NCBI GenBank assembly: GCA_026394395.1
Contig: JAPKYK010000001.1
Location: 159,940 to 223,939 of the forward strand
Source of the DNA: Methanomassiliicoccales archaeon
GTDB taxonomy: Archaea; Thermoplasmatota; Thermoplasmata; Methanomassiliicoccales; UBA472
Direction of reading: 5' to 3'
Length of the DNA: 64,000 nucleotides
Part shown: positions 1-64,000 of the stretch, piece after piece
Position numbering within the stretch: position 1 is the stretch's first letter
Layout of the letters: every line of letters begins with the position of its first letter
Position numbers and translations under genes: made by a program
Notes under the pieces: generated by a model
Told to the model about the DNA's origin: nothing
Database searches by the model: none
What the model saw: only the letters and a program-made list of their open reading frames with translations

Positions 1-755
1 CTTTGGTAGTGTACTTCAGTCAAGACAGCGCATCTCTTGCAGGCACTACTATCGGATTAATCAGCAGCCTTGCCGTCGCCTTCCTCGTCGGCTTGCTGGC
101 CAGTCTGATTTGGGCTCGCCTCCTTCCTTTCCTGCAGGGCTTCAAGTACTATTACCTGCTCACTTTGGGTGTCCTGCTCCTTCTCTACGCACTATGCGAG
201 ATCATCACACCCTACGGTGGGGGAGTGATCGTAGTGTTGGTCTTCGGTTTAATGTTGAACAACGCGCACTATGTGCATGGCCTGCTACCACGCAGCCTCC
301 GTCAACCTCTATTGAACAACGAGTTCAAGGTGATCAACGAGGAAGCGGCGTTCTTCATCAAGGTGTTCTTCTTTACTTTCTTGGGGTTGTACGTCTCCAC
401 CATCGACTTCCAGGTCACCTACCTGGTATTGGGATTGATGGTGTTCATCGCTTTACTATTGATTCGGGTGGCTATGACCAGGCTCGTCTCTAAGAACGCT
501 AAGATGGATAATGCGGAGCGGACCATGCTTTATACGATGTTCCCCCGAGGGCTATGCACTGTGGTCACTGCTTTGCTGCCCTTGTCCTACGGCCTAGACA
601 TAGGGGAAGCCCAGCAGGCATTGATAGGTATCGTGTCGACGGTGGTGGTGCTGACCACACTCCTTGCCTCCTTCGGGGCGTACATGGCGGAGCGCAAGCT
701 ATGCCAAATGAAGAAAATAGAAGAAATGGAAGAGTTCTTAATACCGGAGTTTTAA
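1..755 (+). CDS. Cation:proton antiporter, C-terminal part (5' truncated by window)
   Basis: The reading frame is open from the first bases, so the true start lies outside the window and about 250 C-terminal residues are seen. It holds roughly seven hydrophobic segments with short charged loops, then a charged tail (ERKLCQMKKIEEMEEFL). The MFPRG-x-CTVVTALL segment resembles the RG-containing membrane motif of CPA-type Na+/H+ exchangers. The likely role is Na+(K+)/H+ exchange across the plasma membrane. Family is clear; ion choice cannot be read. GC is lower than in genes beyond 4 kb. Confidence 0.75.
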   Translation, partial: LVVYFSQDSASLAGTTIGLISSLAVAFLVGLLASLIWARLLPFLQGFKYYYLLTLGVLLLLYALCEIITPYGGGVIVVLVFGLMLNNAHYVHGLLPRSLRQPLLNNEFKVINEEAAFFIKVFFFTFLGLYVSTIDFQVTYLVLGLMVFIALLLIRVAMTRLVSKNAKMDNAERTMLYTMFPRGLCTVVTALLPLSYGLDIGEAQQALIGIVSTVVVLTTLLASFGAYMAERKLCQMKKIEEMEEFLIPEF

Positions 756-974
756 TGCAAGACAATTGATGCCAAGGCTTGAATTTCAGAGTAAGAATGA
801 AATTAATTTAGATTCAACAATATAAATATAACGATTTCATATATTGATTGACCGCAAATACTTAGTCCACGCGACAGTTATAATCAATTATGTTGAATTC
901 ATGCATAGGTAGTTACTCCAGCTCACACCCGATTATCGTAAATGTAACATTGAATCTTGAAGAGGATGGGGATA

Positions 975-2108
975 ATGAGTGAAAAAAATGACAGGGTCGT
1001 TGTTCGAGGATTGAAGGATATTGCTGCAGCTGAGACAAGAATAAGTTATGTCAATCCAATGGGCTCGCTGTATTACCTAGGATACAATATTGATGATCTC
1101 GTGGGAAAAGTCGTCTATGCGGAGATAGCCTATCTTCTAATTTATAAAAAGTTGCCCGATCAACGTGAATTGAACGAGTTCAACTCCAATCTGATTTCGG
1201 AGATGGAATTACCAGAGGAAACCATTCGAAGCATCAAATCCACTCCTAAGAATAGCCACCCCATGGATGTATTACGAACTGAAGTTTCCCGACTTGGAGA
1301 ATATGATTCTGAAAGCAATGACCTATCAGAGAACGCGAACATCAGGAGAGCTACCAGGTTAATAGCCCAAGTGCCAACAATTGTGGCCGCCTTGCATAGA
1401 AGTCGCATTGGACAATCAATTCTGTCCCCGAGGAAGGATTATAGCTTCGCTAAGAACTTTCTCTATATGTTCAGAGGCTCTCCTCCAGACGATGACGAAA
1501 CCGACGTCCTTCATCGGCTCATGATCCTCCATGCCGATCACGGGTTCAACGCCTCCACCTTTGCTGCCCGAGTTACAGCAAGCACGAATTCTGACATGTA
1601 TTCTGCTGTCACCTCCGCAATCGGAACCCTGAGGGGTCCATTGCACGGAGGAGCCAGTGAGAAAGTAATGGAAATGCTCGATGACATAGGATTGGAAGAA
1701 CACGTTGAAGAGTATATTCGTGGTTTATTTGACGATAATATAAAAATAATGGGTTTCGGCCACCGGGTATATAAAACAGAAGACCCGAGAACGAAGCATC
1801 TTCGGAGCATAGTTGAAAATCTGTGTCACCGCGAGAGAACTATGAGCTTGTACAACAAATGCATCAAGATCGAGGAAATTGTACACGATAGGAAGAGGAT
1901 CTATCCAAACTTAGATTTCTACGCCGCAGTAGCTATGGATGCGTTGGGAGTCCCTAAAGAATTCTTTACGCCATTCTTCACTTCAAGCAGAATATCAGGG
2001 TGGGTCGCTCATGTAATAGAACAATACGAGGACGCGGTCCTCCTTCGTCCATCATCAAACTATATTGGAGATTTCGGAAAGACCTTTGTCCCGATGGAAC
2101 AGCGATAA
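975..2108 (+). CDS. gltA: Citrate synthase
   Basis: This enzyme condenses acetyl-CoA and oxaloacetate to citrate. The 377-residue length fits the compact archaeal/bacterial type. Key elements are visible: LHGGAS with an active-site His, GFGHRVYK with the second His, and LDFYAA with the catalytic Asp, followed by GWVAHVIEQ and a late RPSSNY-x-G segment. I chose ATG 975 (MSEKND), preceded by GATGGGGATA; ATG 966 and TTG 957 are in-frame alternatives. Codon use is clearly more AT-rich than in most of the window, which may mean a different history or a lower-GC region. It is a single-gene unit facing an antiporter. Confidence 0.93.
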   Translation: MSEKNDRVVVRGLKDIAAAETRISYVNPMGSLYYLGYNIDDLVGKVVYAEIAYLLIYKKLPDQRELNEFNSNLISEMELPEETIRSIKSTPKNSHPMDVLRTEVSRLGEYDSESNDLSENANIRRATRLIAQVPTIVAALHRSRIGQSILSPRKDYSFAKNFLYMFRGSPPDDDETDVLHRLMILHADHGFNASTFAARVTASTNSDMYSAVTSAIGTLRGPLHGGASEKVMEMLDDIGLEEHVEEYIRGLFDDNIKIMGFGHRVYKTEDPRTKHLRSIVENLCHRERTMSLYNKCIKIEEIVHDRKRIYPNLDFYAAVAMDALGVPKEFFTPFFTSSRISGWVAHVIEQYEDAVLLRPSSNYIGDFGKTFVPMEQR

Positions 2109-2259
2109 TTTCGATGACACTCTTAATTTTGAAGCATGAATCGGTTCGAGAATCTGGATGCGCCGAAGTGGTCGACAATCTCGATAGGGTTGGTGTTTGG
2201 AAATGAAAAATGTAAAGGGTTGGCGTACTTCTCTACCATCAATCGAGGGTTTGTAGACG

Positions 2260-3552
2260 TCATCGTTGACATCTTTGACCCTTCATCTCTGGAACAATAG
2301 GGGTCTTTCCATATTTCTTTTGGAAGAAGTAGGTAAGCAAAGGTGGCGCCACCAGCGTCGTCGCTATTGCCATGAACACCACTATGGCATAGACCGATTG
2401 TTCCACTACCCCTTGATTTAGACCAATAGCAGCAACGATCATTGCCACTTCACCTCGAGGGAACATTCCCGATCCGACGATGGCCGCTGATTTCCCTCCC
2501 ATTTTATATGCGCCGATACCACATCCGACGAATTTAGTGATGATAGCGATTATGGTCAAGATAATGGCAAGTGCTAGAATTCCTGAGAAATCATTCAAAT
2601 GGACCTTTGTTCCAACATAGAGGAAGAAGAAGGGGACCAGGAACTCGTTGATGGCCTCGATCTTGTCCTGACAGAACCATTTGTCCTGGAACTCGGCGAA
2701 GACCATACCGGCCAGGAAAGCCCCGACGATGGCGGCAAGGCCGATGTAGATGGCGGCATAGGATATGCCCAGGCAGAGGATGATGGCCAAGGACAGAGCG
2801 CTAATTGATAATGTCCTACCCTCGGGGGTGATGGGAGGACAGATCTCCCCCTCTGACATCATCTTCCGATTGTTGTTTCGCACCTTACTGATGAGGCCAC
2901 CGATGAACATGATGCCCAGGACGAACACGATTGCCTCCACAGCCACGATGCCCACGCTGACCAGGCCCTCGCCACTACCGCTGCTAATACCGACGACGAG
3001 AGAAAGTACGATCAGACCCATGACGTCGTCGATTACCGCTGCTCCGATGATTATCTTGGATTCCAAGGTATGGGTCAGGTTCATGTCCTTGATGACCCTG
3101 GCGGTGATGCCGACAGAAGTCGCCACCATAGCCGCACCAACGAACATGGCTTCGGTGTTGCTATAATTGTACGCCAGGAACAAGGCATAACCACCGAGGA
3201 AGGGAAGAATCACTCCCAACAAGGCTACAAGGAAAGCCGTCCTTCCAACGCGTCGAAGCTCACTGTATGGTGTTTCCAGACCTACGGCAAAGATGAGAAA
3301 TATGACTCCGAGTTGAGATAAGATAAAGAACATATCTCCATTCATGCTGCCAGGATTGAGATTCAATCGGTCCATCAGGAGGGTGTTACCAATGATGATA
3401 CCGCCAACAATCTCCCCGATTACCGCAGGAATCACGATACGATTCCTCATAGCGCGCGTAGCCCATTCGCAAAGGAGCCCGAGCACCTTCGCAACTACTA
3501 TCAAAACGAATATGCTCAGCAGAATTTCACCAATCTGTTCCTCGCCAGCCAT
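2260..3552 (-). CDS. Monovalent cation:proton antiporter (CPA2 type)
   Basis: The 430-residue integral membrane protein has about twelve hydrophobic segments. It starts with the KefB/NapA-like pattern VIPAVIGEIVGGIIIGNTLL and carries GAAVIDDVMGLIVLS, in which the paired Asp are the expected ion-binding residues of electrogenic CPA2 members. A late MFPRGEVAMIV segment is also typical. There is no C-terminal RCK/TrkA-N domain, so nucleotide gating is not indicated. A TATA-like TTTATAATAC lies about 30 bases upstream of the ATG. The likely role is Na+/H+ or K+/H+ exchange for pH and ion balance, alongside the partial antiporter at the window start. Confidence 0.9.
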   Translation of the reverse strand: MAGEEQIGEILLSIFVLIVVAKVLGLLCEWATRAMRNRIVIPAVIGEIVGGIIIGNTLLMDRLNLNPGSMNGDMFFILSQLGVIFLIFAVGLETPYSELRRVGRTAFLVALLGVILPFLGGYALFLAYNYSNTEAMFVGAAMVATSVGITARVIKDMNLTHTLESKIIIGAAVIDDVMGLIVLSLVVGISSGSGEGLVSVGIVAVEAIVFVLGIMFIGGLISKVRNNNRKMMSEGEICPPITPEGRTLSISALSLAIILCLGISYAAIYIGLAAIVGAFLAGMVFAEFQDKWFCQDKIEAINEFLVPFFFLYVGTKVHLNDFSGILALAIILTIIAIITKFVGCGIGAYKMGGKSAAIVGSGMFPRGEVAMIVAAIGLNQGVVEQSVYAIVVFMAIATTLVAPPLLTYFFQKKYGKTPIVPEMKGQRCQR

Positions 3553-3579
3553 GACCCATTCCTAGACCCTAATAGAAAT

Positions 3580-3590
3580 GTATTATAAAT
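3580..3590 (-). promoter_or_regulatory. TATA box of the antiporter
   Basis: On the minus strand this reads ATTTATAATA, about 30 bases before the ATG at 3552. That spacing suits an archaeal promoter with a very short leader. Confidence 0.5.
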
Positions 3591-3829
3591 CTACAATAGG
3601 GGAAAAAATTAGGCAACTCGAACACCTTTCGATCTCAATAAGATTTAAGATCGACAAACCTACTTGATAGAAAGAAAAATGCCTAAATCTCTTAATCACT
3701 CTCGGAGAAAAATGACCTACTAATATCTCAGCCTCGACGACAAAAAGGAGTCCTTCAACGTGTTTGAAGAAGCGGCTGCCCAAAACATCCCCGAAAAGGG
3801 GCATTTATTGGGTTAGCCAGTAAGTTGAA

Positions 3830-3926
3830 TGGGCCCATCCGGATTTGAACCGGAGACCTTCTCCGTTCCGCCCCCTTTTTAGGAGGGGTTGTCAGGGAGA
3901 CGTCATAACCGCTAGACCATGAGCCC
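3830..3926 (-). tRNA. tRNA-Val(GAC) with a 24-base intron
   Basis: On the minus strand the acceptor stem GGGCTCA pairs with TGGGCCC (one G-T), followed by discriminator A. The D arm is GTC...GAC, the anticodon stem TCTCC/GGAGA, and the T arm TCCGG-TTCAAAT-CCGGA. The anticodon loop reads C-T-GAC-A, then an intron between positions 37 and 38 (complement of 3866-3889), then C. The intron folds with CCCCT against AGGGG, as expected for a bulge-helix-bulge site cut by the archaeal splicing endonuclease. The spliced length is 73. No 3' CCA is encoded. A TATA-like GCATATACAT lies upstream near 3950-3960. Confidence 0.93.
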
Positions 3927-4055
3927 TTGGAATTGGCCGTAAGTTGTTCTAATGTATATGCCTTTCGCAGTCCACGATGCCATATTTCATAGTCTGGTAC
4001 ATCGCGTCCCCTCGCAAATTTTATTAGTAGCAGCATCTTGCATGCACTGAGCTAA

Positions 4056-4286
4056 ATGACGGAAATCATCCTCTTTACCAAACCTGATTGCCAGAAATGT
4101 GAGTATGTCAAGACGCACCTACCGGAGGGTCTGAACATGCGCATGGTCAACACCACCGAGGCCGAGGGATTGGCCGAAGCGGCGTACTACGAACTGCTGA
4201 ACCGCAACCTTCCCATCTTGGTGGTTGACGACGAGGTCTTCGAGGGGTCCATCGTCATTCTCAACAAGCTGAAGGAACTGGCCTAA
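4056..4286 (+). CDS. Glutaredoxin-like thioredoxin-fold protein
   Basis: This 76-residue protein starts with a beta strand and a redox motif, ILFTKPDCQKCEYVK, giving C-x-x-C at residues 12-15. The NLPILVVDD segment supplies the cis-Pro loop, and FEGS then leads into a last helix. This is the small glutaredoxin/thioredoxin layout used for thiol-disulfide exchange or as an electron donor. AAATTTTATTA about 30 bases upstream looks like its TATA box. It sits 16 bases before Kae1 and may be co-transcribed. Its partner is unknown. Confidence 0.8.
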   Translation: MTEIILFTKPDCQKCEYVKTHLPEGLNMRMVNTTEAEGLAEAAYYELLNRNLPILVVDDEVFEGSIVILNKLKELA

Positions 4287-4302
4287 GGCCACCGAGTCTA
4301 AG

Positions 4303-5283
4303 ATGTACTGTCTAGGAATAGAGGGGACCGCCCACACCGTGGGCGTGGGAATCGTGGACCAGAAAGGTAATATCCTAGCCAACGAGCTGGAGATGTACCG
4401 ACCGGCCGAGGGCGGCATCCATCCCCGGGAGGCGGCCAACCACCACGCGGAGCGCCTGGTCCCACTGGTCCGACAGGCCATGAAAAAATCAGGATTGAAG
4501 TTCAAGGACATCGGCCTGGTATGCTTCTCCAAAGGCCCCGGCCTGGGACCCTGCCTACGCACCGTGGCCACCGGCGCCCGGGCCTTGTCGCTCAGCCTCG
4601 GTGTCCCCATCGTCGGCGTCAACCACTGCATCTCCCACCTGGAGATAGGACGGATCAAGACGGAGGCTAAGGACCCGGTCCTGCTGTACGCCTCCGGCGG
4701 CAACACACAGGTCATCGCCTTCGCCAACGGCCGCTACCGCATCTTCGGCGAGACGCTGGACATCGGCATCGGGAACATGCTGGACAAGCTCGGGCGGGAG
4801 ATAGGCCTCGGTTATTACGCCGGACCTAAGATAGAGAAGGCCGCCGCTCAGGGCAGCAAGCTCCTGGATCTACCGTATTCCGTCAAAGGCATGGACATGG
4901 CCTTCTCCGGGATATTGACGGCCGCAGTGGCCCACCGCAACAAGGGGGAGAGCGTGGAGGACATCTGCTACAGTGTGCAGGAGACCTGCTTCGCCATGCT
5001 CACCGAGGTGACGGAGCGGGCCATGGCCCACGTGGAGAAGGAAGAGGTGCTGCTAGGCGGCGGAGTGGTGCAGAACAAGCGCCTGCAGCGCATGGTGCAG
5101 GAGATGGCCGAGGCCCGCAACGCCCGCATGTACGTTCCCGACCGCACGCTATGCATGGACAACGGGGCCATGATCGCCTGGACCGGCCTGATAATGCACC
5201 AGGCGGGCGTGAAGCACGATCTGAAATCCACCATCGTCGACCAGCGGTTCCGCACCGACCAGGTCGAGGTCACTTGGCGCTAG
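4303..5283 (+). CDS. kae1: KEOPS complex tRNA threonylcarbamoyltransferase Kae1
   Basis: Kae1/TsaD/Qri7 transfers the threonylcarbamoyl group to A37 of ANN-decoding tRNAs. The ASKHA fold starts at LGIEGTAHTVGVGIV. The iron ligands are VNHCISH (H108 and H112) and the late Asp in MDNGAMIAWTG. ASGGNTQVIAF and GGGVVQNKRL are family motifs. At 326 residues it is Kae1 alone; many Euryarchaeota carry a Kae1-Bud32 fusion, so Bud32 must be encoded elsewhere. The last 14 bases overlap the convergent DHH nuclease gene. Confidence 0.95.
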   Translation: MYCLGIEGTAHTVGVGIVDQKGNILANELEMYRPAEGGIHPREAANHHAERLVPLVRQAMKKSGLKFKDIGLVCFSKGPGLGPCLRTVATGARALSLSLGVPIVGVNHCISHLEIGRIKTEAKDPVLLYASGGNTQVIAFANGRYRIFGETLDIGIGNMLDKLGREIGLGYYAGPKIEKAAAQGSKLLDLPYSVKGMDMAFSGILTAAVAHRNKGESVEDICYSVQETCFAMLTEVTERAMAHVEKEEVLLGGGVVQNKRLQRMVQEMAEARNARMYVPDRTLCMDNGAMIAWTGLIMHQAGVKHDLKSTIVDQRFRTDQVEVTWR

Positions 5284-6631
5284 CCCGGTTCATCTGCTTC
5301 GCCACGATGATGTCCAAGGCCTGAATGAAATCTATGTCCTTGCCCAGGGGGATGGTCGCCCCGCTGGCGATGTTGTGACCACCGCCCACGCCCCCCACGG
5401 ACGCCGCGGCGTCCCGGAGGGCCACGGAAAGGTCCAGACCGTCCTTGTCCACCAGCTTCCTGGTGCCGCGGGAGGAGATCTTGAAATCCTTGTCCATGCG
5501 GGTCAGGCAGATGGTGGCCTTGTCCTGGTCCCCCACCCACTGCATGATGATGCCACAAAGCTCGCTGGAGACCTCCTTGTTCGACGATTCGAAGTACTGG
5601 ATGGCGGTCTCCTTGGAAAGGCCGCGCTCCGCGGTGCGCCGTGCAGCGGACAAAAGCATGTCGTCATAATTGCGGACTAGGGACTCGGCCCTCTTGCGCG
5701 CCTCCTCCTCCCCCAGCAGCATGGCCAGTCCCAACGAGGTCTCGTCAACGCGGCCGCAGGCGTTCACCAGCCTGGTCAGCTGCCCTGCCCTGGAGTTGGC
5801 CTTGGGGAAGAAATAGTCCGAGGCCAGCTCGTCCTCCAAGCTGCCCTGGGAGCATCCCTGTTCCAGCAGCCTCAACGAGATGAGCGAGGAGAGCCTGCGC
5901 CTTCCCCCTTCGTCCAGACCGTCCCAGGTCGTCTCCGGCCGAACGTTCGCTTCCTGCAGCAGCTGGGCGATGCCCTGGGTATCGCCGCTCACCCCCCGAA
6001 TGAAGGGGTGGGCCGAGCGCATCAATCCCTCGCCCACCGGTCCAGGGAGGAGTAGCGAGCCCTTCCGTTCTTGTACCAGCTCCTTTTTGGCCCCCTCGGT
6101 GAAGAGGTGGGCGTTCACACCCATGAGCCCGGACAGGTGCTGCCGGTCACCGACCATTCCGGCGAAGGCCAGCGGCAGCAGGTCCCAGTTCTTTTCATCC
6201 ACCGTTACCGCCAGCAGCATCGACAGGGTGCTGGCGCAGGCGTACCTGGCCCCGTCCACCTTGAAGACCGAGGGGTTGAGGTGGAACAGCTTCTCGGAAT
6301 CCCGTTCGGGGCGATGATGGTCCAGGACGATCACCTTGGTCCCCAGCGATTCGAGAAGGCCGAGGTTCGCGGACCCCATGTCGGAGACTATCAGCAGGTC
6401 CACCCCGGCGGAAGCCCCCGCCTTGATGGCCTCCTGGTCGAAGCTCTTGAGCATGGTGGTCTGAGCGCCCTTGCCCTGCCGGAGCATCATGGCCGTCAGG
6501 ACGCTAGCGGCGGATATGCCGTCCGCATCGTTGTGGGAAAAGATACGGGCCTCGGTGCAGGACCGCACCGCGGCTGCCGCTTTGCAAAAGCGAGTTAAGA
6601 GGTTTTCTGGCAACTGGACGTTCACGTCCAT
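5270..6631 (-). CDS. DHH-family (RecJ-like) phosphoesterase/nuclease
   Basis: The 453-residue protein carries the DHH catalytic set: FSHNDADGIS (H33, D35, D37), IVSDMGS, LDHHRPE (D104, H105, H106) and GMVGDRQ. A C-terminal DHHA1-type GGVGGGHNIASGA loop closes it. These motifs define Mn2+-dependent 5'-3' exonucleases such as the archaeal RecJ/GAN proteins. It lies 7 bases downstream of the uS15 gene, a common archaeal pairing. The likely role is single-strand DNA or RNA trimming in replication or repair. Whether it binds GINS, as GAN does, cannot be told from sequence. Confidence 0.88.
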   Translation of the reverse strand: MDVNVQLPENLLTRFCKAAAAVRSCTEARIFSHNDADGISAASVLTAMMLRQGKGAQTTMLKSFDQEAIKAGASAGVDLLIVSDMGSANLGLLESLGTKVIVLDHHRPERDSEKLFHLNPSVFKVDGARYACASTLSMLLAVTVDEKNWDLLPLAFAGMVGDRQHLSGLMGVNAHLFTEGAKKELVQERKGSLLLPGPVGEGLMRSAHPFIRGVSGDTQGIAQLLQEANVRPETTWDGLDEGGRRRLSSLISLRLLEQGCSQGSLEDELASDYFFPKANSRAGQLTRLVNACGRVDETSLGLAMLLGEEEARKRAESLVRNYDDMLLSAARRTAERGLSKETAIQYFESSNKEVSSELCGIIMQWVGDQDKATICLTRMDKDFKISSRGTRKLVDKDGLDLSVALRDAAASVGGVGGGHNIASGATIPLGKDIDFIQALDIIVAKQMNRASAK

Positions 6632-6638
6632 ATTACCC

Positions 6639-7097
6639 TCACTCGATGAGCAGCTCAGCGTTCTTCAGGGAGTAGTTCCAGTCGCTGGGCAAGATGTCCA
6701 GGCGCTTGTAGTACTTCACCAGGCGCCTGATCTTGGACTCTATCAGCTGCAGGCCCCGGCGGTTGGAATGATCGCCGCGGTTCCCGTTCTGAACGTGCAG
6801 GTTGAGGTTGATGGCCTTCCTCATCAATGCCGTCAGGTCCTCCGGCAGCTTGGGGGACAGATCGTTCTCGTTCAGGATCTCCAACACGGTCTTGTCAGTG
6901 GAAAGCCTGACGCTGGGTACGGCGTGCTGGTCCCTAAGAACCAAGCCGATCTTGGAGCTGGTCATGCCCTCCTTTCCCAGTTTGACCACCATTTCCACTA
7001 CTTCATCCTTCGACAGGGGAACCCACTCCGGGTTCTCGGTCAGCAGAGGCCTCCTGGAACGGGAGGACCCCCTTCTCCTGGCGTGCATTCTTGCCAT
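6639..7097 (-). CDS. rps15: Small ribosomal subunit protein uS15
   Basis: At 152 residues this is the archaeal/eukaryal long form of S15, with the N-terminal extension MARMHARRRGSSRSRRP before the S15 core. The core shows NLHVQNGNRGDHSNRRGL and RRLVKYYKR, the rRNA-binding helix region. It binds 16S rRNA in the central domain of the small subunit. It is followed by the DHH nuclease gene with a 7-base gap, probably as one transcript. Confidence 0.97.
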   Translation of the reverse strand: MARMHARRRGSSRSRRPLLTENPEWVPLSKDEVVEMVVKLGKEGMTSSKIGLVLRDQHAVPSVRLSTDKTVLEILNENDLSPKLPEDLTALMRKAINLNLHVQNGNRGDHSNRRGLQLIESKIRRLVKYYKRLDILPSDWNYSLKNAELLIE

Positions 7098-7175
7098 ATG
7101 AACATCATCCTTTTGATCGTGCTAACAGGTTTAACTTCGTTGGTGGCGGCGAAGCGACCGTCTATTTCACTCCTA

Positions 7176-7553
7176 CTATTTAAGATTTCGATTCTTGCCC
7201 AGCTTGGAAAGGACCGCCTCCCTGGCCCAGGCGATCTGCTCCCGGTACTCGCACTCCGGGAAGGCCAGGTTGTCCGGGAGCTCTTCCATCAGCTCCCACC
7301 CCATCTCCCCCTCTCCCTTCTCCTCGCCCAGGATGCCGGCGAAGACAACCTCCGGTCCCATGGGACGGCAGTCGAGGACCTGAAACTCGAACCCGCTCTC
7401 CTCCATGAACTCCCTCCTCATGCCCTCCAGCGGGGTCTCCATCTCCTCTAGCTTGCCCCCAGGCATCTCCCATCCCTTGCGCTTGGGGTTATAGACCATG
7501 AGATAGCGGTCGCCCTTGAATGCTATACCGTAGACGTTTGGCAGTTGGATCAC
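7176..7553 (-). CDS. Nudix hydrolase
   Basis: The 125-residue protein has a complete Nudix box, G-x5-E-x7-R-E-U-x-E-E-x-G-U, at residues 33-55 (GGKLEEME ... RREFMEESGF). It should hydrolyse a nucleoside diphosphate linked to another group. The ending PECEYREQIAWAREAVLSKLG is unremarkable, and the substrate cannot be predicted. The gene is divergent from the acetyltransferase at 7619. Confidence 0.9.
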   Translation of the reverse strand: MIQLPNVYGIAFKGDRYLMVYNPKRKGWEMPGGKLEEMETPLEGMRREFMEESGFEFQVLDCRPMGPEVVFAGILGEEKGEGEMGWELMEELPDNLAFPECEYREQIAWAREAVLSKLGKNRNLK

Positions 7554-7618
7554 CGTTTCATGTCGAACGCTTCCCTACAAGAGCTATCGTTATTTATGAA
7601 ATTCCCAATTCTCCCCCA

Positions 7619-8116
7619 ATGAGAGGACAGAACGAGGGCGATGAGGGGAATCAAGAATCGGAGCTCCTGGAGATACGCATGGTTGATCCTCTGCTCCCGG
7701 AGGTCATAGATATGCTCTGGGAGATGCGCAGGGAGATAGACAGGATGTATGACGAGGTCACCACATCCCCCCCTCCTCAGGAGGAGTTCCTATCGCCTCG
7801 AGCGGTCTTCCTGGCGGTCACATCCAATGGTAGGATGGTGGGATGCGGGGCCATCAAGCCCTTCGACGGTGAGACCGCCGAGATCAAGAGGCTCTTCGTC
7901 TCCCCGGCCTACAGAAGGAAGGGGATAGCCCGATGGATCATGCAGGAGCTGGAGAGGAAGGCTACCGAGCTTCGATACAGACAGACCATCCTAGACACCG
8001 GATACAAGCAACAAGGGGCCATGAGACTCTACGAATCCCTGGGATACCGGCGGATCCCTTGCGCTGGCCGCCAGGGAATGAAGGAATGGAGCGTCTGCTT
8101 CGAGAAAAGGCTTTGA
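7619..8116 (+). CDS. GNAT-family N-acetyltransferase
   Basis: A 165-residue GNAT fold protein. The acetyl-CoA pyrophosphate loop is AYRRKGIARWIM (R-x-x-G-x-A), preceded by EIKRLFVSP and followed by LYESLGYRRI, the usual C-terminal signature. The substrate is unknown. The frame is open back to 7520, but that would overlap the Nudix gene. ATG 7619 sits about 26 bases after GTTATTTATGA, consistent with a leaderless start. It abuts the convergent fibrillarin gene. Confidence 0.85.
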   Translation: MRGQNEGDEGNQESELLEIRMVDPLLPEVIDMLWEMRREIDRMYDEVTTSPPPQEEFLSPRAVFLAVTSNGRMVGCGAIKPFDGETAEIKRLFVSPAYRRKGIARWIMQELERKATELRYRQTILDTGYKQQGAMRLYESLGYRRIPCAGRQGMKEWSVCFEKRL

Positions 8117-8791
8117 TCAAACCCTTTCCACCACGATCATGGCATGGTCCTTCTCGAACGGTTCCAGCTCCACCATCTCCCGGACAGCGAAACCCTCCTT
8201 TTTCAGCAGTTCGGCGCTCTCCTTGAATATCTCCCTCGGCTCCCTGGTGACATCCTCGGAGCGCGCCTTGACCGTCAGCATGCCCCACCTGGCCGGAAAT
8301 CGTTTCATGACCTTGGCGATGATCCCGGCCTGATGCTTCTGCGCCACGTCCTGATAGACCACATCGGCCCTTTCCACCAAGAAGGCCAGGTCGTCCGGTT
8401 TCGTGGCGTCGCCTAAGATGGGCATCATGTTGGAGCGGGACTCGCAAACGCCAACGAGGTCGCGGAACATGCGGGGCGATATTTCCACGCAGTACACCCG
8501 CCCCTCGGTGACCAGGTCAGAGACGTGGCTGGGGGTGGTGCCGCTGGACGCTCCGAGGTAGAGCACGTGGGAGTCCGGCCGGAAGGGGCAGTACTTACCC
8601 CCCTTCCTGATGTAGGCCGACAGCTTGCTCCTCTCCGGCACCCATTCCCGGTATTCCACTCCCTCCTGGGAGAACAGTCTCTCCCCATAGACCCTGCGTC
8701 CCGGGGTTAGGTTGCGAGTCAGCAGCATGTCGCCGGACCTGAACACGCCAGGGAACGGCGTCCCCTCCACCCGCAGCTTGGCCTCGCTCAT
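8117..8791 (-). CDS. flpA: Fibrillarin (rRNA/tRNA 2'-O-methyltransferase)
   Basis: Fibrillarin is the SAM-dependent 2'-O-methyltransferase of box C/D RNPs. The Rossmann motif is HVLYLGASSGTTPSHVSD; VYCVEISPR and ILGDATKP follow, and DVVYQDVAQKHQ carries the catalytic Asp. The C-terminal FEKDHAMIVVERV is typical. I chose ATG 8791 because TTAATAATTT at 8812-8820 looks like its TATA box, making 8791 a leaderless start; ATG 8803 and TTG 8812 are alternatives. No Nop5 gene is adjacent, unlike the common nop5-fib pairing. Confidence 0.95.
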   Translation of the reverse strand: MSEAKLRVEGTPFPGVFRSGDMLLTRNLTPGRRVYGERLFSQEGVEYREWVPERSKLSAYIRKGGKYCPFRPDSHVLYLGASSGTTPSHVSDLVTEGRVYCVEISPRMFRDLVGVCESRSNMMPILGDATKPDDLAFLVERADVVYQDVAQKHQAGIIAKVMKRFPARWGMLTVKARSEDVTREPREIFKESAELLKKEGFAVREMVELEPFEKDHAMIVVERV

Positions 8792-8844
8792 AAGGATGAC
8801 CATGACTGACAAATTATTAAGCGTTTCAGTGAGTATGATTCACC

Positions 8845-9300
8845 GTGGCGGGGACGGACGAGGCCAAGCGGATAGAGGAGCTGACCGAACGCATCGCCCA
8901 GCTCGAGGCCGCCTTCCGCCAGGTCTCCATCCCCTATGCCGAGCTGGTCACCCAGCTGGCCAACTTCCAGGAGACCGTGGGCAAGTACTTCCGGCTCATG
9001 GACCTGTACCAGCGGTACGGTGTGGTCTCGGTGGACACCATTCTACCGGAGGTCAAGGACCCCATATCCAAGGACATCCTGAGGATACTGCTGGACCGTC
9101 CTGACCTGAACATCTCCCAGCTGACCGAGGAGCTCAAGTCCCGCCGGGGGACCTCCTCCCGCCGCATCGTGCGGGACAAACTCAATGAGCTGTCCGAGCA
9201 GAAGCTAGTGGTGGAGGAGGCTGGAAGGAACGAGAAGACCTACCGCCTGTCAGAACAGGTGGTCAGGAAGTGGTCACAGGTGCTCGGCCTGTCCAAGTAG
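8845..9300 (+). CDS. Winged-helix DNA-binding protein with N-terminal coiled coil
   Basis: This 151-residue protein starts at GTG. Residues 3-45 are a predicted coiled coil (EAKRIEELTERIAQLEAAF). From about residue 65 a winged-helix domain follows: KDILRILLDRPDLNISQLTEEL, a recognition helix in RRIVRDKLNELSEQKLV and a wing at EEAGRNEKTYRLS. It resembles archaeal dimeric wHTH regulators. The target is unknown; the paired small-protein genes downstream are candidates. Confidence 0.65.
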   Translation: MAGTDEAKRIEELTERIAQLEAAFRQVSIPYAELVTQLANFQETVGKYFRLMDLYQRYGVVSVDTILPEVKDPISKDILRILLDRPDLNISQLTEELKSRRGTSSRRIVRDKLNELSEQKLVVEEAGRNEKTYRLSEQVVRKWSQVLGLSK

Positions 9301-9406
9301 AGTGACCACACGTACATAGGTGCATGAAACCACGGAACTCGAGAGAGAGGGAAAAGGCGGACGGACAGAGCCAAGTGCAGATCACGATGATGATGAGGTG
9401 AGGAGA

Positions 9407-9694
9407 ATGACGAACGACAAAATGCCAGATGCGGAACAGTTGAAGGAGATATTCGGAGTGCTCACGGAAAGCGTGCCCAAGCTATTGGACAGCGTGACAA
9501 AAGTACTTTACGGCTCTCAAGAGGGCACCAAGTTCGGTCAGTCGGTGGCCGCGTTCTACAAGGCGCTCAAGGACGCCGGCATGAGCAACGAGCAGGCGTT
9601 CGAGCTGACCAAGGAGTACATGTCCAACCTGAGCATCGGCGGGATGCTGAAGAACGTTGTAGGCGGCGCAAGCCAACACGAACACCATGATTGA
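9407..9694 (+). CDS. Small helical protein of unknown function, paralogue of 9706-9969
   Basis: I do not recognise the family. The 95 residues are helical and acidic and end in a His-rich tail (SQHEHHD). ATG 9407 follows GGTGAGGAG, a strong ribosome-binding site; the upstream in-frame GTG at 9320 is less likely. Its second half (FYKALKDAGMSNEQAFELTKEYMSNLS) aligns with that of the next gene, so the two are related. No membrane segment is clear here. The pair is probably co-transcribed. Confidence 0.6.
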   Translation: MTNDKMPDAEQLKEIFGVLTESVPKLLDSVTKVLYGSQEGTKFGQSVAAFYKALKDAGMSNEQAFELTKEYMSNLSIGGMLKNVVGGASQHEHHD

Positions 9695-9705
9695 GGTCCT
9701 AACAG

Positions 9706-9969
9706 ATGGCTAAAGTAAAGGGAGAGTGGACCGGTGACCGCTCGGCCATAGTTTACGTGGCCGCGGCGGCGCCGTGGTTGCTGTTGCGTTTGTCCGTCGC
9801 CTACCTGCGCATGAGGCGCAGAGCCAACAAGGAAGGCCGCCAGTTCTACCAGGCGCTGTTGAGGGACGGCGTCCCCCGCGAGCACGCACGTATGTTGGCG
9901 GACGAGTACTCCTCCAGCCTCTCCCTGGTCCGGATGATCAGGGAGAACCTGGGGAAGTTCACTTCCTGA
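9706..9969 (+). CDS. Small membrane-anchored protein of unknown function
   Basis: An 87-residue protein with an N-terminal hydrophobic stretch (IVYVAAAAPWLLLRLSVAYL), then a basic helix (RMRRRANKEGRQ) and FYQALLRDGVPREHARMLADEYSSSLS. That second half is homologous to the preceding gene. It looks like a membrane-tethered version of the same module, with 11 bases between the genes. Its last 11 bases overlap the convergent gene at 9959. Function is unknown. Confidence 0.6.
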   Translation: MAKVKGEWTGDRSAIVYVAAAAPWLLLRLSVAYLRMRRRANKEGRQFYQALLRDGVPREHARMLADEYSSSLSLVRMIRENLGKFTS

Positions 9970-10882
9970 ACAGGTACTCGGCGATGCCGAAGCCCACTTC
10001 GTCACTGTCGTCGTCAATGCGGTAGCGGGCCATGTTCTCGAACATTATGGAGCCGCGGTTGTCCTCGCCCTTGAACTCCATGATGGCCTTCTTCTTGACC
10101 TCGCCCTTGACGCCGTAGACCACGCCGTCCTTATCGTACATCGCCATGTACAGAGTGTTGGGACTGCCGTCCGCGTCGTACTCGGTGACCATGTCCACCT
10201 TCACTAAGGGCAGGGTCTCGCCGTCCACGAATATGAAACCGGCGTCGATGTCGCCCTTGTCCATGTACAGCTTGGTGACGTTGAACCCATATCCTTCGTT
10301 GAACTGGCAGGTGAGCCAGACCCAGGCGCGGGGTGCGGTCCAGTCCCTCTCTCCCCAAGAGTGGTCCCTCTCGCCCAAGGCCTTGATGTAATAGTCCTTG
10401 TCGCCGACCTTCAGCTGTCCCAGGACCTTGCCCATCTGCTCCAGATGCTCGGAGGCGACGGTTGCGGCCATGGCCTCCTTGTCCCCGGTCACGCAGTCGC
10501 GGTAGTTGAACATGGGGTTCAGTCCCTCGAACCGCAGCTCGAACTTGACCTTCACAGCGCTGTCCTCGCCCTTCTTTTGCATGGGCAGGTCGCCGTCGAA
10601 CTTCAGGTTCCAAACCTTCTCGTCCTCGACTTTCTCGAAGGTCACTCCCTTGACGGTAAGGTCGTTGCCATCGAACTCCACGGCCTCCTTCGTCCCCACC
10701 ATGGAGCCGTCGGGCATCATGAAGAAGCAGAACAGCATCTTCTCGTTCTTGTTAGGTTTCAGGCCAAGGCGCATGAAGCCGCAGATATCGTTCCCGCGGT
10801 CATAGAAGCTGAAATAGAAACTTTCGTTCCAGTTCTTCTGTTCGCCATGTTCGTGAATTACATCGGTTTCCACTGGAATCAT
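9959..10882 (-). CDS. CrtC/AttH-like beta-barrel protein
   Basis: The 307-residue protein is rich in beta strands and carries the signature GERDHSWGERDW near residue 170, followed by PRAWVWLTCQF. This motif is typical of the hydroxyneurosporene synthase (CrtC)/AttH lipocalin-like superfamily. No signal peptide or membrane segment is seen. It overlaps the upstream dikinase gene by 4 bases, so the two are translationally coupled. A lipid- or isoprenoid-like substrate is a plausible inference only. Confidence 0.6.
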   Translation of the reverse strand: MIPVETDVIHEHGEQKNWNESFYFSFYDRGNDICGFMRLGLKPNKNEKMLFCFFMMPDGSMVGTKEAVEFDGNDLTVKGVTFEKVEDEKVWNLKFDGDLPMQKKGEDSAVKVKFELRFEGLNPMFNYRDCVTGDKEAMAATVASEHLEQMGKVLGQLKVGDKDYYIKALGERDHSWGERDWTAPRAWVWLTCQFNEGYGFNVTKLYMDKGDIDAGFIFVDGETLPLVKVDMVTEYDADGSPNTLYMAMYDKDGVVYGVKGEVKKKAIMEFKGEDNRGSIMFENMARYRIDDDSDEVGFGIAEYLFRK

Positions 10883-13509
10883 CCTTCCCTGATATAGATC
10901 AGGCCTTCGTTGCCGTCAAGGGTTATCAGCTGACCCGTTATGAAGATTTTCGTTGCTCCCTTCACCGCGGTGACCGCCGGAATGCCGTATTCCCTTGACA
11001 CGACGGCCCCGTGGGAAAGTATCCCGCCAGTCTCGGTGATCAACCCTCCGATCTTGGAGAAGACCGCGGTCCATCCCGGGTCGGTGTTGGAGGTGACCAG
11101 TATCTCCCCCTCCCGGACCTCGGGCAGCTGCTCGATGGAATCGACCACTCGCACCCGGCCGGTGGCCACGCCCGGGCTGGCCGAAGTTCCGGTCAAGCGG
11201 GCGGCCCCAGCCTCGACCTGGACCGTGTCGTCGAACTCCACGCCTCCCTTCAGGAACTTGGGCGGCAGCTCGCCCTTCCAGCTGCGGAACTCCTCGATGC
11301 GGGCCGGCATCTCTTTCAACGCTTCCCATCCTTCTCCCTTGGCCAAGGCGAAGATCTCCTCCTTGGAGAGGAAGAATATCTCCTCCTCCTTGGCGATGAT
11401 CCCCTTGGCCAGGAACCGGCGGGCGTACTCCTTGTAGATCCTGCGCTCCCGGTACAGGATGTGGTCCAGATAATAGCGCTGGTTCTCCCGGAACATGAGG
11501 TAGACCTGGGCGAAATGCATTATGAGGCGGAAAACCCCGGCCTTGAAATAGCCCAGTTTCAACCTCCTCATCCGCGACAGAATCTCCGTCTCGGCCTCCT
11601 CCCTCTCCCGGACCTTGCGCTTCTCCAGGCTCTCCAGGTCGACCGGTGGCGACGAGACCAGGGAACGGACGATGTCCACCACCAGTCGGGGGTCCTCGCC
11701 CCAGCGGGGGAAGTAGAGCTCCCGGGTGTGGGAACGATGCCCGTACTTCGCGAGGAACGATTCGAAGTCCTTCCAATATGCGGCCATCTGGGGGTCGGTC
11801 CTCATCAGGGCCACCGCGTCCATCGAGCTGAGCGACAGCACCTTGTCCTTGACGTAGGGATCGTTCCTGGCGGTGTTGGCCAGGTGGTTGAGGGCTATGT
11901 TGGTCTCGATGGTCTTGTTGCCCTCCAGACCGCTGATCACCTTGGAGTACAGAGCGCCGTTGTTGTCCTGCAGCCAGTCCTGCAGCCAGCGTTTTATGAT
12001 CATGTTCATGCCGATGGAGTGGGCCACCATACCGTAGCGGATTAGGCGACAGTGCTTGAGCACCTTGCCATCCAGCTCCCAGGCCACATCCTCCAGCTTC
12101 TCGTCAGGGACGACCGTCAGGTCCCGGGCGTCGAAGCCCTTGGCCCATTCCATGAAGTCGGCGGCCCACTTGTTGTAGGCCTTGTCGGTGTTCAGTATGA
12201 CCCCATCTCTATCAAGGACGGAGATGCGCACCTCGGCCAGCACCCTGCGGAACAGCCTGGTCTTGGCGTTGACGATGCGGGCGTGGTCCTTCTCCGGGAA
12301 GTAGTTCAGCAGCTCCTTGGTGCGGGAGAACTTGGGGTTATAGATCAGCATTCCCTCGAGGACCTCGGCGTTGAAGTACACGTGCCCTTTGTGAATGCGC
12401 AGCAGCGGTTTGTCCGTCAGCTCGTGGTAGCCCATGATGGCGCTGCCCTCCCAGTTGACGTACTTGGTCAGCCACGGACCGAGGATGGAAAAGAACAAGG
12501 GGGAGGTGACATCCGCCCAGTACTCGTCGCCGTACCCTCTCGTCCATAGCGTGCGGTCCCCGCCTATGGTGGTGATAGGCCGTGATTGCAGGATGTATAT
12601 CTTGTCCCCCTCGGCCGCCCACTCTATGTCCTGCGGCCCGTTCATGTGTTGGTGCAGCTTCATGCCCAGTTTGGCCACCAGCTCCACCTTGGCTCTTGTG
12701 AGGGATGGCCGTCCCCGCTCGGCCTCCGGGACGTCCACCACCTTCTCCCCTTCAGGCGAAAGGAATATGGCCTGGGGCTTCACGCTGATGCTGGATTCCT
12801 TAAGCTCCCCGCTCTGGGGATCGCAGACGAAGCGGTCAGGCGTGACCAGCCCGGAGGCGATGGACTCGCCCAGCCCCCAGCTCGACTCGATGATTATACG
12901 CTCCTCCCCGCTCATGGGATCGGAGGTGAACATGATGCCCGAGGAATCGGCGTTGACCATGCGCTGGACGATGACGGCCATGCCCGTATCCAGGTGGCCA
13001 ATCTTCTTGTCGTGCCGGTAGCTGATGGCCCTTTCGTTCCAGTAAGAGGCCCAGCATCTCCTCACATGCTCCGCGACCTGGTCCTTGGTCACGTTCAGGA
13101 AGGTGTCCAGCTGCCCGGCGAAGGAGGCCTGCTCCAGGTCCTCAGCGATGGCCGAAGAGCGCACCGCCCAGAGGCTTTCCGGGCCCAGGGCGGCCATGCC
13201 CAGGTCCATCTGCTGCGACAGCTCCCGGTCCATCGGCGATGTCAGGATCGATGATCGTATGGACTCGGCGCAACGGGCCACCTTGAGGGCGTCCCCGTAC
13301 TCCAGGGTCCCCAAGGCCTCCTGGATGCAAATGCGCAGGTCGTTAGAGTCCAGGAAGCGTTCGTAGGCCGCGGTGGTGACCACCACTCCCTCCGGTACCG
13401 GGAACCCGGTCTTTATCAGGTCCGTTAGGTTGCGGGCCTTCCCGCCTATCTCCTTTTTGTTCCCGTCGCCCGACAGTGAGATGACATCCCCGTTCAATCG
13501 ATCCCTCAT
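10879..13509 (-). CDS. PEP-utilising dikinase, rifampin-phosphotransferase-like
   Basis: The 876-residue protein has three parts. An N-terminal PPDK-type ATP-grasp region starts at EIGGKARNLTDLIKTGFPVPEG and includes WAVRSSAIAEDL, FAGQLDTFLNV and QDIEWA. A middle domain of about 430 residues has no known catalytic motif. The C-terminal swivelling domain has the phospho-His in GGILSHGAVVSREYGIPAV. There is no PEP/pyruvate-binding barrel, so it is not a PEP synthase. Length and order match rifampin phosphotransferases, which transfer the ATP beta-phosphate to a small molecule. The acceptor here is unknown. Confidence 0.8.
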   Translation of the reverse strand: MRDRLNGDVISLSGDGNKKEIGGKARNLTDLIKTGFPVPEGVVVTTAAYERFLDSNDLRICIQEALGTLEYGDALKVARCAESIRSSILTSPMDRELSQQMDLGMAALGPESLWAVRSSAIAEDLEQASFAGQLDTFLNVTKDQVAEHVRRCWASYWNERAISYRHDKKIGHLDTGMAVIVQRMVNADSSGIMFTSDPMSGEERIIIESSWGLGESIASGLVTPDRFVCDPQSGELKESSISVKPQAIFLSPEGEKVVDVPEAERGRPSLTRAKVELVAKLGMKLHQHMNGPQDIEWAAEGDKIYILQSRPITTIGGDRTLWTRGYGDEYWADVTSPLFFSILGPWLTKYVNWEGSAIMGYHELTDKPLLRIHKGHVYFNAEVLEGMLIYNPKFSRTKELLNYFPEKDHARIVNAKTRLFRRVLAEVRISVLDRDGVILNTDKAYNKWAADFMEWAKGFDARDLTVVPDEKLEDVAWELDGKVLKHCRLIRYGMVAHSIGMNMIIKRWLQDWLQDNNGALYSKVISGLEGNKTIETNIALNHLANTARNDPYVKDKVLSLSSMDAVALMRTDPQMAAYWKDFESFLAKYGHRSHTRELYFPRWGEDPRLVVDIVRSLVSSPPVDLESLEKRKVREREEAETEILSRMRRLKLGYFKAGVFRLIMHFAQVYLMFRENQRYYLDHILYRERRIYKEYARRFLAKGIIAKEEEIFFLSKEEIFALAKGEGWEALKEMPARIEEFRSWKGELPPKFLKGGVEFDDTVQVEAGAARLTGTSASPGVATGRVRVVDSIEQLPEVREGEILVTSNTDPGWTAVFSKIGGLITETGGILSHGAVVSREYGIPAVTAVKGATKIFITGQLITLDGNEGLIYIREG

Positions 13510-13570
13510 GCCTTTCTGAGGCGGTGAAGGAACGCCATGCGGTCTTTAAACTATTTCCACTGGCGCAATT

Positions 13571-14374
13571 ATGAATAATCCCCCGTCAATATCCAGGGCG
13601 ATGAGGGAAACATTGGAATGGCTGGCCAGTAAAGTGGCCGGCGAGATCGGTATGAGCTGCTCGTTCAGCGAAATGGCTGCGGAGGTGGGGATGGGTGCGG
13701 ACGGCACCCCGACATGTCGCATCGACCAGGTGGCCGAAGAGGCGCTCCTGAGGTTGATGGACGAGCGCGAGGTCCCGCTGAACGTGCTCAGCGAGGAGGC
13801 CGGGCTCATCGACCGGGGCTACGAGCGGACCTTGGTAATGGACCCGGTGGACGGGACCTACAACGCCCTGATGGGCATACCTTTCTACAGTGTTTCGCTG
13901 GCCGTATGCACCAGGTCCATGAACGACGCCACTCACGCCATCGTGCGCAACCTGGTGACCGGCGACACGTTCTACGCCGAGAAGGGCCAGGGGGCCACCT
14001 GGAACGGGCGCCCCATCTATGTGCGAGCATTCGATCAGGCCAACTCGGTGCTCCTGGTCTACTTGGGCAAGTTCTGCGCCGCGGCCTCCAATGCCGTGGT
14101 GCACAAGGCCAGGAGGACCCGGTCCATGGGCTGTTCCTCCCTGGAGATGTGCCTGGTGGCCGCCGGCCTGGCCGACGGTTACTACATGAACTCTTCCGTG
14201 CGCAAGAGATCACTCCGGGTGGTGGACATCGCCGCCAGCGCCCTCGTCCTGCGCGAGGCCGGAGGCGAGCTCTACAATCTGAACGGTAACGTACTGGACA
14301 TGACCCTGGACCTGAAGGTCCGGGCCAACTGCCTGGCCGTGGGCGACGCGGCCGTACTGGAGTGGATAAGATGA
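13571..14374 (+). CDS. Inositol monophosphatase/fructose-1,6-bisphosphatase family phosphatase
   Basis: A 267-residue Mg2+-dependent phosphatase of the IMPase superfamily. The metal ligands are in LSEEAG (E75, E76) and VMDPVDGT (D91, D94), with RVVDIAASALVLREAGG supplying the late Asp. Archaeal members often hydrolyse both inositol-1-phosphate and fructose-1,6-bisphosphate. Its stop overlaps the NAD kinase start by 4 bases, a pairing seen in archaea where the two activities may even be fused. Confidence 0.87.
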   Translation: MNNPPSISRAMRETLEWLASKVAGEIGMSCSFSEMAAEVGMGADGTPTCRIDQVAEEALLRLMDEREVPLNVLSEEAGLIDRGYERTLVMDPVDGTYNALMGIPFYSVSLAVCTRSMNDATHAIVRNLVTGDTFYAEKGQGATWNGRPIYVRAFDQANSVLLVYLGKFCAAASNAVVHKARRTRSMGCSSLEMCLVAAGLADGYYMNSSVRKRSLRVVDIAASALVLREAGGELYNLNGNVLDMTLDLKVRANCLAVGDAAVLEWIR

Positions 14375-15180
14375 AGTTCGGGATGAGCGTCAACATGAAC
14401 ATACCCGACGCCCCCCGCATCGCCAAGAAGACCTTGGAGCTGCTGAAGGGACACGAGGTGCTGCTGGAGAAGGAGATGGCCGGCCGGTTCAAGGTCCAGG
14501 GTCACCGCCTCGACGATATGGAGGTGGACATGATGGTGACCATCGGCGGTGACGGCACGATACTACGGGCGCTGCAGCACAACAAGGCGCCCATATTCGG
14601 GGTCAACGCCGGGGACCTCGGCTTCCTGACCGCAGTGTCCGAGGATGAGCTTGATGAAGGGATAGACAACATCCTCCAGGGCCACTACGAGCTGGAAGCC
14701 CGCACCAAGCTGCAGACCACGGTGGGCGGGCAGCGCATGGCCGACGGCATGAACGAAGCGGTGGTGCACACCGCCCATGTGGTCAAGATACGTCCTTTTC
14801 AGGTGTTCGTGGACGGGGAGGTGGCGGTCAACGTCCGCGCCGACGGCATAGTGGTGGCCACGCCCACGGGTTCCACCTGCTACGCCATGAGCCTGGGCGC
14901 GCCGTTGGTGGACCCCCGGGTGGAGGCGTTGGTGATAGTGCCCATGGCCCCCTTTAAGTTCGCCGCCCGCCCGATCGTGGTCCCAGCCAGCAGCCGCATC
15001 ACCCTACAGATCGTCCGGCCCAAGGAATGCGTGGTAGTGGTGGACGGGCAGCAGGAGCTGCTTATGGCCGGCCACGAGACGGTGGAGTTCCAGGTCGCCC
15101 CGGACAAGGCCCGCTTCGTCAGTTTCGGCAAAGGATTCTACGCCCGTACCAGGGAAAAGCTGATGGGAACCCTATGCTGA
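14371..15180 (+). CDS. nadK: NAD kinase
   Basis: NAD kinase phosphorylates NAD to NADP. MVTIGGDGTILRAL has the catalytic GGDGT motif, GVNAGDLGFLTAV follows, GMNEAVV carries the conserved NE, and TPTGSTCYAMSLGAPLVDP is the NAD-binding loop. I chose ATG 14371 because it overlaps the previous stop as ATGA; GTG 14362 is the alternative. The gene also overlaps the JAMM gene by 7 bases, making a three-gene operon. Confidence 0.95.
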   Translation: MKFGMSVNMNIPDAPRIAKKTLELLKGHEVLLEKEMAGRFKVQGHRLDDMEVDMMVTIGGDGTILRALQHNKAPIFGVNAGDLGFLTAVSEDELDEGIDNILQGHYELEARTKLQTTVGGQRMADGMNEAVVHTAHVVKIRPFQVFVDGEVAVNVRADGIVVATPTGSTCYAMSLGAPLVDPRVEALVIVPMAPFKFAARPIVVPASSRITLQIVRPKECVVVVDGQQELLMAGHETVEFQVAPDKARFVSFGKGFYARTREKLMGTLC

Positions 15181-15554
15181 ACAGATTGAAGGGGATCGAC
15201 CGCTCCCTGCTGGAGATGATCAACGAGGCCGCCAGGGACAGCCTTCCCAACGAGTTCATCGCCCTGCTCCGGGCCGAAGACGGGGTGATACAGGAGCTTA
15301 TCCTGCTCCCAGGCACCCTGCAGGGAGAGAATTCCGCGCAGGTCATGCTGAACATGATGCCCATAGATTACACCGTTGTTGGTACGATCCACTCCCACCC
15401 TGGCTACGCAAACAGGCCGTCGGGGCAGGACCTGTCCTTCTTCCGCCATTACGGCGGGGTGCACATAATAACCTGCCAGCCTTTCGACGAGCGAAGCTGG
15501 CGGGCGTACAATTCCCAGGGCGGTAGGGTAACACTGCCGATCGTGGACCTCTAG
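15174..15554 (+). CDS. JAMM/MPN-domain metalloprotein
   Basis: The 126-residue protein is essentially one JAB/MPN+ domain. The zinc set is complete: E27, then IHSHPGYANRPSGQD with H73, H75, S83 and D86, which fits E...H-x-H-x7-S-x2-D. Related archaeal JAMM proteins cut SAMP/ubiquitin-like modifiers from targets. ATG 15174 overlaps the NAD kinase end. It is a second JAMM gene in this window, compact and without the N-terminal extension of the one at 26217. Its substrate is unknown. Confidence 0.85.
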   Translation: MLNRLKGIDRSLLEMINEAARDSLPNEFIALLRAEDGVIQELILLPGTLQGENSAQVMLNMMPIDYTVVGTIHSHPGYANRPSGQDLSFFRHYGGVHIITCQPFDERSWRAYNSQGGRVTLPIVDL

Positions 15555-16777
15555 AACACCCGGCTCTTCGGGCGTACGTCCCCTCGGGCCAAGGCTCCCA
15601 TACCAATGATGCTGCCTTCCCAGATGATCGTTCCCGGTTCGATCATGGCGTTGATGCCCGTCTTGACATCGTCTCCCATGATGACCCCCAGCTTGCGCCT
15701 GCCGCTGCTCATCAGCTGTCCCTTCGCCGAGACCCGGACCGTGCGGTCGTCGAAGCGCAGGTTGGCCACCTTGGTCCCGGCGCCGAAGTTGCAGCGCTCC
15801 CCGATGACGCTGTCCCCAATGTAATTGTGATGGGGCACGTGCGTTCCCTTCATTATTATGGAGTTCTTGATCTCCACCGCGCTGCCTACCCTGACCCCTT
15901 CGCCCAGGCAGGTGCAGGGCCGTATGTAGCAATTGGGCCCGATGTCGCAGCCCTTGGAGATGTAGACCGGGCCCTCGATGTAGCTGCCGCTGCGCACTGT
16001 CGCGCCTTCCTCTACGACCACCTCGCCCTTGAGCACCGCCCCCTCCTCCACCGTCCCCCGGACGTCCCTTTTTATGCGCCCCATCAGGAACTCGTTGGCC
16101 TTAAGCAGCTCCCAGGGATAGCCCACGTCCATCCACTCGCCCTTGATGCGCCGCACCAGCACCTCGCCCTCCGCGGCCATCATGTTCAGGGTGTCGGTGA
16201 ACTCGAACTCGCCCCGCGGGGACCGCTCCGTCCGATGAATGTAGCTGAACACCTCCGGGGTCAGGCCGAAAACGCCCCCGTTGATGAGGTTGGACGTGGG
16301 GATCGCCGGCTTCTCCACTATTCGCACCAACCTCTTTCCCTTGTGCTCCACGACGCCGAAGTGCTGTGGCTCGGCCACCTCCACCGTTCCCATGAAGGTG
16401 GTGCGGTCCTTGGAGAACGCCAACACCAGCTCTCCCAGGGACTCCGGGGCCATGACCACGTCCCCGTTCACGCAGATGAAATCATCGTCGATCGCTCCCT
16501 CCGCCACCCCCACGGCGTTGGCCGTCCCCAGCCTCTCCTTCTGCTCCAGGTAGGTGAGGTCCACGCCCATCTGCTGCCCGTCCCCGAAGAACTCCTTGAC
16601 CCGGTTGCTCTTCCAGCCCACCAGGAGGTACTGCTCCTTTATCCCCGCGTCCTTGAGGGCCTGCACCAGATGGGCCAGGTACGGCCTTCCGGCCAGGGTC
16701 AAGAGCGGCTTGGGTATGTTGCTGGTAAGCGGTCTCAGGCGGGTGCCTTCGCCGGCGGCTAGGATGAGTGCCTTCAT
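15551..16777 (-). CDS. glmU: Bifunctional sugar-1-phosphate nucleotidyltransferase/acetyltransferase (GlmU-like)
   Basis: The N-terminal half is a nucleotidyltransferase (KALILAAGEGTRLRPLT, IPKPLL, ICVNGDVV). The C-terminal half is a left-handed beta-helix with hexapeptide repeats (GAVLKGEVVVEEGATV, IGPNCYIRP, GVRVGSAVEI). The 408-residue layout matches archaeal GlmU, which acetylates GlcN-1-P and forms UDP-GlcNAc. Loss of co-substrate specificity in some homologues means dTDP- or UDP-glucose products are also possible. ATG 16777 is used; the codons upstream (MTFGLRK) are less likely. It lies downstream of GlmM. Confidence 0.88.
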   Translation of the reverse strand: MKALILAAGEGTRLRPLTSNIPKPLLTLAGRPYLAHLVQALKDAGIKEQYLLVGWKSNRVKEFFGDGQQMGVDLTYLEQKERLGTANAVGVAEGAIDDDFICVNGDVVMAPESLGELVLAFSKDRTTFMGTVEVAEPQHFGVVEHKGKRLVRIVEKPAIPTSNLINGGVFGLTPEVFSYIHRTERSPRGEFEFTDTLNMMAAEGEVLVRRIKGEWMDVGYPWELLKANEFLMGRIKRDVRGTVEEGAVLKGEVVVEEGATVRSGSYIEGPVYISKGCDIGPNCYIRPCTCLGEGVRVGSAVEIKNSIIMKGTHVPHHNYIGDSVIGERCNFGAGTKVANLRFDDRTVRVSAKGQLMSSGRRKLGVIMGDDVKTGINAMIEPGTIIWEGSIIGMGALARGDVRPKSRVF

Positions 16778-16823
16778 TTTTCTCAGTCCAAAGGTCAATG
16801 GGCGTTTTCCGTTAAATTTCTAT

Positions 16824-18119
16824 TCAGCCTAAGACCCGCTCGACCACGGACCTTCCCATCCGCATGATGTCCTCTAGGTCCTTCAGGTTCCGAGCCTCGG
16901 CGGTCAGTCGGAGCTTGGGCTCCGTACCGGACAGGCGTGCCAACAGCCAGCCCCGGCCCAGGTCCACCCGGAAGCCGTCGACCGTGGAGAGCCGGCCCTC
17001 GATCGACCCCATCTTCTCGGCCAGCCTGACCTGGACCTTCTCGCGGTCCCGAGCCTCGAACTTGAAGGAGTCCCGGGCCGAGGGGTAGCTGGGCAGCCCG
17101 TCCACCACCTCCCACAACGGCCTCCCGTTCAGGAGCCTGAGGAGATGGGCCCCGGCCAACATCCCGTCCGGGCAGAAGTTGACCCGGGGAAAGATGAACG
17201 CCCCGGAGGGCTCTCCGCCGAAGGGCAGCCCGCCCTTCTTCAAGGCGTCGGAGACGAAGGCGTCGCCCACCCGGGTGCGGGTGATCGGCCGCCCGACGAT
17301 GTCGTCCAGGACCATCGAGGCGTCCACCGGGGCAGCCATCGCCTTCACCTTCATGAGGGAAGCGAAGAGCGCCAGCAGGCGGTCCCCGCTGACGTACCGG
17401 CCCTTCTCGTCCACGGCCACCATGCGGTCACCGTCCCCGTCATGGGCTATTCCCACAACGCCCCTGACGCGGCACAGTCCCATCAGCTCCTTCAGGTTCT
17501 CCTCCGAAGGTTCGGACGGGCGGCCGGGGAAATGTCCGTCCGGCTTGGCGTTAAGGGATACGACATGGCAGCCCAGTTCCCCGAATAGCCGGGGGCTCAC
17601 CGGTCCGGTGGCCCCACAGCCGCAGTCGATGATCAAGGAACGCTCCACCGGACCGACATCCTTCGTCACCTTGGCAATGTGCTCATCGATGGCCCCCTCC
17701 CACGGCTGCTCTTGGAACATGGACCTCCAGTCGGCCGATCTGCCGCCGGAGGTGATCGATCTCTCCACCTCGTCCTCCTGTTCCTTGTCAAAGGCGCTGC
17801 CGTCGGGGTTCCACATCTTCACCCCGTTGTACTCCGGAGGGTTGTGGGAGGCGGTGACCATGAGCCCGCAGTCGAAGTGGGAGGCGGCGCAGGCCAAGGT
17901 CGGGGTGGGAACCATCCCTGCCCTGTAGGGCTCGGCTCCGGCCTCAAGGAGCCCGGCCGTCAAGGCGCTCACCAGAAGGTCGCCACTGGTCCGAGGGTCC
18001 TTGCCGATGACAACTCTGTCGGCCATGGTGCCCACCGCCCGGCCGATCTTGACGCACAGCGCGGCGTCTATGTCCTTTCCCACCACCCCGCGGATGCCCG
18101 AGGAACCGAACAGGCCCAT
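16824..18119 (-). CDS. glmM: Phosphoglucosamine mutase/phosphomannomutase
   Basis: The 431-residue alpha-D-phosphohexomutase has all four signatures: the phospho-Ser loop VTASHNPPEYNG (S91), the metal loop AHDGDGDR, the sugar loop GGEPSGAF and a C-terminal phosphate loop RLSGTEPKLRL. It interconverts glucosamine-6-P and -1-P (or mannose phosphates). Pairing with the GlmU-like gene 46 bases downstream points to UDP-GlcNAc synthesis for glycans. GTTATATG about 25 bases upstream of ATG suggests a leaderless transcript. Confidence 0.92.
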   Translation of the reverse strand: MGLFGSSGIRGVVGKDIDAALCVKIGRAVGTMADRVVIGKDPRTSGDLLVSALTAGLLEAGAEPYRAGMVPTPTLACAASHFDCGLMVTASHNPPEYNGVKMWNPDGSAFDKEQEDEVERSITSGGRSADWRSMFQEQPWEGAIDEHIAKVTKDVGPVERSLIIDCGCGATGPVSPRLFGELGCHVVSLNAKPDGHFPGRPSEPSEENLKELMGLCRVRGVVGIAHDGDGDRMVAVDEKGRYVSGDRLLALFASLMKVKAMAAPVDASMVLDDIVGRPITRTRVGDAFVSDALKKGGLPFGGEPSGAFIFPRVNFCPDGMLAGAHLLRLLNGRPLWEVVDGLPSYPSARDSFKFEARDREKVQVRLAEKMGSIEGRLSTVDGFRVDLGRGWLLARLSGTEPKLRLTAEARNLKDLEDIMRMGRSVVERVLG

Positions 18120-18246
18120 GGCAGGTTATCCCGGCCGGTGCATATAACCTTACCCCTCCAGGCATAGCCAGCATTTCGTCCAGCACCCCTTTTACATCCC
18201 GATCCGGGTGATAATTATCTGGGTTAGGAAGGGCTTAACAGGGCAT

Positions 18247-18305
18247 TCTATATAAGTGAAAACGCACCTGGAGTTTGTCCTTTATACGATAAATATTATA
18301 TATAG
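18247..18305 (+). promoter_or_regulatory. Tandem TATA boxes before the 74-residue protein gene
   Basis: TCTATATAAGTG at 18247-18258 and AAATATTATATATAG at 18291-18305 both look like archaeal TATA boxes. The second would start RNA near 18325-18335, leaving a leader with the GGAGG site. The first may be an extra start. Confidence 0.5.
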
Positions 18306-18366
18306 ATTATTTCTATTACATACTGGATAACAGGCCAGATTGGTCGATTATCTTGGAGGAAATTCC

Positions 18367-18591
18367 ATGGTGATGGAGAAGATCAGCGTAGACAAGGCCA
18401 AGGACATCGCGAAGAAGAAGGGTCTCAAGCCCGGCCGCGTTAAGGGCACTAACGGAATACAGTTCACGAAGGGCAGCAACGCGAGGCTGGAGATCGTTTC
18501 CTGGGAAGAGTTCGAGAAGACCCTGGGAAAGAGGAACCTCGCGGTGTTCGAGAGCGGCGGCTGGATGAAGATAATGAAGAAGACCAAATAA
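18367..18591 (+). CDS. Conserved-looking small basic protein, unknown function
   Basis: I do not recognise this 74-residue, Lys-rich protein. It begins MVMEKISVDKAKDIAKKKG and later has IVSWEEFEKTLGKRNLAVFE, with alternating helix and strand character and no Cys or membrane segment. ATG 18367 follows GGAGGAAATTCC, a strong ribosome-binding site. Tandem TATA boxes upstream and a T-rich terminator right after suggest a monocistronic, well-expressed gene. Function unknown; a nucleic-acid- or ribosome-associated role is only a guess from charge. Confidence 0.7.
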   Translation: MVMEKISVDKAKDIAKKKGLKPGRVKGTNGIQFTKGSNARLEIVSWEEFEKTLGKRNLAVFESGGWMKIMKKTK

Positions 18592-18626
18592 GGTCTCCTT
18601 ACAAAACCCCGCCAAACCACTTCAGC

Positions 18627-18651
18627 TCATTTTCTTATTTTTTTATTCTTC
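18627..18651 (+). terminator. T-rich transcription terminator
   Basis: A run dominated by T (TTTTCTTATTTTTTTATTCTT) begins 36 bases after the small-protein stop codon. Archaeal RNA polymerase ends transcripts at such tracts. It also lies at the end of the convergent ppx gene. Confidence 0.6.
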
Positions 18652-20202
18652 TGTCCGGTTGAGCATCACCGTCAGTTCCTTTCCGAACGCCTTCTTGAAG
18701 GTCTTGCGGTCCTCCTCCAGGCGCCACATCTCCAACTGAGGGTCGCCGCTGGCAGTGACGATCAGGCGCACCGAACCCTTGGTCACCTTGCTGAAGCGCA
18801 CGCTCTGCACCAGATTGGAATGCGACCGGTCCAGGCTCTCGGCCATGCGCAGGAGGGTGGACAGGCGTACTACCGCCATCTTATCCGCGTCGTCCAACCC
18901 CCTTAGGTCCACCGAGCGCTCCTTGGGCATGCGCTTGCGGTGGTACTTGGCCAGGTTGGCCATGATCTGCACCTCCCGGCTGGAAAAGCCCAGCAGTTCG
19001 GCGTGATTGATGATGTATTGGGAGTGCAGGTGATGGTCGTTGTACGAGATGAAATCCCCGACGTCGTGCAGGAAGGCGGCGTGGCGCAGCAGCTCCCTCT
19101 CGCCTTTGCCCAGCCCGTGCAGACCTTTCTTGACCGCGCTGTCGTACAGCTCGAGGGCGATCGTGGTCACCCACCGGGCGTGCTCCTCGTCCACCGAGCA
19201 GTTCCGCCCCAGCTGTATGACGCTCCTCTCTCTCACCGACAGCTCGCGGAAGCCCGGGAACTCCTCCAGTCTCCCCAGGTAGTCCATCAGCATGCCGTCC
19301 CGCATGCTGCGTCCGCTGACGGCTATCTCGGTGATCTTCAGCTCGTCCATCACCGTTTCGAGTATCAATGCCCCGGCCACGATGATGTCCGCCCTCTCCG
19401 GGTTGATGCCCGGGACCTTCTGCCGGCCCGCTAGGTCCAAAGGCGCCAATTGCGAGACCAGCTTCTTCAACTGGGTGTGGCGGATCACCCCTGGGTGCAG
19501 GCCATCCTGCTTGGCAAGGATGTCCCCCAGGTTCATGATGGTGCCCGAGCTGCCGAAGGCCAGGCCCACCTTGTTCTGCAAGATCTCCTTCTTCGCCCGG
19601 ACCAGCGAGCTCTTGATGTACTTGCGCATCTTGCTGAGGGTCTCGTCAGAAACCGACCCCTCAGGCTTCTTGACGAACATGGCGGTCAGGCGGATGGCCC
19701 CCACCTTCATGCTCTCTAGGTAGGTGTATTCCCTCTGGTCACCGAGGATCAGCTCGGTGCTGCCCCCGCCGATGTCCACGAAAAGGGCGGTCTTCCGACC
19801 GAGATGGTGTCCGCTGGACACTCCAAGATAGATCAGCCGCGCCTCCTCCAGCCCGGAGATGATCTTCAGCTCCACGCCGGTGGTCTCCTTCATCCGCTCG
19901 ATCAGCTCCATGCGGTTGGAGGCCTCGCGGGTGGCGGAGGTGGCCATGGCCACGAACTCGGTCGCCCCGTAGGTGCGCGAGAGGTCGCAGAAGTTCTTCA
20001 ACACCCTCACCGCTCTCTCTATGGCATTCTCCTTCAGCAGCCCGTCCTGGAACTCTGTCTCCCCCAGCCGCACCATCTCCTTTTGCTCGCTTATGACGGT
20101 GTACGAGCGGTTGAGGTTGATGCGCACCACCAGGAGCCGGACGGAGTTGGTACCAACGTCCAGAAAGGCCACCACCTTTCCCTTGTCCACCTCATTGGCC
20201 AA
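18643..20202 (-). CDS. ppx: Exopolyphosphatase, Ppx/GppA family
   Basis: The 519-residue protein has the two-lobed ASKHA phosphatase (VVAFLDVGTNSVRLLVVRI, ATSATREASNR, FVDIGGGSTELILG, GSSGTIMNLG) and a C-terminal HD-like domain (FLHDVGDF, AKYHRKR, LLRMAESLDRSH). It releases orthophosphate from polyphosphate or cleaves pppGpp. TTG 20202 is preferred, with AGGAGG 7 bases upstream; GTG 20187 is the alternative. It overlaps the CHAD fusion gene by 11 bases and forms a polyphosphate operon with ppk. Confidence 0.92.
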   Translation of the reverse strand: MANEVDKGKVVAFLDVGTNSVRLLVVRINLNRSYTVISEQKEMVRLGETEFQDGLLKENAIERAVRVLKNFCDLSRTYGATEFVAMATSATREASNRMELIERMKETTGVELKIISGLEEARLIYLGVSSGHHLGRKTALFVDIGGGSTELILGDQREYTYLESMKVGAIRLTAMFVKKPEGSVSDETLSKMRKYIKSSLVRAKKEILQNKVGLAFGSSGTIMNLGDILAKQDGLHPGVIRHTQLKKLVSQLAPLDLAGRQKVPGINPERADIIVAGALILETVMDELKITEIAVSGRSMRDGMLMDYLGRLEEFPGFRELSVRERSVIQLGRNCSVDEEHARWVTTIALELYDSAVKKGLHGLGKGERELLRHAAFLHDVGDFISYNDHHLHSQYIINHAELLGFSSREVQIMANLAKYHRKRMPKERSVDLRGLDDADKMAVVRLSTLLRMAESLDRSHSNLVQSVRFSKVTKGSVRLIVTASGDPQLEMWRLEEDRKTFKKAFGKELTVMLNRTEE

Positions 20203-22324
20203 TTCGGACCCTCCTCTTGAACGCCCTTTCGAACTGCCCTTTCTTGCGCCCCACCCATTCCCTCTCCAGTTCGAAGGTCCCCACGCCCTTGAGCTGCAGC
20301 CGGACCTCCTTCCTCCCCACGGCCATGGAGACACCGGCGACCCGGGAATCATGCCCCCGGTCCAATGAGTCGGCCAGCGCCAGCAGCGCGGACATCTTGC
20401 GGACCCGTTTCCGCTCGCCTTCCTTCAGGTCCCTGAACACCCGGTCGGTGTCCCGCGGGGCTCGCGTTCCGTGATAGCGGGCCACGCAGCCTACGATCAT
20501 CTTCTCCCGGCAGTCCAAAGGCAGGTCGGCCTTCATGACCAGGTCCAAGGAGCGCCTCTGATGGCCTTCTCTGCCCTGGCTCCATCCCACGTCATGCACC
20601 AGGGCGGCCAGCTCCAGCAGCTCACGGTCGCCTTCCTTCAGCCGGTGCAGCCCGTGGGTCTGGTCGAAGAGAAGCATGGTCATGGTCCTCACCTGCTCCA
20701 CGTGCACCTGGTCCGGGTGCAGGGACATGGCCCATTCGCCCACCGCGACCGTCCGATCATCCTGATGCCCGTGGGCGATATCCTCAGCCAGGTCGTTCAG
20801 TCCCAACGTCCGCACCTCCTCGGCCGTCCCGCTGGCGTCGTACTCCACCAGATGGTGCTGCAGCTGCAGCTCAGGGAAGGTCAAGGTGGCGTAGGAGGCC
20901 TTGGGCCCGTTCCTGGGTCGGCCCACGCTCCCGGGGTTAACGAACAGGGTGCGGGACACCTCCCTCTCCATGGGTACATGGGAATGGCCGGTGACTATCA
21001 CGTCCGCCTTGACCTCCTGGGCGATGTCCTCGAGGCGCGATTCAGGGGTGCCGGGGAGCAGCTTGTCCTGCTCGTCGTCGGGGGCGGCGTGGGTCATGAA
21101 CAGGGTGCGACCGCAGATGTCCAGGCGCACCTCTTTAGGCAGGGACTCAATCCAATCCCAGCTCCTTTCCTTCATGGCGTCTACCAACGAGCCGAGCTGG
21201 GCGTCCGCGCTCGTCTTCCTCTGTCGGGCCTCGAGCGCATCGCGGTCCATGTTGCCGGAGACGCTCATAACGTCCGCCCCCCGCAGCATGTCTATGGCCA
21301 GGTCCGGCTCTGGCAGGCCCACGGCATCGCCAGCGTGCAATATGGCTGAGACCCCGCGGTCCCGGGCGTGGGCCAGCACCGCTCGCAGCGCCGCTGCGTT
21401 CCCGTGCACGTCGGAGATCAAGGCCACATTGACCGGGCAGACCTCCTCCTGGCCATGCCCCTTCAGCTTCTCCAGCAGGCGATAGAAGAAGCGCTCCTGG
21501 GTCAGGGCGTACCAGGTCTCCATGAGCCGCCCGTGCAGTTCCTTCCGCCGTCCCTCCAGTCGCACCTGTAAGTGGTCCAACGCCCCTTCTACAGCGGGGA
21601 GCTCCTTCCTCAGGAGGGGGATCCGTTGCAGCCAGATGTCGCAATCGTGCAGTTCGCCTACCACGTCCTGCATCTTCTTCAGCTCGCGCAGCTCCTCGTC
21701 CAGCCCGTCATCGTAAGCTTTCCTGAAGGCCTCCAGCGCGTAGCGCAGCCTCTTCGCCGCTATGCGCAGGGCGTGATGTCCCTGCCAGTCGCTGTAGACC
21801 GGGACGGAATGGGCGTGCTCGAAGAGCTCCTCCACGGCCACGGCCGCGTGGGTATAGGCGTAGGGGCGCAGGGCGGCAGGCGGTCCGTTCCAATCCTCCC
21901 CTCCCTCCAGTTCGACCTTCAGTTCCAGCAGCGGGCTGCCATCTGATAGCTGGTCCATGAGGGCGCATATCGCCGGTTGCATTGCGGTCCGCCCCTCCTT
22001 CAGGTGCGCTATCAGGGGCTGGAGGTCCTCGGCCCCCTCCATCCCGCTGAGGAAATCGATCTGCACGTCCAGGTCCCGGGCTTGCCCCAAGGATGTGGTG
22101 ACCTCCTTGGCCGCCTGCCGCCAACGCTTGCCCTTCTTCCCCTTGAAGCAATCTCCGAATATCCTCAGGGCAGAACGCAGGCGCCGGGAGGCCACGCGCA
22201 TGCGGTGTACGTGCTCGATGTCCTCCCCCTGGTGGACCCCCTCGACCTCCTCCAGCAGGGCGTCGAGGCGTTCCCGGGCGGCCTGACGGCCGAACTGGCA
22301 CAGCTCATCCCGTCCCAAGATCAT
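20192..22324 (-). CDS. CHAD - metallophosphoesterase - HD domain fusion
   Basis: Three modules lie in one 710-residue chain. Residues 1-295 are a CHAD domain with conserved basic/His helices (HVHRMRVASRRLRSALRIF, HALRIAAKRLRYALEAF) known to bind polyphosphate. Residues 298-495 are a YfcE/MJ0936-like phosphodiesterase (SDVHGN, GD at 332-333, GNMD, TH at 411-412, GHSH at 446-449). Residues 540-710 are an HD-like domain (LVHDVG, LADSLDRGHDS) related to the C-terminus of the neighbouring Ppx. ATG 22324 overlaps the ppk stop as ATGA. Likely a polyphosphate-bound phosphoesterase; the order of domains is unusual. Confidence 0.88.
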   Translation of the reverse strand: MILGRDELCQFGRQAARERLDALLEEVEGVHQGEDIEHVHRMRVASRRLRSALRIFGDCFKGKKGKRWRQAAKEVTTSLGQARDLDVQIDFLSGMEGAEDLQPLIAHLKEGRTAMQPAICALMDQLSDGSPLLELKVELEGGEDWNGPPAALRPYAYTHAAVAVEELFEHAHSVPVYSDWQGHHALRIAAKRLRYALEAFRKAYDDGLDEELRELKKMQDVVGELHDCDIWLQRIPLLRKELPAVEGALDHLQVRLEGRRKELHGRLMETWYALTQERFFYRLLEKLKGHGQEEVCPVNVALISDVHGNAAALRAVLAHARDRGVSAILHAGDAVGLPEPDLAIDMLRGADVMSVSGNMDRDALEARQRKTSADAQLGSLVDAMKERSWDWIESLPKEVRLDICGRTLFMTHAAPDDEQDKLLPGTPESRLEDIAQEVKADVIVTGHSHVPMEREVSRTLFVNPGSVGRPRNGPKASYATLTFPELQLQHHLVEYDASGTAEEVRTLGLNDLAEDIAHGHQDDRTVAVGEWAMSLHPDQVHVEQVRTMTMLLFDQTHGLHRLKEGDRELLELAALVHDVGWSQGREGHQRRSLDLVMKADLPLDCREKMIVGCVARYHGTRAPRDTDRVFRDLKEGERKRVRKMSALLALADSLDRGHDSRVAGVSMAVGRKEVRLQLKGVGTFELEREWVGRKKGQFERAFKRRVRIGQ

Positions 22325-24456
22325 CCCTCCTTGTGCCAGCATCCGCGGTTCCGGATGAGCCAATCCTGGGAATCGACCTTTTCCTCGTTCTTCCGAGCCT
22401 TGCGCTTGACGTAGGTGCCGTCGGGGAGCATGTCCCGGGATTTCACGTTGTCCCGCAGGTGGATCGGCAATATGACGTCCACCAGCATCCGTTTGTAGCT
22501 CTCGTCCAGCACTGGGAACAGGACCTCCACACGTTTGTTCAGGTTGCGGGGCATGAGGTCCGAGCTTCCCAGGAAGACCTCCTCCTCCCCGCCGTTCCTG
22601 AAGTAGTAGATGCGGGCATGCTCCAGGAACCGGCCCACTATGCTGCTCTGCCGGATGTTCTCGCTCAGCCCCTTCACCCCCGGCCGCAGGGCGCATAGCC
22701 CGCGCACGTTGAGATCGATACGGACCCCGGCGTTCGAGGCCCGGTACAGCGCCTGGACCACCTCCTTGTCCAGCAGTCCATTGAGCTTGAACGCCAGGTA
22801 ACCGTCCCCATGCTCTAGGTGCCGTTGGGCCTCGCGGTCTATCTTAGCGATGATCTCCTGCTTAAGGGTCACCGGGGCCACCAGCAACTTGCGATATCGG
22901 TCCTTGTGGGCGTACCCAGTCAGGTAGTTGAACAGGTCGGCCACGTCCGCGCCGATGTCCGGATCGTTGGTCAGGTATCCGATGTCCCCATAGATCCGCG
23001 CGGTCTGGGCGTTGTAGTTCCCGGAGCTCATGTGACTGTAGCGGACGATATCGTCGCCCTTGCGCTTGACCACCAGGAGGAGCTTGGCGTGGACCTTAAG
23101 ATCCAGTAGTCCGTACACCACGTGCACCCCGGCCTGCTCCAAGGCCCGGGCCCAAACGATGTTGTTCTCCTCGTCGAAGCGGGCCTTGAGCTCCACCACC
23201 GCGGCCACGGCCTTACCGTTCTCCCTCGCTTCCATCAGGGCATCGATGATGGGAGAATGCTTGTCGATGCGGTATAGGGTTATCTTGATGGCCAGCACCT
23301 GGGGGTCGTGGGCCGCCTGCTTGAGGAAGGTGACCAGGGGCACGAAGCTGTCATAGGGATGGTAGAACAGCCGGTCCCGATGGTCCACGGCGGTCATGAG
23401 GTCCTTCTCCGGGACCAGCTCCGGCGGCACGTAAGGAAGGAAGGGGTTATCTTTCAGATCGGGACGGTTTATGGCCATCAGGTCCCAGAAGGTGGTAAGG
23501 GCCAACGGAGCGTGCGAACGAAAGACCATCAGAGAATGCAGGCCAAGCTTGTTGGTGAACAGCTCGACCATCTTCTCTGGCATGTCATTGTCCACCTCCA
23601 GGCGGGTGGGGGAGCCGATCCTTCTGGTCTCCACGCTCTCCTCGATGGCCGTGAGCAGGTCCTCAGCCTCGTCCGTGGTTATCTCGATGTCCGCGTCCCG
23701 GGTGATGCGGAAGGTGTGCGCCTCCTTGATGCTCATCCCCGGGAACAACAGGTCCAGGTTGTCCGCCACCAGGTCCTCCAGTAGGACGAAGTCCTGTACC
23801 CGTCCCGGACCATTCTCCGGCAAGGGAACGAAGCGGGGGAAGAGGTCCAAGGGGACCTTGACCCTGGCGTAGCGCTCGCCCCTCTGCGGGTGCCGGACCA
23901 CCACGGCCAGGTTTATGCTCAGGTTGGAGATGAACGGAAAAGGTTGGTTGAAGTCCAGGGCCAGTGGCGTCAGCGCCGGGAAGATCATGCGCTCGAAGAA
24001 GTCCCGCAGCCCCTCCCGACGGCCCCGGTCCAGGTCCCCTATGCGGTGCACCAGTATGCCCTGGGCCTTCAGCTTGGGCAGAAGGTCGTCGTACCAGCAG
24101 GTGCCATGTGCCTCTAACAGAGGAAGGAGCTCGCGGTTGATGGCCTCCATCTGCTCGAGAGGCGTCAGGCCGTCCGGCGGGAATTCCAGCGCCCCCTTTT
24201 TGAGCTGCCTCTTGAGCCCTGACACGCGCACCATGAAGAACTCGTCCAGGTTGCTGCCGCAGATGGCCAGGAACTTGACCCTCTCCAGAAGGGGGTGCCG
24301 CTCATCCAAAGCCTCCTCGAGTATACGGCGATGGAACCCGATCCAGCTGATCTCCCGGTTCAGGAAAGAGGAGGATGATTCCAGCTTTGAGGCGGGCGCT
24401 TCAGCCTTCGTCACCGGCTTGTTCTTCTTCTTATCCTTGTTCTTGCGAGAGGCCAT
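22321..24456 (-). CDS. ppk1: Polyphosphate kinase 1
   Basis: PPK1 reversibly makes polyphosphate from ATP. The 711 residues hold the N-terminal helix bundle (FLNREISWIGFHRRILEEA), a head domain, and two PLD-like catalytic domains. The autophosphorylated His is in LDLKVHAKLLLV, and the second catalytic His is in LEHARIYYFRNGG. LYRIDKHSPIIDAL and HMSSGNYN are further signatures. A Lys-rich start (MASRKNKDKKKNK) is unusual and may be a flexible tail. GTATATATG at 24484-24492 is its TATA box. It leads the operon ppk1 - CHAD fusion - ppx. Confidence 0.96.
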   Translation of the reverse strand: MASRKNKDKKKNKPVTKAEAPASKLESSSSFLNREISWIGFHRRILEEALDERHPLLERVKFLAICGSNLDEFFMVRVSGLKRQLKKGALEFPPDGLTPLEQMEAINRELLPLLEAHGTCWYDDLLPKLKAQGILVHRIGDLDRGRREGLRDFFERMIFPALTPLALDFNQPFPFISNLSINLAVVVRHPQRGERYARVKVPLDLFPRFVPLPENGPGRVQDFVLLEDLVADNLDLLFPGMSIKEAHTFRITRDADIEITTDEAEDLLTAIEESVETRRIGSPTRLEVDNDMPEKMVELFTNKLGLHSLMVFRSHAPLALTTFWDLMAINRPDLKDNPFLPYVPPELVPEKDLMTAVDHRDRLFYHPYDSFVPLVTFLKQAAHDPQVLAIKITLYRIDKHSPIIDALMEARENGKAVAAVVELKARFDEENNIVWARALEQAGVHVVYGLLDLKVHAKLLLVVKRKGDDIVRYSHMSSGNYNAQTARIYGDIGYLTNDPDIGADVADLFNYLTGYAHKDRYRKLLVAPVTLKQEIIAKIDREAQRHLEHGDGYLAFKLNGLLDKEVVQALYRASNAGVRIDLNVRGLCALRPGVKGLSENIRQSSIVGRFLEHARIYYFRNGGEEEVFLGSSDLMPRNLNKRVEVLFPVLDESYKRMLVDVILPIHLRDNVKSRDMLPDGTYVKRKARKNEEKVDSQDWLIRNRGCWHKEG

Positions 24457-24570
24457 TTCTATCCACCACACATCTGACCTGCAGTATATATGAGATTACT
24501 GACCAGTCAATAATTCACTCATTATCAAAATGTAAATCGGTGCTGTTCAGTTCTTATAGGCTGGAGCAGC

Positions 24571-25377
24571 ATGCTGGTGCCCATGGACGCCCTGATCCGC
24601 CCCGGGGACGTGGACACCGACCGCTTGGACCGGACCAGACGCATCGACTGGGTCGACATCGGGAGGGTGCAGGGATCGAGGGTGCTGGTGGTCGGCGCCG
24701 GAGCCCTGGGCAACGAGGCGGTCAAGGACCTGGTGCTCTTCGGCTTCCAGCACGTGGACGTGCTGGACATGGACCGCGTGGTCCGCTCCAACCTGAACCG
24801 CTGCGTTCTATTTCGCGAGGGGGACCAGTCCACCGGAAGGGGCAAGTCCGATCTGGTGGCGGAGAGGGCCAGGGAGCTCGATCCCTCGTCCGAGGTCAGA
24901 CCTTTGTTCGGGACGGTGCAATCTCTGGGGCCGAAGGAGATGGCAGCCTACGACGTGATCCTCGGGTGCTTGGACAACGTGGCCGCCCGTCTGCACCTCA
25001 ACGCCAATTCCTACCACGCCGGCGTCCCTTACATCGACGGAGGGACGGACGGCTTCCGGGGCCGAGTGCAGGTGGTGGTCCCCCCATCGACCCCCTGCCT
25101 GCAATGCTCCATGAATCGCAGCCACTACAAGGTGATGGAACGGAGGTTCAGCTGCACCGGACAGGACACGGTGTTCTACCAGCCCAAGATGGCAGCGGAG
25201 ATAACCACCACCAGCGTCATCGCCGCCATGCAGGTCCGGGAGGCGGTCAAGTTGCTCTCCGGAAAGGACGTGGTCTGTAACACGGTCTATTACGATGGAC
25301 TGACAGGGAACTGCGAGACCCTCACCTTGGACCGGGACCCCGAATGCCCGGTCCATCTGACCGCGCCATTATCATAA
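24571..25377 (+). CDS. E1-like ubiquitin-activating enzyme (ThiF/UBA family)
   Basis: The 268-residue adenylation-domain protein has the nucleotide loop VLVVGAGALGNEAVKDL (residues 38-54), then DMDRVVRSNLNRCVLF (67-81) as in E1 D-x-D-x-V-x-x-S-N-L-N-R, GCLDNVAAR and PYIDGGTDGFRG. C176-x2-C179 with C259 and H262 (DPECPVH) form a likely zinc site. C195 in RRFSCTGQD sits where UBA3-type E1s have their catalytic Cys-Thr. It should adenylate the C-terminus of the ubiquitin-like protein encoded next and pass it as a thioester to the E2. It lacks the UFD and second catalytic half-domain of eukaryotic E1s. GGAG precedes ATG 24571. Confidence 0.9.
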   Translation: MLVPMDALIRPGDVDTDRLDRTRRIDWVDIGRVQGSRVLVVGAGALGNEAVKDLVLFGFQHVDVLDMDRVVRSNLNRCVLFREGDQSTGRGKSDLVAERARELDPSSEVRPLFGTVQSLGPKEMAAYDVILGCLDNVAARLHLNANSYHAGVPYIDGGTDGFRGRVQVVVPPSTPCLQCSMNRSHYKVMERRFSCTGQDTVFYQPKMAAEITTTSVIAAMQVREAVKLLSGKDVVCNTVYYDGLTGNCETLTLDRDPECPVHLTAPLS

Positions 25378-25394
25378 TGTTGATTCTAATGGAA

Positions 25395-25406
25395 AGGATT
25401 ATACAT
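25395..25406 (+). promoter_or_regulatory. TATA-like box before the ubiquitin-like gene
   Basis: AGGATTATACAT lies about 30-40 bases before ATG 25436, within the 58-base gap after the E1-like gene. It would give the modifier, E2 and JAMM genes a transcript of their own, so the modifier could exceed E1 in amount. Confidence 0.45.
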
Positions 25407-25435
25407 GATTCCCAAAGATTGACCAGCGGATTACA

Positions 25436-25681
25436 ATGGTGGTAAGAGTAAGGGTAAGGAACGCGGAGACCGGGGCTACGGTGGACATGGAACTGGAGAC
25501 GGAGAACACCGTGGAAGAGATCATCGAAGGCGTTTCGGCATTCTGGGAGAAGGATCCCGGCGCCTACGTCGTCCGCAAGGGACGCCGGCTTCTTCGGGGG
25601 CAGCAGAAGGTCCAGGACCTGGACCTGCAGTCCAACGAGGAGCTGGAGCTGATCCCGGACCCCGAAGGCGGGAACAAATGA
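25436..25681 (+). CDS. Ubiquitin-like modifier protein
   Basis: The 81-residue beta-grasp protein follows the ubiquitin layout: two strands (MVVRVRVRNAETGATVDMEL), a helix (TVEEIIEGVSAFWEK), then YVVRKGRRLL and DLDLQSNEELELIPDPEGG. The Gly-Gly is at residues 78-79, followed by only Asn-Lys, so removal of two residues would expose the conjugation end. Context is decisive: it lies between E1-like and E2-like genes and overlaps the E2 start by 4 bases. Identity with ubiquitin is low, so it is a separate Ubl branch rather than ubiquitin itself. Lys residues at 39, 48, 58 and 81 could allow chains. Confidence 0.88.
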   Translation: MVVRVRVRNAETGATVDMELETENTVEEIIEGVSAFWEKDPGAYVVRKGRRLLRGQQKVQDLDLQSNEELELIPDPEGGNK

Positions 25682-26184
25682 CCCTGCCCCTCGAGATACT
25701 GTTCATAAGGATGCGCAACGAACTGGAGGCCTGCCAAAGCTTCCTCCCGACCGACTTCGACCTGGGCGAGGAGCACCTGACCTCCTTCCCGCTGAAGGTG
25801 GACATAACCCTGGAGCGCACCCCCGGTCCCATCATGGAGAACGGGAAGCTCGCCTACCGATATCATCACCAACTGCAGCTGATCATCGGCCGAGAATATC
25901 CTTTCGAGAAACCGCTGGTCATCTGGAAGACCCCCATATTTCATCCCAACATCATGATGCCCGAGGACGGCGGCCACGTCTGCATCAAGCTGTTGTCGGA
26001 CTGGTCCTTCAATTCTACGTTGTCCACGTTCATCAAGGGCCTGGAGTCCCTGCTCATCTCTCCTAACGGGGGCAGCCCGTTCGGCACTGACACCTGCACG
26101 GCCGCCGCCCAATATTTCAACACGAGCCCGAAACGGGCGCTGCCCATCGTGATTCCGACCTCCCCCAAGGTGGTGCGCCGTTGA
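25678..26184 (+). CDS. E2-like ubiquitin-conjugating enzyme
   Basis: The 168-residue UBC-fold protein keeps the classical E2 core: YPFEKPLVIWKTPIFHPNI with the HPN motif at 89-91, GGHVCIKLL with the active-site Cys at 102, a Trp in LSDWS, then TLSTFIKGLESLLISPNGGSPF, matching the helix and PN-x-x-x-P stretch after the Cys in eukaryotic E2s. It would take the modifier from the E1 as a thioester and pass it to a target amine. The region after 140 (TAAAQYFNTSPKRALPIV) is specific to this protein. It is co-translated with its neighbours. Confidence 0.92.
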   Translation: MTLPLEILFIRMRNELEACQSFLPTDFDLGEEHLTSFPLKVDITLERTPGPIMENGKLAYRYHHQLQLIIGREYPFEKPLVIWKTPIFHPNIMMPEDGGHVCIKLLSDWSFNSTLSTFIKGLESLLISPNGGSPFGTDTCTAAAQYFNTSPKRALPIVIPTSPKVVRR

Positions 26185-26216
26185 AGCGTGCGCCGGTCAT
26201 CCTCGGAGGGAAGGAC

Positions 26217-26813
26217 ATGGAGGTGGAGGAGATGCCCCCGCCCTCGTCCGAGCGAACCCTGCCTCACAAGTGGCTGCCCGAGGAGGGCCGTCCCCTATAT
26301 TCAGAAAAAGAGGGGGCGGAGATGTTCCTGTTCAAGACGGCGGAGGAGAAGGTGCGCAACCACGCCCTCAGCAAGGTCAAGGAAGGCTTGGAGGTGATGG
26401 GCTTCCTTTTGGGGGAGGTGTTCACCTTCGAAGGCCGGGAGTACACCGTGGTCCGGGACGTGGCCACCACCGACCTGGAGGCCACCTCGGTCAGCGTAAG
26501 GTTCGACCCGGAGGGGTTCGAGACCCTCTTCGCCTCGCTGGAATGCGCCCGCTTCCGCTACGTGCTGGTGGGCTGGTACCATTCCCATCCCGGTCACAGA
26601 TGCTTCCTCTCCTCGACGGACATCGCCACCCAAAGTGGGATGTTCGACCGGCCTTACCACACCGCGTTGGTCGTTGACCCCATACACCGGGAGATGGACG
26701 CGTTCTGCCTGAAAAAAGGAGAGGTGCGGCGACGCAAGTTCATGGTCTACTGGGACGAGTTCCAGAATCCCTATTACGGCGAGAGCGTCAGGTCCCGTAA
26801 GCTAAGCGATTAG
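26217..26813 (+). CDS. JAMM/MPN+ isopeptidase of the ubiquitin-like operon
   Basis: The 198-residue zinc peptidase has a complete JAMM motif: Glu in LEVMGFLLGE, then GWYHSHPGHRCFLSSTDIATQ giving H-x-H-x7-S-x2-D. It is Rpn11/AMSH-like in core layout, with an N-terminal extension (FLFKTAEEKVRNHALSKVKE). It could remove Asn-Lys from the modifier precursor and cut it from targets. ATG 26217 has GGAGGG six bases upstream; TTG 26181, overlapping the E2 stop as TTGA, would add 12 residues. It ends the operon one base short of the convergent hexuloisomerase gene. Confidence 0.92.
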   Translation: MEVEEMPPPSSERTLPHKWLPEEGRPLYSEKEGAEMFLFKTAEEKVRNHALSKVKEGLEVMGFLLGEVFTFEGREYTVVRDVATTDLEATSVSVRFDPEGFETLFASLECARFRYVLVGWYHSHPGHRCFLSSTDIATQSGMFDRPYHTALVVDPIHREMDAFCLKKGEVRRRKFMVYWDEFQNPYYGESVRSRKLSD

Positions 26814-26814
26814 C

Positions 26815-27354
26815 TCACACCCAGATAGCGTGCCGGCGCCTCAGCGAGGTCTCGTCCTGTTGCAGGCGTTGCATGAGCAGAGGGACCATGGAATCAAGCA
26901 TGACCATGCTGGAGAGCTCGAAGATCGTTCCCAGGGGGGCCATGCGCTTCTTCTGATCGTCCCGGGGCTGCACCAGCTCCATGACTATGTTGCTGGCGAT
27001 GCCCAGTTTGGAATGACGGCTTCCAGTGATCGTTATGACCACCGCGCCGATGCGGCGCACGATGTTGGCGGTCTGCACCGCGGACATGGTCTCCCCGGTG
27101 TTGGATATGATGAACACTAGATCGTCCTTCTCCACTATGGGGGTGGTGGTGTCACCGACGAAGTGTACGTTCAGCCCAATCTGCACTAGGCGCACGGCGA
27201 AGGACTTGCCGACCAATCCGGACCGTCCCACCCCGTAGATGAATATCTTGGGCGAGGAGGCTAGGGCCTCAATGATCTGCGAGATGACGATCTCGTCCAC
27301 CTTCTCGATGGTCCGCTTGACCTCTTCCAGGATGTAGACGGTGGTGTCCTTCAA
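26815..27354 (-). CDS. hxlB: SIS-domain isomerase, 6-phospho-3-hexuloisomerase-like
   Basis: The 179-residue SIS-domain protein matches the MJ1247/PHI family: FIYGVGRSGLVGKSFAVRL, HFVGDTTTPIVEKDDLVFIISNTGET and late GTIFELSSMVMLDS. PHI interconverts arabino-hexulose-6-P and fructose-6-P in the ribulose monophosphate route that archaea use, in reverse, for ribulose-5-P. No HPS gene is adjacent. It overlaps the upstream AP-endonuclease-like gene by 4 bases. Confidence 0.85.
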   Translation of the reverse strand: MKDTTVYILEEVKRTIEKVDEIVISQIIEALASSPKIFIYGVGRSGLVGKSFAVRLVQIGLNVHFVGDTTTPIVEKDDLVFIISNTGETMSAVQTANIVRRIGAVVITITGSRHSKLGIASNIVMELVQPRDDQKKRMAPLGTIFELSSMVMLDSMVPLLMQRLQQDETSLRRRHAIWV

Positions 27355-28400
27355 TCCTCATCCTCGTCCTTGCCGCCCTTGGGCTTCTTGACCTTGGTGT
27401 CCTTGGATATCTTCTTGGTCAGCACACGCTCGTAGATGACCTTCATGTACATGGCGTCGTGCTCCAGCAAGGGGGAGCTGGAAATTATGACCGAGTTGGG
27501 GTTGGCTTCCGCCAGATACTCGGCCATCGGTTCGAAACGCAGGTCGCCCTTCTTGATCGGGGTCACCCGGCGCTCGTTGCCGCCCTCGTGCTCCACGCCC
27601 GAAAAGTGAGTGTAATGCAGGTCGCCGACGTAGCTGCTGACCTTGTCGAAGACCTCGGCGAAGTCCTCCGATTCCCTGAGCATGCCGTTGGTACGAGCGT
27701 GCAGATGGGCGAAGTTGACCACCGGAACGACGTGGTCCAGCTTGTCGCACAGCTCCAAAATCTCGTCCAGGCCGCCGAACACCTCCTTGCGGCCGGAGGT
27801 CTCCAGTCCCAGCTTGGGGGTGATCTTGTTCTTGTCCCACCAGGCCACGATCTCCTCCAGCCGGTCGGTGATGGCGGCGGTGGCCTCCCGGTGGCTCAGG
27901 TTGCCGTAGAGCCCCATGTGGGAGACTACCATGTTGCCGCCCATCTCCTGGGTCAGCAGGCCGGCCCAGCGGATGGAGTCCATGCTCTTTCTGGTGAGCT
28001 CGGTGTCTGTGGCCAGGTCGATGTAGTACGGTGTGTGCATGGAAAGCGCCACGTCCAGCTCGCTACCCATCAGGCCCAGGCTGGCCAGTTCATGGAAGTT
28101 CTGAACCAGTCCGGAGGAGAGGCTTATGAGCGTGTCGTCCTCCTTGATCTTCTCGTCCAGGTTGGTGATCTGCACCGATTTCTTGCCCTTCTTCCGGTGG
28201 ATCTCCACGACCAGGTCGTTCTCCAGTTCCCGGAGGGTCTTTCCCACATCTTCATCGTCCGGGGACCGGAGCATGACATTTACCCGGACCATCTGGACCT
28301 CCATAGCATTGAGGCCGAGCCCGTGCACGTCCTCGATACCATCCTTCAAAGTGCGACCCTTACAAGAAAGCGGAATGCCAGCTGGACCAAAACGAATCAT
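27351..28400 (-). CDS. AP endonuclease family 2-like TIM-barrel protein
   Basis: The 349-residue protein has features of endonuclease IV/xylose-isomerase-like barrels: MIRFGPAGIPLS, SMHTPYYIDLATD, VVSHMGLYGN, KLGLETSGR, VNFAHLHARTNG and HYTHFSGVEHEGGNE, with His, Glu and Asp spaced as metal ligands. A Lys/Asp-rich tail (KKPKGGKDEDED) ends it. It may act in base-excision repair, though sugar isomerase activity is possible. ATG 28400 follows TATA-like CTTATATATG by about 30 bases; the open frame further upstream overlaps that promoter. Confidence 0.75.
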   Translation of the reverse strand: MIRFGPAGIPLSCKGRTLKDGIEDVHGLGLNAMEVQMVRVNVMLRSPDDEDVGKTLRELENDLVVEIHRKKGKKSVQITNLDEKIKEDDTLISLSSGLVQNFHELASLGLMGSELDVALSMHTPYYIDLATDTELTRKSMDSIRWAGLLTQEMGGNMVVSHMGLYGNLSHREATAAITDRLEEIVAWWDKNKITPKLGLETSGRKEVFGGLDEILELCDKLDHVVPVVNFAHLHARTNGMLRESEDFAEVFDKVSSYVGDLHYTHFSGVEHEGGNERRVTPIKKGDLRFEPMAEYLAEANPNSVIISSSPLLEHDAMYMKVIYERVLTKKISKDTKVKKPKGGKDEDED

Positions 28401-28489
28401 CGATAACCCCGAGCGAACTAAAGGATATGTTAAATGACATATATAAGAACTATTAAAATTAAATTTAATCGCGTTAATATTATATGTAG

Positions 28490-28607
28490 CCGCCTTTCCA
28501 AGGTGATGATAATGGCCCGAAGGTATCAATATCTACCGGTTCATATCGGCAGCTTGGAAACGTGCACGAACGATGACATGCCAGCATCTTATTTTTATCT
28601 CATTTTA
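28490..28607 (+). ncRNA. Candidate structured small RNA
   Basis: In a 284-base non-coding gap, AT-rich AATTAAATTTAATC (28456-28469) could serve as a TATA element. An 8-bp closing stem follows: TTTCCAAG at 28495-28502 pairs with CTTGGAAA at 28553-28560. Inside is a GTGATGA box (28503-28509) and an inner hairpin, GGTA/TACC extended by CC/GG past a GAA bulge. A T-rich tract (28587-28607) would end it. There is no matching CTGA box, so it is not a clear C/D RNA. A short open frame crosses it but runs through the T tract. Confidence 0.4.
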
Positions 28608-28628
28608 TCAGAGGCTTTCGATGGCAAA

Positions 28629-28658
28629 GGTATATAATACCCCTCCATATTAGAGGGG
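28629..28658 (+). promoter_or_regulatory. TATA box and inverted repeat of the L18e operon
   Basis: GGTATATAATAC at 28629-28640 is a good TATA box. Directly after it CCCCTC (28640-28645) and GAGGGG (28653-28658) form a perfect 6-bp inverted repeat around 7 bases. It lies between TATA box and expected start site, a place where a bound regulator would block polymerase. Confidence 0.55.
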
Positions 28659-28684
28659 CTTACCAATGTCGGGAGAGTCAGAAG

Positions 28685-29044
28685 ATGAAAAATGCAAAGA
28701 CTGACCCTAACCTATTGGCCCTCATAAGCTCCCTCAAGACGGAGTCGAGGTCCAGCGGGGTAGGGATCTGGCGAGACATTGCTCTGAAGTTGGAAAAGGC
28801 CAAGGCCAATTGGTCCGAGGTCAACCTGAGCAAGCTGGAGCGATACGCCTCCGAAGGCGACGTGGTCGTCGTGGCCGGTAAGGTGTTGGGGTCGGGAACG
28901 TTGAGCAAGAAGTTGACCGTAGCCGCCTACGGCTTCTCCGAGTCCGCCAAGATCAAGATCGAGGCAGCCGGAGGCAGGAACCTCACTCTCATGGAGCTGG
29001 TGAAGGAAATGCCTCAGGGGACCGGGGTCAAGATAATGAGGTGA
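28685..29044 (+). CDS. rpl18e: Large ribosomal subunit protein eL18
   Basis: The 119-residue protein is the archaeal/eukaryal L18e: DPNLLALISSLKTESRSSGVGIWRDIALKLEK, then LSKLERYASEGDVVVVAGKVLGSG and KLTVAAYGFSESA. It leads the conserved archaeal cluster L18e-L13-S9-RpoN. GGGAG upstream may serve as ribosome-binding site. There are 4 bases before the L13 gene. Confidence 0.96.
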   Translation: MKNAKTDPNLLALISSLKTESRSSGVGIWRDIALKLEKAKANWSEVNLSKLERYASEGDVVVVAGKVLGSGTLSKKLTVAAYGFSESAKIKIEAAGGRNLTLMELVKEMPQGTGVKIMR

Positions 29045-29048
29045 TTAC

Positions 29049-29465
29049 ATGGCCATAATCGACGCCGAGAACCACATCGCAGGAAGGCTGGCATCTGTAG
29101 TCGCCAAGCGCATCCTGAAGGGCGAAGAGATAATAATCGTCAACGCCGAGAAGATCATCATTACTGGCGACCGCGACTCCGTGCTCGCTTCATATAAGCA
29201 AAAGAAGGATTGCGGTAACGTCAAGAGCGGACCGTTCTTCCCCCGCCGCGCCGACCTCATCATGAAGAGGACCGTAAGGGGCATGCTGCCCTGGAAGGAG
29301 ACCTCTGGCAAAGAAGCCTACAAGAGGCTGAAGGTCTACGTGGGCGTGCCGAAAGAACTGGCCGACCAGAAGAAGGAGAAAGTTGACGTCGCAATCAAGA
29401 CCGGGCTGACCCAGTATGTCACGCTCAGTCAGATAGCTGAATTCCTGGGCTCGAGAGTGAAGTGA
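29049..29465 (+). CDS. rpl13: Large ribosomal subunit protein uL13
   Basis: The 138-residue uL13 shows [62 protein letters not shown] and [10 protein letters not shown], all family hallmarks. It binds 23S rRNA. It is one base from the S9 gene, in the order usual for archaea. Confidence 0.97.
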
Positions 29466-29466
29466 T

Positions 29467-29868
29467 ATGTCCGAAGTTGTCAATACCAGTGGAAAGAGGA
29501 AGACGGCAGTGGCCCGCGCGGTAGCCCGCGAAGGCACCGGCAAGGTGCGCATCAACAGCGTGCCCCTGGAGATCGTCACCCCTGAGCTGGCCCGGCTGAA
29601 GATGGCCGAGCCTTTGACCCTGGTGCCGGAGAAGGCGGCCAAGGTCGACATCGACGTCAGCGTGGCTGGCGGAGGCGTAATGGGTCAGGCCGAGGCCACC
29701 CGCACCGCCATCGCCAAGGCCATCGTGGAGTACTACCAGGACGAGGAACTGAAGCTGGCCTTCAAGCACTTTGACAGGTCCCTGCTGATCAGCGACGTCC
29801 GCCGCAAGCTCCCGAAGAAACCGCTGGGTCGTGGCGCTAGGAAGAAGAGGCAAAAATCGTACAGGTGA
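29467..29868 (+). CDS. rps9: Small ribosomal subunit protein uS9
   Basis: The 133-residue uS9 has [25 protein letters not shown] at the start, [21 protein letters not shown] in the middle and the basic C-terminal tail [12 protein letters not shown] that reaches the P-site tRNA. It is a normal member of the L18e-L13-S9-RpoN cluster. Confidence 0.97.
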
Positions 29869-29874
29869 GCAGAA

Positions 29875-30066
29875 ATGATAATACCAGTTAGATGCTTCAC
29901 GTGTGGCAAGGTGGTAGGGAGCTCCTACCAGACCTTCGTCAAGAGGGTGCAGATGGGGGAGGACCCCCAGGAAGTGCTCGACGATCTGGGCATCAAACGG
30001 TACTGCTGCCGCCGTATGATCATATCCCATTCGGACCTGCTCGGTGAGCTGATCCCCCTGGGATAA
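29875..30066 (+). CDS. rpoN: DNA-directed RNA polymerase subunit N (Rpb10 homologue)
   Basis: The 63-residue subunit has the zinc site of Rpb10: [14 protein letters not shown] (C-x-x-C) and [12 protein letters not shown] (adjacent Cys pair), then [10 protein letters not shown]. It is part of the assembly platform of archaeal RNA polymerase. It ends the ribosomal operon; tRNA-Pro follows 23 bases later and may be on the same transcript. Confidence 0.97.
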
Positions 30067-30089
30067 ACCATTTAACACCCCTTTACAAT

Positions 30090-30165
30090 GGGCCCGTGGG
30101 GTAGCTTGGAATCCTTCCTGCTTGGGGTGCAGGTGACTCCGATTCAAATTCGGACGGGCCCACCA
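30090..30165 (+). tRNA. tRNA-Pro(GGG), CCA encoded
   Basis: Acceptor GGGCCCG pairs with CGGGCCC, then discriminator A and an encoded CCA. The anticodon arm is CCTGC-TTGGGGT-GCAGG with anticodon GGG. The T arm is TCCGA-TTCAAAT-TCGGA, and the D loop keeps A14, GG and A21. There is no intron. The D stem is weak, with a U-U mismatch. T-rich TATTTCTTTTAATT after it can end the transcript. Confidence 0.94.
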
Positions 30166-30305
30166 CTATTTCTTTTAATTATGTACTAATGAATTGAAGG
30201 CCCATATTCCCTGCACTGAATCCTACTAAGTGGCAATACCTTCTTTATTCAGTATGCCATTCTCTATTAAATCCAGGATATATCGATCGTTCGGGGTGTT
30301 GATGG

Positions 30306-31652
30306 ATGCATGTAATTGTAGTGGGAGCGGGCAATGTCGGCTTTACTGTCGCCAAGATGCTTTCCAAGCAGCATTCTGTGATGGTCATCGAGGACGATAT
30401 CAAGCGTTACGATTACGTGGTGAACCACCTCAATGTAGGTGCGCTCAATGGTAATGGAGCCAGCCCCAAGGTCCTCAAAGAGGTCATTGACGAGGACACC
30501 AATCTCATCCTAGCCGTCACGGAACGAGACGAGACAAACATCTTCACCTGTATGATGGCCAAGCAGATCAACCCCAAGGTGATCACCGTGGCCAGGGTGA
30601 GGAACCCCGACTACATCGAGGGGGCCATGGTCTCCAAGTTCCTGAACGTGGACCACATAATCTCCCCAGAATACCTCACCGCCGTCAAGCTCAATCGCAT
30701 CGCCCTCATGGAGAACGCCATCGGATGCGAGAGCATCCCCTCGTTAGGTGCCGAACTGGCAATGTTCAAGGTGACGGGCAAGAACGATAAAATAATCATG
30801 GTCCCGTTCAGGGAGCTTTCAATTCCCGACGAATGCAAAATACTCGTCATCCATCGTGGAAAGCAGATCATCGTGCCGTCCGGCAATGATGTTCTCATGA
30901 AAGGTGACGAGGTCACCGTGGTCGGCAAGGAAAAGGCCATAGAGGAGTTCAACCGATTGCTAGGCATAGTCCGCGAACCGAGGGACGTGATCATCATTGG
31001 TGGAGGCATAGTCGGCGAGCACCTGGCCATGATGTTAGAGAAGGAGAAATTGTCTGTCAAATTGATTGAGAACAGTGAGGACAGATGCCGTATTTTGGCC
31101 AAGAAGCTGAACCGCACGGTCATTATAAACGATAACGGTTCCGACCCCTCCGTCCTGCGCAACGAGAACGTGAGCATGGCCGACGTGCTAATCTGCGCCA
31201 CAGATAACGAGGAGGAGAACCTGCTGGCCTCCCTGATCGGAAAGCACCTAGGGGTCTCCAAGGTCATATCCCGATATTCAAAAAGGGAATACGAGGAGAT
31301 CTTCAACATGACCGGCATCGACGCCGCCGTGGGCTACTATCATGTGGTGGCGAACGAGATAATCAAGGAGACGGTGCACAATTACGAGGTCATGCTCCTG
31401 TTGGAGAAGTTCTCCGAAGAGTTCTTCGACCTCAAGGTCTTGCCCGGCTGCCGCATCATCGATAAGAAGATCAGCGAGATCGAAATGCCAAAGATGTCGT
31501 CCATTGCCTTGGTGGTCAAAGACAAGAGGGCAATCATACCCACGCCCGATACTGTGATCGAGGAAGGGGATAAGGTCTTCATCTACGCCATGCAATCGGC
31601 CATCGCCAAGCTGGAGTGGATGTTCAAGGTCAACATACCTATGGGAATTTAA
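30306..31652 (+). CDS. trkA: Trk potassium uptake regulatory subunit TrkA
   Basis: The 448-residue protein has two RCK units. The first Rossmann loop is HVIVVGAGNVGFTVAKMLS and the second is VIIIGGGIVGEHLAMMLEKE, each followed by a TrkA-C (RCK_C) domain. It binds NAD(H)/ATP on the cytoplasmic side and gates TrkH. GGATATATCG at 30278-30287 places ATG 30306 as a leaderless or near-leaderless start. trkH follows after 10 bases. Confidence 0.95.
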   Translation: MHVIVVGAGNVGFTVAKMLSKQHSVMVIEDDIKRYDYVVNHLNVGALNGNGASPKVLKEVIDEDTNLILAVTERDETNIFTCMMAKQINPKVITVARVRNPDYIEGAMVSKFLNVDHIISPEYLTAVKLNRIALMENAIGCESIPSLGAELAMFKVTGKNDKIIMVPFRELSIPDECKILVIHRGKQIIVPSGNDVLMKGDEVTVVGKEKAIEEFNRLLGIVREPRDVIIIGGGIVGEHLAMMLEKEKLSVKLIENSEDRCRILAKKLNRTVIINDNGSDPSVLRNENVSMADVLICATDNEEENLLASLIGKHLGVSKVISRYSKREYEEIFNMTGIDAAVGYYHVVANEIIKETVHNYEVMLLLEKFSEEFFDLKVLPGCRIIDKKISEIEMPKMSSIALVVKDKRAIIPTPDTVIEEGDKVFIYAMQSAIAKLEWMFKVNIPMGI

Positions 31653-31662
31653 GGGAAGGGCC

Positions 31663-33258
31663 ATGACCAGCAACTACGAGAAGCTTCGCAGGGGGTTCGG
31701 GCGCCTGGCCTACTCCTTCGATCGCCTCAACGTAGACATCGAGGCCATATTCGACAAGTTCGCCCGCAAGGAGAGCGCCATACCACATATCTACGGGTTA
31801 CTAATGATCTACATGGCCATAGCGCTATTAGTCCCGTTCATCGTCTCCGTGATCTATCACGAGGACCTGCGCCCCTGGGTCTTCCCCATACTCCTCTCCT
31901 TCTCAGTCGGGATATTGTTGCTGTTGCGTTACCGGGCGCCGGAGACAACCCGAACCACGGAGGGGATGTTCGTGGTTTCCACCGGATGGTTGGTCCTTTC
32001 CATTGTGGGAGCGATACCATACATCATGCACGGCATGGGGGTTATCGACGCCATTTTCGAGACCATGAGTGGGTTCACCACCACAGGGTCGACCATCATG
32101 GGTACGCCCACAGGTTTCACACCCAGTATTGCAAGTATCGAGTCCTGGCCTAAGAGCATACTGTTCTGGAGGAGCTTCACGAACTGGCTTGGGGGCGCTG
32201 GAATCATCATGGTCTTCGTGACCATCCTCCCCATGCTAGGGGTCGGCGGCCGCAACCTCTTCAAGAACGAGTTCCCAGGGCTGGACGTGCAGAACTTTTC
32301 CATGCGCATACAAGAAGAGGCGAAAAAGTTCCACTACATCTATATTTTATTATCAATAATTATTGTGCTGCTCCTACTCCTTGCCGGAGTGGATCTGTTC
32401 GATTCTCTCTGTGTAATGTTCTCCGCATTGGCCACTGGTGGATTCTCCACGCATAGTGCGAGCATCGCGTTCTATTCGGGGGAAGTACAATGGATCGTAA
32501 TATTTTCCATGTTCGTAGGCGGAGTTAACTTCTATCTGCATTATCAGGCCATCACAATAAAGAACCCGGGAGTGTACATGAAAAGCTCCGAGTTCAAACT
32601 ATATACGCTCCTGGCAGTCGGTAGCACGTTAGTGATCGCTATCATGAAATGGGGAGATCCATCTTTCACTACGATCGAGAGCGCTCTACGTATATCCGGT
32701 TTCCAGGTGGTTAACGTTCTCACCTGTACCGGATTCGCCACCGCCGATTATGTGACCTGGGAGAAATCGATCGTCTTCCTATTGTTGGCTCTAATGGTCA
32801 TCGGTGGCAGCACTGGTTCCACGGCCGGTGGTATCAAGACCGCTCGATTCTACTTATCAAAAGAGTTCATTTCTTCCACCCTTCATAAAACGGTCCATCC
32901 GCGTTCCATATTCACCATCAAGATGGACGGTCGGCCGCTGAGCCAGGAAGCGCTCTCGTCGGTCATAGCTATGGTCATGTGCTATTTCGCCACCGCCCTG
33001 GCGGCCGTGGTCGCCCTCATGCTCCTTGGTGTTGATCCGACCACTTCCATCAGCGCAGCTGTGGCCACTCTATCCAATGCCGGCCCAGGTATCGGCATCC
33101 TTGGTCCTTACGGTACCTATGGCGTGCTCCCGGACATGGCCAAGATAGTGCTGATATTCACCATGTGGGCCGGTCGTCTGGAATTCATCTCAGTGCTCGT
33201 GTTGTTCACCCCCGTGTTCTGGAGGGAGCTGCTGAGGTACCGGGAAAAGTACGTGTAA
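31663..33258 (+). CDS. trkH: Trk-type potassium transporter, membrane subunit TrkH
   Basis: The 531-residue protein carries the repeated membrane-pore-membrane units of TrkH/KtrB. Selectivity-loop-like stretches are TMSGFTTTGST, ALATGGFSTHS, TCTGFATADY and TLSNAGPGIG, each with the central Gly. GGSTGSTAGGIKTARF is another family signature. About ten membrane helices are visible, after a 50-residue cytoplasmic start. With TrkA it takes up K+. Confidence 0.95.
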   Translation: MTSNYEKLRRGFGRLAYSFDRLNVDIEAIFDKFARKESAIPHIYGLLMIYMAIALLVPFIVSVIYHEDLRPWVFPILLSFSVGILLLLRYRAPETTRTTEGMFVVSTGWLVLSIVGAIPYIMHGMGVIDAIFETMSGFTTTGSTIMGTPTGFTPSIASIESWPKSILFWRSFTNWLGGAGIIMVFVTILPMLGVGGRNLFKNEFPGLDVQNFSMRIQEEAKKFHYIYILLSIIIVLLLLLAGVDLFDSLCVMFSALATGGFSTHSASIAFYSGEVQWIVIFSMFVGGVNFYLHYQAITIKNPGVYMKSSEFKLYTLLAVGSTLVIAIMKWGDPSFTTIESALRISGFQVVNVLTCTGFATADYVTWEKSIVFLLLALMVIGGSTGSTAGGIKTARFYLSKEFISSTLHKTVHPRSIFTIKMDGRPLSQEALSSVIAMVMCYFATALAAVVALMLLGVDPTTSISAAVATLSNAGPGIGILGPYGTYGVLPDMAKIVLIFTMWAGRLEFISVLVLFTPVFWRELLRYREKYV

Positions 33259-33263
33259 GATGG

Positions 33264-33280
33264 CACGAAACGGTTTCGTG
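33264..33280 (+). terminator. Hairpin after trkH
   Basis: CACGAAA-CGG-TTTCGTG is a perfect 7-bp stem just past the trkH stop. No T-run follows, so it may stabilise the mRNA end rather than terminate it. Confidence 0.35.
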
Positions 33281-33387
33281 AGCAGGCATCTAACCATCTC
33301 TGTGATCGACCTTCGAGCATCATCTTCGTACCGCTTGTGAGCCACGGGGCAAAGGCCATAAACAAGTAGCAAGAATCATTGCCTGCC

Positions 33388-34098
33388 ATGTCAAAGGTCA
33401 AGCGCAAGATCATCAAGATCGACGAGGAGAAGTGCAACGGCTGCGGGCAGTGCGTGCTATCATGCGCCGAGGGCGCCATCGTAATAAAGGACGGCAAGGC
33501 CAAGGTGGTCAAGGACATGTACTGTGACGGCCTGGGGGCCTGTCTGGGACATTGCCCCGAGGGCGCCCTTACCATCGAGGAAAGGGAGGCGGAACCGTTC
33601 GACGAGGAGGCGGCCAAGGAGCACGTGGCCTCGGGCCAGAAGGAAGAACCGCATTCCTGCAGCAGCTCCCGGCCCATGATGATCATGCCCGCGGCTCCGG
33701 TCGCCGGCGGTGATAATCCTTCCCAGCTCAGGAACTGGCCCATCCAGCTTGCTCTATCCCCAGAGGTCACCCCGGCGTACAAGGGGGCGTCGCTGCTCAT
33801 AGCCGCCGACTGCACCGGATTCTCCCTGGGGAACGTGCAGAGGGACTTCATCGCCGGCAGGGTGGCCATCATCGGCTGCCCCAAGCTGGACGATTTCCAG
33901 GCCTACGTGGAGAAGCTGGCCAGAATTTTCAAGGGCAATGACATAAAGGACCTCACCTTGATCCGCATGGACGTTCCCTGCTGCGGTGGACTGCAGCACC
34001 TGGTGCACGAGGCCCTCAAGCGCAGCGGGAAGCAGCTGCCCCTTCAGGAGTTCATCGTGGAACGCTACGGCGGAAAGGTGGTCAAGGTCACCACTTAG
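33388..34098 (+). CDS. 4Fe-4S ferredoxin-domain protein with C-terminal Cys-containing domain
   Basis: The 236-residue protein starts with a two-cluster ferredoxin fold: KCNGCGQCVLSC and MYCDGLGACLGHCPEGA. A Ser/Cys/Pro-rich linker follows, then a 110-residue C-terminal domain with LLIAADCTGFS, VAIIGCPKLDD and VPCCGGLQHLVHEA, whose Cys may bind another cofactor. Such proteins occur in anaerobic archaea, probably in electron transfer; the partner is unknown. ATG 33388 is preferred to TTG 33379. The end overlaps the convergent flavoprotein gene by 11 bases. Confidence 0.8.
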   Translation: MSKVKRKIIKIDEEKCNGCGQCVLSCAEGAIVIKDGKAKVVKDMYCDGLGACLGHCPEGALTIEEREAEPFDEEAAKEHVASGQKEEPHSCSSSRPMMIMPAAPVAGGDNPSQLRNWPIQLALSPEVTPAYKGASLLIAADCTGFSLGNVQRDFIAGRVAIIGCPKLDDFQAYVEKLARIFKGNDIKDLTLIRMDVPCCGGLQHLVHEALKRSGKQLPLQEFIVERYGGKVVKVTT

Positions 34099-34546
34099 AG
34101 CGCTTCCCGGTCATCCGCTCCACGTCCACCCGGATCATCGCGGTCAAAGAGAGCGAGCGGGGGTCGAAGTCGTTCGTACCGGGGGTGTAATGGTCCATGA
34201 TCACCATCAGCCCCTCCTTCACCCCTGCCTCGTCCAGCACTATCATGGCCTTTCCCCACCCGATCACGCTGCGGAAGCTGCTGGACCATCTGCAGGCCGT
34301 CTCCCCCGGGACCAGACGTGCCTCGCCCTCCAGCTCGAAGCAGACCTGCGGGTTTCTGCGGAGGACGTCCAGCTTCTTACCCTCCTTGGCGCAGTGGAAG
34401 TAGAGGACGCTCTTGCGGTAACCGAAGTTCATGGGCACGATGTACGGTTCGCCGTCGTCCACCATCCCCAGGCGACAGACCTCAGCCTTCTTGATGATTT
34501 CCTCGATCTCGGCTAGGTCGGTTATCTCTCGTTCCGCGTGCCTCAT
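34088..34546 (-). CDS. Pyridoxamine 5'-phosphate oxidase-like flavoprotein (Nim-like)
   Basis: The 152-residue split-barrel protein has EVCRLGMVDDGEPYIVPMNFGY at the start and YFHCAKEGKKLDVLRRNPQVCFELEGE in the middle, as in FMN-binding PNPOx-like/NimA proteins. C-terminal SVIGWGKAMIVLDEAGVKEGL is also typical. It may reduce a small molecule or detoxify nitro compounds. ATG 34546 follows GGGATGGG-type sequence; the frame upstream has no good start. Confidence 0.8.
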   Translation of the reverse strand: MRHAEREITDLAEIEEIIKKAEVCRLGMVDDGEPYIVPMNFGYRKSVLYFHCAKEGKKLDVLRRNPQVCFELEGEARLVPGETACRWSSSFRSVIGWGKAMIVLDEAGVKEGLMVIMDHYTPGTNDFDPRSLSLTAMIRVDVERMTGKRSKW

Positions 34547-34643
34547 CCCATCCCTTCCTACGACGGTCGGACAAAGCCTCCCGGAAATAAAAATGATTTC
34601 ACCGGTCCAGCCGCGCGTGCAGGCCAAGCATGGGGGTTCACAT

Positions 34644-34671
34644 CAGTTATATAATTGGATGATATATCCAA
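34644..34671 (+). promoter_or_regulatory. TATA box with inverted-repeat operator candidate
   Basis: CAGTTATATAA (34644-34654) is a TATA box. TTGGAT (34655-34660) and ATCCAA (34666-34671) form a perfect inverted repeat around GATAT directly downstream, before the expected start site near 34676. AGGTGA then precedes ATG 34691. The placement suits a repressor site for the dehydrogenase gene. Confidence 0.5.
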
Positions 34672-34690
34672 CTAAGTCCTAGGTGAGCAG

Positions 34691-35707
34691 ATGATAGCGG
34701 CATTGATGCAATCGCCCGGCGTTCTGGAGGTCACCGACGTGGCGGACCCGAATTGCCCGCAAGGCGGAGCATTGTTGAAGGTGCTCGCCTGCGCCGTCTG
34801 TGGCACCGACGTCAAGATGCTGGAGCATGGGCACAAGGCCCTCACCTATCCCCGCATACCTGGACATGAGGTCACCGCCGAGATCATGGTGATGGACGAT
34901 ACCACTTCACCTTTGAAAGTGGGCGACAGGGTCCAGGTCTGGCCGGGCAAGGTCTGCGGTAAATGCCGACATTGTCGGTCCGGCGACGACCATCTTTGTC
35001 CGGACATCGGCATCATGGGCTTCAACGTGGACGGGGGGATGGCCGAGCTGCTGGCCGTGAAGGACACATCATGCTTGGTACCTATCGGGAACGCCGATCC
35101 CTGCCTTCTGACCCTAGCCGAACCGCTGGCCTGCTGCATCAACGCCCAGGATAAATTACAAGTGGGCGAAGGGGACTCGGTTCTGATAATGGGCGGAGGG
35201 CCCATGGGCGGCCTCAACGCCCTTCTGGCCCGGCACCGCGGGGCCCGGAAGGTCCTGATGACCGAGGTCGAACCGCAGCGCTTGGACCAAGCGCCGAAGA
35301 GGCTCATGGACCGGATCGCCACGCCCGGGGATGTGCGGAAGATGGTGATGGAGGAGACCAACGGCGAAGGGGTGGACGTAATCATCCCGTGCACCCCGGA
35401 GGTCCGACTGGACGAGGGCGTGATCTCCCTGATGGCATATGGTGGGAGGTTGTGTGTCTTCTCCGGCCCTCGGAAAGCGGATTCGCCGCTGCCCGTGAAC
35501 GTCCGAGACATGCACTACCGGGAACTGACGTTGGTGGGCAGCTACGGCAACTCCAGCCGGCACGGCCGGATGGCGGTGGACCTGTTGAGGGAAGGCGGTC
35601 TGGACACAGGCTGGCTCATCACCGGAACTTTTTCTCTGGAACAGGCGGAACAGGCCTTCGAGCACGCCTCGTCGAGGAAGGGTATGAAGGCCGTCATAAA
35701 GATCTGA
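34691..35707 (+). CDS. Zinc-dependent medium-chain dehydrogenase
   Basis: The 338-residue MDR protein has the catalytic-zinc region CAVCGTDVKMLEHG and GHEVTAE, a structural zinc lobe with four Cys (GKVCGKCRHCRSGDDHLCPD) and a nucleotide loop VLIMGGGPMGGLNALLA. It should oxidise an alcohol or polyol with NAD(P). It resembles sorbitol/threonine dehydrogenases. An operator-like repeat lies at its promoter. The TrpD-like gene follows 15 bases later. Confidence 0.87.
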   Translation: MIAALMQSPGVLEVTDVADPNCPQGGALLKVLACAVCGTDVKMLEHGHKALTYPRIPGHEVTAEIMVMDDTTSPLKVGDRVQVWPGKVCGKCRHCRSGDDHLCPDIGIMGFNVDGGMAELLAVKDTSCLVPIGNADPCLLTLAEPLACCINAQDKLQVGEGDSVLIMGGGPMGGLNALLARHRGARKVLMTEVEPQRLDQAPKRLMDRIATPGDVRKMVMEETNGEGVDVIIPCTPEVRLDEGVISLMAYGGRLCVFSGPRKADSPLPVNVRDMHYRELTLVGSYGNSSRHGRMAVDLLREGGLDTGWLITGTFSLEQAEQAFEHASSRKGMKAVIKI

Positions 35708-35722
35708 CGAACGGTGTTGCAT

Positions 35723-36841
35723 ATGGAGAACGAGCTGAAGGATTTCGGAGCCAAGGTCGACGCGCTGATCAGGGGAGAGCACATCGGGCGCGAGCATGCC
35801 CGGGACATGTTCCGGGAAGTGCTGCTGAACCGGCAGCCGGACCTGCAGCAGGGAGCCTTCCTGGCCGCGTTGACAGCTGTGGGTGCTTCCCCGGAAGAGA
35901 TAGCCGGCAGCTGGGAGGCCATATACGAGATCGACACGGTCAAGGTCAGGCCGGAGGTCCCCGCCCCCCTGGTGGAGAACTGCGGCACCGGAATGGACCG
36001 CATAAAGACCTTCAACGTGAGCACCCTGGCCTCGGTCGTGGCCGCCGCTGACGGCGTGTACATGGCCAAGCACGGAGCCAGAGCCATAACATCCCGGTGC
36101 GGCATAGTGGACATCGCCGAGACCCTGGGCGTGGACGTGGAGTGCGAGCCGTCGGTGGTCAAGCGCAGCGTGGAGGTGGCCGGCATCGGCCTCTTCAACG
36201 GCATGAGCGCCAAGGTGCACCCGCAGGCCCTCTACCGCATCCTCTCGCAGATCCGTTTCGGCACCATACTGAACGTGGCTGGTTCCCTGGCCAACCCGGC
36301 CTCGCCGGAGATCGGGGTGCGCGGGGTATACTCGCCCGACCTGGTGTTGCCGCTGGCCAGGACCATGCGGGAGATCGGCTATCGCCAAGGCATCGTGGCC
36401 CACGGGCTGGACGCCAGCGGGACCCGGGGGATGGACGAGCTGTCGACGCTAGGGCGCAGCATGGTGGCGGAGTTCCATCAGGACGGGGAGATAACCACCT
36501 ATGAGGTCACCCCGGAAAAGCTGGGGCTGCCCGTCGGGCAGGAGAGGTCGATACTCAGCAGCCTGGACCGGGAGGAGGAGGCGCTGCGCTTCATCAGGGT
36601 GCTGTCTGGAGAGGAGAAGGGAGCCCGCCGGGACATCGTAGCTCTCAACGCCGGCCCGATACTGTACCTGAACGGCAACGCCTCCTCGCTCAGCGAGGGC
36701 GTGGCCCGGGCCTTGGAAGTGCTGGATAGCGGGAAGGGCCTGAACAAGCTCAAGGACTGGGTCAGGGTGCAGAACTCCGCGGACGCGGGGTTGAAGCTGG
36801 AACGTCTGGAAAAGATGGTAACGACGGCCTCGGCCGTCTGA
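35723..36841 (+). CDS. Anthranilate phosphoribosyltransferase-like protein (TrpD family)
   Basis: The 372-residue protein has the TrpD/nucleoside phosphorylase fold: an N-terminal helical domain, then VENCGTGMDRIKTFNVSTLASVV, AKHGARAITSRCG and KVHPQALYRILSQIRFGTILNVAGSLANPA. The PRPP loop reads GTGMDR instead of the usual GTGGDG, and SRCGIVD replaces the S-SGSAD stretch. No trp genes are near. It may act on another acceptor. ATG 35723 is used; GTG 35714 is the alternative. Confidence 0.72.
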   Translation: MENELKDFGAKVDALIRGEHIGREHARDMFREVLLNRQPDLQQGAFLAALTAVGASPEEIAGSWEAIYEIDTVKVRPEVPAPLVENCGTGMDRIKTFNVSTLASVVAAADGVYMAKHGARAITSRCGIVDIAETLGVDVECEPSVVKRSVEVAGIGLFNGMSAKVHPQALYRILSQIRFGTILNVAGSLANPASPEIGVRGVYSPDLVLPLARTMREIGYRQGIVAHGLDASGTRGMDELSTLGRSMVAEFHQDGEITTYEVTPEKLGLPVGQERSILSSLDREEEALRFIRVLSGEEKGARRDIVALNAGPILYLNGNASSLSEGVARALEVLDSGKGLNKLKDWVRVQNSADAGLKLERLEKMVTTASAV

Positions 36842-36842
36842 A

Positions 36843-37241
36843 TCAGACCCGGCCGGCCTTCTGGTCCACTTCGGCCTTCATTTTGTACCAGCCGGACATG
36901 CGGTCCCTGTGCTCGTCCGAGGGGTCCTCGGCGGTGATGATGAGGGCGGCCATCTGCTCTTCCCCGTCCAGGTCCACCATGGGATACTCCACGCTCTTGA
37001 TGATCCGCTGGACGAAGACCTTCAGGAACTCCACGTCCTCGACGGTGCAGCTGGTGGGCAGTCTCATCGTGAAAACATGCAATTTCTGATGGATGTCCAG
37101 GTAATAGCTCATCTCAGCCTGGTCCAGTAATTTAAGGAAACGTTCCCGGTCCCGGCGCCGCTTGGAAAGCTCCCTCATCCTTTCCGTCCACAGAGATCCG
37201 AACTGGACCATCACGCCTTCCTCGCCGAAAACCTTCCACAT
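36843..37241 (-). CDS. Hypothetical protein
   Basis: I do not recognise this 132-residue protein. It is rich in charged residues, with MRELSKRRRDRERFLKLLDQAEMSYYLDIHQ, a possible strand pair (KLHVFTMRLPTSCTVEDVEFLKVFVQRI) and a helical end. There is no signal peptide or membrane span. Codon use fits the neighbours. It is convergent with the TrpD-like gene, one base apart, and divergent from bioY. Confidence 0.6.
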   Translation of the reverse strand: MWKVFGEEGVMVQFGSLWTERMRELSKRRRDRERFLKLLDQAEMSYYLDIHQKLHVFTMRLPTSCTVEDVEFLKVFVQRIIKSVEYPMVDLDGEEQMAALIITAEDPSDEHRDRMSGWYKMKAEVDQKAGRV

Positions 37242-37347
37242 GCTCCCCAAAAACCGCCTAGTGGGAATTAAACCTTTGTCATCGACCGGTCGGGGCCTGG
37301 TCCGGGCGGGAAACTTATATCAACCGGGCCGAGGTTCACTTTTAACC

Positions 37348-37941
37348 ATGCAAGTCATTGACACGGTCGAGGGCTGGCGCCGGTCGACCTCCGCCCCGTT
37401 GTACAGATGGAGGGAGGGGTCCGGGACCATGACCAAGGTGGCCGCGGCCGCGCTCTTCGCCCTGCTGACCGCCCTGGCCGCCCAGGTGCGCTTCGTGCTG
37501 CCGTTCACCCCGGTCCCCTTCACCGGGCAGGTGCTGGTGGTGCTGCTTGGCGCGGTGGTCCTGGGACGATACGGCGCTCTCGGCCAGGGAATGTACCTGG
37601 GAATGGGTGCCTCCTTCGGCTGGTTCAGCGGAACGGTCGGTGCGGCGGCCCTGAGCGGGATCACCGGCGGTTACCTGATCGGTTTCCTCGTAGCCGCCTT
37701 CGTGCTGGGCGAGCTGGTCGAGAGAAGGCGGGAATGGAGCGGCTGGCAGGTCGCCGCCGCCATGTCCCTGGGCGTGCTGGTGATATACGCCGTCGGCGCG
37801 CTGCAGCTGGCCTTGGTCCTGGGGTTGAACGCCTGGGAAGCGATAACGATCGGAGTGTTGCCGTTCGTAGTCATCGACGCCCTGAAGGTGGTCATGGCCA
37901 CCGGGGCATCCTCGCTGTTCCTGCGACCCCGTTCGGCCTAA
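37348..37941 (+). CDS. bioY: Biotin transporter substrate-binding subunit BioY
   Basis: The 197-residue S component of an ECF transporter has six hydrophobic segments and the BioY signatures FVLPFTPVPFTGQVLVVLLGAVVLG and ITGGYLIGFLVAAFVLG. It binds biotin in the membrane. No EcfA/EcfT genes are adjacent, so it must share an energising module or act alone. ACTTATATC about 32 bases before ATG 37348 suits a leaderless transcript. Confidence 0.93.
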   Translation: MQVIDTVEGWRRSTSAPLYRWREGSGTMTKVAAAALFALLTALAAQVRFVLPFTPVPFTGQVLVVLLGAVVLGRYGALGQGMYLGMGASFGWFSGTVGAAALSGITGGYLIGFLVAAFVLGELVERRREWSGWQVAAAMSLGVLVIYAVGALQLALVLGLNAWEAITIGVLPFVVIDALKVVMATGASSLFLRPRSA

Positions 37942-37985
37942 ATCCTTATCATCAACCTTTCACTTCGTTCAAAGAAGGGAACAAG

Positions 37986-38174
37986 ATGGACCTGCTACCG
38001 GAACACTCCCACTGCCTGAACTGCGACGAGCCCATCGACGAGGGCCAGGAGTATTGCTCGGACGATTGCCGGCAAAAGGCCGAGGGGGAGGCCAAGAAGG
38101 TCCGGAACAGGAACATGGTCTTCTTCGGCCTGGCCGCCGTCGCGCTGATCGTTCTGACCTTAATGATGATCTAA
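37986..38174 (+). CDS. Small zinc-ribbon membrane protein (DUF2116-like)
   Basis: The 62-residue protein has an N-terminal zinc ribbon (HCLNCDEPIDEGQEYCSDDC, four Cys) and one C-terminal membrane helix (MVFFGLAAVALIVLTLMMI). This layout matches archaeal DUF2116 proteins of unknown role. It is likely a tail-anchored protein with the ribbon in the cytoplasm. It overlaps the convergent folP gene by 4 bases. Confidence 0.8.
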   Translation: MDLLPEHSHCLNCDEPIDEGQEYCSDDCRQKAEGEAKKVRNRNMVFFGLAAVALIVLTLMMI

Positions 38175-39319
38175 CGCCCGCTCATCATGGCCTGCACCGC
38201 CTTGAGCGTCCTCACCGTCTCCTTCACATCGTGCACCCTGAACAGGTGTACACCCTGCCAGCAGGCCACCGCGGCCGCGGCCAGGCTGCCTTCCAGGCGT
38301 TCCGAAGGATCCCCTTCGGATATCCGGCCCAGAAAGGTCTTTCTTGAGGCGCCTAAAAGAACCGGCCTTCCTATGGATCGATACTCATCCAGCCGGGACA
38401 TTATCTGCAGGTTGCCGTCCAGGTCCTTGCCGAAGCCCAGCCCCGGGTCCACTGCCAGGCTTTCCCAGCGGACCCCCGCGGCCACCGCCTGGCCGACCCG
38501 TTTCTCCAGATAGGCGTAGGTATCCCCGACCACGTCCGTGTAGCGTGTGTCTTGCTGCATGGTGTTGGGCTGGCCCCTCATGTGCATGATTATGGCTGCG
38601 GCGCCGGTGTCCTTCACCACCTTGGCCATGCCCGCCTCCAGGCCAGAGACGTCGTTGACGATGGAAGCCCCGACGGCCAAGGCCTTGCTGGCCACTTCCG
38701 GCCTGCGGGTGTCCACGGAAACAGGGAGACCTATGTCATCGCTCACCCGGCGGACCACCGGCGCGATCCGGGACCACTCCTCGTCCGCCGAGACCGGAAG
38801 AGAGCCAGGCCGGGTAGACTCCCCGCCCACATCGATGACGTCCGCCCCTTCATCCTTCATCTGCCAAGCATGTTTTATAGCCGCTTCGGGGTCCGCGTGC
38901 TTCCCGCCATCGAAGAAGGAGTCCGGGGTCACGTTCAATATGCCCAGCACCCGCGGCCTCGACAGGTCCAGGGAGCCCCCGGACCACTCGAAGCGCGGCG
39001 GGTCCTCGTTGAAGCGACGGCCGTAGGAGAGCGACAGGTCCTTTGCTAGTTCGATTGCCCCGTCCCCCATCATCATGCTTTCAATGGCCAGAGGGGTCAG
39101 GGCGATGAGCATCCTCTCCCCCTTGCAGCGGAACCCCCTTCCGCCCTTCTGCTCCACGGATGCTATGATCGGAGCGGCCTCTTCCTTGGTCACACCATCC
39201 AGGAAGAAGAACTGCTTGGTGGCCAGGTCCATGCGCCCCAGCGCACCCTCTGGCACACCCAGGCGGCGCCACTCAGATAATGCCTCGGAATAATCTCTGT
39301 AGACGCGCACTCGGGGCAT
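38171..39319 (-). CDS. folP: Dihydropteroate synthase with N-terminal extension
   Basis: The last 260 residues are a canonical DHPS barrel: VLGILNVTPDSFFDGGKH, DVGGESTRPGS, LPVSVDTRRPEVA, SIVNDVSGLE, MHMRGQPNTMQ, DPGLGFGKD and LLGASRKTFLG. It joins p-aminobenzoate to a pterin. A 115-residue N-terminal region (PRVRVYRDYSEALSEWRRLG) precedes the barrel and is not part of bacterial FolP; similar extensions occur in some archaea. It lies 6 bases downstream of the CCG protein gene. Confidence 0.9.
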   Translation of the reverse strand: MPRVRVYRDYSEALSEWRRLGVPEGALGRMDLATKQFFFLDGVTKEEAAPIIASVEQKGGRGFRCKGERMLIALTPLAIESMMMGDGAIELAKDLSLSYGRRFNEDPPRFEWSGGSLDLSRPRVLGILNVTPDSFFDGGKHADPEAAIKHAWQMKDEGADVIDVGGESTRPGSLPVSADEEWSRIAPVVRRVSDDIGLPVSVDTRRPEVASKALAVGASIVNDVSGLEAGMAKVVKDTGAAAIIMHMRGQPNTMQQDTRYTDVVGDTYAYLEKRVGQAVAAGVRWESLAVDPGLGFGKDLDGNLQIMSRLDEYRSIGRPVLLGASRKTFLGRISEGDPSERLEGSLAAAAVACWQGVHLFRVHDVKETVRTLKAVQAMMSGR

Positions 39320-39325
39320 GGAACC

Positions 39326-40426
39326 TCACAGCAGCCGGTCCACCAGCTGGACCAGGTCCACGATCTCCGGAGCGTCCTTGCCCTCGGCCCCGGCCTTGAG
39401 GTTGTTCACGCAGAAGGGACAGGTCGTCACCAGCAGGTCGGCGAAAGCCGCCTCCTCCACCCTCCGCCCGGCGATGGCCTTGGACAGGTCCGGATATGCC
39501 GAGCGTACGCCTCCGCCGCCTCCGCAGCAGGCTGCCGTGTCCCGGTTGCGGGGCATCTCTTTGAACTGGATATCAGGAATCTTCTGCAACACCTGGCGCG
39601 GAGCGTCATAGACGCCACAGTGTCTCCCCAAATGGCATGGATCATGATAAGTGACGGTGGCCTTCAACGGTCTGAGCTTCAGGTCCTTTCCCGCCAGGTA
39701 CTCGGTGACGTGCTGCACCTCGAAGCCCAGGTCGAACCTCTTGGGGTACTCCTCCTTGAACATGCGGTAGCAGCCGGCGCAGGAGAATATGACCTTCTCC
39801 ACGCCCAGGGAGCGGATGGCCTTGACGTTTCTCTCCCACAACTTTTCCACTTCGTCCTCGTCCACGCCGATGCGCTGAAGGACGCTGCCGCAGCACACCT
39901 CGTCCAGAAGGGTGTAGTCCTCGCCCAGCTTGTTCAGTATGGATATCGTCGAATCGGCCAGGGCCCTGTCCCGATACGTGGCGGTGCAGCCGACAAAATA
40001 ACTGACCTTGGCCTTGTGCGGCTTGGAGCCGAGGGTCTCCGGGACGTCCTTCCCCTCGCCGTAGGCGTTTCCGGTCCGTTCCACCTTCTCCACGATGGTC
40101 TTGTGCCGGGGCAGCATGTGCCCGGCCGCGACCAGATCGCGGCGGGCGCTCTCCACCACGTCCACCACGGAGATCTTGGACGGGCATCTGCGCTCGCAGT
40201 CCTTGCAGGTAGTGCACTGGTAAAGGTACTCCAGAACGGACGGGTCGGCCGGGATCTCTTTCTGCAGAAGGCCGTAGGCCAGCACCATGCGGCCACGTGC
40301 GACGCTGGGGTCCCAGCCCACCTTCTGGAACGGAGGGCAGACGCTCTTGCAGAACCCGCAGTAGGTGCAGGTCATGAGCTCCTTCCTCATCTTGCGCAGG
40401 TTCGGCGCATCGATCGTCTCACTCAT
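39326..40426 (-). CDS. CCG-domain Fe-S oxidoreductase subunit (HdrD/GlpC/LldE-like)
   Basis: The 366-residue protein has two ferredoxin motifs (CTYCGFCKSVCP and CTTCKDCERRCP), then two CCG domains (EVCCGSVLQRIG with FSCAGCYRMF, and ACCGGGGG with TTCPFCVNNL). This is the HdrD/GlpC/glycolate oxidase FeS-subunit arrangement. HYDPCHLGRHCGVYD is the family loop. Next to LarA it may act in lactate or another 2-hydroxyacid route, but no FAD dehydrogenase gene is adjacent. ATG 40426 overlaps the LarA end by 8 bases. Confidence 0.87.
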   Translation of the reverse strand: MSETIDAPNLRKMRKELMTCTYCGFCKSVCPPFQKVGWDPSVARGRMVLAYGLLQKEIPADPSVLEYLYQCTTCKDCERRCPSKISVVDVVESARRDLVAAGHMLPRHKTIVEKVERTGNAYGEGKDVPETLGSKPHKAKVSYFVGCTATYRDRALADSTISILNKLGEDYTLLDEVCCGSVLQRIGVDEDEVEKLWERNVKAIRSLGVEKVIFSCAGCYRMFKEEYPKRFDLGFEVQHVTEYLAGKDLKLRPLKATVTYHDPCHLGRHCGVYDAPRQVLQKIPDIQFKEMPRNRDTAACCGGGGGVRSAYPDLSKAIAGRRVEEAAFADLLVTTCPFCVNNLKAGAEGKDAPEIVDLVQLVDRLL

Positions 40427-41660
40427 CTTCACGCACCTTCGGCACGGTCACGCTGCCGTCCAGCAGAACGAGTATCTCTGCTTTGGGCTTTTGCTCCAAC
40501 AGGGCGTCCACCGCCTCCTGCAGCGACGTGAACGGTAGAATGTCCATGTCGTCCAGGGTCTGGGGGGGCAGGTCGGTGACGGCCCAGATGTTGACGTGGC
40601 ACATCACCTCGGCCACCTTGGCTGCTTTGTGATAGCCCAGCCGGTACTCCCGCTGCAGGGCCTCCAGCACCGCCCGCTTGTCCTTGGACAGGCATAGTTG
40701 TTTCACGAAGACCTCATCGCCCAGGCCCTGGCGGCACATGGACACCAAAACGATGATGCCGCCGTCCTTCACCGCCCATTTGGCGTTGTCGATGGCCTTC
40801 TGCGATTGGTAAAGATCGACGTCCATTGGATATGGCGCTACGGTGATGATCGCGTCGTACCTTTTAGGGACGGTGACGGAGAAGACCTCATCGGCCCATT
40901 TCACCGCCTGCTTGAAAGCGAGGTGAAGGTCCCCGGCTGCCGCCCGGTAAACGTTCTGATGGCGGTCCAGCACCACTTGGATGGAGAATATCTCCTTCTT
41001 GACGACCGATAGCGCGTCCATCATGTCCTCGTGCACCGGGTTTCCGTCCAGCACCAAGGTCTGGGCCTCCGGTCGCATGGCTAGGCGGTGGTTCTGCTCG
41101 ATGGTGCGGAAGGAGGCTACCCCGGGCAAAAAGGATTTTCGACCGCCAGTGTAGCCGGCGAAGTAATGCGGTTCCACACTGGTGACGATGATGAGGCGGT
41201 CGGCGTACACCGCCACCTCGTTCACGTCCATGTCCGTACCGTTATGGGACACGCCCAGATGGACGCAGGGTGACCGACGGGCGTCGTGGACCAGGATGTG
41301 GTCCTTTAGATTGTCCAGATGATGTCCGAAGATGAAATTAAGTTCCTCCTCCGTGGGGCCACGGTGAGCGCCGGTGGCGATCAGGTAACGCGCCGAACGC
41401 AGGTCCATACGCTCGGCCAGAGAGTCCAGGACCTTGGCCGTGGGCGTCGGGCGGGTGCCGTCGTTGACGATAATAACGATGTCCTCGCCCTCTTCCAGGA
41501 AGGATTCCAGGGAGCGTCCGCCACAGGGATGGAAAAGCGCGTGATCGATCTCCTTGGCCGACCCACAGACGTCATTGGGTCCAGCTATCCCGGCCAGATT
41601 GACATCTGGCACCTCCGCCTCGATCGTTCCCTTCTCCCCGTATGGCAACTTCAATCGCAT
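40419..41660 (-). CDS. larA: Nickel-dependent lactate racemase-like protein LarA
   Basis: The 413-residue protein carries LarA motifs: IIVNDGTRPTPTAKVLD, TGAHRGPTEEE, VEPHYFAGYTGGRKSFLPGVA (with the Lys that binds the pincer cofactor) and GNPVHEDMMDA. LarA epimerises lactate or other 2-hydroxyacids with a nickel-pincer nucleotide. The maturation genes larB, larC and larE are not in this window, so cofactor supply must come from elsewhere. Substrate is uncertain, since LarA homologues vary. ATG 41660 is preferred over GTG 41669. Confidence 0.88.
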   Translation of the reverse strand: MRLKLPYGEKGTIEAEVPDVNLAGIAGPNDVCGSAKEIDHALFHPCGGRSLESFLEEGEDIVIIVNDGTRPTPTAKVLDSLAERMDLRSARYLIATGAHRGPTEEELNFIFGHHLDNLKDHILVHDARRSPCVHLGVSHNGTDMDVNEVAVYADRLIIVTSVEPHYFAGYTGGRKSFLPGVASFRTIEQNHRLAMRPEAQTLVLDGNPVHEDMMDALSVVKKEIFSIQVVLDRHQNVYRAAAGDLHLAFKQAVKWADEVFSVTVPKRYDAIITVAPYPMDVDLYQSQKAIDNAKWAVKDGGIIVLVSMCRQGLGDEVFVKQLCLSKDKRAVLEALQREYRLGYHKAAKVAEVMCHVNIWAVTDLPPQTLDDMDILPFTSLQEAVDALLEQKPKAEILVLLDGSVTVPKVREDE

Positions 41661-41744
41661 ACGTTCCACCGTTGGCTAAATTAGTATTAAAGAATTCCCA
41701 CAAAAAGGCAAAGGGTTATTCCCATTCCCCGCCCTCTACCGTCC

Positions 41745-42707
41745 ATGGCCCGCCTGAGCAAAGTCGGGGAGAAGGCGATTGTGCGTTCCATAGCCTCCAT
41801 GCTCCACACCTCGGCCAGGCTCGGTCCGGGGGACGACGCCGCGGCAGTGGAGATCGGCGACCGCTATCTGGTCGTCAGCACGGACCTGCTGTGGGAGGGC
41901 ACGCACTTCCATCCGAACATGACCTGGCGGCAGAAGGGCTGGATGGCCGCGGCCGTCAACCTCAGCGACATCGCAGCCATGGGGGCGCAGCCTTTGGGCT
42001 TGCTACTGGCCATGGGGTTACCAGCCGACCTGGATGAAATGAACGTCAAGGAGATGGTCCAGGGGGCGGCGGACTGCTGCGACCAGTTCGGAACCGACTA
42101 TCTGGGCGGGGACACCAAGGAATGTTCGGAACTGGTCCTCACTGGCACCTCACTGGGGCTGGTGCCCAAGGACGGTCTGCTGGCTCGGAAAGGCGCCAGG
42201 CTCGGGGACCTGCTGCTGATGACCGGCACCGCCGGAATGGCCTCCGCCGGACTGCTAGCCTTAGAGAAAGGGTTGGAAGCGCCGAAGGCCGTCAAGGCGC
42301 TATTCGAACCTCTCCCGTGCATCAAGGAGGGAACCCTGCTATCGTCCAGCGGTGCCGTCACCTCCTGCACGGACACTTCCGACGGGATATCCACCTCGTT
42401 GCGCGAGCTGGCCGACGCGAGCGGCGTCGTCTTCGAGGTGGACGTCGAAGCTTTGCCGATCGACCCAGAGGTGCGAAATGTGGCGCAAGCGTGTTCGGAA
42501 GACGCCGAGACCATAGCGCTGCACGGGGGCGGGGACTATCAGTTGCTCTTCACGGTACGACCAGATGGTCTAGCGATCATCAAGGACCTGCTCGGAGGCG
42601 AGGTCACGGTCATCGGACGCTGCCTGGAAGGAAAGGTCAATACGCTTAAGCGCGGTCCTTCCAATATCATTCTGGAGCCTCGTGGGTATGAGCACTTCCG
42701 GCGCTGA
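41745..42707 (+). CDS. thiL: Thiamine-monophosphate kinase
   Basis: The 320-residue ThiL/PurM-fold kinase shows LGPGDDAAAVEIG, VVSTDLLWEGTHF, AAVNLSDIAAMGAQPLG, LGGDTKECSELVLTGTSLG, TCTDTSDGISTSLREL and LHGGGDYQLLFTV. It phosphorylates thiamine monophosphate to the diphosphate. Length is normal. Its end overlaps the AmrS-like gene by 20 bases. Confidence 0.93.
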   Translation: MARLSKVGEKAIVRSIASMLHTSARLGPGDDAAAVEIGDRYLVVSTDLLWEGTHFHPNMTWRQKGWMAAAVNLSDIAAMGAQPLGLLLAMGLPADLDEMNVKEMVQGAADCCDQFGTDYLGGDTKECSELVLTGTSLGLVPKDGLLARKGARLGDLLLMTGTAGMASAGLLALEKGLEAPKAVKALFEPLPCIKEGTLLSSSGAVTSCTDTSDGISTSLRELADASGVVFEVDVEALPIDPEVRNVAQACSEDAETIALHGGGDYQLLFTVRPDGLAIIKDLLGGEVTVIGRCLEGKVNTLKRGPSNIILEPRGYEHFRR

Positions 42708-43710
42708 ACCGAAGGAAGCGTTGTTCTGGGACAGGGAGGGCGAGGTCATCCGTTGCCGCCTGTGCCCACATTCCTGTCTCGTCTCCAATGGCAAGAAGGG
42801 CATATGCCGGGTGCGGGAGAACCGGGGCGGGAAGCTGTACGCCCTCAGCTACGGCCAGGTGTCCTCCATGCATCTTGACCCTCTCGAAAAGAAACCCCTT
42901 TTCCACTTCAAGCCGGGAAAGCCGGTCCTTTCGTTCGGAGGCATCAGCTGCAACCTGCGCTGCCAGCACTGCCAGAACTTCACCATCGCCCAGGTGGGCT
43001 TGGACGAGCTGTCACTGCATTTCGTCCCGCCCAAGGACATACCCCGACTGTGCCGCCAGCACGACTCCGAGGGCGTGGCCTGGACCTACAACGAGCCGAC
43101 CATCTGGCACGAGTACGTTATGGATGCCAGCCGGCTGTGCAAAGAGGAAGGTCTGTTCACCGTCTCGGTGACCAACGGCTACATCCAGGAGGAGCCGCTG
43201 CGCTCACTAAAAGGGCTCATCGACGCCATGAACATCGACGTGAAGGGGTTCACCGAGACGTTCTACCATAGCGTCTGCCAGGGCCAGCTCGCGCCGGTGC
43301 TCAAAGCATGCGAGACGGCCAAGGAGATGGGCGTCCACGTGGAGCTGACCTATCTCATCATACCCACCAAGAACGACCGCCAGGAGGAGATCGAGGGGTT
43401 CTGTCAATGGGTGCGGGATAGCATGGGGGTGGAAACCCCGGTGCACTTCTCCCGCTTCCATCCCGATTACAAGTTGGGCGATCTGCCCCACACCCCATGC
43501 TCCACCATGGAGATGGCCTTGAACGCGGGGAAGGCCAAAGGGCTGGAGTACGTCTATGTCGGGAACATGACCTCGGAGAAGGGGGAGAACACCTACTGCC
43601 CCGGCTGCGGTTCGTTGCTGATAAAAAGGACCGGCTTCGAGGCCAAGGCGGTGGGCGTCAAGAACGGTCTCTGCGAAAAATGCAGGCGCAGGACGGATAT
43701 CATTTGGTAA
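42688..43710 (+). CDS. amrS: AmmeMemoRadiSam-type radical SAM enzyme (AmrS)
   Basis: The 340-residue protein has an N-terminal Cys region (CRLCPHSCLVSNGKKGICRVREN), the radical SAM triad GGISCNLRCQHCQNF, VTNGYIQEEPL, MNIDVKGFTETFY and a late zinc-ribbon-like CPGCGSLL...CEKC. This matches AmrS of the AmmeMemoRadiSam system, related to pyruvate formate-lyase activases. The partners AmmeMemo and AMMECR1 are not seen nearby. ATG 42688 is used; GTG 42682 is the alternative. The substrate is not known. Confidence 0.9.
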   Translation: MSTSGAEPKEALFWDREGEVIRCRLCPHSCLVSNGKKGICRVRENRGGKLYALSYGQVSSMHLDPLEKKPLFHFKPGKPVLSFGGISCNLRCQHCQNFTIAQVGLDELSLHFVPPKDIPRLCRQHDSEGVAWTYNEPTIWHEYVMDASRLCKEEGLFTVSVTNGYIQEEPLRSLKGLIDAMNIDVKGFTETFYHSVCQGQLAPVLKACETAKEMGVHVELTYLIIPTKNDRQEEIEGFCQWVRDSMGVETPVHFSRFHPDYKLGDLPHTPCSTMEMALNAGKAKGLEYVYVGNMTSEKGENTYCPGCGSLLIKRTGFEAKAVGVKNGLCEKCRRRTDIIW

Positions 43711-43712
43711 GG

Positions 43713-44594
43713 TCAGGCGCCCATGGCGTAGAGCAGGAGGTTCCCCACCAGCAGCGAGAACAGGATGGCCAGGGTCAGCGGGATCAGGAAAGGCACCTTA
43801 GGGGTGACCCACGGCCGCACCACTCCAGCGGCGCGCAGCGATTCCCAATCCCCCTCGTCGTCGCCTCGGGGGAACAGCACGGAGTGCGACTGCCCGTCCA
43901 CCACCTTCTCCATGGGCCACACGTGCTTCTTTTTGGCCTCCTCCAGGTCCATGCGCACCCCGAAGAGCATCAGGGGGAAGCGCAGGTCCCTACGCAGCAG
44001 GTTGACCAGTAGCATGGCGATGGGCACCAGCAGCGTAAGTATGGCGCCGTTGAACAGGACCAACAGGGGGAACGGCAATATCTCGAGCATGGCCGGGTCG
44101 TTCAAGGCCAGCAACGGCAGTCCCTCCAGGGTCGGATAGAGGGGAAAGCACAGGGACAAGGCGATCAAGCACTTGGCGTCCGCCCCCCCTTTGATGACGT
44201 CCAGCTGATAGAGTATGAAGAAGAAGATGATGAGCAGCGGGACGGTCACCAGGGTCCAGTAGTGCTCGCCGTTGAAATGTTCCAGACTGAGGTAGGCGTA
44301 AGCGACGATCGTCAGCATGTACAATATCAGCGGGAGCGGGTGGAATCCGTCCTCGAACATCCCCGGCCTATCCCGCAGCAGGTCCACGAACACCAGGGCC
44401 ATCAGGACCAGGCAGACCAAATAAACCCAGCTCACCCCGTCCGTCCACAGCTGGAGGCCCAGCAGGAGCGCCCCTCCCAACCCCAGGATGTACCAGTGGG
44501 CATCGGAGGCGGTGCGGGTGCGCCAGTCGGACACCGCCGCCACCGCCATGACCGCCATAGCCAAACCGAGGCTGGCCCAGGTGAGCTCCTCCAT
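43713..44594 (-). CDS. A24-family prepilin/archaellin peptidase
   Basis: The 293-residue membrane protein has the two catalytic Asp of the GxGD family: AAVSDWRTR (D23) and VIKGGADAKCLIAL. About eight hydrophobic segments flank a 60-residue soluble loop with EEAKKKHVWPMEKV. It should cleave class III signal peptides of pilins or archaellins. No pilus genes are adjacent. It is larger than PibD/FlaK because of the loop and an extra C-terminal helix. Confidence 0.88.
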   Translation of the reverse strand: MEELTWASLGLAMAVMAVAAVSDWRTRTASDAHWYILGLGGALLLGLQLWTDGVSWVYLVCLVLMALVFVDLLRDRPGMFEDGFHPLPLILYMLTIVAYAYLSLEHFNGEHYWTLVTVPLLIIFFFILYQLDVIKGGADAKCLIALSLCFPLYPTLEGLPLLALNDPAMLEILPFPLLVLFNGAILTLLVPIAMLLVNLLRRDLRFPLMLFGVRMDLEEAKKKHVWPMEKVVDGQSHSVLFPRGDDEGDWESLRAAGVVRPWVTPKVPFLIPLTLAILFSLLVGNLLLYAMGA

Positions 44595-44682
44595 ACCACC
44601 GCCATGGACGAATGACGATTAATGGTTTACCACCGGGACCAGGGCGGAAATCCTTATAATATGTCGAACGTTGTCGCCGTTC

Positions 44683-46239
44683 GTGGACGGAACCTTGGAG
44701 CTGAAAGGGAAGACCGTTGGCCGCGTCGCGCTGCTGCTCATCGGCGTCATGCTCTTAGTGGCAATGCTGCCCCCCTCCTCGGCCGCCCCGGTGAACCTGT
44801 TCGCCGTGGATGACACCTACAAGAAGGTCACCGCCGGAAGCTCCGTCACCTTCGAGTGGGTGCTCTACAACAACGACAGCGTCCCCTACGTCATAATGCC
44901 CACCTCGGTCCCCGAGAGCTACACCGACGTGGCGGTGGATTTCGATCAGAACCACATCACCCTGTACCCCGGGGGGTCCAAGTCCCTCAACATGACCGTC
45001 ACGCCGGCCGCGGAGATGTCCTCGGCTGTGCTGACCTTCGAAGTACAGTTCAACGTCACCCAGCTGAACGCGCCAAACAACACCTACATCGTCAACGGCA
45101 CGGTCCAGGTCGAGATCATCCCCATCTTCGGCACCATGGGCGAGGACAACAAGATCCTCGGCATCTGGGATAACGACCTCCCCTACCCCTTGGACGGGAA
45201 CATAGGCGCGTTCGTGGTCAGCGTGGGCATCTGGGCCGGCATCGCCCTGTTCGTCATCCTCATCGCCAACCCTCTCCTGCACCATGTGACTTCCAAGACG
45301 CAGACGGAGCTGGACGACATCATACTCAAGATCATCCGCGGGCCGGTCATGCTGGTCATGGTGCTCTACGGAGCGGTCAGCTCCCTGGAGATCTTGAACC
45401 TGAACCGGGAGCTCATCGCCCAGCTGGAGCTCATGTACCGCATGGCCTTCGTCCTGGTCATGGCCTGGCTGGTATACAAGATCTTTGACGGGGTCATCAT
45501 CTATTACGGGCACAAGCTGGCCGCGAAGACCGACTCCGAGGTGGACGACATCCTGGTGCCCATACTGGAAAAGCTGGGCATAATCGTCATCCCCGTCGTG
45601 GCCTTCGGCGTGATACTCAGCCTCTTCGGCTACGACCTAACGATAATACTGGCCGGGCTGGGGTTCATGGGCATAGTCATCGGTTACGCGGCCCAGGCCA
45701 CCCTGGCCAATTTCTTTGCTGGTTTGCAGATGATGTTCGACCGTCCCTTCAAGATCGGGGACCTGCTGCGCCTGGACAACGGCGACATCTGCGCGGTCCG
45801 CAACATCGGCATGCGCTCGACCACCCTCTACAACACCTTCACCAACGAACTGGCGATCGTCCCCAACAACGACATCGCTAACAAGAAGATCGTGAACATG
45901 GTGCAGCCTGACCGCTTGCTCAAGATCGCCGTCAGCGTAGGCGTGGCCTACGGCAGCGACGTGGAGCTGGTCAAGAAGCTGATGCTGGAGGCGGCCATGG
46001 CCCTGCCGGAGGTGCTCAAGGACCCGGAGCACCCCACGGTGGTGCGCTTCCTGGACTTCGCCGACTCCTCCCTGGAATTCACCGCCTATATCTGGATAAA
46101 CGACCTGGGCAAGCAGTTCAAGGTGGGCTCGGACTACCGCAGCGAACTGCTCCGCCGGTTCAGCGAGCACAAAATCAATATTCCATTCCCCCAGACGGTG
46201 GTCTGGTTGAAGGACATGGAGAAGGGTCAAGGCCAGTGA
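44683..46239 (+). CDS. MscS-family mechanosensitive channel with extracellular N-terminal domain
   Basis: A signal-like segment (VALLLIGVMLLVAMLPPSSAA) leads to a 120-residue outside domain with NNDS, NMT and NNT sites and beta-sandwich character. Then come membrane helices and the MscS core: GLGFMGIVIGYAAQATLANFFAGLQMMFDRPFKIGD, FTNELAIVPNNDIANKKIVN. GTG 44683 lies about 26 bases after CTTATAATA, matching a leaderless start; TTG 44671 is the alternative. It should release solutes on osmotic downshock; the ectodomain may sense the surface layer. Confidence 0.88.
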   Translation: MDGTLELKGKTVGRVALLLIGVMLLVAMLPPSSAAPVNLFAVDDTYKKVTAGSSVTFEWVLYNNDSVPYVIMPTSVPESYTDVAVDFDQNHITLYPGGSKSLNMTVTPAAEMSSAVLTFEVQFNVTQLNAPNNTYIVNGTVQVEIIPIFGTMGEDNKILGIWDNDLPYPLDGNIGAFVVSVGIWAGIALFVILIANPLLHHVTSKTQTELDDIILKIIRGPVMLVMVLYGAVSSLEILNLNRELIAQLELMYRMAFVLVMAWLVYKIFDGVIIYYGHKLAAKTDSEVDDILVPILEKLGIIVIPVVAFGVILSLFGYDLTIILAGLGFMGIVIGYAAQATLANFFAGLQMMFDRPFKIGDLLRLDNGDICAVRNIGMRSTTLYNTFTNELAIVPNNDIANKKIVNMVQPDRLLKIAVSVGVAYGSDVELVKKLMLEAAMALPEVLKDPEHPTVVRFLDFADSSLEFTAYIWINDLGKQFKVGSDYRSELLRRFSEHKINIPFPQTVVWLKDMEKGQGQ

Positions 46240-46296
46240 GCCCAGCAAAAACCTAATGCCCGTGCAACGCCTATTCTTCTACAGGGGGAGTACGAC

Positions 46297-46803
46297 ATGG
46301 AGGTAAAAGCCGCGGTCAAGGCCCGCAGGAGCATTCGGAAGTTCAAGCGCAAGGAACTGTCGAACGATGTGTTGGACCATCTTTTGGAAATGGCCCGGGC
46401 GGCCCCGTCCGGGGCCAACCGCCAGGCATGGGAGCTGGTGGTGATCACCAACCGCCCTCGCCTCAAGGGGCTCGTGCCCATCTGCAAGGAGCAGGCCTTC
46501 ATCGCCGATTGCGCCGCCTTCATAATTGGCGTGGACGACCCGCAACAGAAATGGGCCAAGGTGGACCTGGCCATTGCGCTCGACCATTTCAGCCTAGCGG
46601 CGGTGGAGGAAGGGATGGGCACCTGCTGGATCGGCGCGTACGACCCGGTGAAGATGGCCGAGTACGTGGGCCTTCCCGCCAATCGCACGGTGACCGTCTG
46701 CATGGCCCTGGGCTTCCCCGACGAATCTCCGGCGGCCCGCAGCCGCAAGAAGGCCGAGGACCTGATCAACTGGGACCGTTACGGTGTGCGCGAACGCCCA
46801 TGA
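46297..46803 (+). CDS. Nitroreductase-family flavoprotein
   Basis: The 168-residue protein has the FMN-binding pattern AVKARRSIRKFKRKELS, EMARAAPSGANRQAWELVVI and AVEEGMGTCWIGAYDPVKMAEYVGLP, ending VCMALGFPDE. It should form a dimer and reduce small molecules with NAD(P)H. The next gene starts inside its stop codon (ATGA), so the repair fusion is co-translated. Confidence 0.9.
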   Translation: MEVKAAVKARRSIRKFKRKELSNDVLDHLLEMARAAPSGANRQAWELVVITNRPRLKGLVPICKEQAFIADCAAFIIGVDDPQQKWAKVDLAIALDHFSLAAVEEGMGTCWIGAYDPVKMAEYVGLPANRTVTVCMALGFPDESPAARSRKKAEDLINWDRYGVRERP

Positions 46804-47750
46804 CCTTCGACCGAGACTTCCACCTGCAGGACCACGACCTGTACCTGCGGACGTTCGAGTTGGCGGCGCAGATACCCGAGGGAAGGGTTAGCACCTACGG
46901 AGCCATCGCCCGGGCCTTGGGCGACCTGGTGGCGTCCCGTGCGGTGGGCCAGATAATGTCCGCGGACCGCGTCCGTCCGTTCCCGGTGCCCTGTCATCGG
47001 GTGATCTATTCCGATGGGCGCACCGGCTGGTACACCGGGGCGGGAAAGGGTGAGGCCAGGAAGCAGGAGCTGCTGCGCGCCGAGGGTGTACCATCGGCCA
47101 ACGGCAAGGTCCTGAACTTCGACAAAGTACTGTTCGAGGAATTCAAAGGCGACCGCTTACTGGAAAGGATGGCCCAGGCCCAGATCGAACTGGCCAAACT
47201 TATCGTCCAGGAGGGTGACGCCATCGCCTTCGGGCGCATCGCCGGTCTGGACGTGGCCTACGATGGCGACCGGGCCTACGCGGCCATGGTAGTGGTGGAC
47301 CGCCGCGGAAAGGTCTTAGAGACGAGGGACGCCGAATGCCTGGTGAACTTCCCTTACGTGCCCGGATATCTGGGGTTCCGGGAGATGCTTCCTTACTCCA
47401 AGCTGCTGGACGGCGGCAGGGAGGACACCCTTTACCTGATCGACGGCCATGGACGGGCCCACCCGCGCCGGGCCGGCATCGCCTCCCAGTTCGGATTGGT
47501 GCACGGCGTGGCCTCGGCCGGAGTGGCCAAGAGCGTGCTCACCGGGCGGATGGAGCAGGGGTCCCTTTCGTTGGGCGGGGAGGAGGTGGGGCGGGTGGTC
47601 AAGAACGCCCGGGGCAAGGCCAGGTTCCTCTCCGTCGGGCACAAGGTGGAGCTGGGGTCCCTGGCCCGACTTTACCTTTCGCTGCCGGTCGACCCCCTGG
47701 ACCTGGCCCACGAGAGGTGCACCGAGAGCAGGCGCGGTGGGAAGGCATGA
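46800..47750 (+). CDS. Alkyltransferase-like / endonuclease V fusion protein
   Basis: Residues 10-100 form an O6-alkylguanine-DNA alkyltransferase-type DNA-binding domain (IPEGRVSTYGAIARALG, RAVGQIM, PVPCHRVIYSDGRTGWY), with the acceptor Cys at 65. Residues 112-310 are endonuclease V: GRIAGLDVAYDGD (D151), GYLGFREMLPY (E195), LYLIDGHGRAHPRRAGIAS (D215, H221) and GVAKSVLTG. EndoV cuts near deaminated bases such as hypoxanthine. A like-ordered fusion is known from Ferroplasma acidarmanus. The short alkyltransferase part lacks the usual N-terminal domain. Confidence 0.92.
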   Translation: MTFDRDFHLQDHDLYLRTFELAAQIPEGRVSTYGAIARALGDLVASRAVGQIMSADRVRPFPVPCHRVIYSDGRTGWYTGAGKGEARKQELLRAEGVPSANGKVLNFDKVLFEEFKGDRLLERMAQAQIELAKLIVQEGDAIAFGRIAGLDVAYDGDRAYAAMVVVDRRGKVLETRDAECLVNFPYVPGYLGFREMLPYSKLLDGGREDTLYLIDGHGRAHPRRAGIASQFGLVHGVASAGVAKSVLTGRMEQGSLSLGGEEVGRVVKNARGKARFLSVGHKVELGSLARLYLSLPVDPLDLAHERCTESRRGGKA

Positions 47751-48193
47751 GCGAATACAGCTGCGTGGAGGACTGCCTGACGCCGGAAGAGAGGAAGAGA
47801 ATACTATCCCGCTTCCATTCGCTGCTATTCTGGGTGGGGGAGCTCGTTCCCGAGCTGGAGGAACTGGAAGGCCGGGAGGTGCCCTTGAAGGACGTGGTGT
47901 TCCGGTTCATCACGCAGCAGGACCCGGACGAAGGGACGGTGAGGGGGGCCAGGGAGCTGTCGGCCCTGCTGGAGCGCAAGGCCCGGGAGCTGGAGAGGGA
48001 CCTGGAGACCAAGGAGATGGAGCGCCGGACCGCGTACAGGGTCATGCACGAGGCCCTGGGCCTGCTCCGGGCGGTGGACGAGCTGCGGGACGTCAGGCAG
48101 GAGGACCGCCAGATCAGGGCCAAGGCCCTGATGGCCATGGTGAACGACGAGAAACGGTGGCTTGATTTCGTAAATAAAGCAAAGACGACCTAG
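47747..48193 (+). CDS. DUF5788-like helical protein
   Basis: The 148-residue protein is mostly helical: TPEERKRILSRFHSLLFWVGELVPELEELEGREVPLKDVVFRFI, then long charged helices and LGLLRAVDELRDVRQ. The order resembles archaeal DUF5788 proteins (a first helix, PE-x-hydrophobic, then a DVVFRF strand). Function unknown. It overlaps the AGT-EndoV stop as ATGA, completing a three-gene operon. Confidence 0.6.
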   Translation: MSEYSCVEDCLTPEERKRILSRFHSLLFWVGELVPELEELEGREVPLKDVVFRFITQQDPDEGTVRGARELSALLERKARELERDLETKEMERRTAYRVMHEALGLLRAVDELRDVRQEDRQIRAKALMAMVNDEKRWLDFVNKAKTT

Positions 48194-48236
48194 CTATCAA
48201 AGCGCGTTTCATTTTAAAATAAACGAGCCTTTTCGG

Positions 48237-48307
48237 AATATATTAATAATATTTTACTATTAACTATGAATTAGATACGAAATCTGAGAATTTCGCAGGA
48301 CAAGGAG
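48237..48307 (+). promoter_or_regulatory. Promoter and operator candidate of the Lrp-lysine operon
   Basis: AATATATTAATAATATTTT (48237-48255) is a TATA-rich element, itself nearly palindromic. CGAAAT (48278-48283) and ATTTCG (48290-48295) form a perfect inverted repeat around 6 bases, near the expected start site. AAGGAG (48302-48307) is the ribosome-binding site for the regulator gene. The repeat could be an operator for the Lrp-type protein itself. Confidence 0.5.
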
Positions 48308-48315
48308 ACGGATTT

Positions 48316-48738
48316 ATGATAGATCACCTTGACGACAAGATCATAGAGATCCTCAAGAAGGATTCCAGGCGACCGTTCGTGGAGATAGCCAATGGGCTGG
48401 AGGTCTCGGAAGGGACCATCCGGTCCCGGGTCAAGAAGCTGTTCGAGGAGGGCGTGATACAGGCGTTCACCATCAAGACCAGCAGCAAGAACGTCAAGGC
48501 CCTGGTGGAGGTCAAGATCGACGTCAACGTGAACACCTCCGACATCGCCGACCAGATAGCCGCCTTCGAGGGCGTCTCCGAGGTCTACGAGGTCACCGGG
48601 GAGGAGGACATCGTGGCCATAATCGACGTCACCTCCTCGCCGCAGCTGAACGAGATCATCGAGCGCATCCGCCGGTTCGACAACGTGGACTCCACGCGGA
48701 CCAGGTTGATCCTCAAAGAGCACTTCGGAGCTGATTAG
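48316..48738 (+). CDS. Lrp/AsnC-family transcription regulator
   Basis: The 140-residue protein has an N-terminal HTH (LDDKIIEILKKDSRRPFVEIANGLEVSEGTIRSRVKKL) and a C-terminal RAM domain (VKALVEVKIDVNVNTSDIADQI, YEVTGEEDIVAIIDV). RAM domains bind amino acids and set octamer state. One base separates it from dapA, so it is first in the lysine operon and a likely lysine-sensing autoregulator, comparable in role to LysM of Sulfolobus. That role is inferred from position. Confidence 0.9.
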   Translation: MIDHLDDKIIEILKKDSRRPFVEIANGLEVSEGTIRSRVKKLFEEGVIQAFTIKTSSKNVKALVEVKIDVNVNTSDIADQIAAFEGVSEVYEVTGEEDIVAIIDVTSSPQLNEIIERIRRFDNVDSTRTRLILKEHFGAD

Positions 48739-48739
48739 T

Positions 48740-49612
48740 ATGTTCAAAGGATGCGCCACGGCCATAATCACCCCTTTCCGGGAGGACGGAGAGGTGGACG
48801 AGGAAGGGCTGCGGGAGCTGGTGGCCATGCAGGAAGAGGCCGGCATAGATGCCATCGTCCCATGCGGGACCACCGGTGAGTCGGCCACCCTGACCCACAA
48901 GGAGCATCTGAAGGTCATAAGCATCGTGCGGGAGGAGGCCAAGAAGGCCAAGGTCATCGCCGGGGCGGGAAGCAATGCCACCCACGAGGCCATACATCTG
49001 TCCAAGGGAGCCAAGGACCTGGGCGTGGACGGCGTGCTGCTCATATCGCCGTACTACAACAAGCCCAACCAGAAAGGCATCTTCCGCCACTATGAGGCAA
49101 TAGCCAAGGCGGTGGACATACCGATAGTGGTCTACAACGTTCCGGGGCGCACCAGCTCCAATATCACGGCGGGTACGATCAAGAAGCTGTCCGAAATACC
49201 GAACATAGTGGCAGTGAAGGAGGCCAGCGGGAACATGGCGCAGATAATGAGCATACTGGCGTCCGTGCCCAAGGAGTTCAGCGTGTTCTCCGGGGACGAC
49301 CTGCTGACCTATCCGATGATGACGTTGGGGGCACCAGGCGTGATATCCGTCACCTCCAACATCGTCCCCAAGATGATGGTGGACATGACCCACGCCGCTC
49401 TCGACGGAGATTGGAAGAAAGCGCGCGAGCTGCACTTCAAAATGCTCCCGCTGTTCACCGACCTGTTCCTGGACACCAACCCCATACCGGTCAAGACGGC
49501 GCTGAGGATGATGAAGAAGCCCTCCGGGGTCTTCCGGCTGCCCCTGTGCGACATGGAACCGCAGTTGGCCGAGGTCCTGAAGAAGACGCTGACGGACTTC
49601 AAGTTGCTGTAA
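48740..49612 (+). CDS. dapA: 4-hydroxy-tetrahydrodipicolinate synthase
   Basis: The 290-residue DapA barrel shows IIPCGTTGES-like VPCGTTGESATL, VYNVPGRTSSNI with the catalytic Tyr 132 and IVAVKEASGNM with the Schiff-base Lys 160, then VFSGDDLLTYP. It condenses pyruvate with aspartate semialdehyde. It is the first enzyme gene of the cluster; the order dapA-dapB-lysC-lysA-dapF-dapL gives nearly the whole route from aspartate to lysine. Confidence 0.95.
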   Translation: MFKGCATAIITPFREDGEVDEEGLRELVAMQEEAGIDAIVPCGTTGESATLTHKEHLKVISIVREEAKKAKVIAGAGSNATHEAIHLSKGAKDLGVDGVLLISPYYNKPNQKGIFRHYEAIAKAVDIPIVVYNVPGRTSSNITAGTIKKLSEIPNIVAVKEASGNMAQIMSILASVPKEFSVFSGDDLLTYPMMTLGAPGVISVTSNIVPKMMVDMTHAALDGDWKKARELHFKMLPLFTDLFLDTNPIPVKTALRMMKKPSGVFRLPLCDMEPQLAEVLKKTLTDFKLL

Positions 49613-49633
49613 AGGACAAGGAGGCTCATAGAC

Positions 49634-50413
49634 ATGATCGACGTGGCAGTAGCTGGAGCCACAGGCAAGCTGGGCTCCATGGTGTGCTCCCTCATCAGGG
49701 AGCAGAAGGACATGAGGCTGGTCGGCGCGGTGGTCTCCGCCGAGGGCGGGAAGGCCGGGCAGGAGCTCTACCCCGGGGTGATCGCTGTCGCTCCGGACGG
49801 GCTGGAGGAACTTTGCCGGCGCTGCAATGTGCTGGTGGACGCCACCAGCGCCGCCGCGGCCGAGCGCAACCTTCCAATCGTGGTGAGGGCCGGGGCCAAC
49901 GTCGTGGTGGGCACGACGGGGCTGTCCCCGACGTTCCTGGAAAGCTTCCGTTCCACGCTGGCCAATAGCGGGCGCTCCGCCCTGATCACCCCCAACTTCT
50001 CCATCGGCGTGAACGTCTTCTGGAAGGCCTGCCAGACGCTGGCGAGGGCCCTTCCCGACTACGAGGTGGAGATAATCGAGGTCCATCACGACAAGAAGAA
50101 GGACGCCCCCTCCGGCACCGCGGTCAAGGCCGCGCAGCTGATAGCGGCGGAGACCGGTGTGACCAGAACGGTCTGCGGCCGGGAGGGCACGGTGGGCGCC
50201 AGAGGGCGGGAGATCGGCATCCACTCCGTAAGAGCCGGGGACGTGGTGGGCGAGCACACCGTGATATTCGCCGGCAACAAGGAGAGAATAGAGCTGACGC
50301 ATCGGGCCCACTCCCGCATGGCCTTCGCCGAAGGCTGCGTGGCCGCTGTACGCTGGGTCGCCCCGCTGCGGGACGGAAAGGTGCACGGCATGGAAGAGGT
50401 GCTGGGACTTTGA
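49634..50413 (+). CDS. dapB: 4-hydroxy-tetrahydrodipicolinate reductase
   Basis: The 259-residue enzyme has the nucleotide loop VAVAGATGKLGSMV, VVGTTGLS, NFSIGVNVFW and EIIEVHHDKKKDAPSGTAVKAA with the catalytic His/Lys, then GREIGIHSVRAGDVVGEHTVIF. It reduces the DapA product with NAD(P)H. AAGGAGG lies before ATG 49634. The aspartate kinase gene starts inside its stop (TTGA). Confidence 0.95.
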   Translation: MIDVAVAGATGKLGSMVCSLIREQKDMRLVGAVVSAEGGKAGQELYPGVIAVAPDGLEELCRRCNVLVDATSAAAAERNLPIVVRAGANVVVGTTGLSPTFLESFRSTLANSGRSALITPNFSIGVNVFWKACQTLARALPDYEVEIIEVHHDKKKDAPSGTAVKAAQLIAAETGVTRTVCGREGTVGARGREIGIHSVRAGDVVGEHTVIFAGNKERIELTHRAHSRMAFAEGCVAAVRWVAPLRDGKVHGMEEVLGL

Positions 50414-51765
50414 GAAAGGTCATGAAGTTCGGCGGCACCAGCGTGGGCAGCAACGAGGCCATGCGCCGCACCGCCGACATAATCATGGCCGACGATTGCC
50501 AGAGGGCCGTGGTCGTCTCCGCCATGTCTGGAGTGACCAACTCCCTGATCACCATGATGGCCGACGAGAGCAAGGAAGTGCCGGAGTACATCAATTGGCT
50601 GAGGGGGAAGCACCTGGACGCCGCCAAGGGCAATATCTCCCAGGAACTGCTGCCGGAATACCTGGAGGAGCTGGAGCGGCGCCTGTCCGGGTTAGGCCAT
50701 CTCATCCACTTGTACCGCCAGGACGAGGGCCGCATCATGTACCAGGACGCCTTCTCCAGCTGGGGAGAGCGTTTGTCGTCCCTCACCCTTTCCTACATCC
50801 TGCGCAGCCGAGGCCTGGATTCGTTGGCCTTGACCTCCGAGGAGATCGGTATAGTGGCCAGTGGTCCCCCGGGCTACGGGGGTGCGGAACTTAGCGCCAC
50901 CGAGGCCAACCTCCGCCGGACGCTGGTGCCCCTACTTCAGGCGGGTAAGGTGCCCGTCATCACCGGCTACTACGGCTGCGACGGCCGAGGAAGGCCGTTG
51001 ACCTTCGGGCGGGGTGGCTCCGACTACTCCGGTGCTGTCATCGGCCACGCCGTGGACGCCGACGAGGTGGAGATATGGACGGACGTGGACGGATTCATGT
51101 CCGCCGATCCCCGGGTGGTCAAGGGCGCCCGGACCATATCTGAAATGGATTACGGGGAGGCGGCCGAGCTGGCGTACTTTGGTGCCAAGGTCCTGCACCC
51201 CCGGACCATAGAGCCGGCCAAGCGCAAGGGCGTGGCGGTGCTGGTCAAGAACACCTTCAACCCCAAGGGCAGCGGCACCAGGATACACGGACTGAGCCGG
51301 GGCGGACAGGACCTGCTGCGAAGCGTGGCCCTGAAGACCGACCTGTCCATTGTGAAGGTCTACTCCTCCGAGCTGGCCTACCGGCCGGAGCTGGTGGCTA
51401 GGATGTTGGAGTCGGTCAGCTCCAACGGTGTGACCATATACGCCGTGTCCACCTCCCTGTCCACGCTGGCCGTGGTCGTTCCCTCGGAATCTGTCCCGGA
51501 CGCCTGCGAGCGTCTCCGCGGGTTCCAGGAGGACGTGGAGGAGGTCAGGGTAAAAGAGAACGTCGCGCTCATCTGCGCGGTTGGCGATGGCATGCTGGAG
51601 AGCAGCGGTGTGTCGGCCAAGATATTCACGGCCGTGGCCGACGTCGGGGCCAACGTGGAGCTCATCTCCGAGGGGGCCTCGGACATCGCCCTCAACTTCA
51701 TGGTCGGCGGCGACAAGGCCGTGGACGTGGTCAGGAGACTGCACGAACTTTACATAGGTGCTTGA
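50410..51765 (+). CDS. lysC: Aspartate kinase
   Basis: The 451-residue aspartokinase has VMKFGGTSVGSNEAMRR at its start, FGRGGSDYSGAVIG, WTDVDGFMSADPRVV and GAKVLHPRTIEPA, then two ACT domains (LSIVKVYSSELA, ALICAVGDGMLESSGVSAKIF). It makes aspartyl phosphate, and its ACT domains suggest feedback by an end product. TTG 50410 overlaps the dapB stop; ATG 50422 would cut the first strand. The next enzyme, aspartate semialdehyde dehydrogenase, is missing from the cluster. Confidence 0.95.
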   Translation: MRKVMKFGGTSVGSNEAMRRTADIIMADDCQRAVVVSAMSGVTNSLITMMADESKEVPEYINWLRGKHLDAAKGNISQELLPEYLEELERRLSGLGHLIHLYRQDEGRIMYQDAFSSWGERLSSLTLSYILRSRGLDSLALTSEEIGIVASGPPGYGGAELSATEANLRRTLVPLLQAGKVPVITGYYGCDGRGRPLTFGRGGSDYSGAVIGHAVDADEVEIWTDVDGFMSADPRVVKGARTISEMDYGEAAELAYFGAKVLHPRTIEPAKRKGVAVLVKNTFNPKGSGTRIHGLSRGGQDLLRSVALKTDLSIVKVYSSELAYRPELVARMLESVSSNGVTIYAVSTSLSTLAVVVPSESVPDACERLRGFQEDVEEVRVKENVALICAVGDGMLESSGVSAKIFTAVADVGANVELISEGASDIALNFMVGGDKAVDVVRRLHELYIGA

Positions 51766-53022
51766 ATGAGAGAATTCCAGAGCAAGAAAGGAATCATGTC
51801 GATAGCTGGCGTTCCAGCCACCAAGATAGCCGAACGTTTCGGCACTCCGGTGATGGTGACGGACGAGGCGGCCCTGAGGCAGAACTACCGGACGATATAC
51901 AAGGCGTTCAACGACCGCTTCCCTACCAGGATCTACTTCGCCTGCAAGGCCAACACCAACCTGAGCATACTGCGGGTGCTGGAGCAGGAAGGCTCCTGTA
52001 TAGACACAGTGTCCATCGGGGAGGTGGAGGCCTGCCTGCGCGCCGGCTTCGTCCCCGAACGCATACTGTACACCGGCGTCAGCGTCTCCCCGGCGGAGAT
52101 GAGCGCCGTGGTGGAAAGAAAGGTCCCCATCAATGTGGACTCCGTGAACGGGCTACGGCGCCTGGCCAGGCTCAGTCCCAAGCACCCCATATCCCTACGG
52201 GTCAATCCGGACGTGGGTTCGGGGCACTCCCAGAAGGTGGTCACCGGGACCAAGGGCGCCAAGTTCGGAATACCCAAGGAGGAGATCGTCGCGGCCTACT
52301 CCGAAGCGTTAAAGCTGGGATTCCTGCCCCGCGGGCTGCACGCCCACACCGGCTCCGGCGGAAGCGATCCGGCCGTGTTCGGCCGGGTGACCGAGGTGCT
52401 GGTCGAGATCTCTGAAAAACTGAGGTCCGAGCTGGGGCTCCAACTGGAGTTCATCGACATAGGCGGAGGCATCGGCATACCGTACCGGCCGGAGGAGAGG
52501 CCCACCGACCTGGACGCGGTGGCCGAGGAGGTTACGTCCAAATTGAAGAACAGCCACGTGCGGACGCTGATCATCGAGCCCGGCCGTTACATAGTCGCGG
52601 ACACCACCGTCCTGTTGACCAGGGTCAACGACGTCAAGTCCACTCCGGTCAAGGACTACGCGCTGGTGGACGCCGGGTTCAACACTCTGATCCGCCCGGC
52701 CTTCTACGATTCCTATCATCACGTGGCCGTGGCCAACAAGTTCGACCGGGAGCCCATGGCCAAGTACGACGTGGCCGGCCCCATCTGCGAGAGCGGGGAC
52801 TACCTGGCCAAGGAGCGCATGTTGCCCATAGTGGACGTGGGAGATCTGCTCTGCGTCTACGACGTGGGGGCTTACGGGTTCACTATGTCATCCAATTACA
52901 ACAACAGGCCCCGCTGCGCCGAGGTACTGGTGCTGGACGGAAAATCCTCATTGATACGCGAGAGGGAGGAGATCAACGACCTCTTCCGCCATCAGAAGGT
53001 ACCGGCGAGGCTGAGGGCATGA
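51766..53022 (+). CDS. lysA: Diaminopimelate decarboxylase
   Basis: The 418-residue fold-III PLP enzyme has YFACKANTNLSILRVL with the PLP Lys at 61, HAHTGSGGSDP, FIDIGGGIGIPY, IIEPGRYIV and GPICESGDYLAKER with the catalytic Cys across the dimer. It decarboxylates meso-diaminopimelate to lysine, the last step. It starts right after the lysC stop and overlaps dapF by 4 bases. Confidence 0.96.
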   Translation: MREFQSKKGIMSIAGVPATKIAERFGTPVMVTDEAALRQNYRTIYKAFNDRFPTRIYFACKANTNLSILRVLEQEGSCIDTVSIGEVEACLRAGFVPERILYTGVSVSPAEMSAVVERKVPINVDSVNGLRRLARLSPKHPISLRVNPDVGSGHSQKVVTGTKGAKFGIPKEEIVAAYSEALKLGFLPRGLHAHTGSGGSDPAVFGRVTEVLVEISEKLRSELGLQLEFIDIGGGIGIPYRPEERPTDLDAVAEEVTSKLKNSHVRTLIIEPGRYIVADTTVLLTRVNDVKSTPVKDYALVDAGFNTLIRPAFYDSYHHVAVANKFDREPMAKYDVAGPICESGDYLAKERMLPIVDVGDLLCVYDVGAYGFTMSSNYNNRPRCAEVLVLDGKSSLIREREEINDLFRHQKVPARLRA

Positions 53023-53843
53023 GGTTCTGGAAGTATCACGGGATCGGGAACGATTTCGTGCTCGTGGAGAACTTCGACGGCGCCGTGCCCAAGGACCTGG
53101 AGTTCGTCAAGGCCATGTGCCACCGCCGCTTCGGGGTGGGCGCGGACGGTGTACTCTATCTTGAAAGGAGCAGCAAGGCCGACTTCGCCATGGGGGTCAT
53201 GAACTCCGACGGGAGCGAGGCGGAGATGTGCGGCAACGGCATCCGCTGCCTGGCCAAGCACGTATACGACCAAGGGCACACCAGATCGAAGAAGATGAGC
53301 GTGGAGACCTTGGCTGGGATCAAGCACATACAGGTGGAGGTGGAGGGCGGCAAGGTCTCCTCCGTCACCGTGGACATGGGTCGGCCGTTGCTGGACTGCC
53401 CATCCATCCCCATGAGCTGCCAGGGAACGTTCCAGGACCGACCGGTGAGCTGCGGCGAAAGGGAGCTGCACGGCACCGCCGTCTCCATGGGCAACCCGCA
53501 TCTGATAATCTTCGACACGCTTAGCGAGGAGGAGATGGACCGGCTGGGGCCGCTGGTCCACGCCCACGAGCTCTTCCCCCGCCGGACCAACGTAGAATTC
53601 GTTAAATCGTTGGATGGGATACTGGAGGTACGGGTGTACGAAAGGGGGGCCGGATGGACCATGGCCTGCGGCACTGGCGCCTGCGCCACCGCGGTGGCCG
53701 CCGCCCTGCTGGGCAAGACCAGGTTCGACGAGGAGGTGCAGGTGCGCCTTCCCGGCGGCAGCCTGTGGATAAAGGTCTGGAAGGACCTCTCCAAGGTCAC
53801 CATGCGTGGCCCGGCGACACTGGTGTTCGAAGGTCAGATGTGA
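53019..53843 (+). CDS. dapF: Diaminopimelate epimerase
   Basis: The 274-residue epimerase has both catalytic Cys: EMCGNGIRC (C71) and MACGTGACATAVA (C217). It also has KYHGIGNDFVLVE at the start and MGNPHLIIF in the middle. It converts LL- to meso-diaminopimelate. ATG 53019 lies in the lysA stop region (ATGA). Confidence 0.96.
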   Translation: MRFWKYHGIGNDFVLVENFDGAVPKDLEFVKAMCHRRFGVGADGVLYLERSSKADFAMGVMNSDGSEAEMCGNGIRCLAKHVYDQGHTRSKKMSVETLAGIKHIQVEVEGGKVSSVTVDMGRPLLDCPSIPMSCQGTFQDRPVSCGERELHGTAVSMGNPHLIIFDTLSEEEMDRLGPLVHAHELFPRRTNVEFVKSLDGILEVRVYERGAGWTMACGTGACATAVAAALLGKTRFDEEVQVRLPGGSLWIKVWKDLSKVTMRGPATLVFEGQM

Positions 53844-53852
53844 GGTGTGAAG

Positions 53853-55010
53853 ATGGGATTCGAGTACGCTAACAGGTTGAAGGCCATCCCTCCGTATCTC
53901 TTCGCCGAGATAGAGGAGAAGGTCAACAAGAAGAGGTTGGAGGGCGTGGACATCATCGATTTCGGGATCGGCGATCCGGACCTGCCCACCCCCCGGCCCG
54001 TCGTGGAGTTCATCCAGAAGGAGCTGGAGAACCCCGAGAACCACCGCTACCCATCCAGCGCCGGGGAGGCCGAGACGCGCATAGCCATCTCGGAATGGTT
54101 CAAGCGGCGCTTCGGCGTGGACGTCGATCCCAACGGCGAGGTGGCCGTGCTCATCGGTTCCAAGGAAGGATTAGCCAACATCTGCCGGGCCTTCGTGAAC
54201 CCCGGGGAGAAGGTTCTGGTGCCCGACCCGGCGTATCCCGTTTACGCGCAAGGTGCGGCGCTGCTGAGCGATGCCGTCCCCGTGCGCTTCCCGCTGAACC
54301 CGGAGAAGGGCTTCCTGCCGGACATGGACAGCTTGCCGACGGACGCCCGCATGATCTACCTGAACTACCCCAACAACCCCACCGGAGCCGTCGCTGATGA
54401 GGAGTTCTTGCTGGGTGCGTCCCGCTGGTGCATAGAGACCGACACCATCCTCTGCTACGACAACGCCTACTCGGAGATGACCTTCGACGATTACGTCGCG
54501 CCGTCGGCGTTGCAGGTGGCCCAGGGCGACGGGACCATCGAGTTCCATTCGTTATCCAAAACGTTCAACATGACCGGCTACCGCATCGGTTTCGCCGTGG
54601 GCGACTCCGATCTCATAGCCGGTTTGAAAAGGGTCAAATCGCAGGTCGATTCCGGCACCCCCAAGTTCCTGCAGAGCGCGGTCGTCAAGACGCTGGGAAT
54701 GTACCACGACGCGGAGAGACCGAAGATGGTGATGGACAACATCGCCGTCTACCAGAAGCGCCGGGACGTGCTGGTCAACGGACTGCGCAAGCTGGGGTTC
54801 AAGGTGGACCGGCCCAAGGGGACGTTCTACCTGTGGATGAAGGTCGACGGTCCCTCTCTGAAGTTCGCAGAGAAGATGCTCAAGGCCGGCATAGTGGTCA
54901 CACCAGGCGTGGGGTTCGGTCTGAACGGCGAAGGCTACGTGCGCCTAGCCACCACACAGACCGTGGAGAGGATCGAGCAGGCCCTGGAGCGCATGGCCAA
55001 GGTCCTCTGA
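53853..55010 (+). CDS. dapL: LL-diaminopimelate aminotransferase
   Basis: The 385-residue fold-I PLP aminotransferase has FGIGDPDLPTP, YPSSAGEAETRIAI, VLVPDPAYPVY, LNYPNNPTGA, YDNAYSEMTFDD and SLSKTFNMTGYRIGFAVG with the PLP Lys. It converts tetrahydrodipicolinate directly to LL-diaminopimelate, skipping succinyl or acetyl steps. Its place in the operon supports DapL over a generic aminotransferase. ATG 53853 follows GAGGTG; GTG 53847 is the alternative. Confidence 0.93.
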   Translation: MGFEYANRLKAIPPYLFAEIEEKVNKKRLEGVDIIDFGIGDPDLPTPRPVVEFIQKELENPENHRYPSSAGEAETRIAISEWFKRRFGVDVDPNGEVAVLIGSKEGLANICRAFVNPGEKVLVPDPAYPVYAQGAALLSDAVPVRFPLNPEKGFLPDMDSLPTDARMIYLNYPNNPTGAVADEEFLLGASRWCIETDTILCYDNAYSEMTFDDYVAPSALQVAQGDGTIEFHSLSKTFNMTGYRIGFAVGDSDLIAGLKRVKSQVDSGTPKFLQSAVVKTLGMYHDAERPKMVMDNIAVYQKRRDVLVNGLRKLGFKVDRPKGTFYLWMKVDGPSLKFAEKMLKAGIVVTPGVGFGLNGEGYVRLATTQTVERIEQALERMAKVL

Positions 55011-55014
55011 GAAA

Positions 55015-56247
55015 CTATTTCCTCTTTCCCCTTTTGTAAGCCGCCTTGAGCGCTTCAACCACCGGTAGCGGTTTGCCCATGATGTAGTTCTCCAGGGCCC
55101 CGCCACCCGTGCTAACGTAGGAGAAGCGGTCGCAGCAACCGTACTTCTGAGCGGCGCTTACGGTGTGACCACCGCCGATGACGGAGAAGGCGTCGCTGGA
55201 CACGGTGGCTTCCATGAGCGCCCGGGTGCCTAGGGAGAACTCCTCCCTCTCGATCACCCCAGCCGGTCCAGATATGAACACGGTGCAGGCCTTGGAGATG
55301 ATGTCAGAGAACCTAGCCGTGGTCTCCTTGCCAATGTCCATTATGGGCAGTTCGGAGGGCAGGGCGCTCAGGGGCACGTCCTTTCTTTTCCCGTTCTCGT
55401 CCAGGGCCACGTCCACCGGCGTCTCGATGCGTTCTCCATATCCCTCCAGGAGCACTTTGGCGGCGGCCAGGTTCTCCTCGGTGAACTCCTCCATGAGGAT
55501 GTCCTCACTCTTCTTTCCCAGGGCGATACCCTTGGCCTTCAGGAAGGCGTTGCCGGCCAGACCGACCAAGAGCACCTTGTCCGCGATGTTCTCCTTCAGC
55601 ACTCGGTCCACTACCTTGATGGCGTCGGAGAACTTCGATCCTCCCAGGACGAACACGCAGGGGTGCGAGGGGTCGTCGATGACCTGCCTCAGGGCTTCCA
55701 GCTCCTTCTCCATGAGCCGCCCGGCGGCGGAGGGCAGCATGGCCTGGAATCCAACCAGGGAGCACTGGGAACGGTGGGCGGCGGCGAAGGCGTCCGAGAC
55801 GTACAGGTCGGCTAAGGCGGAGAGCTCCTGCACAATCCTGGCGCGGGAATGCTCTTCCATGCTCACCTTGTTCATCTCCTCCTTCTCGTCCCTCACGTTG
55901 CGGAGCATGATGGCCTCGCCGGGCTTCAAACGGGATATGGCCTTCTTGGCCTCCTCTCCGCAGAGGTCGTTCACGTAAGGTACCTCCACGCCCAGCAGCT
56001 CGGATGTGCGGCGGGCATGGCGCTCCATAGAAGTATAGTCCCACTTCCCCGGCCGGCTCTGGTGGGCCAGTATTATCACCTTGGCCCTACGGTTGAGCAG
56101 CTCCCGGAGGGTGGGAAGTATCTCGCGTATACGGTTGTCGTTGGCCAGCTCTAGAGTGCCCTCTTTGAGCGGGCTGTTGATGTCCACGCGGTAGATGACG
56201 GTCTTGCCTTCGATCCCCAAATCGTCCAAGGTGAAGTGGTCCTTCAT
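55015..56247 (-). CDS. pgk: Phosphoglycerate kinase
   Basis: The 410-residue archaeal PGK shows VIYRVDINSPLKEG, ILAHQSRPG, VPYVNDLCGEEA, MLRNVRDE, DLYVSDAFAAAHRSQCS, FVLGGSKFSDAI and a C-terminal STGGGALENYIMGK. It interconverts 1,3-bisphosphoglycerate and 3-phosphoglycerate with ADP/ATP. It is convergent with dapL. GAPDH is about 2 kb away, separated by the ABC exporter. Confidence 0.95.
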   Translation of the reverse strand: MKDHFTLDDLGIEGKTVIYRVDINSPLKEGTLELANDNRIREILPTLRELLNRRAKVIILAHQSRPGKWDYTSMERHARRTSELLGVEVPYVNDLCGEEAKKAISRLKPGEAIMLRNVRDEKEEMNKVSMEEHSRARIVQELSALADLYVSDAFAAAHRSQCSLVGFQAMLPSAAGRLMEKELEALRQVIDDPSHPCVFVLGGSKFSDAIKVVDRVLKENIADKVLLVGLAGNAFLKAKGIALGKKSEDILMEEFTEENLAAAKVLLEGYGERIETPVDVALDENGKRKDVPLSALPSELPIMDIGKETTARFSDIISKACTVFISGPAGVIEREEFSLGTRALMEATVSSDAFSVIGGGHTVSAAQKYGCCDRFSYVSTGGGALENYIMGKPLPVVEALKAAYKRGKRK

Positions 56248-56427
56248 GGCAATGTCCCCTGGCGGCCGTGACCGGTCAGGTAACGATATCTCTGTACAGT
56301 GGATGGCGATGCAATAAAAAATGATTTGCCTGGGAATGCCAGTGACACACCGTAGCTCGCCAAGATCTGTTCGCTGCCAAGGACTAGCCTACCATCATCC
56401 TTATTATGGCCGCACGTCCTTAGTCGA

Positions 56428-57363
56428 ATGCTGGTGATGGTGATATCTGCGATCGAGGCCAAAGGTCTTTGCAAGTGCTTCGGGGAGTTCAAAGCGGTGG
56501 ACGATGTCAGTTTCGAGGTCCCTGAGAAGCAGTTTTTCGGATTACTTGGTCCCAACGGGGCAGGCAAGACCACCACCATCAGGATGCTCACTGGCGTATT
56601 GCGACCGGACTCCGGCACGGTCACCATCATGGGGCTCAACATGAAACGGGACCCCCTGCTGGCCAAAGGAAAGATAGGTGTCATTCCCGAGATAGGGAAC
56701 GTGTATCCGGACCTCACCGCCCGGGAGAACCTGGAACTTTTCGGGCGCTTCTACGGTCTGTCCAAGCGTACTCGGAAGGAAAGAGCGTCCGCCCTTCTGG
56801 AGGAGCTGGGGCTGGGCGGTAGGATGGACGAACGTATCAAGCGCTTTTCCAAGGGCATGAGGCAGCGCGTGTCCATTGGCTGCGCTATCATCCACGAGCC
56901 CGAGTTGCTGTTCCTAGACGAGCCCACTGAGGGGCTGGACGTGCAAAGCCGGCGCATGATATTGGAGAAAGTAGGCAAGATGAACAAGAACGGAAGCACC
57001 ATCCTGCTGACCACGCACAACATCGAGGAGGCCAGCCGACTGTGCAATCGGGTTTGCATAATCAATCACGGTAAAGTTGTGGCACTGGACACCCCGGAGC
57101 GGCTTAGGTCCGCGTTCGAAGGGGCCCAGTCCGTAGAAGTGACCTTCGACCGACTGGTGGAATGCGACCTTTTCGTTTCCCAGTGCATAACCAGGGCTGA
57201 GGCTCAGGGCAACAAGCTTCGGTTCTACACCCCCGATCCTGACCAGGCCATTAAAAGGATAATGCAGGTCCGGGACGAGCAGGGACTGACCATCGTATCC
57301 TTGAACACCCTGGCGCCCTCGCTCGAGGACGTGTTCGTGAAGCTCACGGAGATGAGTGCATGA
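56428..57363 (+). CDS. ABC transporter ATP-binding protein
   Basis: The 311-residue protein has Walker A GLLGPNGAGKTTTIRML, Q-loop region IPEIGNVYPDLTARENL, signature RFSKGMRQRVSIG (FSKGM for LSGGQ), Walker B LLFLDEPTEGLD and switch TTHNIEEA. A 90-residue C-terminal region follows, as in drug or lipid exporters of the ABC-2 class. CCTTATTATGG about 28 bases upstream places ATG 56428 as leaderless. It overlaps its permease gene by 4 bases. Confidence 0.94.
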   Translation: MLVMVISAIEAKGLCKCFGEFKAVDDVSFEVPEKQFFGLLGPNGAGKTTTIRMLTGVLRPDSGTVTIMGLNMKRDPLLAKGKIGVIPEIGNVYPDLTARENLELFGRFYGLSKRTRKERASALLEELGLGGRMDERIKRFSKGMRQRVSIGCAIIHEPELLFLDEPTEGLDVQSRRMILEKVGKMNKNGSTILLTTHNIEEASRLCNRVCIINHGKVVALDTPERLRSAFEGAQSVEVTFDRLVECDLFVSQCITRAEAQGNKLRFYTPDPDQAIKRIMQVRDEQGLTIVSLNTLAPSLEDVFVKLTEMSA

Positions 57364-58112
57364 ACCTGGACATCATGGTCCGAGGGGTTCTGGCCACGAC
57401 GGTCAAGGACATCAAGATCTATTACAAGAAGCCCCCGGTCTTCATCTTCGGGCTCATACTTCCCACCTTCCTGTTCTTCGCCTTCTTCGTGGGAAGGCAG
57501 CTCGACATAACGAAATACTTCCCGGGTTTCCTGGCCATGTCCCTGTTCTTCACCGCCTCCTCCGTTGGCCCGCTCATCATCCCCTGGGAGAAGCAGGCCG
57601 GCACGTTCGAACGGTTGCTGTCACTGCCGGTGAGCATTCCACTGTTGGTGCTAGGCGACACTCTGGCCGGGGCAGGTTTCGGCATGATCATCAGTCTGAT
57701 CATATTCATTGCGGGATCTTTCCTCGTCCCCTTCCACCTGACTCTGGTGGCTATCGTGGCCCTTCCATTGCTCTTCATACTGGGCAACCTGTGCTTCGCC
57801 GCGCTGGGGGTGCTGCTGTCCTCGCCGGCCGGGCCGGTGCCAAGTAACATAATGATGCTGGCCGCCCTGGTCCGTTTCCCCCTTATCTTCATCAGCGGCA
57901 TCTTCATCCCCCTGACCGAGATGACCGGGGCGACCCGGACGGTCACCATGTTCTCCCCCCTTACTTACCTGGTGGACGGGTTCAATCAGGCTCTGGGCAA
58001 CGAAGGGGCCATCCCCCTGGCCCTGGACCTGGTGGTGCTAATGATGTTCACTGTAGCGTTCCTGTTGTCTGCAAATTACGTGCTGAAGAGGAAGGCCTTG
58101 AAAGGGTTGTGA
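57360..58112 (+). CDS. ABC-2 type transporter permease
   Basis: The 250-residue protein has six membrane segments. The family stretch LTEMTGATRTVTMFSPLTYLVDGFNQAL is near the end, and WEKQAGTFERLLSLPVS is the coupling region. It forms an exporter with the preceding ATPase (ATGA overlap). The substrate is unknown; export of a drug, lipid or glycan is possible. Confidence 0.92.
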   Translation: MNLDIMVRGVLATTVKDIKIYYKKPPVFIFGLILPTFLFFAFFVGRQLDITKYFPGFLAMSLFFTASSVGPLIIPWEKQAGTFERLLSLPVSIPLLVLGDTLAGAGFGMIISLIIFIAGSFLVPFHLTLVAIVALPLLFILGNLCFAALGVLLSSPAGPVPSNIMMLAALVRFPLIFISGIFIPLTEMTGATRTVTMFSPLTYLVDGFNQALGNEGAIPLALDLVVLMMFTVAFLLSANYVLKRKALKGL

Positions 58113-58136
58113 GGGGCCAAAGCCCCGAAAAGAAGA

Positions 58137-59150
58137 TCAGCGCAGGCCGATGGCCTTGTCGGTGCGCTCGATGGAGGCCAGGTTGTCCTTCTCCAGCTTC
58201 ATCATGGAGCGTATGCAGTCCACGTTCTCCGGGACCACGTCGCTCTCCTGATGAATGGCCTGGTAGTAGTAGAGGATGGAATCGACAACTTTCACCCCGT
58301 CCTTCCACACGGCGATGTCCATGAGGTCCCCGCGCGGCCGGCCTAGGTCCTTGGCCAGCTCCATTACCTGCCCGGTGTTCTTCACCCCGTCCTTGCCGGA
58401 GATGAGCTTGACCCGGGGCGAGGAGGCCCAGACGTCCAGGACGTCCTTCTCGGTGACCTTCTTCTTCAGCTCGACGACGATGCAGTGCAGGTGCATGAGC
58501 GTCGTCGGGGTCACCACGGCCATAGTCTGGATGTCCAGCCCGTGCATGACCGTCTTCACGTCCGGCCCGTGATGCGTCGGCAGCTTGAGGGAGGGTTCGA
58601 TGGCGTTCAGCGCCGCCCCCTTCTTGTCCGCCGGGTCCGCGCCGCGGCGTACCAATGAAGCGAAAACCTTCTGGATGCCGAAGGCTTGCTGCAGCGGGAA
58701 CAATGTGCGCACCAGGCCGGTGGTGTTGCACGAAACGACCCTCGCCGAGGGCGCCCCCCAGGCCTCCTGATAGTTGGCCAGGGCGTTGAAGGATATCCCG
58801 GCCATCTCATGCGCCTCTCCTCCCTGGAACATGCACTTGACCCCGGCCTTCTCGTACATCGGTTTGTTCTTCTCGCCGAAACCGCCAGGGGTGCAATCCA
58901 CGATGATGTCGACCTTCTTCAACAGGTCCTCCAAGGTCCCTTGGGTCTTGACCCCGGCCTTCTCAAAGCCCTCCACGTCCTCAATGTGCGCCGCGAACAA
59001 AGGATGACCCTCGCGTAGGGCGGTGGAAGCCTCGTAGGACGGTCTGGTCTTGGTGACCCCCACGACCTCCATGTCGTTCTGCCTGTTCACAGCCCAAGCC
59101 ACTCTCTTTCCGATCGTGCCATAGCCGTTGATGCCGACCTTGACCTTCAT
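58137..59150 (-). CDS. gap: Glyceraldehyde-3-phosphate dehydrogenase, archaeal type II
   Basis: The 337-residue enzyme has VGINGYGTIGKRVAWAV at the start, VVGVTKTRPSYE, IIVDCTPGGFG and VVSCNTTGLVRT with the catalytic Cys 141, then RRGADPADKKGA. Type II enzymes of archaea use NAD(P). With PGK it covers the middle of the Embden-Meyerhof route, mostly in the gluconeogenic direction in many archaea. T-rich sequence on its strand lies upstream. Confidence 0.96.
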   Translation of the reverse strand: MKVKVGINGYGTIGKRVAWAVNRQNDMEVVGVTKTRPSYEASTALREGHPLFAAHIEDVEGFEKAGVKTQGTLEDLLKKVDIIVDCTPGGFGEKNKPMYEKAGVKCMFQGGEAHEMAGISFNALANYQEAWGAPSARVVSCNTTGLVRTLFPLQQAFGIQKVFASLVRRGADPADKKGAALNAIEPSLKLPTHHGPDVKTVMHGLDIQTMAVVTPTTLMHLHCIVVELKKKVTEKDVLDVWASSPRVKLISGKDGVKNTGQVMELAKDLGRPRGDLMDIAVWKDGVKVVDSILYYYQAIHQESDVVPENVDCIRSMMKLEKDNLASIERTDKAIGLR

Positions 59151-59272
59151 GAAATCCCCTCGTTACATTTTACAAATAGCCACCGGCAGTTATCATCGTT
59201 TTGGTCTGACGATAGAAGTTGTGGATAAAAAAGATGATAAAAAGGATATAGAAAGGGTTTAGGAAGAGGTGT

Positions 59273-59521
59273 TTACTTGGCCTCTGCCTTGGTCTTCATC
59301 TTGCTGTACATCCTGGAGATCAGGACGATGGCAATCACAGCCACTACCGTGACGATGACAGCGTATATGATCAGGCCTATGGTTGCGTCGCCTGAGGCGC
59401 CCAGCCAGTCTATCATGAGTGCAGATATGGCTGAATTCCAGGCCAATGCAGCGACCATTCCGAAGGCCGCGGTCATCAACGCCACGATCTTGTCCATTAT
59501 CTCAAGTTTCAAGCTTGCCAT
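59273..59521 (-). CDS. Small membrane protein (DUF5654-like)
   Basis: The 82-residue protein has two membrane helices (IVALMTAAFGMVAALAWNSAI and ATIGLIIYAVIVTVVAVIAI) and a Lys-rich tail. This matches small archaeal DUF5654 proteins of unknown role. GGGAGG sits just before ATG 59521, and a TATA-like TTAAATATCG lies near 59567-59576, so the gene is probably monocistronic. T-rich DNA downstream (59220-59250, minus strand) can end the RNA. Confidence 0.8.
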   Translation of the reverse strand: MASLKLEIMDKIVALMTAAFGMVAALAWNSAISALMIDWLGASGDATIGLIIYAVIVTVVAVIAIVLISRMYSKMKTKAEAK

Positions 59522-59602
59522 AAAATTCCTCCCATCTGATTGGGTTATTCATGAAAACCACTTCATCGATATTTAATGTTTATCAAAATCTGGACCGTTA
59601 TC

Positions 59603-60176
59603 TCATACTCTTTTTGTCCGCACTGGATAACGAATGACGGTCTTCGATTTCTCTTGAGCGATCCGGTTGGGGTCGCTGATATAGATCTCGTGATGAGGCC
59701 CGTTCGATTCCAGACCTTTGGAGCACATGAACTGCCACAGCAAGGCGACGCTGACCATCTCTTGATCGTATGGTCCCACGTGCAACATATGGACGCTCGC
59801 CCCGTCCGTTCTCCTTATCAGTTCCACCTTGTTCAATTGCGGAACATCTCCCTTCTTCGCCCTCACGGCCTGCGCTGAGCGCTCGACCTCCGCCTGCCCG
59901 ACGAAGTCCGGTACTATCATCATCAACGTCCAATCCATTATACCGGTCTGGCCCTCCTTCCAATAAAAGTCACCTTCCAGTGCCATGACAGAGAAGTCCC
60001 TGCCCTCCGCCTTGCCACTGGAACTTCATGGTGAACGCACACTGGTAAAGGGCACCTATGGCCGCCTGGAACTCCGTCCCGCCCGGTTTCTCATTTCCCC
60101 TGATCGCCAGGTAATTAAGCTCAGGAACGTCAAGTAGTTCCGGTTCGGTCTTGGCTTTGAAAAGCTTCGGGTGCAT
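59603..60176 (-). pseudogene. GyrI-like small-molecule-binding protein, frameshifted
   Basis: Two frames together give one GyrI-like protein of about 190 residues. The first part (MHPKLFKAKTEPELLDVPELNYLAIRG, AAIGALYQCAFTMKF) runs into a wrong frame near 60020. The second part resumes with SGKAEGRDFSVMALEGDFYW and continues to HMLHVGPYDQEMVS and HHEIYISDPNRIAQEKSKTVIRY. One extra C in the TTCCAG codon run (complement of 60020-60021) explains the break. It may be a real mutation or an assembly error. The in-frame ATG 60209 could add 11 residues. Confidence 0.8.
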
Positions 60177-60275
60177 CTTCCGCACTCTATCTTCTCCATT
60201 GAAACACATTCTTCAAAAGGCATATCAAGGCTGCGCCGGGCACAATTGAAATATCCGGGCGGGAATGGGGGAGGC

Positions 60276-61202
60276 ATGGGCGTGCTGAGGTCGATAGGTC
60301 AGACCGCTTATTATGGGGTCTGGTTCTTCAAGGGGCTGCTGGGCTTCAAGAAGCCTCTGGTCAACACCATGATCATCACCTACCAATGCAACCTCAAGTG
60401 CCAGCACTGCCAAATCGCCGAGAACCTTCCCCTCGTCCCCCAGCCTCACAAGATGTCGTACGAGGTGGCGATGGAGGAGATGAAGGCCTCCTTCGAGCGC
60501 GGCGCCCGGGTGCTCTTCTTCGAGGGCGGAGAGCCCACCTACTGGAATGACGGCGACCGCACCCTGCTGGACCTCATCAAGGCCGGAAAGGAGATCGGCT
60601 ACTACGTCACCGGGTATACCACCAATGGCACCAACGTCTTCCATCTGGAGAGCGACGTCATCTCCGTGTCCCTGGACGGGCCGAAGGAAGTTCATGATAA
60701 GATCAGGTGCGAGGGCGTCTACGACAAGCTCATGGCCAACCTGGAGAAGGTGAACCATCCCAACGTCTTCGCCAACATGGTGGTCATGCCGGACAATAAG
60801 CACCTCATCCGGGAGACGGCCCAGATCGTGAAGGACAACCCCCACCTCAACGGGATGATGATCAATTTCCTCACCCCCCCGCCGGAGTCCAAGACCCTGA
60901 CCTTGGAAGAGAAGCGCCAGGCGGTGGAGGAGATAATCGTCCTGAAGAAGGAAGGCTATCCCATTCTGAACTCCAAGAAGGCGCTCAAGGAACTGCTCAT
61001 CGAGGACTATTCGGAGAGATGTCCATTCTGGGCCTCGGAATTCGTCATGCCCGACCGCAGCAAGAAGTACGGCTGCCCCATGAGGGGAGAATCGTGCAAA
61101 AAGTGCGGCTTCGACGCCGTGCGCGAGTACTCCCTGGTCACCCGCGGAAGTCCGTCTACCATATTGTCCATGGCAGGACGCTTTGCACTATCAACGAAAT
61201 GA
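60276..61202 (+). CDS. Radical SAM protein
   Basis: The 308-residue protein has the triad YQCNLKCQHCQIAE, then FEGGEPTYWNDGD, GYTTNGTN, SVSLDGPKEVHDKIR and a Cys-rich end (CPFWASE, CPMRGESCKKCGF) that may hold a second cluster. The start (QTAYYGVWFFKGLLG) is hydrophobic, suggesting membrane contact. It resembles HpnH-like and SPASM-type enzymes, and a lipid substrate is plausible next to UbiA. ATG 60276 follows GGGGGAG. Its last 47 bases overlap the convergent UbiA gene. Confidence 0.85.
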   Translation: MGVLRSIGQTAYYGVWFFKGLLGFKKPLVNTMIITYQCNLKCQHCQIAENLPLVPQPHKMSYEVAMEEMKASFERGARVLFFEGGEPTYWNDGDRTLLDLIKAGKEIGYYVTGYTTNGTNVFHLESDVISVSLDGPKEVHDKIRCEGVYDKLMANLEKVNHPNVFANMVVMPDNKHLIRETAQIVKDNPHLNGMMINFLTPPPESKTLTLEEKRQAVEEIIVLKKEGYPILNSKKALKELLIEDYSERCPFWASEFVMPDRSKKYGCPMRGESCKKCGFDAVREYSLVTRGSPSTILSMAGRFALSTK

Positions 61203-62112
61203 TAATGAGGATCTGATTTCCCAGGACCAGCTTGAACACTTGGGGCGCCGGGCGGATGAAACGCAGTTTGTCCTCCTTGTTGTGAAGCATCCTCATCAGG
61301 CTACGAGCCATGGGTATGGTTAGAAGCAGTAGCGCGTACAGCGGGTCGAAGAGGATCAGGCCAATGATTATGGCGTACAGCACTACCAGGAGCACTGCGA
61401 CGGCCTTGACCGCCCTCTCTAGTCCCAGACGCACACACCAGTCCTTCTCCCCGCCCTTCACGTGCGCCTCGTACCCAGACATCTGGTCCACGAAGCGCAT
61501 GAGCATGACCGTTAGCCCTACGGTGAGGCCGAGGAGGAACATCTCCCAGAACCATTGCCCGACTATCACGTAGTAGGTGAAGAAGGACATCATGAAGAAC
61601 GAGGTCCCGACGTCCAGCTCGCCCAGGCCGCGCGCCCCCAGGTTCAGCGGTGGGGCGGTGTAGAAGTAGGCCAGGAAGAAACCGACAGCTCCCAACACGA
61701 TGACCAGCCAGCCTCCGTGCATTATGATCGGGATGGAGACCAGCAGCGCCCCCAGGGCGATGAGCGCGATGATGATTCGGCCGTGCCTCTCGCTCACCTC
61801 TCCCTTGTCGAAGGTGTTGCCGTCCCAGTATATCCGCTCGTCGTAGACCTCCTTGATGGTCTCCTTCAGCTCGGGGGTCATGAAGTCGAAGCGGGTGGAG
61901 TCGGTGCCGCTCTTGTGGTCGAAATAATCGTTGGTGATGTTGACGAACATGGCCAGGAAGAACACGTCCAGCGGTATCAGGAAGGCCAGGAGAAGATCTC
62001 CGTTCATCATCAGAGCGAAGGCCGCCCCGGTCACCGAGGCCATGACGAACGGAAGGGTGTAGCTGATCCTCAGCAGGTTCAAAATCTTCCGCCAGGCCAC
62101 GGTCGCCTCCAT
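61156..62112 (-). CDS. UbiA-family prenyltransferase
   Basis: The 318-residue membrane protein has about eight to nine helices. The first Asp-rich motif is MFVNITNDYFDHKSGTD, and a second lies at MRFVDQMSGYEAHVKGG. FFLAYFYTAPPLNLGARGLGE is also typical. UbiA enzymes join a prenyl chain to an aromatic or polar acceptor, such as quinones or archaeal lipids. ATG 62112 has GGTGAG upstream; ATG 62172 is the alternative. The acceptor is not clear. Confidence 0.9.
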   Translation of the reverse strand: MEATVAWRKILNLLRISYTLPFVMASVTGAAFALMMNGDLLLAFLIPLDVFFLAMFVNITNDYFDHKSGTDSTRFDFMTPELKETIKEVYDERIYWDGNTFDKGEVSERHGRIIIALIALGALLVSIPIIMHGGWLVIVLGAVGFFLAYFYTAPPLNLGARGLGELDVGTSFFMMSFFTYYVIVGQWFWEMFLLGLTVGLTVMLMRFVDQMSGYEAHVKGGEKDWCVRLGLERAVKAVAVLLVVLYAIIIGLILFDPLYALLLLTIPMARSLMRMLHNKEDKLRFIRPAPQVFKLVLGNQILIIISLIVQSVLPWTIW

Positions 62113-62182
62113 AATCTCACCGTCGGGGTAAAAACCGATAGTGGATTTAACGTTTGCTTCAGAGATAACCATTGTCCTTGTA

Positions 62183-62662
62183 TCAGGCCACCGTCTCCGC
62201 CATGCCCTCCGGCAGGTCGTACTCCGGTTCGTATCCCAGTTCCTTCCGGGCCCGCTCGATGCTGAATGCGCGGTCGCTGGTCACGCTCTCCACCGTTTTC
62301 CGCCGGTAGAGGAAGTTCTCCCAACCGAGCAGGGCGTTAAGGCTCTCTAGGGGCAGCATCATCAATTTGGCCAGGCGCTTCCCGACCCTCCACTTGGGCT
62401 CCTTCTGCCCGAATATGTTGGCAAGCACACGATACACCTCCTCGTAGGTGTACGGCCTGGCCTGGGTGATGATGAAGGTCCTGCCCGTGGAATTGGGATG
62501 GTCCAGTGCCCGCAGGAATCCTTGCACCACATCTCTCACGTGCACGAACTGGATGTAGTTCTTGCCGGAGCCGATGATGAACTTGGAGGCGAAGCCCTTG
62601 AACGAGATGATGAAGTAGTACGACAAATCGTCCACGTTGCTCGGCCCGTACATGCCGGACGG
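62183..62662 (-). pseudogene. NAD-dependent epimerase/dehydratase, C-terminal remnant
   Basis: The frame gives only the C-terminal half of an extended SDR: PSGMYGPSNVDD, KNYIQFVHVRDVVQGFLRAL, TFIITQARPYTYEEVYRVL and RARKELGYEPEYDLPEG. The nucleotide-binding half is absent. Directly upstream, in the same frame, is a TGA (62663-62665) preceded by AEELVRASGLDWTIL, itself the sequence expected just before RPSGMYGP in epimerases. So the TGA replaces an Arg codon (CGA by one change). A start at ATG 62653 could still give a short product, but without cofactor binding. Confidence 0.75.
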
Positions 62663-63241
62663 TCACAAGATCGTCCAATCCAGTCCGGAAGCCCTCACCA
62701 GCTCCTCGGCCTTGGCCAGTATCTCGGAGATGAAGTCCTCCTTTCCCCTGATGTAGGCCTCCCTATCGTTCCGGAAGCGTTCGGCCAGCTCCTCCTTCAG
62801 GACGGCGTACCTCCTGGCCTCCTCTGAGTGAGCGATGAGTCGGTCCCGGAACAGGATGTGCCTCCGGAACTCCTCCCCGCCTTCCAGTACCAGGTGCAGG
62901 TGATGGGTGCGGGGCATACCTTTTCGGAAGAACAGGCGCTCCTCCTCCCCGATGGGCACGTGCACGTACCCAAGAACGGCCAGGCGGCTGGCGAACAGTT
63001 CAGGGTCCAGCCGCTCCACAGAGGCCAGGATGTCGATCACCGGCTTAGCCTTCAGTCCGGGCACGGCGGTGCTGCCCACGTGGTCGATGCGGCGGATGTC
63101 AGTGCCGAGGGCTGAGATCAGACGCTCCCGCTCCCTCCGGAACTCTTCCTTCCAGGCGGGGTCGTGGTCTCTCAGTTCCACGATGTCCATTGCATCGATC
63201 GGCCCGGTCGCCTGGGCGGTGTCACCACCAGCATTCGTCAT
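62663..63241 (-). CDS. GrpB-family protein with an epimerase-derived tail
   Basis: Residues 15-175 are a GrpB/UPF0157 nucleotidyltransferase-like domain: VELRDHDPAWKEEFRRERERL, IRRIDHVGSTAVPGLKAKPVIDI and RTHHLHLVLEGGEEFRRHILFRD. The last 20 residues (AEELVRASGLDWTIL) look like part of the epimerase whose remnant follows in the same frame after the TGA. ATG 63241 lies about 27 bases after ATATATAAG, so the RNA is probably leaderless. The promoter is shared, in the opposite direction, with ilvB. Function of GrpB proteins is poorly known. Confidence 0.8.
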   Translation of the reverse strand: MTNAGGDTAQATGPIDAMDIVELRDHDPAWKEEFRRERERLISALGTDIRRIDHVGSTAVPGLKAKPVIDILASVERLDPELFASRLAVLGYVHVPIGEEERLFFRKGMPRTHHLHLVLEGGEEFRRHILFRDRLIAHSEEARRYAVLKEELAERFRNDREAYIRGKEDFISEILAKAEELVRASGLDWTIL

Positions 63242-63262
63242 GCATCCCTGATTTCAGATATT

Positions 63263-63272
63263 CTTATATATC
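63263..63272 (+). promoter_or_regulatory. Symmetric TATA box shared by ilvB leader and grpB
   Basis: CTTATATATC is nearly symmetric. To the right, transcription would start near 63290-63297, ahead of the ilvB leader. To the left it would start near 63241, the GrpB start codon. Confidence 0.55.
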
Positions 63273-63327
63273 ATGCTTGGCATGAAGTTTATCCGTGTCA
63301 AACGACAGCACGGGTGAGAAGAGATCG

Positions 63328-63366
63328 ATGCTTTTGTCATTGCTCACTGTGGTCGTCGTCTTGTGA
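63328..63366 (+). CDS. Leader peptide of ilvB, rich in Leu and Val
   Basis: A 12-codon frame reads M-L-L-S-L-L-T-V-V-V-V-L-stop: five Leu and four Val of twelve, with four Val in a row next to a Leu. GGTGAG at 63313-63318 is a good ribosome-binding site 9 bases before the ATG. It lies between the promoter and ilvB, whose product is needed for Val and Leu synthesis. Composition and place are those of an attenuator peptide, as for E. coli ilvB, whose leader also counts Val and Leu. It is too short for usual gene finders. Confidence 0.75.
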   Translation: MLLSLLTVVVVL

Positions 63367-63422
63367 CAGAGGACGTTCCGTACGGACGTCCTCTCCGATT
63401 GAAAAAATGAGGGGGTTAGCGA
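63357..63422 (+). promoter_or_regulatory. Attenuator-like alternative RNA stems before ilvB
   Basis: Segment 1, CGTCTT (63357-63362), can pair with segment 2, AGGACG (63370-63375). Segment 2 also forms an 11-bp stem (63368-63378 with 63384-63394, loop CGTAC) with segment 3. Segment 3, TCCTCTC (63389-63395), can instead pair with GAGGGGG (63409-63415), the ilvB ribosome-binding site 7 bases before its ATG. The stems exclude one another. No T-run follows, so translation rather than termination seems to be controlled. Confidence 0.65.
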
Positions 63423-64000
63423 ATGAAAGGTGCCAAGGCTATTCTGGAACTGCTCGAAGGGCAGGGTGTGGACGTCATGTTCGGTTACCCAGGCGGGGTA
63501 ACCATCCCCATATACGACGAACTATTGGACTCGAACATCCACCACGTCCTAGTCCGTCACGAGCAGTGCGCCGCCCACATGGCCGACGGCTATTCCCGAA
63601 CGACCAACAAGACCGGGGTGTGCCTGGCCACCTCCGGCCCGGGGGCCACCAACCTGGTGACGGGCGTAGCTACAGCGTACGCGGACTCCTCGCCCATGAT
63701 AGTGCTGACCGGACAGGTGGCCACCAGCATGATCGGCAACAACGCCTTCCAGGAGGCGGACATCTTCAGCTTGATGATGCCCATCACCAAGCACAACTAT
63801 CGCGTGCTCAAGCCCAACGACCTGCCGGAGGCCATCAAACGGGGCATGGGCATAGCCAACAGCGGGCGCAAGGGCCCGGTGCACATCGACCTACCAGTGG
63901 ACGTGCAGAGAAAGGAGATCGACCCCTCCCGCCTGAACGAGGAGTTCCCCGTTCCCGCCCCCTTCGAGGACTTCTCGGCCGTCATCGAGGCGGTGAAGGT
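63423..64000 (+). CDS. ilvB: Acetolactate synthase large subunit, N-terminal part (runs off window)
   Basis: The frame stays open to the window end (192 codons seen). [25 protein letters not shown] is followed by [16 protein letters not shown] with the catalytic Glu that contacts Th[22 protein letters not shown] and [15 protein letters not shown]. The enzyme makes acetolactate or acetohydroxybutyrate, the common step for Val, Leu and Ile. GAGGGGG precedes ATG 63423. The leader region suggests control by Val/Leu supply. Confidence 0.95.

Follow-up and report, generated by a model that had tools for sequence, protein, structure and literature searches.

An E1-like enzyme, a ubiquitin-like modifier (UBL), an E2 and a JAMM metallopeptidase are encoded in one operon of a Thermoplasmatota archaeon, and a RING protein encoded far from the operon is the likely candidate for the E3 of the cascade. 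Among relatives the E2 and the RING protein are jointly absent, and the C-terminal Gly-Gly of the modifier is absent with them. The arrangement is best explained, and with fairly good probability, by E1-E2-RING conjugation of the modifier and its removal by the JAMM, with the RING gene located beside proteasome genes encoding the predicted E3.

The operon and its encoded proteins

Four adjacent open reading frames, all on the + strand, occupy positions 24571-26813 of the window, the 64,000-nucleotide stretch of Methanomassiliicoccales DNA that was analysed. The operon and its functional residues are as follows:

24571..25377, + strand: E1-like adenylating enzyme of 268 aa with one ThiF/MoeB-type domain (ThiF 1.1e-47)
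25153..25155, + strand: candidate catalytic Cys195 of the E1, RRFSCTG motif (64/64 distinct homologues)
25436..25681, + strand: ubiquitin-fold modifier, 81 aa (AlphaFold2 pLDDT 89.6; Foldseek to ubiquitin/ISG15/Hub1)
25667..25672, + strand: Gly78-Gly79, predicted mature C terminus of the modifier (GG kept in 72/72 distinct UBLs beside a catalytic E2)
25673..25678, + strand: Asn-Lys tail, which the JAMM is predicted to trim off (0 to 6 variable residues past GG in homologues)
25678..26184, + strand: E2, UBC family, 168 aa (UQ_con 2e-13)
25942..25950, + strand: HPN motif of the E2, residues 89-91 (invariant 65/65)
25981..25983, + strand: active-site Cys102 of the E2 (invariant 65/65)
26181..26813, + strand: JAMM metallopeptidase, Rpn11-like, 210 aa, beginning at a TTG that overlaps the stop of the E2 (JAB 1.1e-12)
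26580..26588, + strand: JAMM zinc ligands H134-S135-H136, with E71 and D147 (64/64)

The initial annotation had described four consecutive genes for an E1-like adenylating enzyme, a beta-grasp modifier ending in Gly-Gly-Asn-Lys, an E2 carrying HPN and the active Cys102, and a JAMM with a full ligand set, and each of these assignments was borne out by a check of the open reading frames and by profile and structure searches. The E1 and UBL genes are separated by a gap of 58 bases, the stop of the UBL overlaps the start of the E2, and the stop of the E2 overlaps the start of the JAMM. A PF00179 profile search of the source genome returned exactly one E2 match.

The ThiF match of the E1 spans residues 32-261, above the Pfam curated cut-off, and the protein contains neither a separate catalytic-cysteine domain nor a UFD. 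Its closest relative in the PDB was the SUMO E1 UBA2 (3.2e-27), followed by NEDD8 E1 and MoeB, and the NCBIfam matches to ThiF, MoeB and UbaA were each far under cut-off. The candidate catalytic Cys195 comes after a CxxC motif at 176/179, and a CxxH is present at 259/262. Residues in the active sites were compared across 64 distinct homologues for the E1 and JAMM and 65 for the E2, with two rows (L060 and L061) excluded. C176 and C179 of the E1 are kept in 63/64 homologues and the other listed E1 residues are invariant. Cys195 is gone from the degenerate E1s of two genomes without an E2 (G058 and G265).

Structures were predicted for two proteins, the UBL and the RING protein. The modifier was marginal in Pfam, with matches under cut-off to YukD (0.014) and ubiquitin (0.036), and its model was matched by Foldseek to ubiquitin, ISG15, NEDD8, SUMO and Hub1 (best E 2.1e-7, TM about 0.8); the predicted structure is that of the ubiquitin beta-grasp fold. 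The residues directly ahead of its GG are PDPE. The E2 scored 50.6 bits against PF00179, for which the cut-off is 27, placing it inside the UBC family, and E2s in the PDB were matched at 1.4e-9 with the single sequence and at 2.4e-13 with a profile. The E2 profile matched 97/300 genomes of the class Thermoplasmata, and PF00179 matched 0/14 control genomes. The proposed widening of the archaeal range of E2-based systems is thus upheld, extending beyond the groups that the initial annotation had named.

The JAB match of the JAMM passes the Pfam curated cut-off, and its relatives in the PDB are Rpn11 (1.2e-12), CSN5 (6.4e-12) and the Caldiarchaeum Rpn11, CsRpn11 (7.7e-10). The signature residues E71, H134-S-H136, S144 and D147 are invariant in 64/64 homologues, and the HxH is missing from the JAMM of three genomes that carry an E2 (G027, G036 and G262). 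Overall, the active-site residues of the operon enzymes are nearly invariant. A survey of genomic context found the gene order E1-UBL-E2-JAMM at 60/65 distinct E2 loci, and with the order recurring so often the arrangement is therefore not due to chance. One deviating locus (L066) has its E1 placed 3' of the JAMM, another (L013) is without a JAMM, and at three (L042, L071 and L079) an E1 was not detected on the available stretch. The operon neighbours in several families are SIS and/or AP-endonuclease genes together with L18e/L13/S9 genes.

The RING protein and its co-occurrence with E2

The suggestion that the cascade possibly operates without an E3 was not sustained, as a RING match is present outside the window and tracks the E2 closely within the order. 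This match (G000:C3:391243-392094) is the sole one in its genome and lies far from the operon, 5' of the ftsZ-Pop5-psmA-SBDS-exosome genes. The Pfam match of the RING protein was under cut-off. When a RING profile was searched against the PDB, the best matches were solved RING E3s (RNF4 4.6e-7, RNF165 2.2e-6 and Arkadia 4.9e-6), with the PHD fingers of Pygopus and ubi-d4 lower. The RING model resembles the RINGs of RNF125, TRIM21, Ring1B and RNF165 in Foldseek (best E 3.0e-3, probability 0.99), with no match reaching 0.001. Seven of the eight zinc ligand positions are invariant in 27 rows and the eighth is replaced in 5/27, and an N-terminal hydrophobic segment is present in many genomes. The loop through which UbcH5-type E2s contact RINGs is WSPA. 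The corresponding E2 loop here reads WSFN, and from this sequence docking of the RING would differ from that of the UbcH5 type.

Within the order Methanomassiliicoccales of the 300-genome class sample, the RING was present in 42/42 genomes with E2 and absent in 20/21 listed genomes without E2 (Fisher 1.6e-15, uncorrected for kinship), the 20 including one genome (G242) in which a contig end cuts the RING site. At the conserved syntenic site, no RING match was obtained in 12/12 testable E2-less genomes. As the RING is nearly always lacking in relatives without E2, it is likely the missing ligase. A single-sequence search (61 relatives) gave no match to the RING part in two genomes with E2, G002 (82% complete) and G037 (73%), which are neither among the E2-positive rows of the class sample nor in the tree. 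Outside the order, the RING profile matched 55/55 genomes with E2 but also 65 genomes without it, many of the latter matches being to a protein of about 1500 aa, and a class-wide specificity of the RING profile was therefore rejected. One genome (G115) keeps the syntenic RING with E2 not detected.

On the tree, the states of E2 and RING are identical in all 44 scored genomes, an identity that is partly the result of selection since the E2-positive members were chosen by having their RING locus found. Both traits change six times, and the 4 well-supported independent contrasts are all in the same direction (sign test p 0.125, the lowest possible with four pairs). The test was performed without G242, whose contig starts at the RING site, and without L096 and L098, excluded for short markers. 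Two candidate examples of RING without E2 were rejected and kept out of the main test: in G047 the operon-adjacent gene ends 5 bases from the contig end (29111 of 29116), and in G293 the operon-neighbour gene is itself undetected. A second run with both restored gave 4 same-direction and 2 no-change pairs. The neighbouring gene ftsZ was missing in 11/30 loci with E2 and kept in 3/12 without (one a partial match); unlike the RING, its presence does not follow E2.

The C terminus of the modifier also varies with the E2. GG was present in 72/72 distinct UBLs that stand beside an E2 retaining both HPN and Cys, and absent in 5/5 above-threshold UBLs without E2 as well as in a sixth, weaker match (G044). 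These six orphan modifiers represent two lineages, with 5/6 from one genus. In a fusion protein (L237), the E2 is without its Cys and the UBL without GG. No tail follows GG in the 3/3 genomes whose JAMM is without HxH, but the same is true of 26 among the other 69; given this, and that the observation rests on one genus, a requirement of the tail for an active JAMM is not claimed.

A predicted conjugation cascade and competing readings

In the proposed E1-E2-RING mechanism, the JAMM would trim the tail to expose the Gly-Gly, and the compact E1 would adenylate the modifier and take it on Cys195. The modifier would then be passed to Cys102 of the E2, whereupon the RING protein would dock the charged E2 and direct transfer to a lysine, with the JAMM able to reverse the conjugate. 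We infer this full modifier cascade, and its thioesters, conjugates and E3 activity are predictions. The Rpn11-like JAMM and the position of the RING gene are the two observations suggesting that tagged proteins may be delivered to the proteasome. Extended further, Methanomassiliicoccales and related Thermoplasmata would possess a complete ubiquitin-proteasome-type pathway, built from a compact E1, an E2, an Rpn11-like deconjugase and, next to the proteasome genes, a RING E3 that is membrane-anchored in many genomes, and the pathway would have been dismantled about six times in one order, E2 and RING being lost together each time, with a GG-less modifier surviving in some cases as a fossil; this larger picture has an even chance of being correct.

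Conjugation could instead be independent of an E3, with the RING protein serving another role (e.g. zinc-dependent membrane scaffolding) and its loss simply falling in those reduced lineages that also lost the E2. Such a reading accommodates an operon that is without a RING gene, the RING Pfam match under cut-off, well-supported independent contrasts that number only 4, and the discordant genomes, namely G002 and G037 with E2 and no match to the RING part and G115 with the RING and E2 not detected. It is harder to reconcile with the 4/4 supported contrasts changing in the same direction, the otherwise intact site with no RING match in 12/12 genomes, a next-door ftsZ that does not track E2, and a RING profile and model like those of E2-binding RINGs. 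The RING co-occurrence weakens this reading, which we consider unlikely, and to describe the system as possibly without an E3 was probably wrong.

A sulfur-carrier role for the UBL and E1, as a pair of the ThiS/MoaD/Urm1 type with the E2-like protein a non-catalytic accessory, would fit the single-domain MoeB/ThiF-like E1 and its NCBIfam matches to ThiF, MoeB and UbaA, all far under cut-off, but leaves the 65/65 invariance of HPN and Cys in the E2, the loss of GG from modifiers without E2, and the SUMO E1 as the closest solved E1 to be explained. The genome moreover encodes, at other sites, another ThiF and a ThiS-like protein (under Pfam cut-off) with GG at its end, on which grounds the sulfur-carrier reading was rejected as very improbable. 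A role in anti-phage defence, as for Bil/Bub or CBASS operons, appears scarcely credible: PADLOC E1-E2 models do match the E1 (2.9e-14) and the BilD model gives a weak match (4.6e-4), but the JAB models reach just 1.3e-3, and the neighbourhood of SIS and/or AP-endonuclease and L18e/L13/S9 genes is a stable housekeeping one, unlike that of mobile defence genes. The absence of any PADLOC match for the UBL or E2 led to its rejection.

Relation to known systems

SAMP/Urm1-UbaA systems of archaea consist of a ThiF-type E1 and a beta-grasp modifier ending in GG, with no E2; the E1 and GG modifier are found here as well and the E2 is present here only, and a candidate SAMP-type pair also exists elsewhere in the genome. 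Eukaryotic SUMO/NEDD8 E1s, UBC E2s and Rpn11 are the closest solved relatives, from which the system differs by an E1 of 268 aa with one ThiF domain and by the E2 loop WSFN. Bacterial Bil/Bub systems contain an E1, an E2 and a JAB-type peptidase. These three components are shared with Bil/Bub and with CBASS Cap2/Cap3, Cap2 being described in a passage of PMC10097602 as an E1 and E2 in one protein that conjugates cGAS, whereas the PADLOC models miss the UBL and E2 here.

As in the Caldiarchaeum/Asgard systems covered by sections of PMC5654768 and PMC6043591, the genes are clustered and there is a Ub-fold modifier with an extension past GG, an E1, an E2 with HPN and Cys, an Rpn11-like JAMM and a RING protein. 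The Caldiarchaeum E1 is described in a passage of PMC11354881 with a distinct catalytic-cysteine domain, whereas the E1 here is a single MoeB-like domain without one. In the Caldiarchaeum/Asgard operon, as presented in PMC5654768, the RING gene is inside and the JAMM gene adjacent in the opposite direction; here the JAMM gene runs in the direction of the other three, and the proteasome/exosome cluster rather than the operon contains the RING gene. The JAMM map of PMC6043591 notes prokaryotic Ub/E1/E2 operons and a 'JAMM-3' group closer to Rpn11. Those Ub-E1-E2-JAMM operons without E3 have the same gene content as the one here, but the passage on them describes neither an unlinked RING nor a joint loss. 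Methanomassiliicoccales/Thermoplasmata may be among the organisms that PMC6043591 leaves unnamed there, or within 'Cluster III' of PMC5654768. No description of an E2 system in Methanomassiliicoccales/Thermoplasmata was found in titles and abstracts of the open-access literature, and the passages of PMC11188069 on Thermoplasmata concern ESCRT.

If the E1-E2-RING reading is true, a whole ubiquitin-like cascade exists beyond those archaea in which such cascades are best known, and E2-RING conjugation has long been kept in a large archaeal group outside Asgard and Caldiarchaeum. The repeated losses would constitute natural knockouts and reveal which parts depend on which. Methanomassiliicoccus luminyensis carries the E2 and is in culture, and the role of ubiquitin-like tagging in archaea would therefore be testable in living cells. 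Automated public annotation already labels the family 'ubiquitin-conjugating enzyme E2', M. luminyensis included.

The operon and its distribution

Four genes reading in the same direction occupy 24571-26813 of the window, which spans C1:159940-223939 of the genome, and encode an E1-like enzyme, a ubiquitin-like modifier, an E2 and a JAMM peptidase. The modifier stop overlaps the E2 start and the E2 stop the JAMM start, with a gap of 58 bases between the E1 and modifier genes. Profile searches placed E1 in ThiF, E2 in UQ_con and JAMM in JAB, all above the Pfam cut-off, bearing out the initial annotation, which had recognised the four side by side and called for searches of the UBC and ThiF families. 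The modifier sequence gave a marginal Pfam match only; its predicted structure (pLDDT 89.6) resembles those of ubiquitin and ISG15. The closest solved structures were the SUMO E1 (UBA2) for E1, UBC E2s for E2, and Rpn11, CSN5 and Caldiarchaeum Rpn11 for JAMM.

Within a species collection, the named records closest to this E2 belong to Methanomassiliicoccales (38 loci, top identity 87% over E2), and public annotation, that of Methanomassiliicoccus luminyensis included, carries the label 'ubiquitin-conjugating enzyme E2'. PF00179 matched 50 of 61 genomes (this genome and 60 relatives), 98 of 300 genomes of the class and none of 14 control genomes. The profile made for this E2 matched 97 of the 300, 42 inside the order and 55 outside, a figure that takes in eight f11-family genomes (both of the two examined lack the E2 cysteine) and G084, with an E2 of another kind. 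That different E2 was found in two genomes of the class that each form one large contig, G074 (locus L060) and G084 (locus L061), with far higher PF00179 scores of 84 and 78 bits; a JAMM lies near it in both loci and an E1-like gene also in L061.

Retention of the C-terminal Gly-Gly with the catalytic E2

The context survey of relatives that had been proposed found the order E1-modifier-E2-JAMM on a single strand at 60 of 65 distinct E2 ORFs. The E2 HPN and cysteine are kept in all 65 distinct homologues, E1 Cys195 in 64/64 and the JAMM residues E, HSH, S and D in 64/64, with L060 and L061 excluded from these counts. In the first set, each of 63 distinct modifiers ends in a conserved PDPEGG plus 0 to 6 variable residues. 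With later loci added, Gly-Gly is present in 72/72 modifiers accompanied by an E2 with HPN and Cys, followed by no residue in 29, one in 27, two in 9, five in 4 and six in 3.

In three loci with E2, L223 (G036), L224 (G027) and L251 (G262), the JAMM lacks HxH and the modifier ends in exactly Gly-Gly. The operon of L239 (G179, family f32) is rearranged, with the E1 gene last; its modifier is the last part of a long ORF that has zinc-ribbon-like motifs near the N terminus, and its JAMM is followed by ~430 residues that appear by eye to be coiled-coil-like.

Genomes without E2 retain operon fragments adjoining the same SIS gene. G035, G044, G052, G056, G060 and G183 each have a modifier gene but neither E1 nor E2, and the modifier ends in Gly-Gly in 0/6, the six representing two lineages only (5/6 from genus g21); the G044 modifier, which passes only at 3.6e-6, was left out of the Gly-Gly count. 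Two further genomes keep an E1 without the catalytic-Cys segment adjoining a JAMM without HxH, with neither E2 nor modifier:

L215:6544-7662 (G058), degenerate E1 and JAMM
L219:4308-5398 (G265), degenerate E1 and JAMM

This pair may have a second, non-enzymatic use. No recognised operon part was found beside the SIS gene in G026, G042, G053 or G038, the G038 contig ending ~870 bases past it. In the two f11 genomes examined (L230 and L237), modifier and E2-like domain form one fusion protein, the Cys and Gly-Gly are both lost, and neither E1 nor JAMM was detected on the stretch examined. The modifier Gly-Gly accompanies catalytic E2; being kept with it and lost without it, this ending argues, from sequence, for conjugation through Gly-Gly as the selected function.

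A RING protein encoded apart from the operon

The cascade had been thought possibly to lack an E3. This is probably wrong once the search goes beyond the window: a PF13639 search of the genome gave a single match, on another contig (C3:391585-391698, E 1.2e-4, below cut-off), and within the order its presence and absence closely follow those of E2.

L087:7244-8095, RING protein (hydrophobic segment at the N terminus, RING-like domain, zinc ribbons)

The gene stands before ftsZ, Pop5, psmA, SBDS, Rrp4 and Rrp41, a neighbourhood that other families of the order retain around their orthologous genes, with ftsZ present or absent. Against solved structures, a profile from 27 RING domains ranked RING E3s first and PHD fingers lower. 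The predicted structure is nearest the RINGs of RNF125, TRIM and Ring1B, with no Foldseek match reaching E 0.001. Of 36 rows (duplicates counted), 22 have a hydrophobic 19-mer scoring above 1.6 ahead of the RING.

Among order members of the 300-genome sample, a RING profile match was present in 42/42 with E2 and missing from 20 of the 21 listed without it, a list that may fall short of the total and that includes G242, whose RING site is truncated where its contig begins (Fisher p = 1.6e-15, kinship ignored). Single-sequence searches of the 61-genome set, counted by reading rows, matched the RING part in 48/50 genomes with E2; G002 (82% complete) and G037 (73%) gave zinc-ribbon matches only. 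Where the site lies on a contig in genomes without E2, a RING match between HdrA and FtsZ or Pop5 was found in 0/12. The RING gene is present in G047 and G293, where the operon site falls outside the assembly or went undetected.

A tree was built from four concatenated proteins of 47 genomes, of which 44 were scored; its members with E2 were selected because their RING locus was already known. On this tree E2 and RING each change six times, with identical states in 44/44. Supported branches give four independent contrasts, which all agree in direction (p 0.125 by sign test, the minimum for four pairs). The neighbouring ftsZ does not track E2, missing in 11/30 loci with E2 and kept in 3/12 without. 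Outside the order, the RING profile matches 55/55 genomes with E2 but also 65 without, and G115 retains a syntenic RING with no E2 detected. From its domain type and co-loss, the RING protein is a likely E3. Gene position and JAMM kinship suggest that the RING and JAMM system could be linked to the proteasome.

Proposed cascade and related systems

JAMM would uncover the modifier Gly-Gly, which the single-domain E1 would adenylate and then carry on Cys195. The modifier would pass to E2 Cys102, the charged E2 being docked by RING, and JAMM would act again in deconjugation. Since this E1 has no separate cysteine domain, its recruitment of E2 would have to differ from that of canonical E1s. In Caldiarchaeum the precursor is cleaved, and E1 refuses the uncleaved form (available text of PMC5654768).

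The proposed cascade would work as that of Caldiarchaeum and Asgard archaea does. However, operons of that type contain the RING gene, whereas the window operon does not, and the Caldiarchaeum E1 has a catalytic-cysteine domain (available text of PMC11354881) that the window E1 lacks. The available text of PMC6043591 describes operons of prokaryotes that hold Ub, E1 and E2, joined by E3-like RING proteins in Caldiarchaeum and Asgard, and also a JAMM-3 group, with no organisms named in that text; the window operon may be among the operons covered there. The new element is a RING unlinked to the operon and lost together with E2.

Elsewhere in the genome, another ThiF protein (L089:4076-4942) and a ThiS-like protein ending in GG (L090:3368-3577, below Pfam cut-off) are candidates for a SAMP/Urm1-type pair distinct from that of the operon. 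Other features of the window are:

3830-3926, minus strand, tRNA (Rfam, not ARAGORN)
30090-30165, plus strand, tRNA-Pro(GGG) (ARAGORN, not Rfam)
18643-24471, minus strand, three adjoining genes upstream of the operon, PPK-like, CHAD-like and Ppx/GppA-like by eye

The last three look like polyphosphate metabolism genes, and of 39 loci, some of them short, 8 have relatives of the PPK-like and CHAD-like genes close to the operon.
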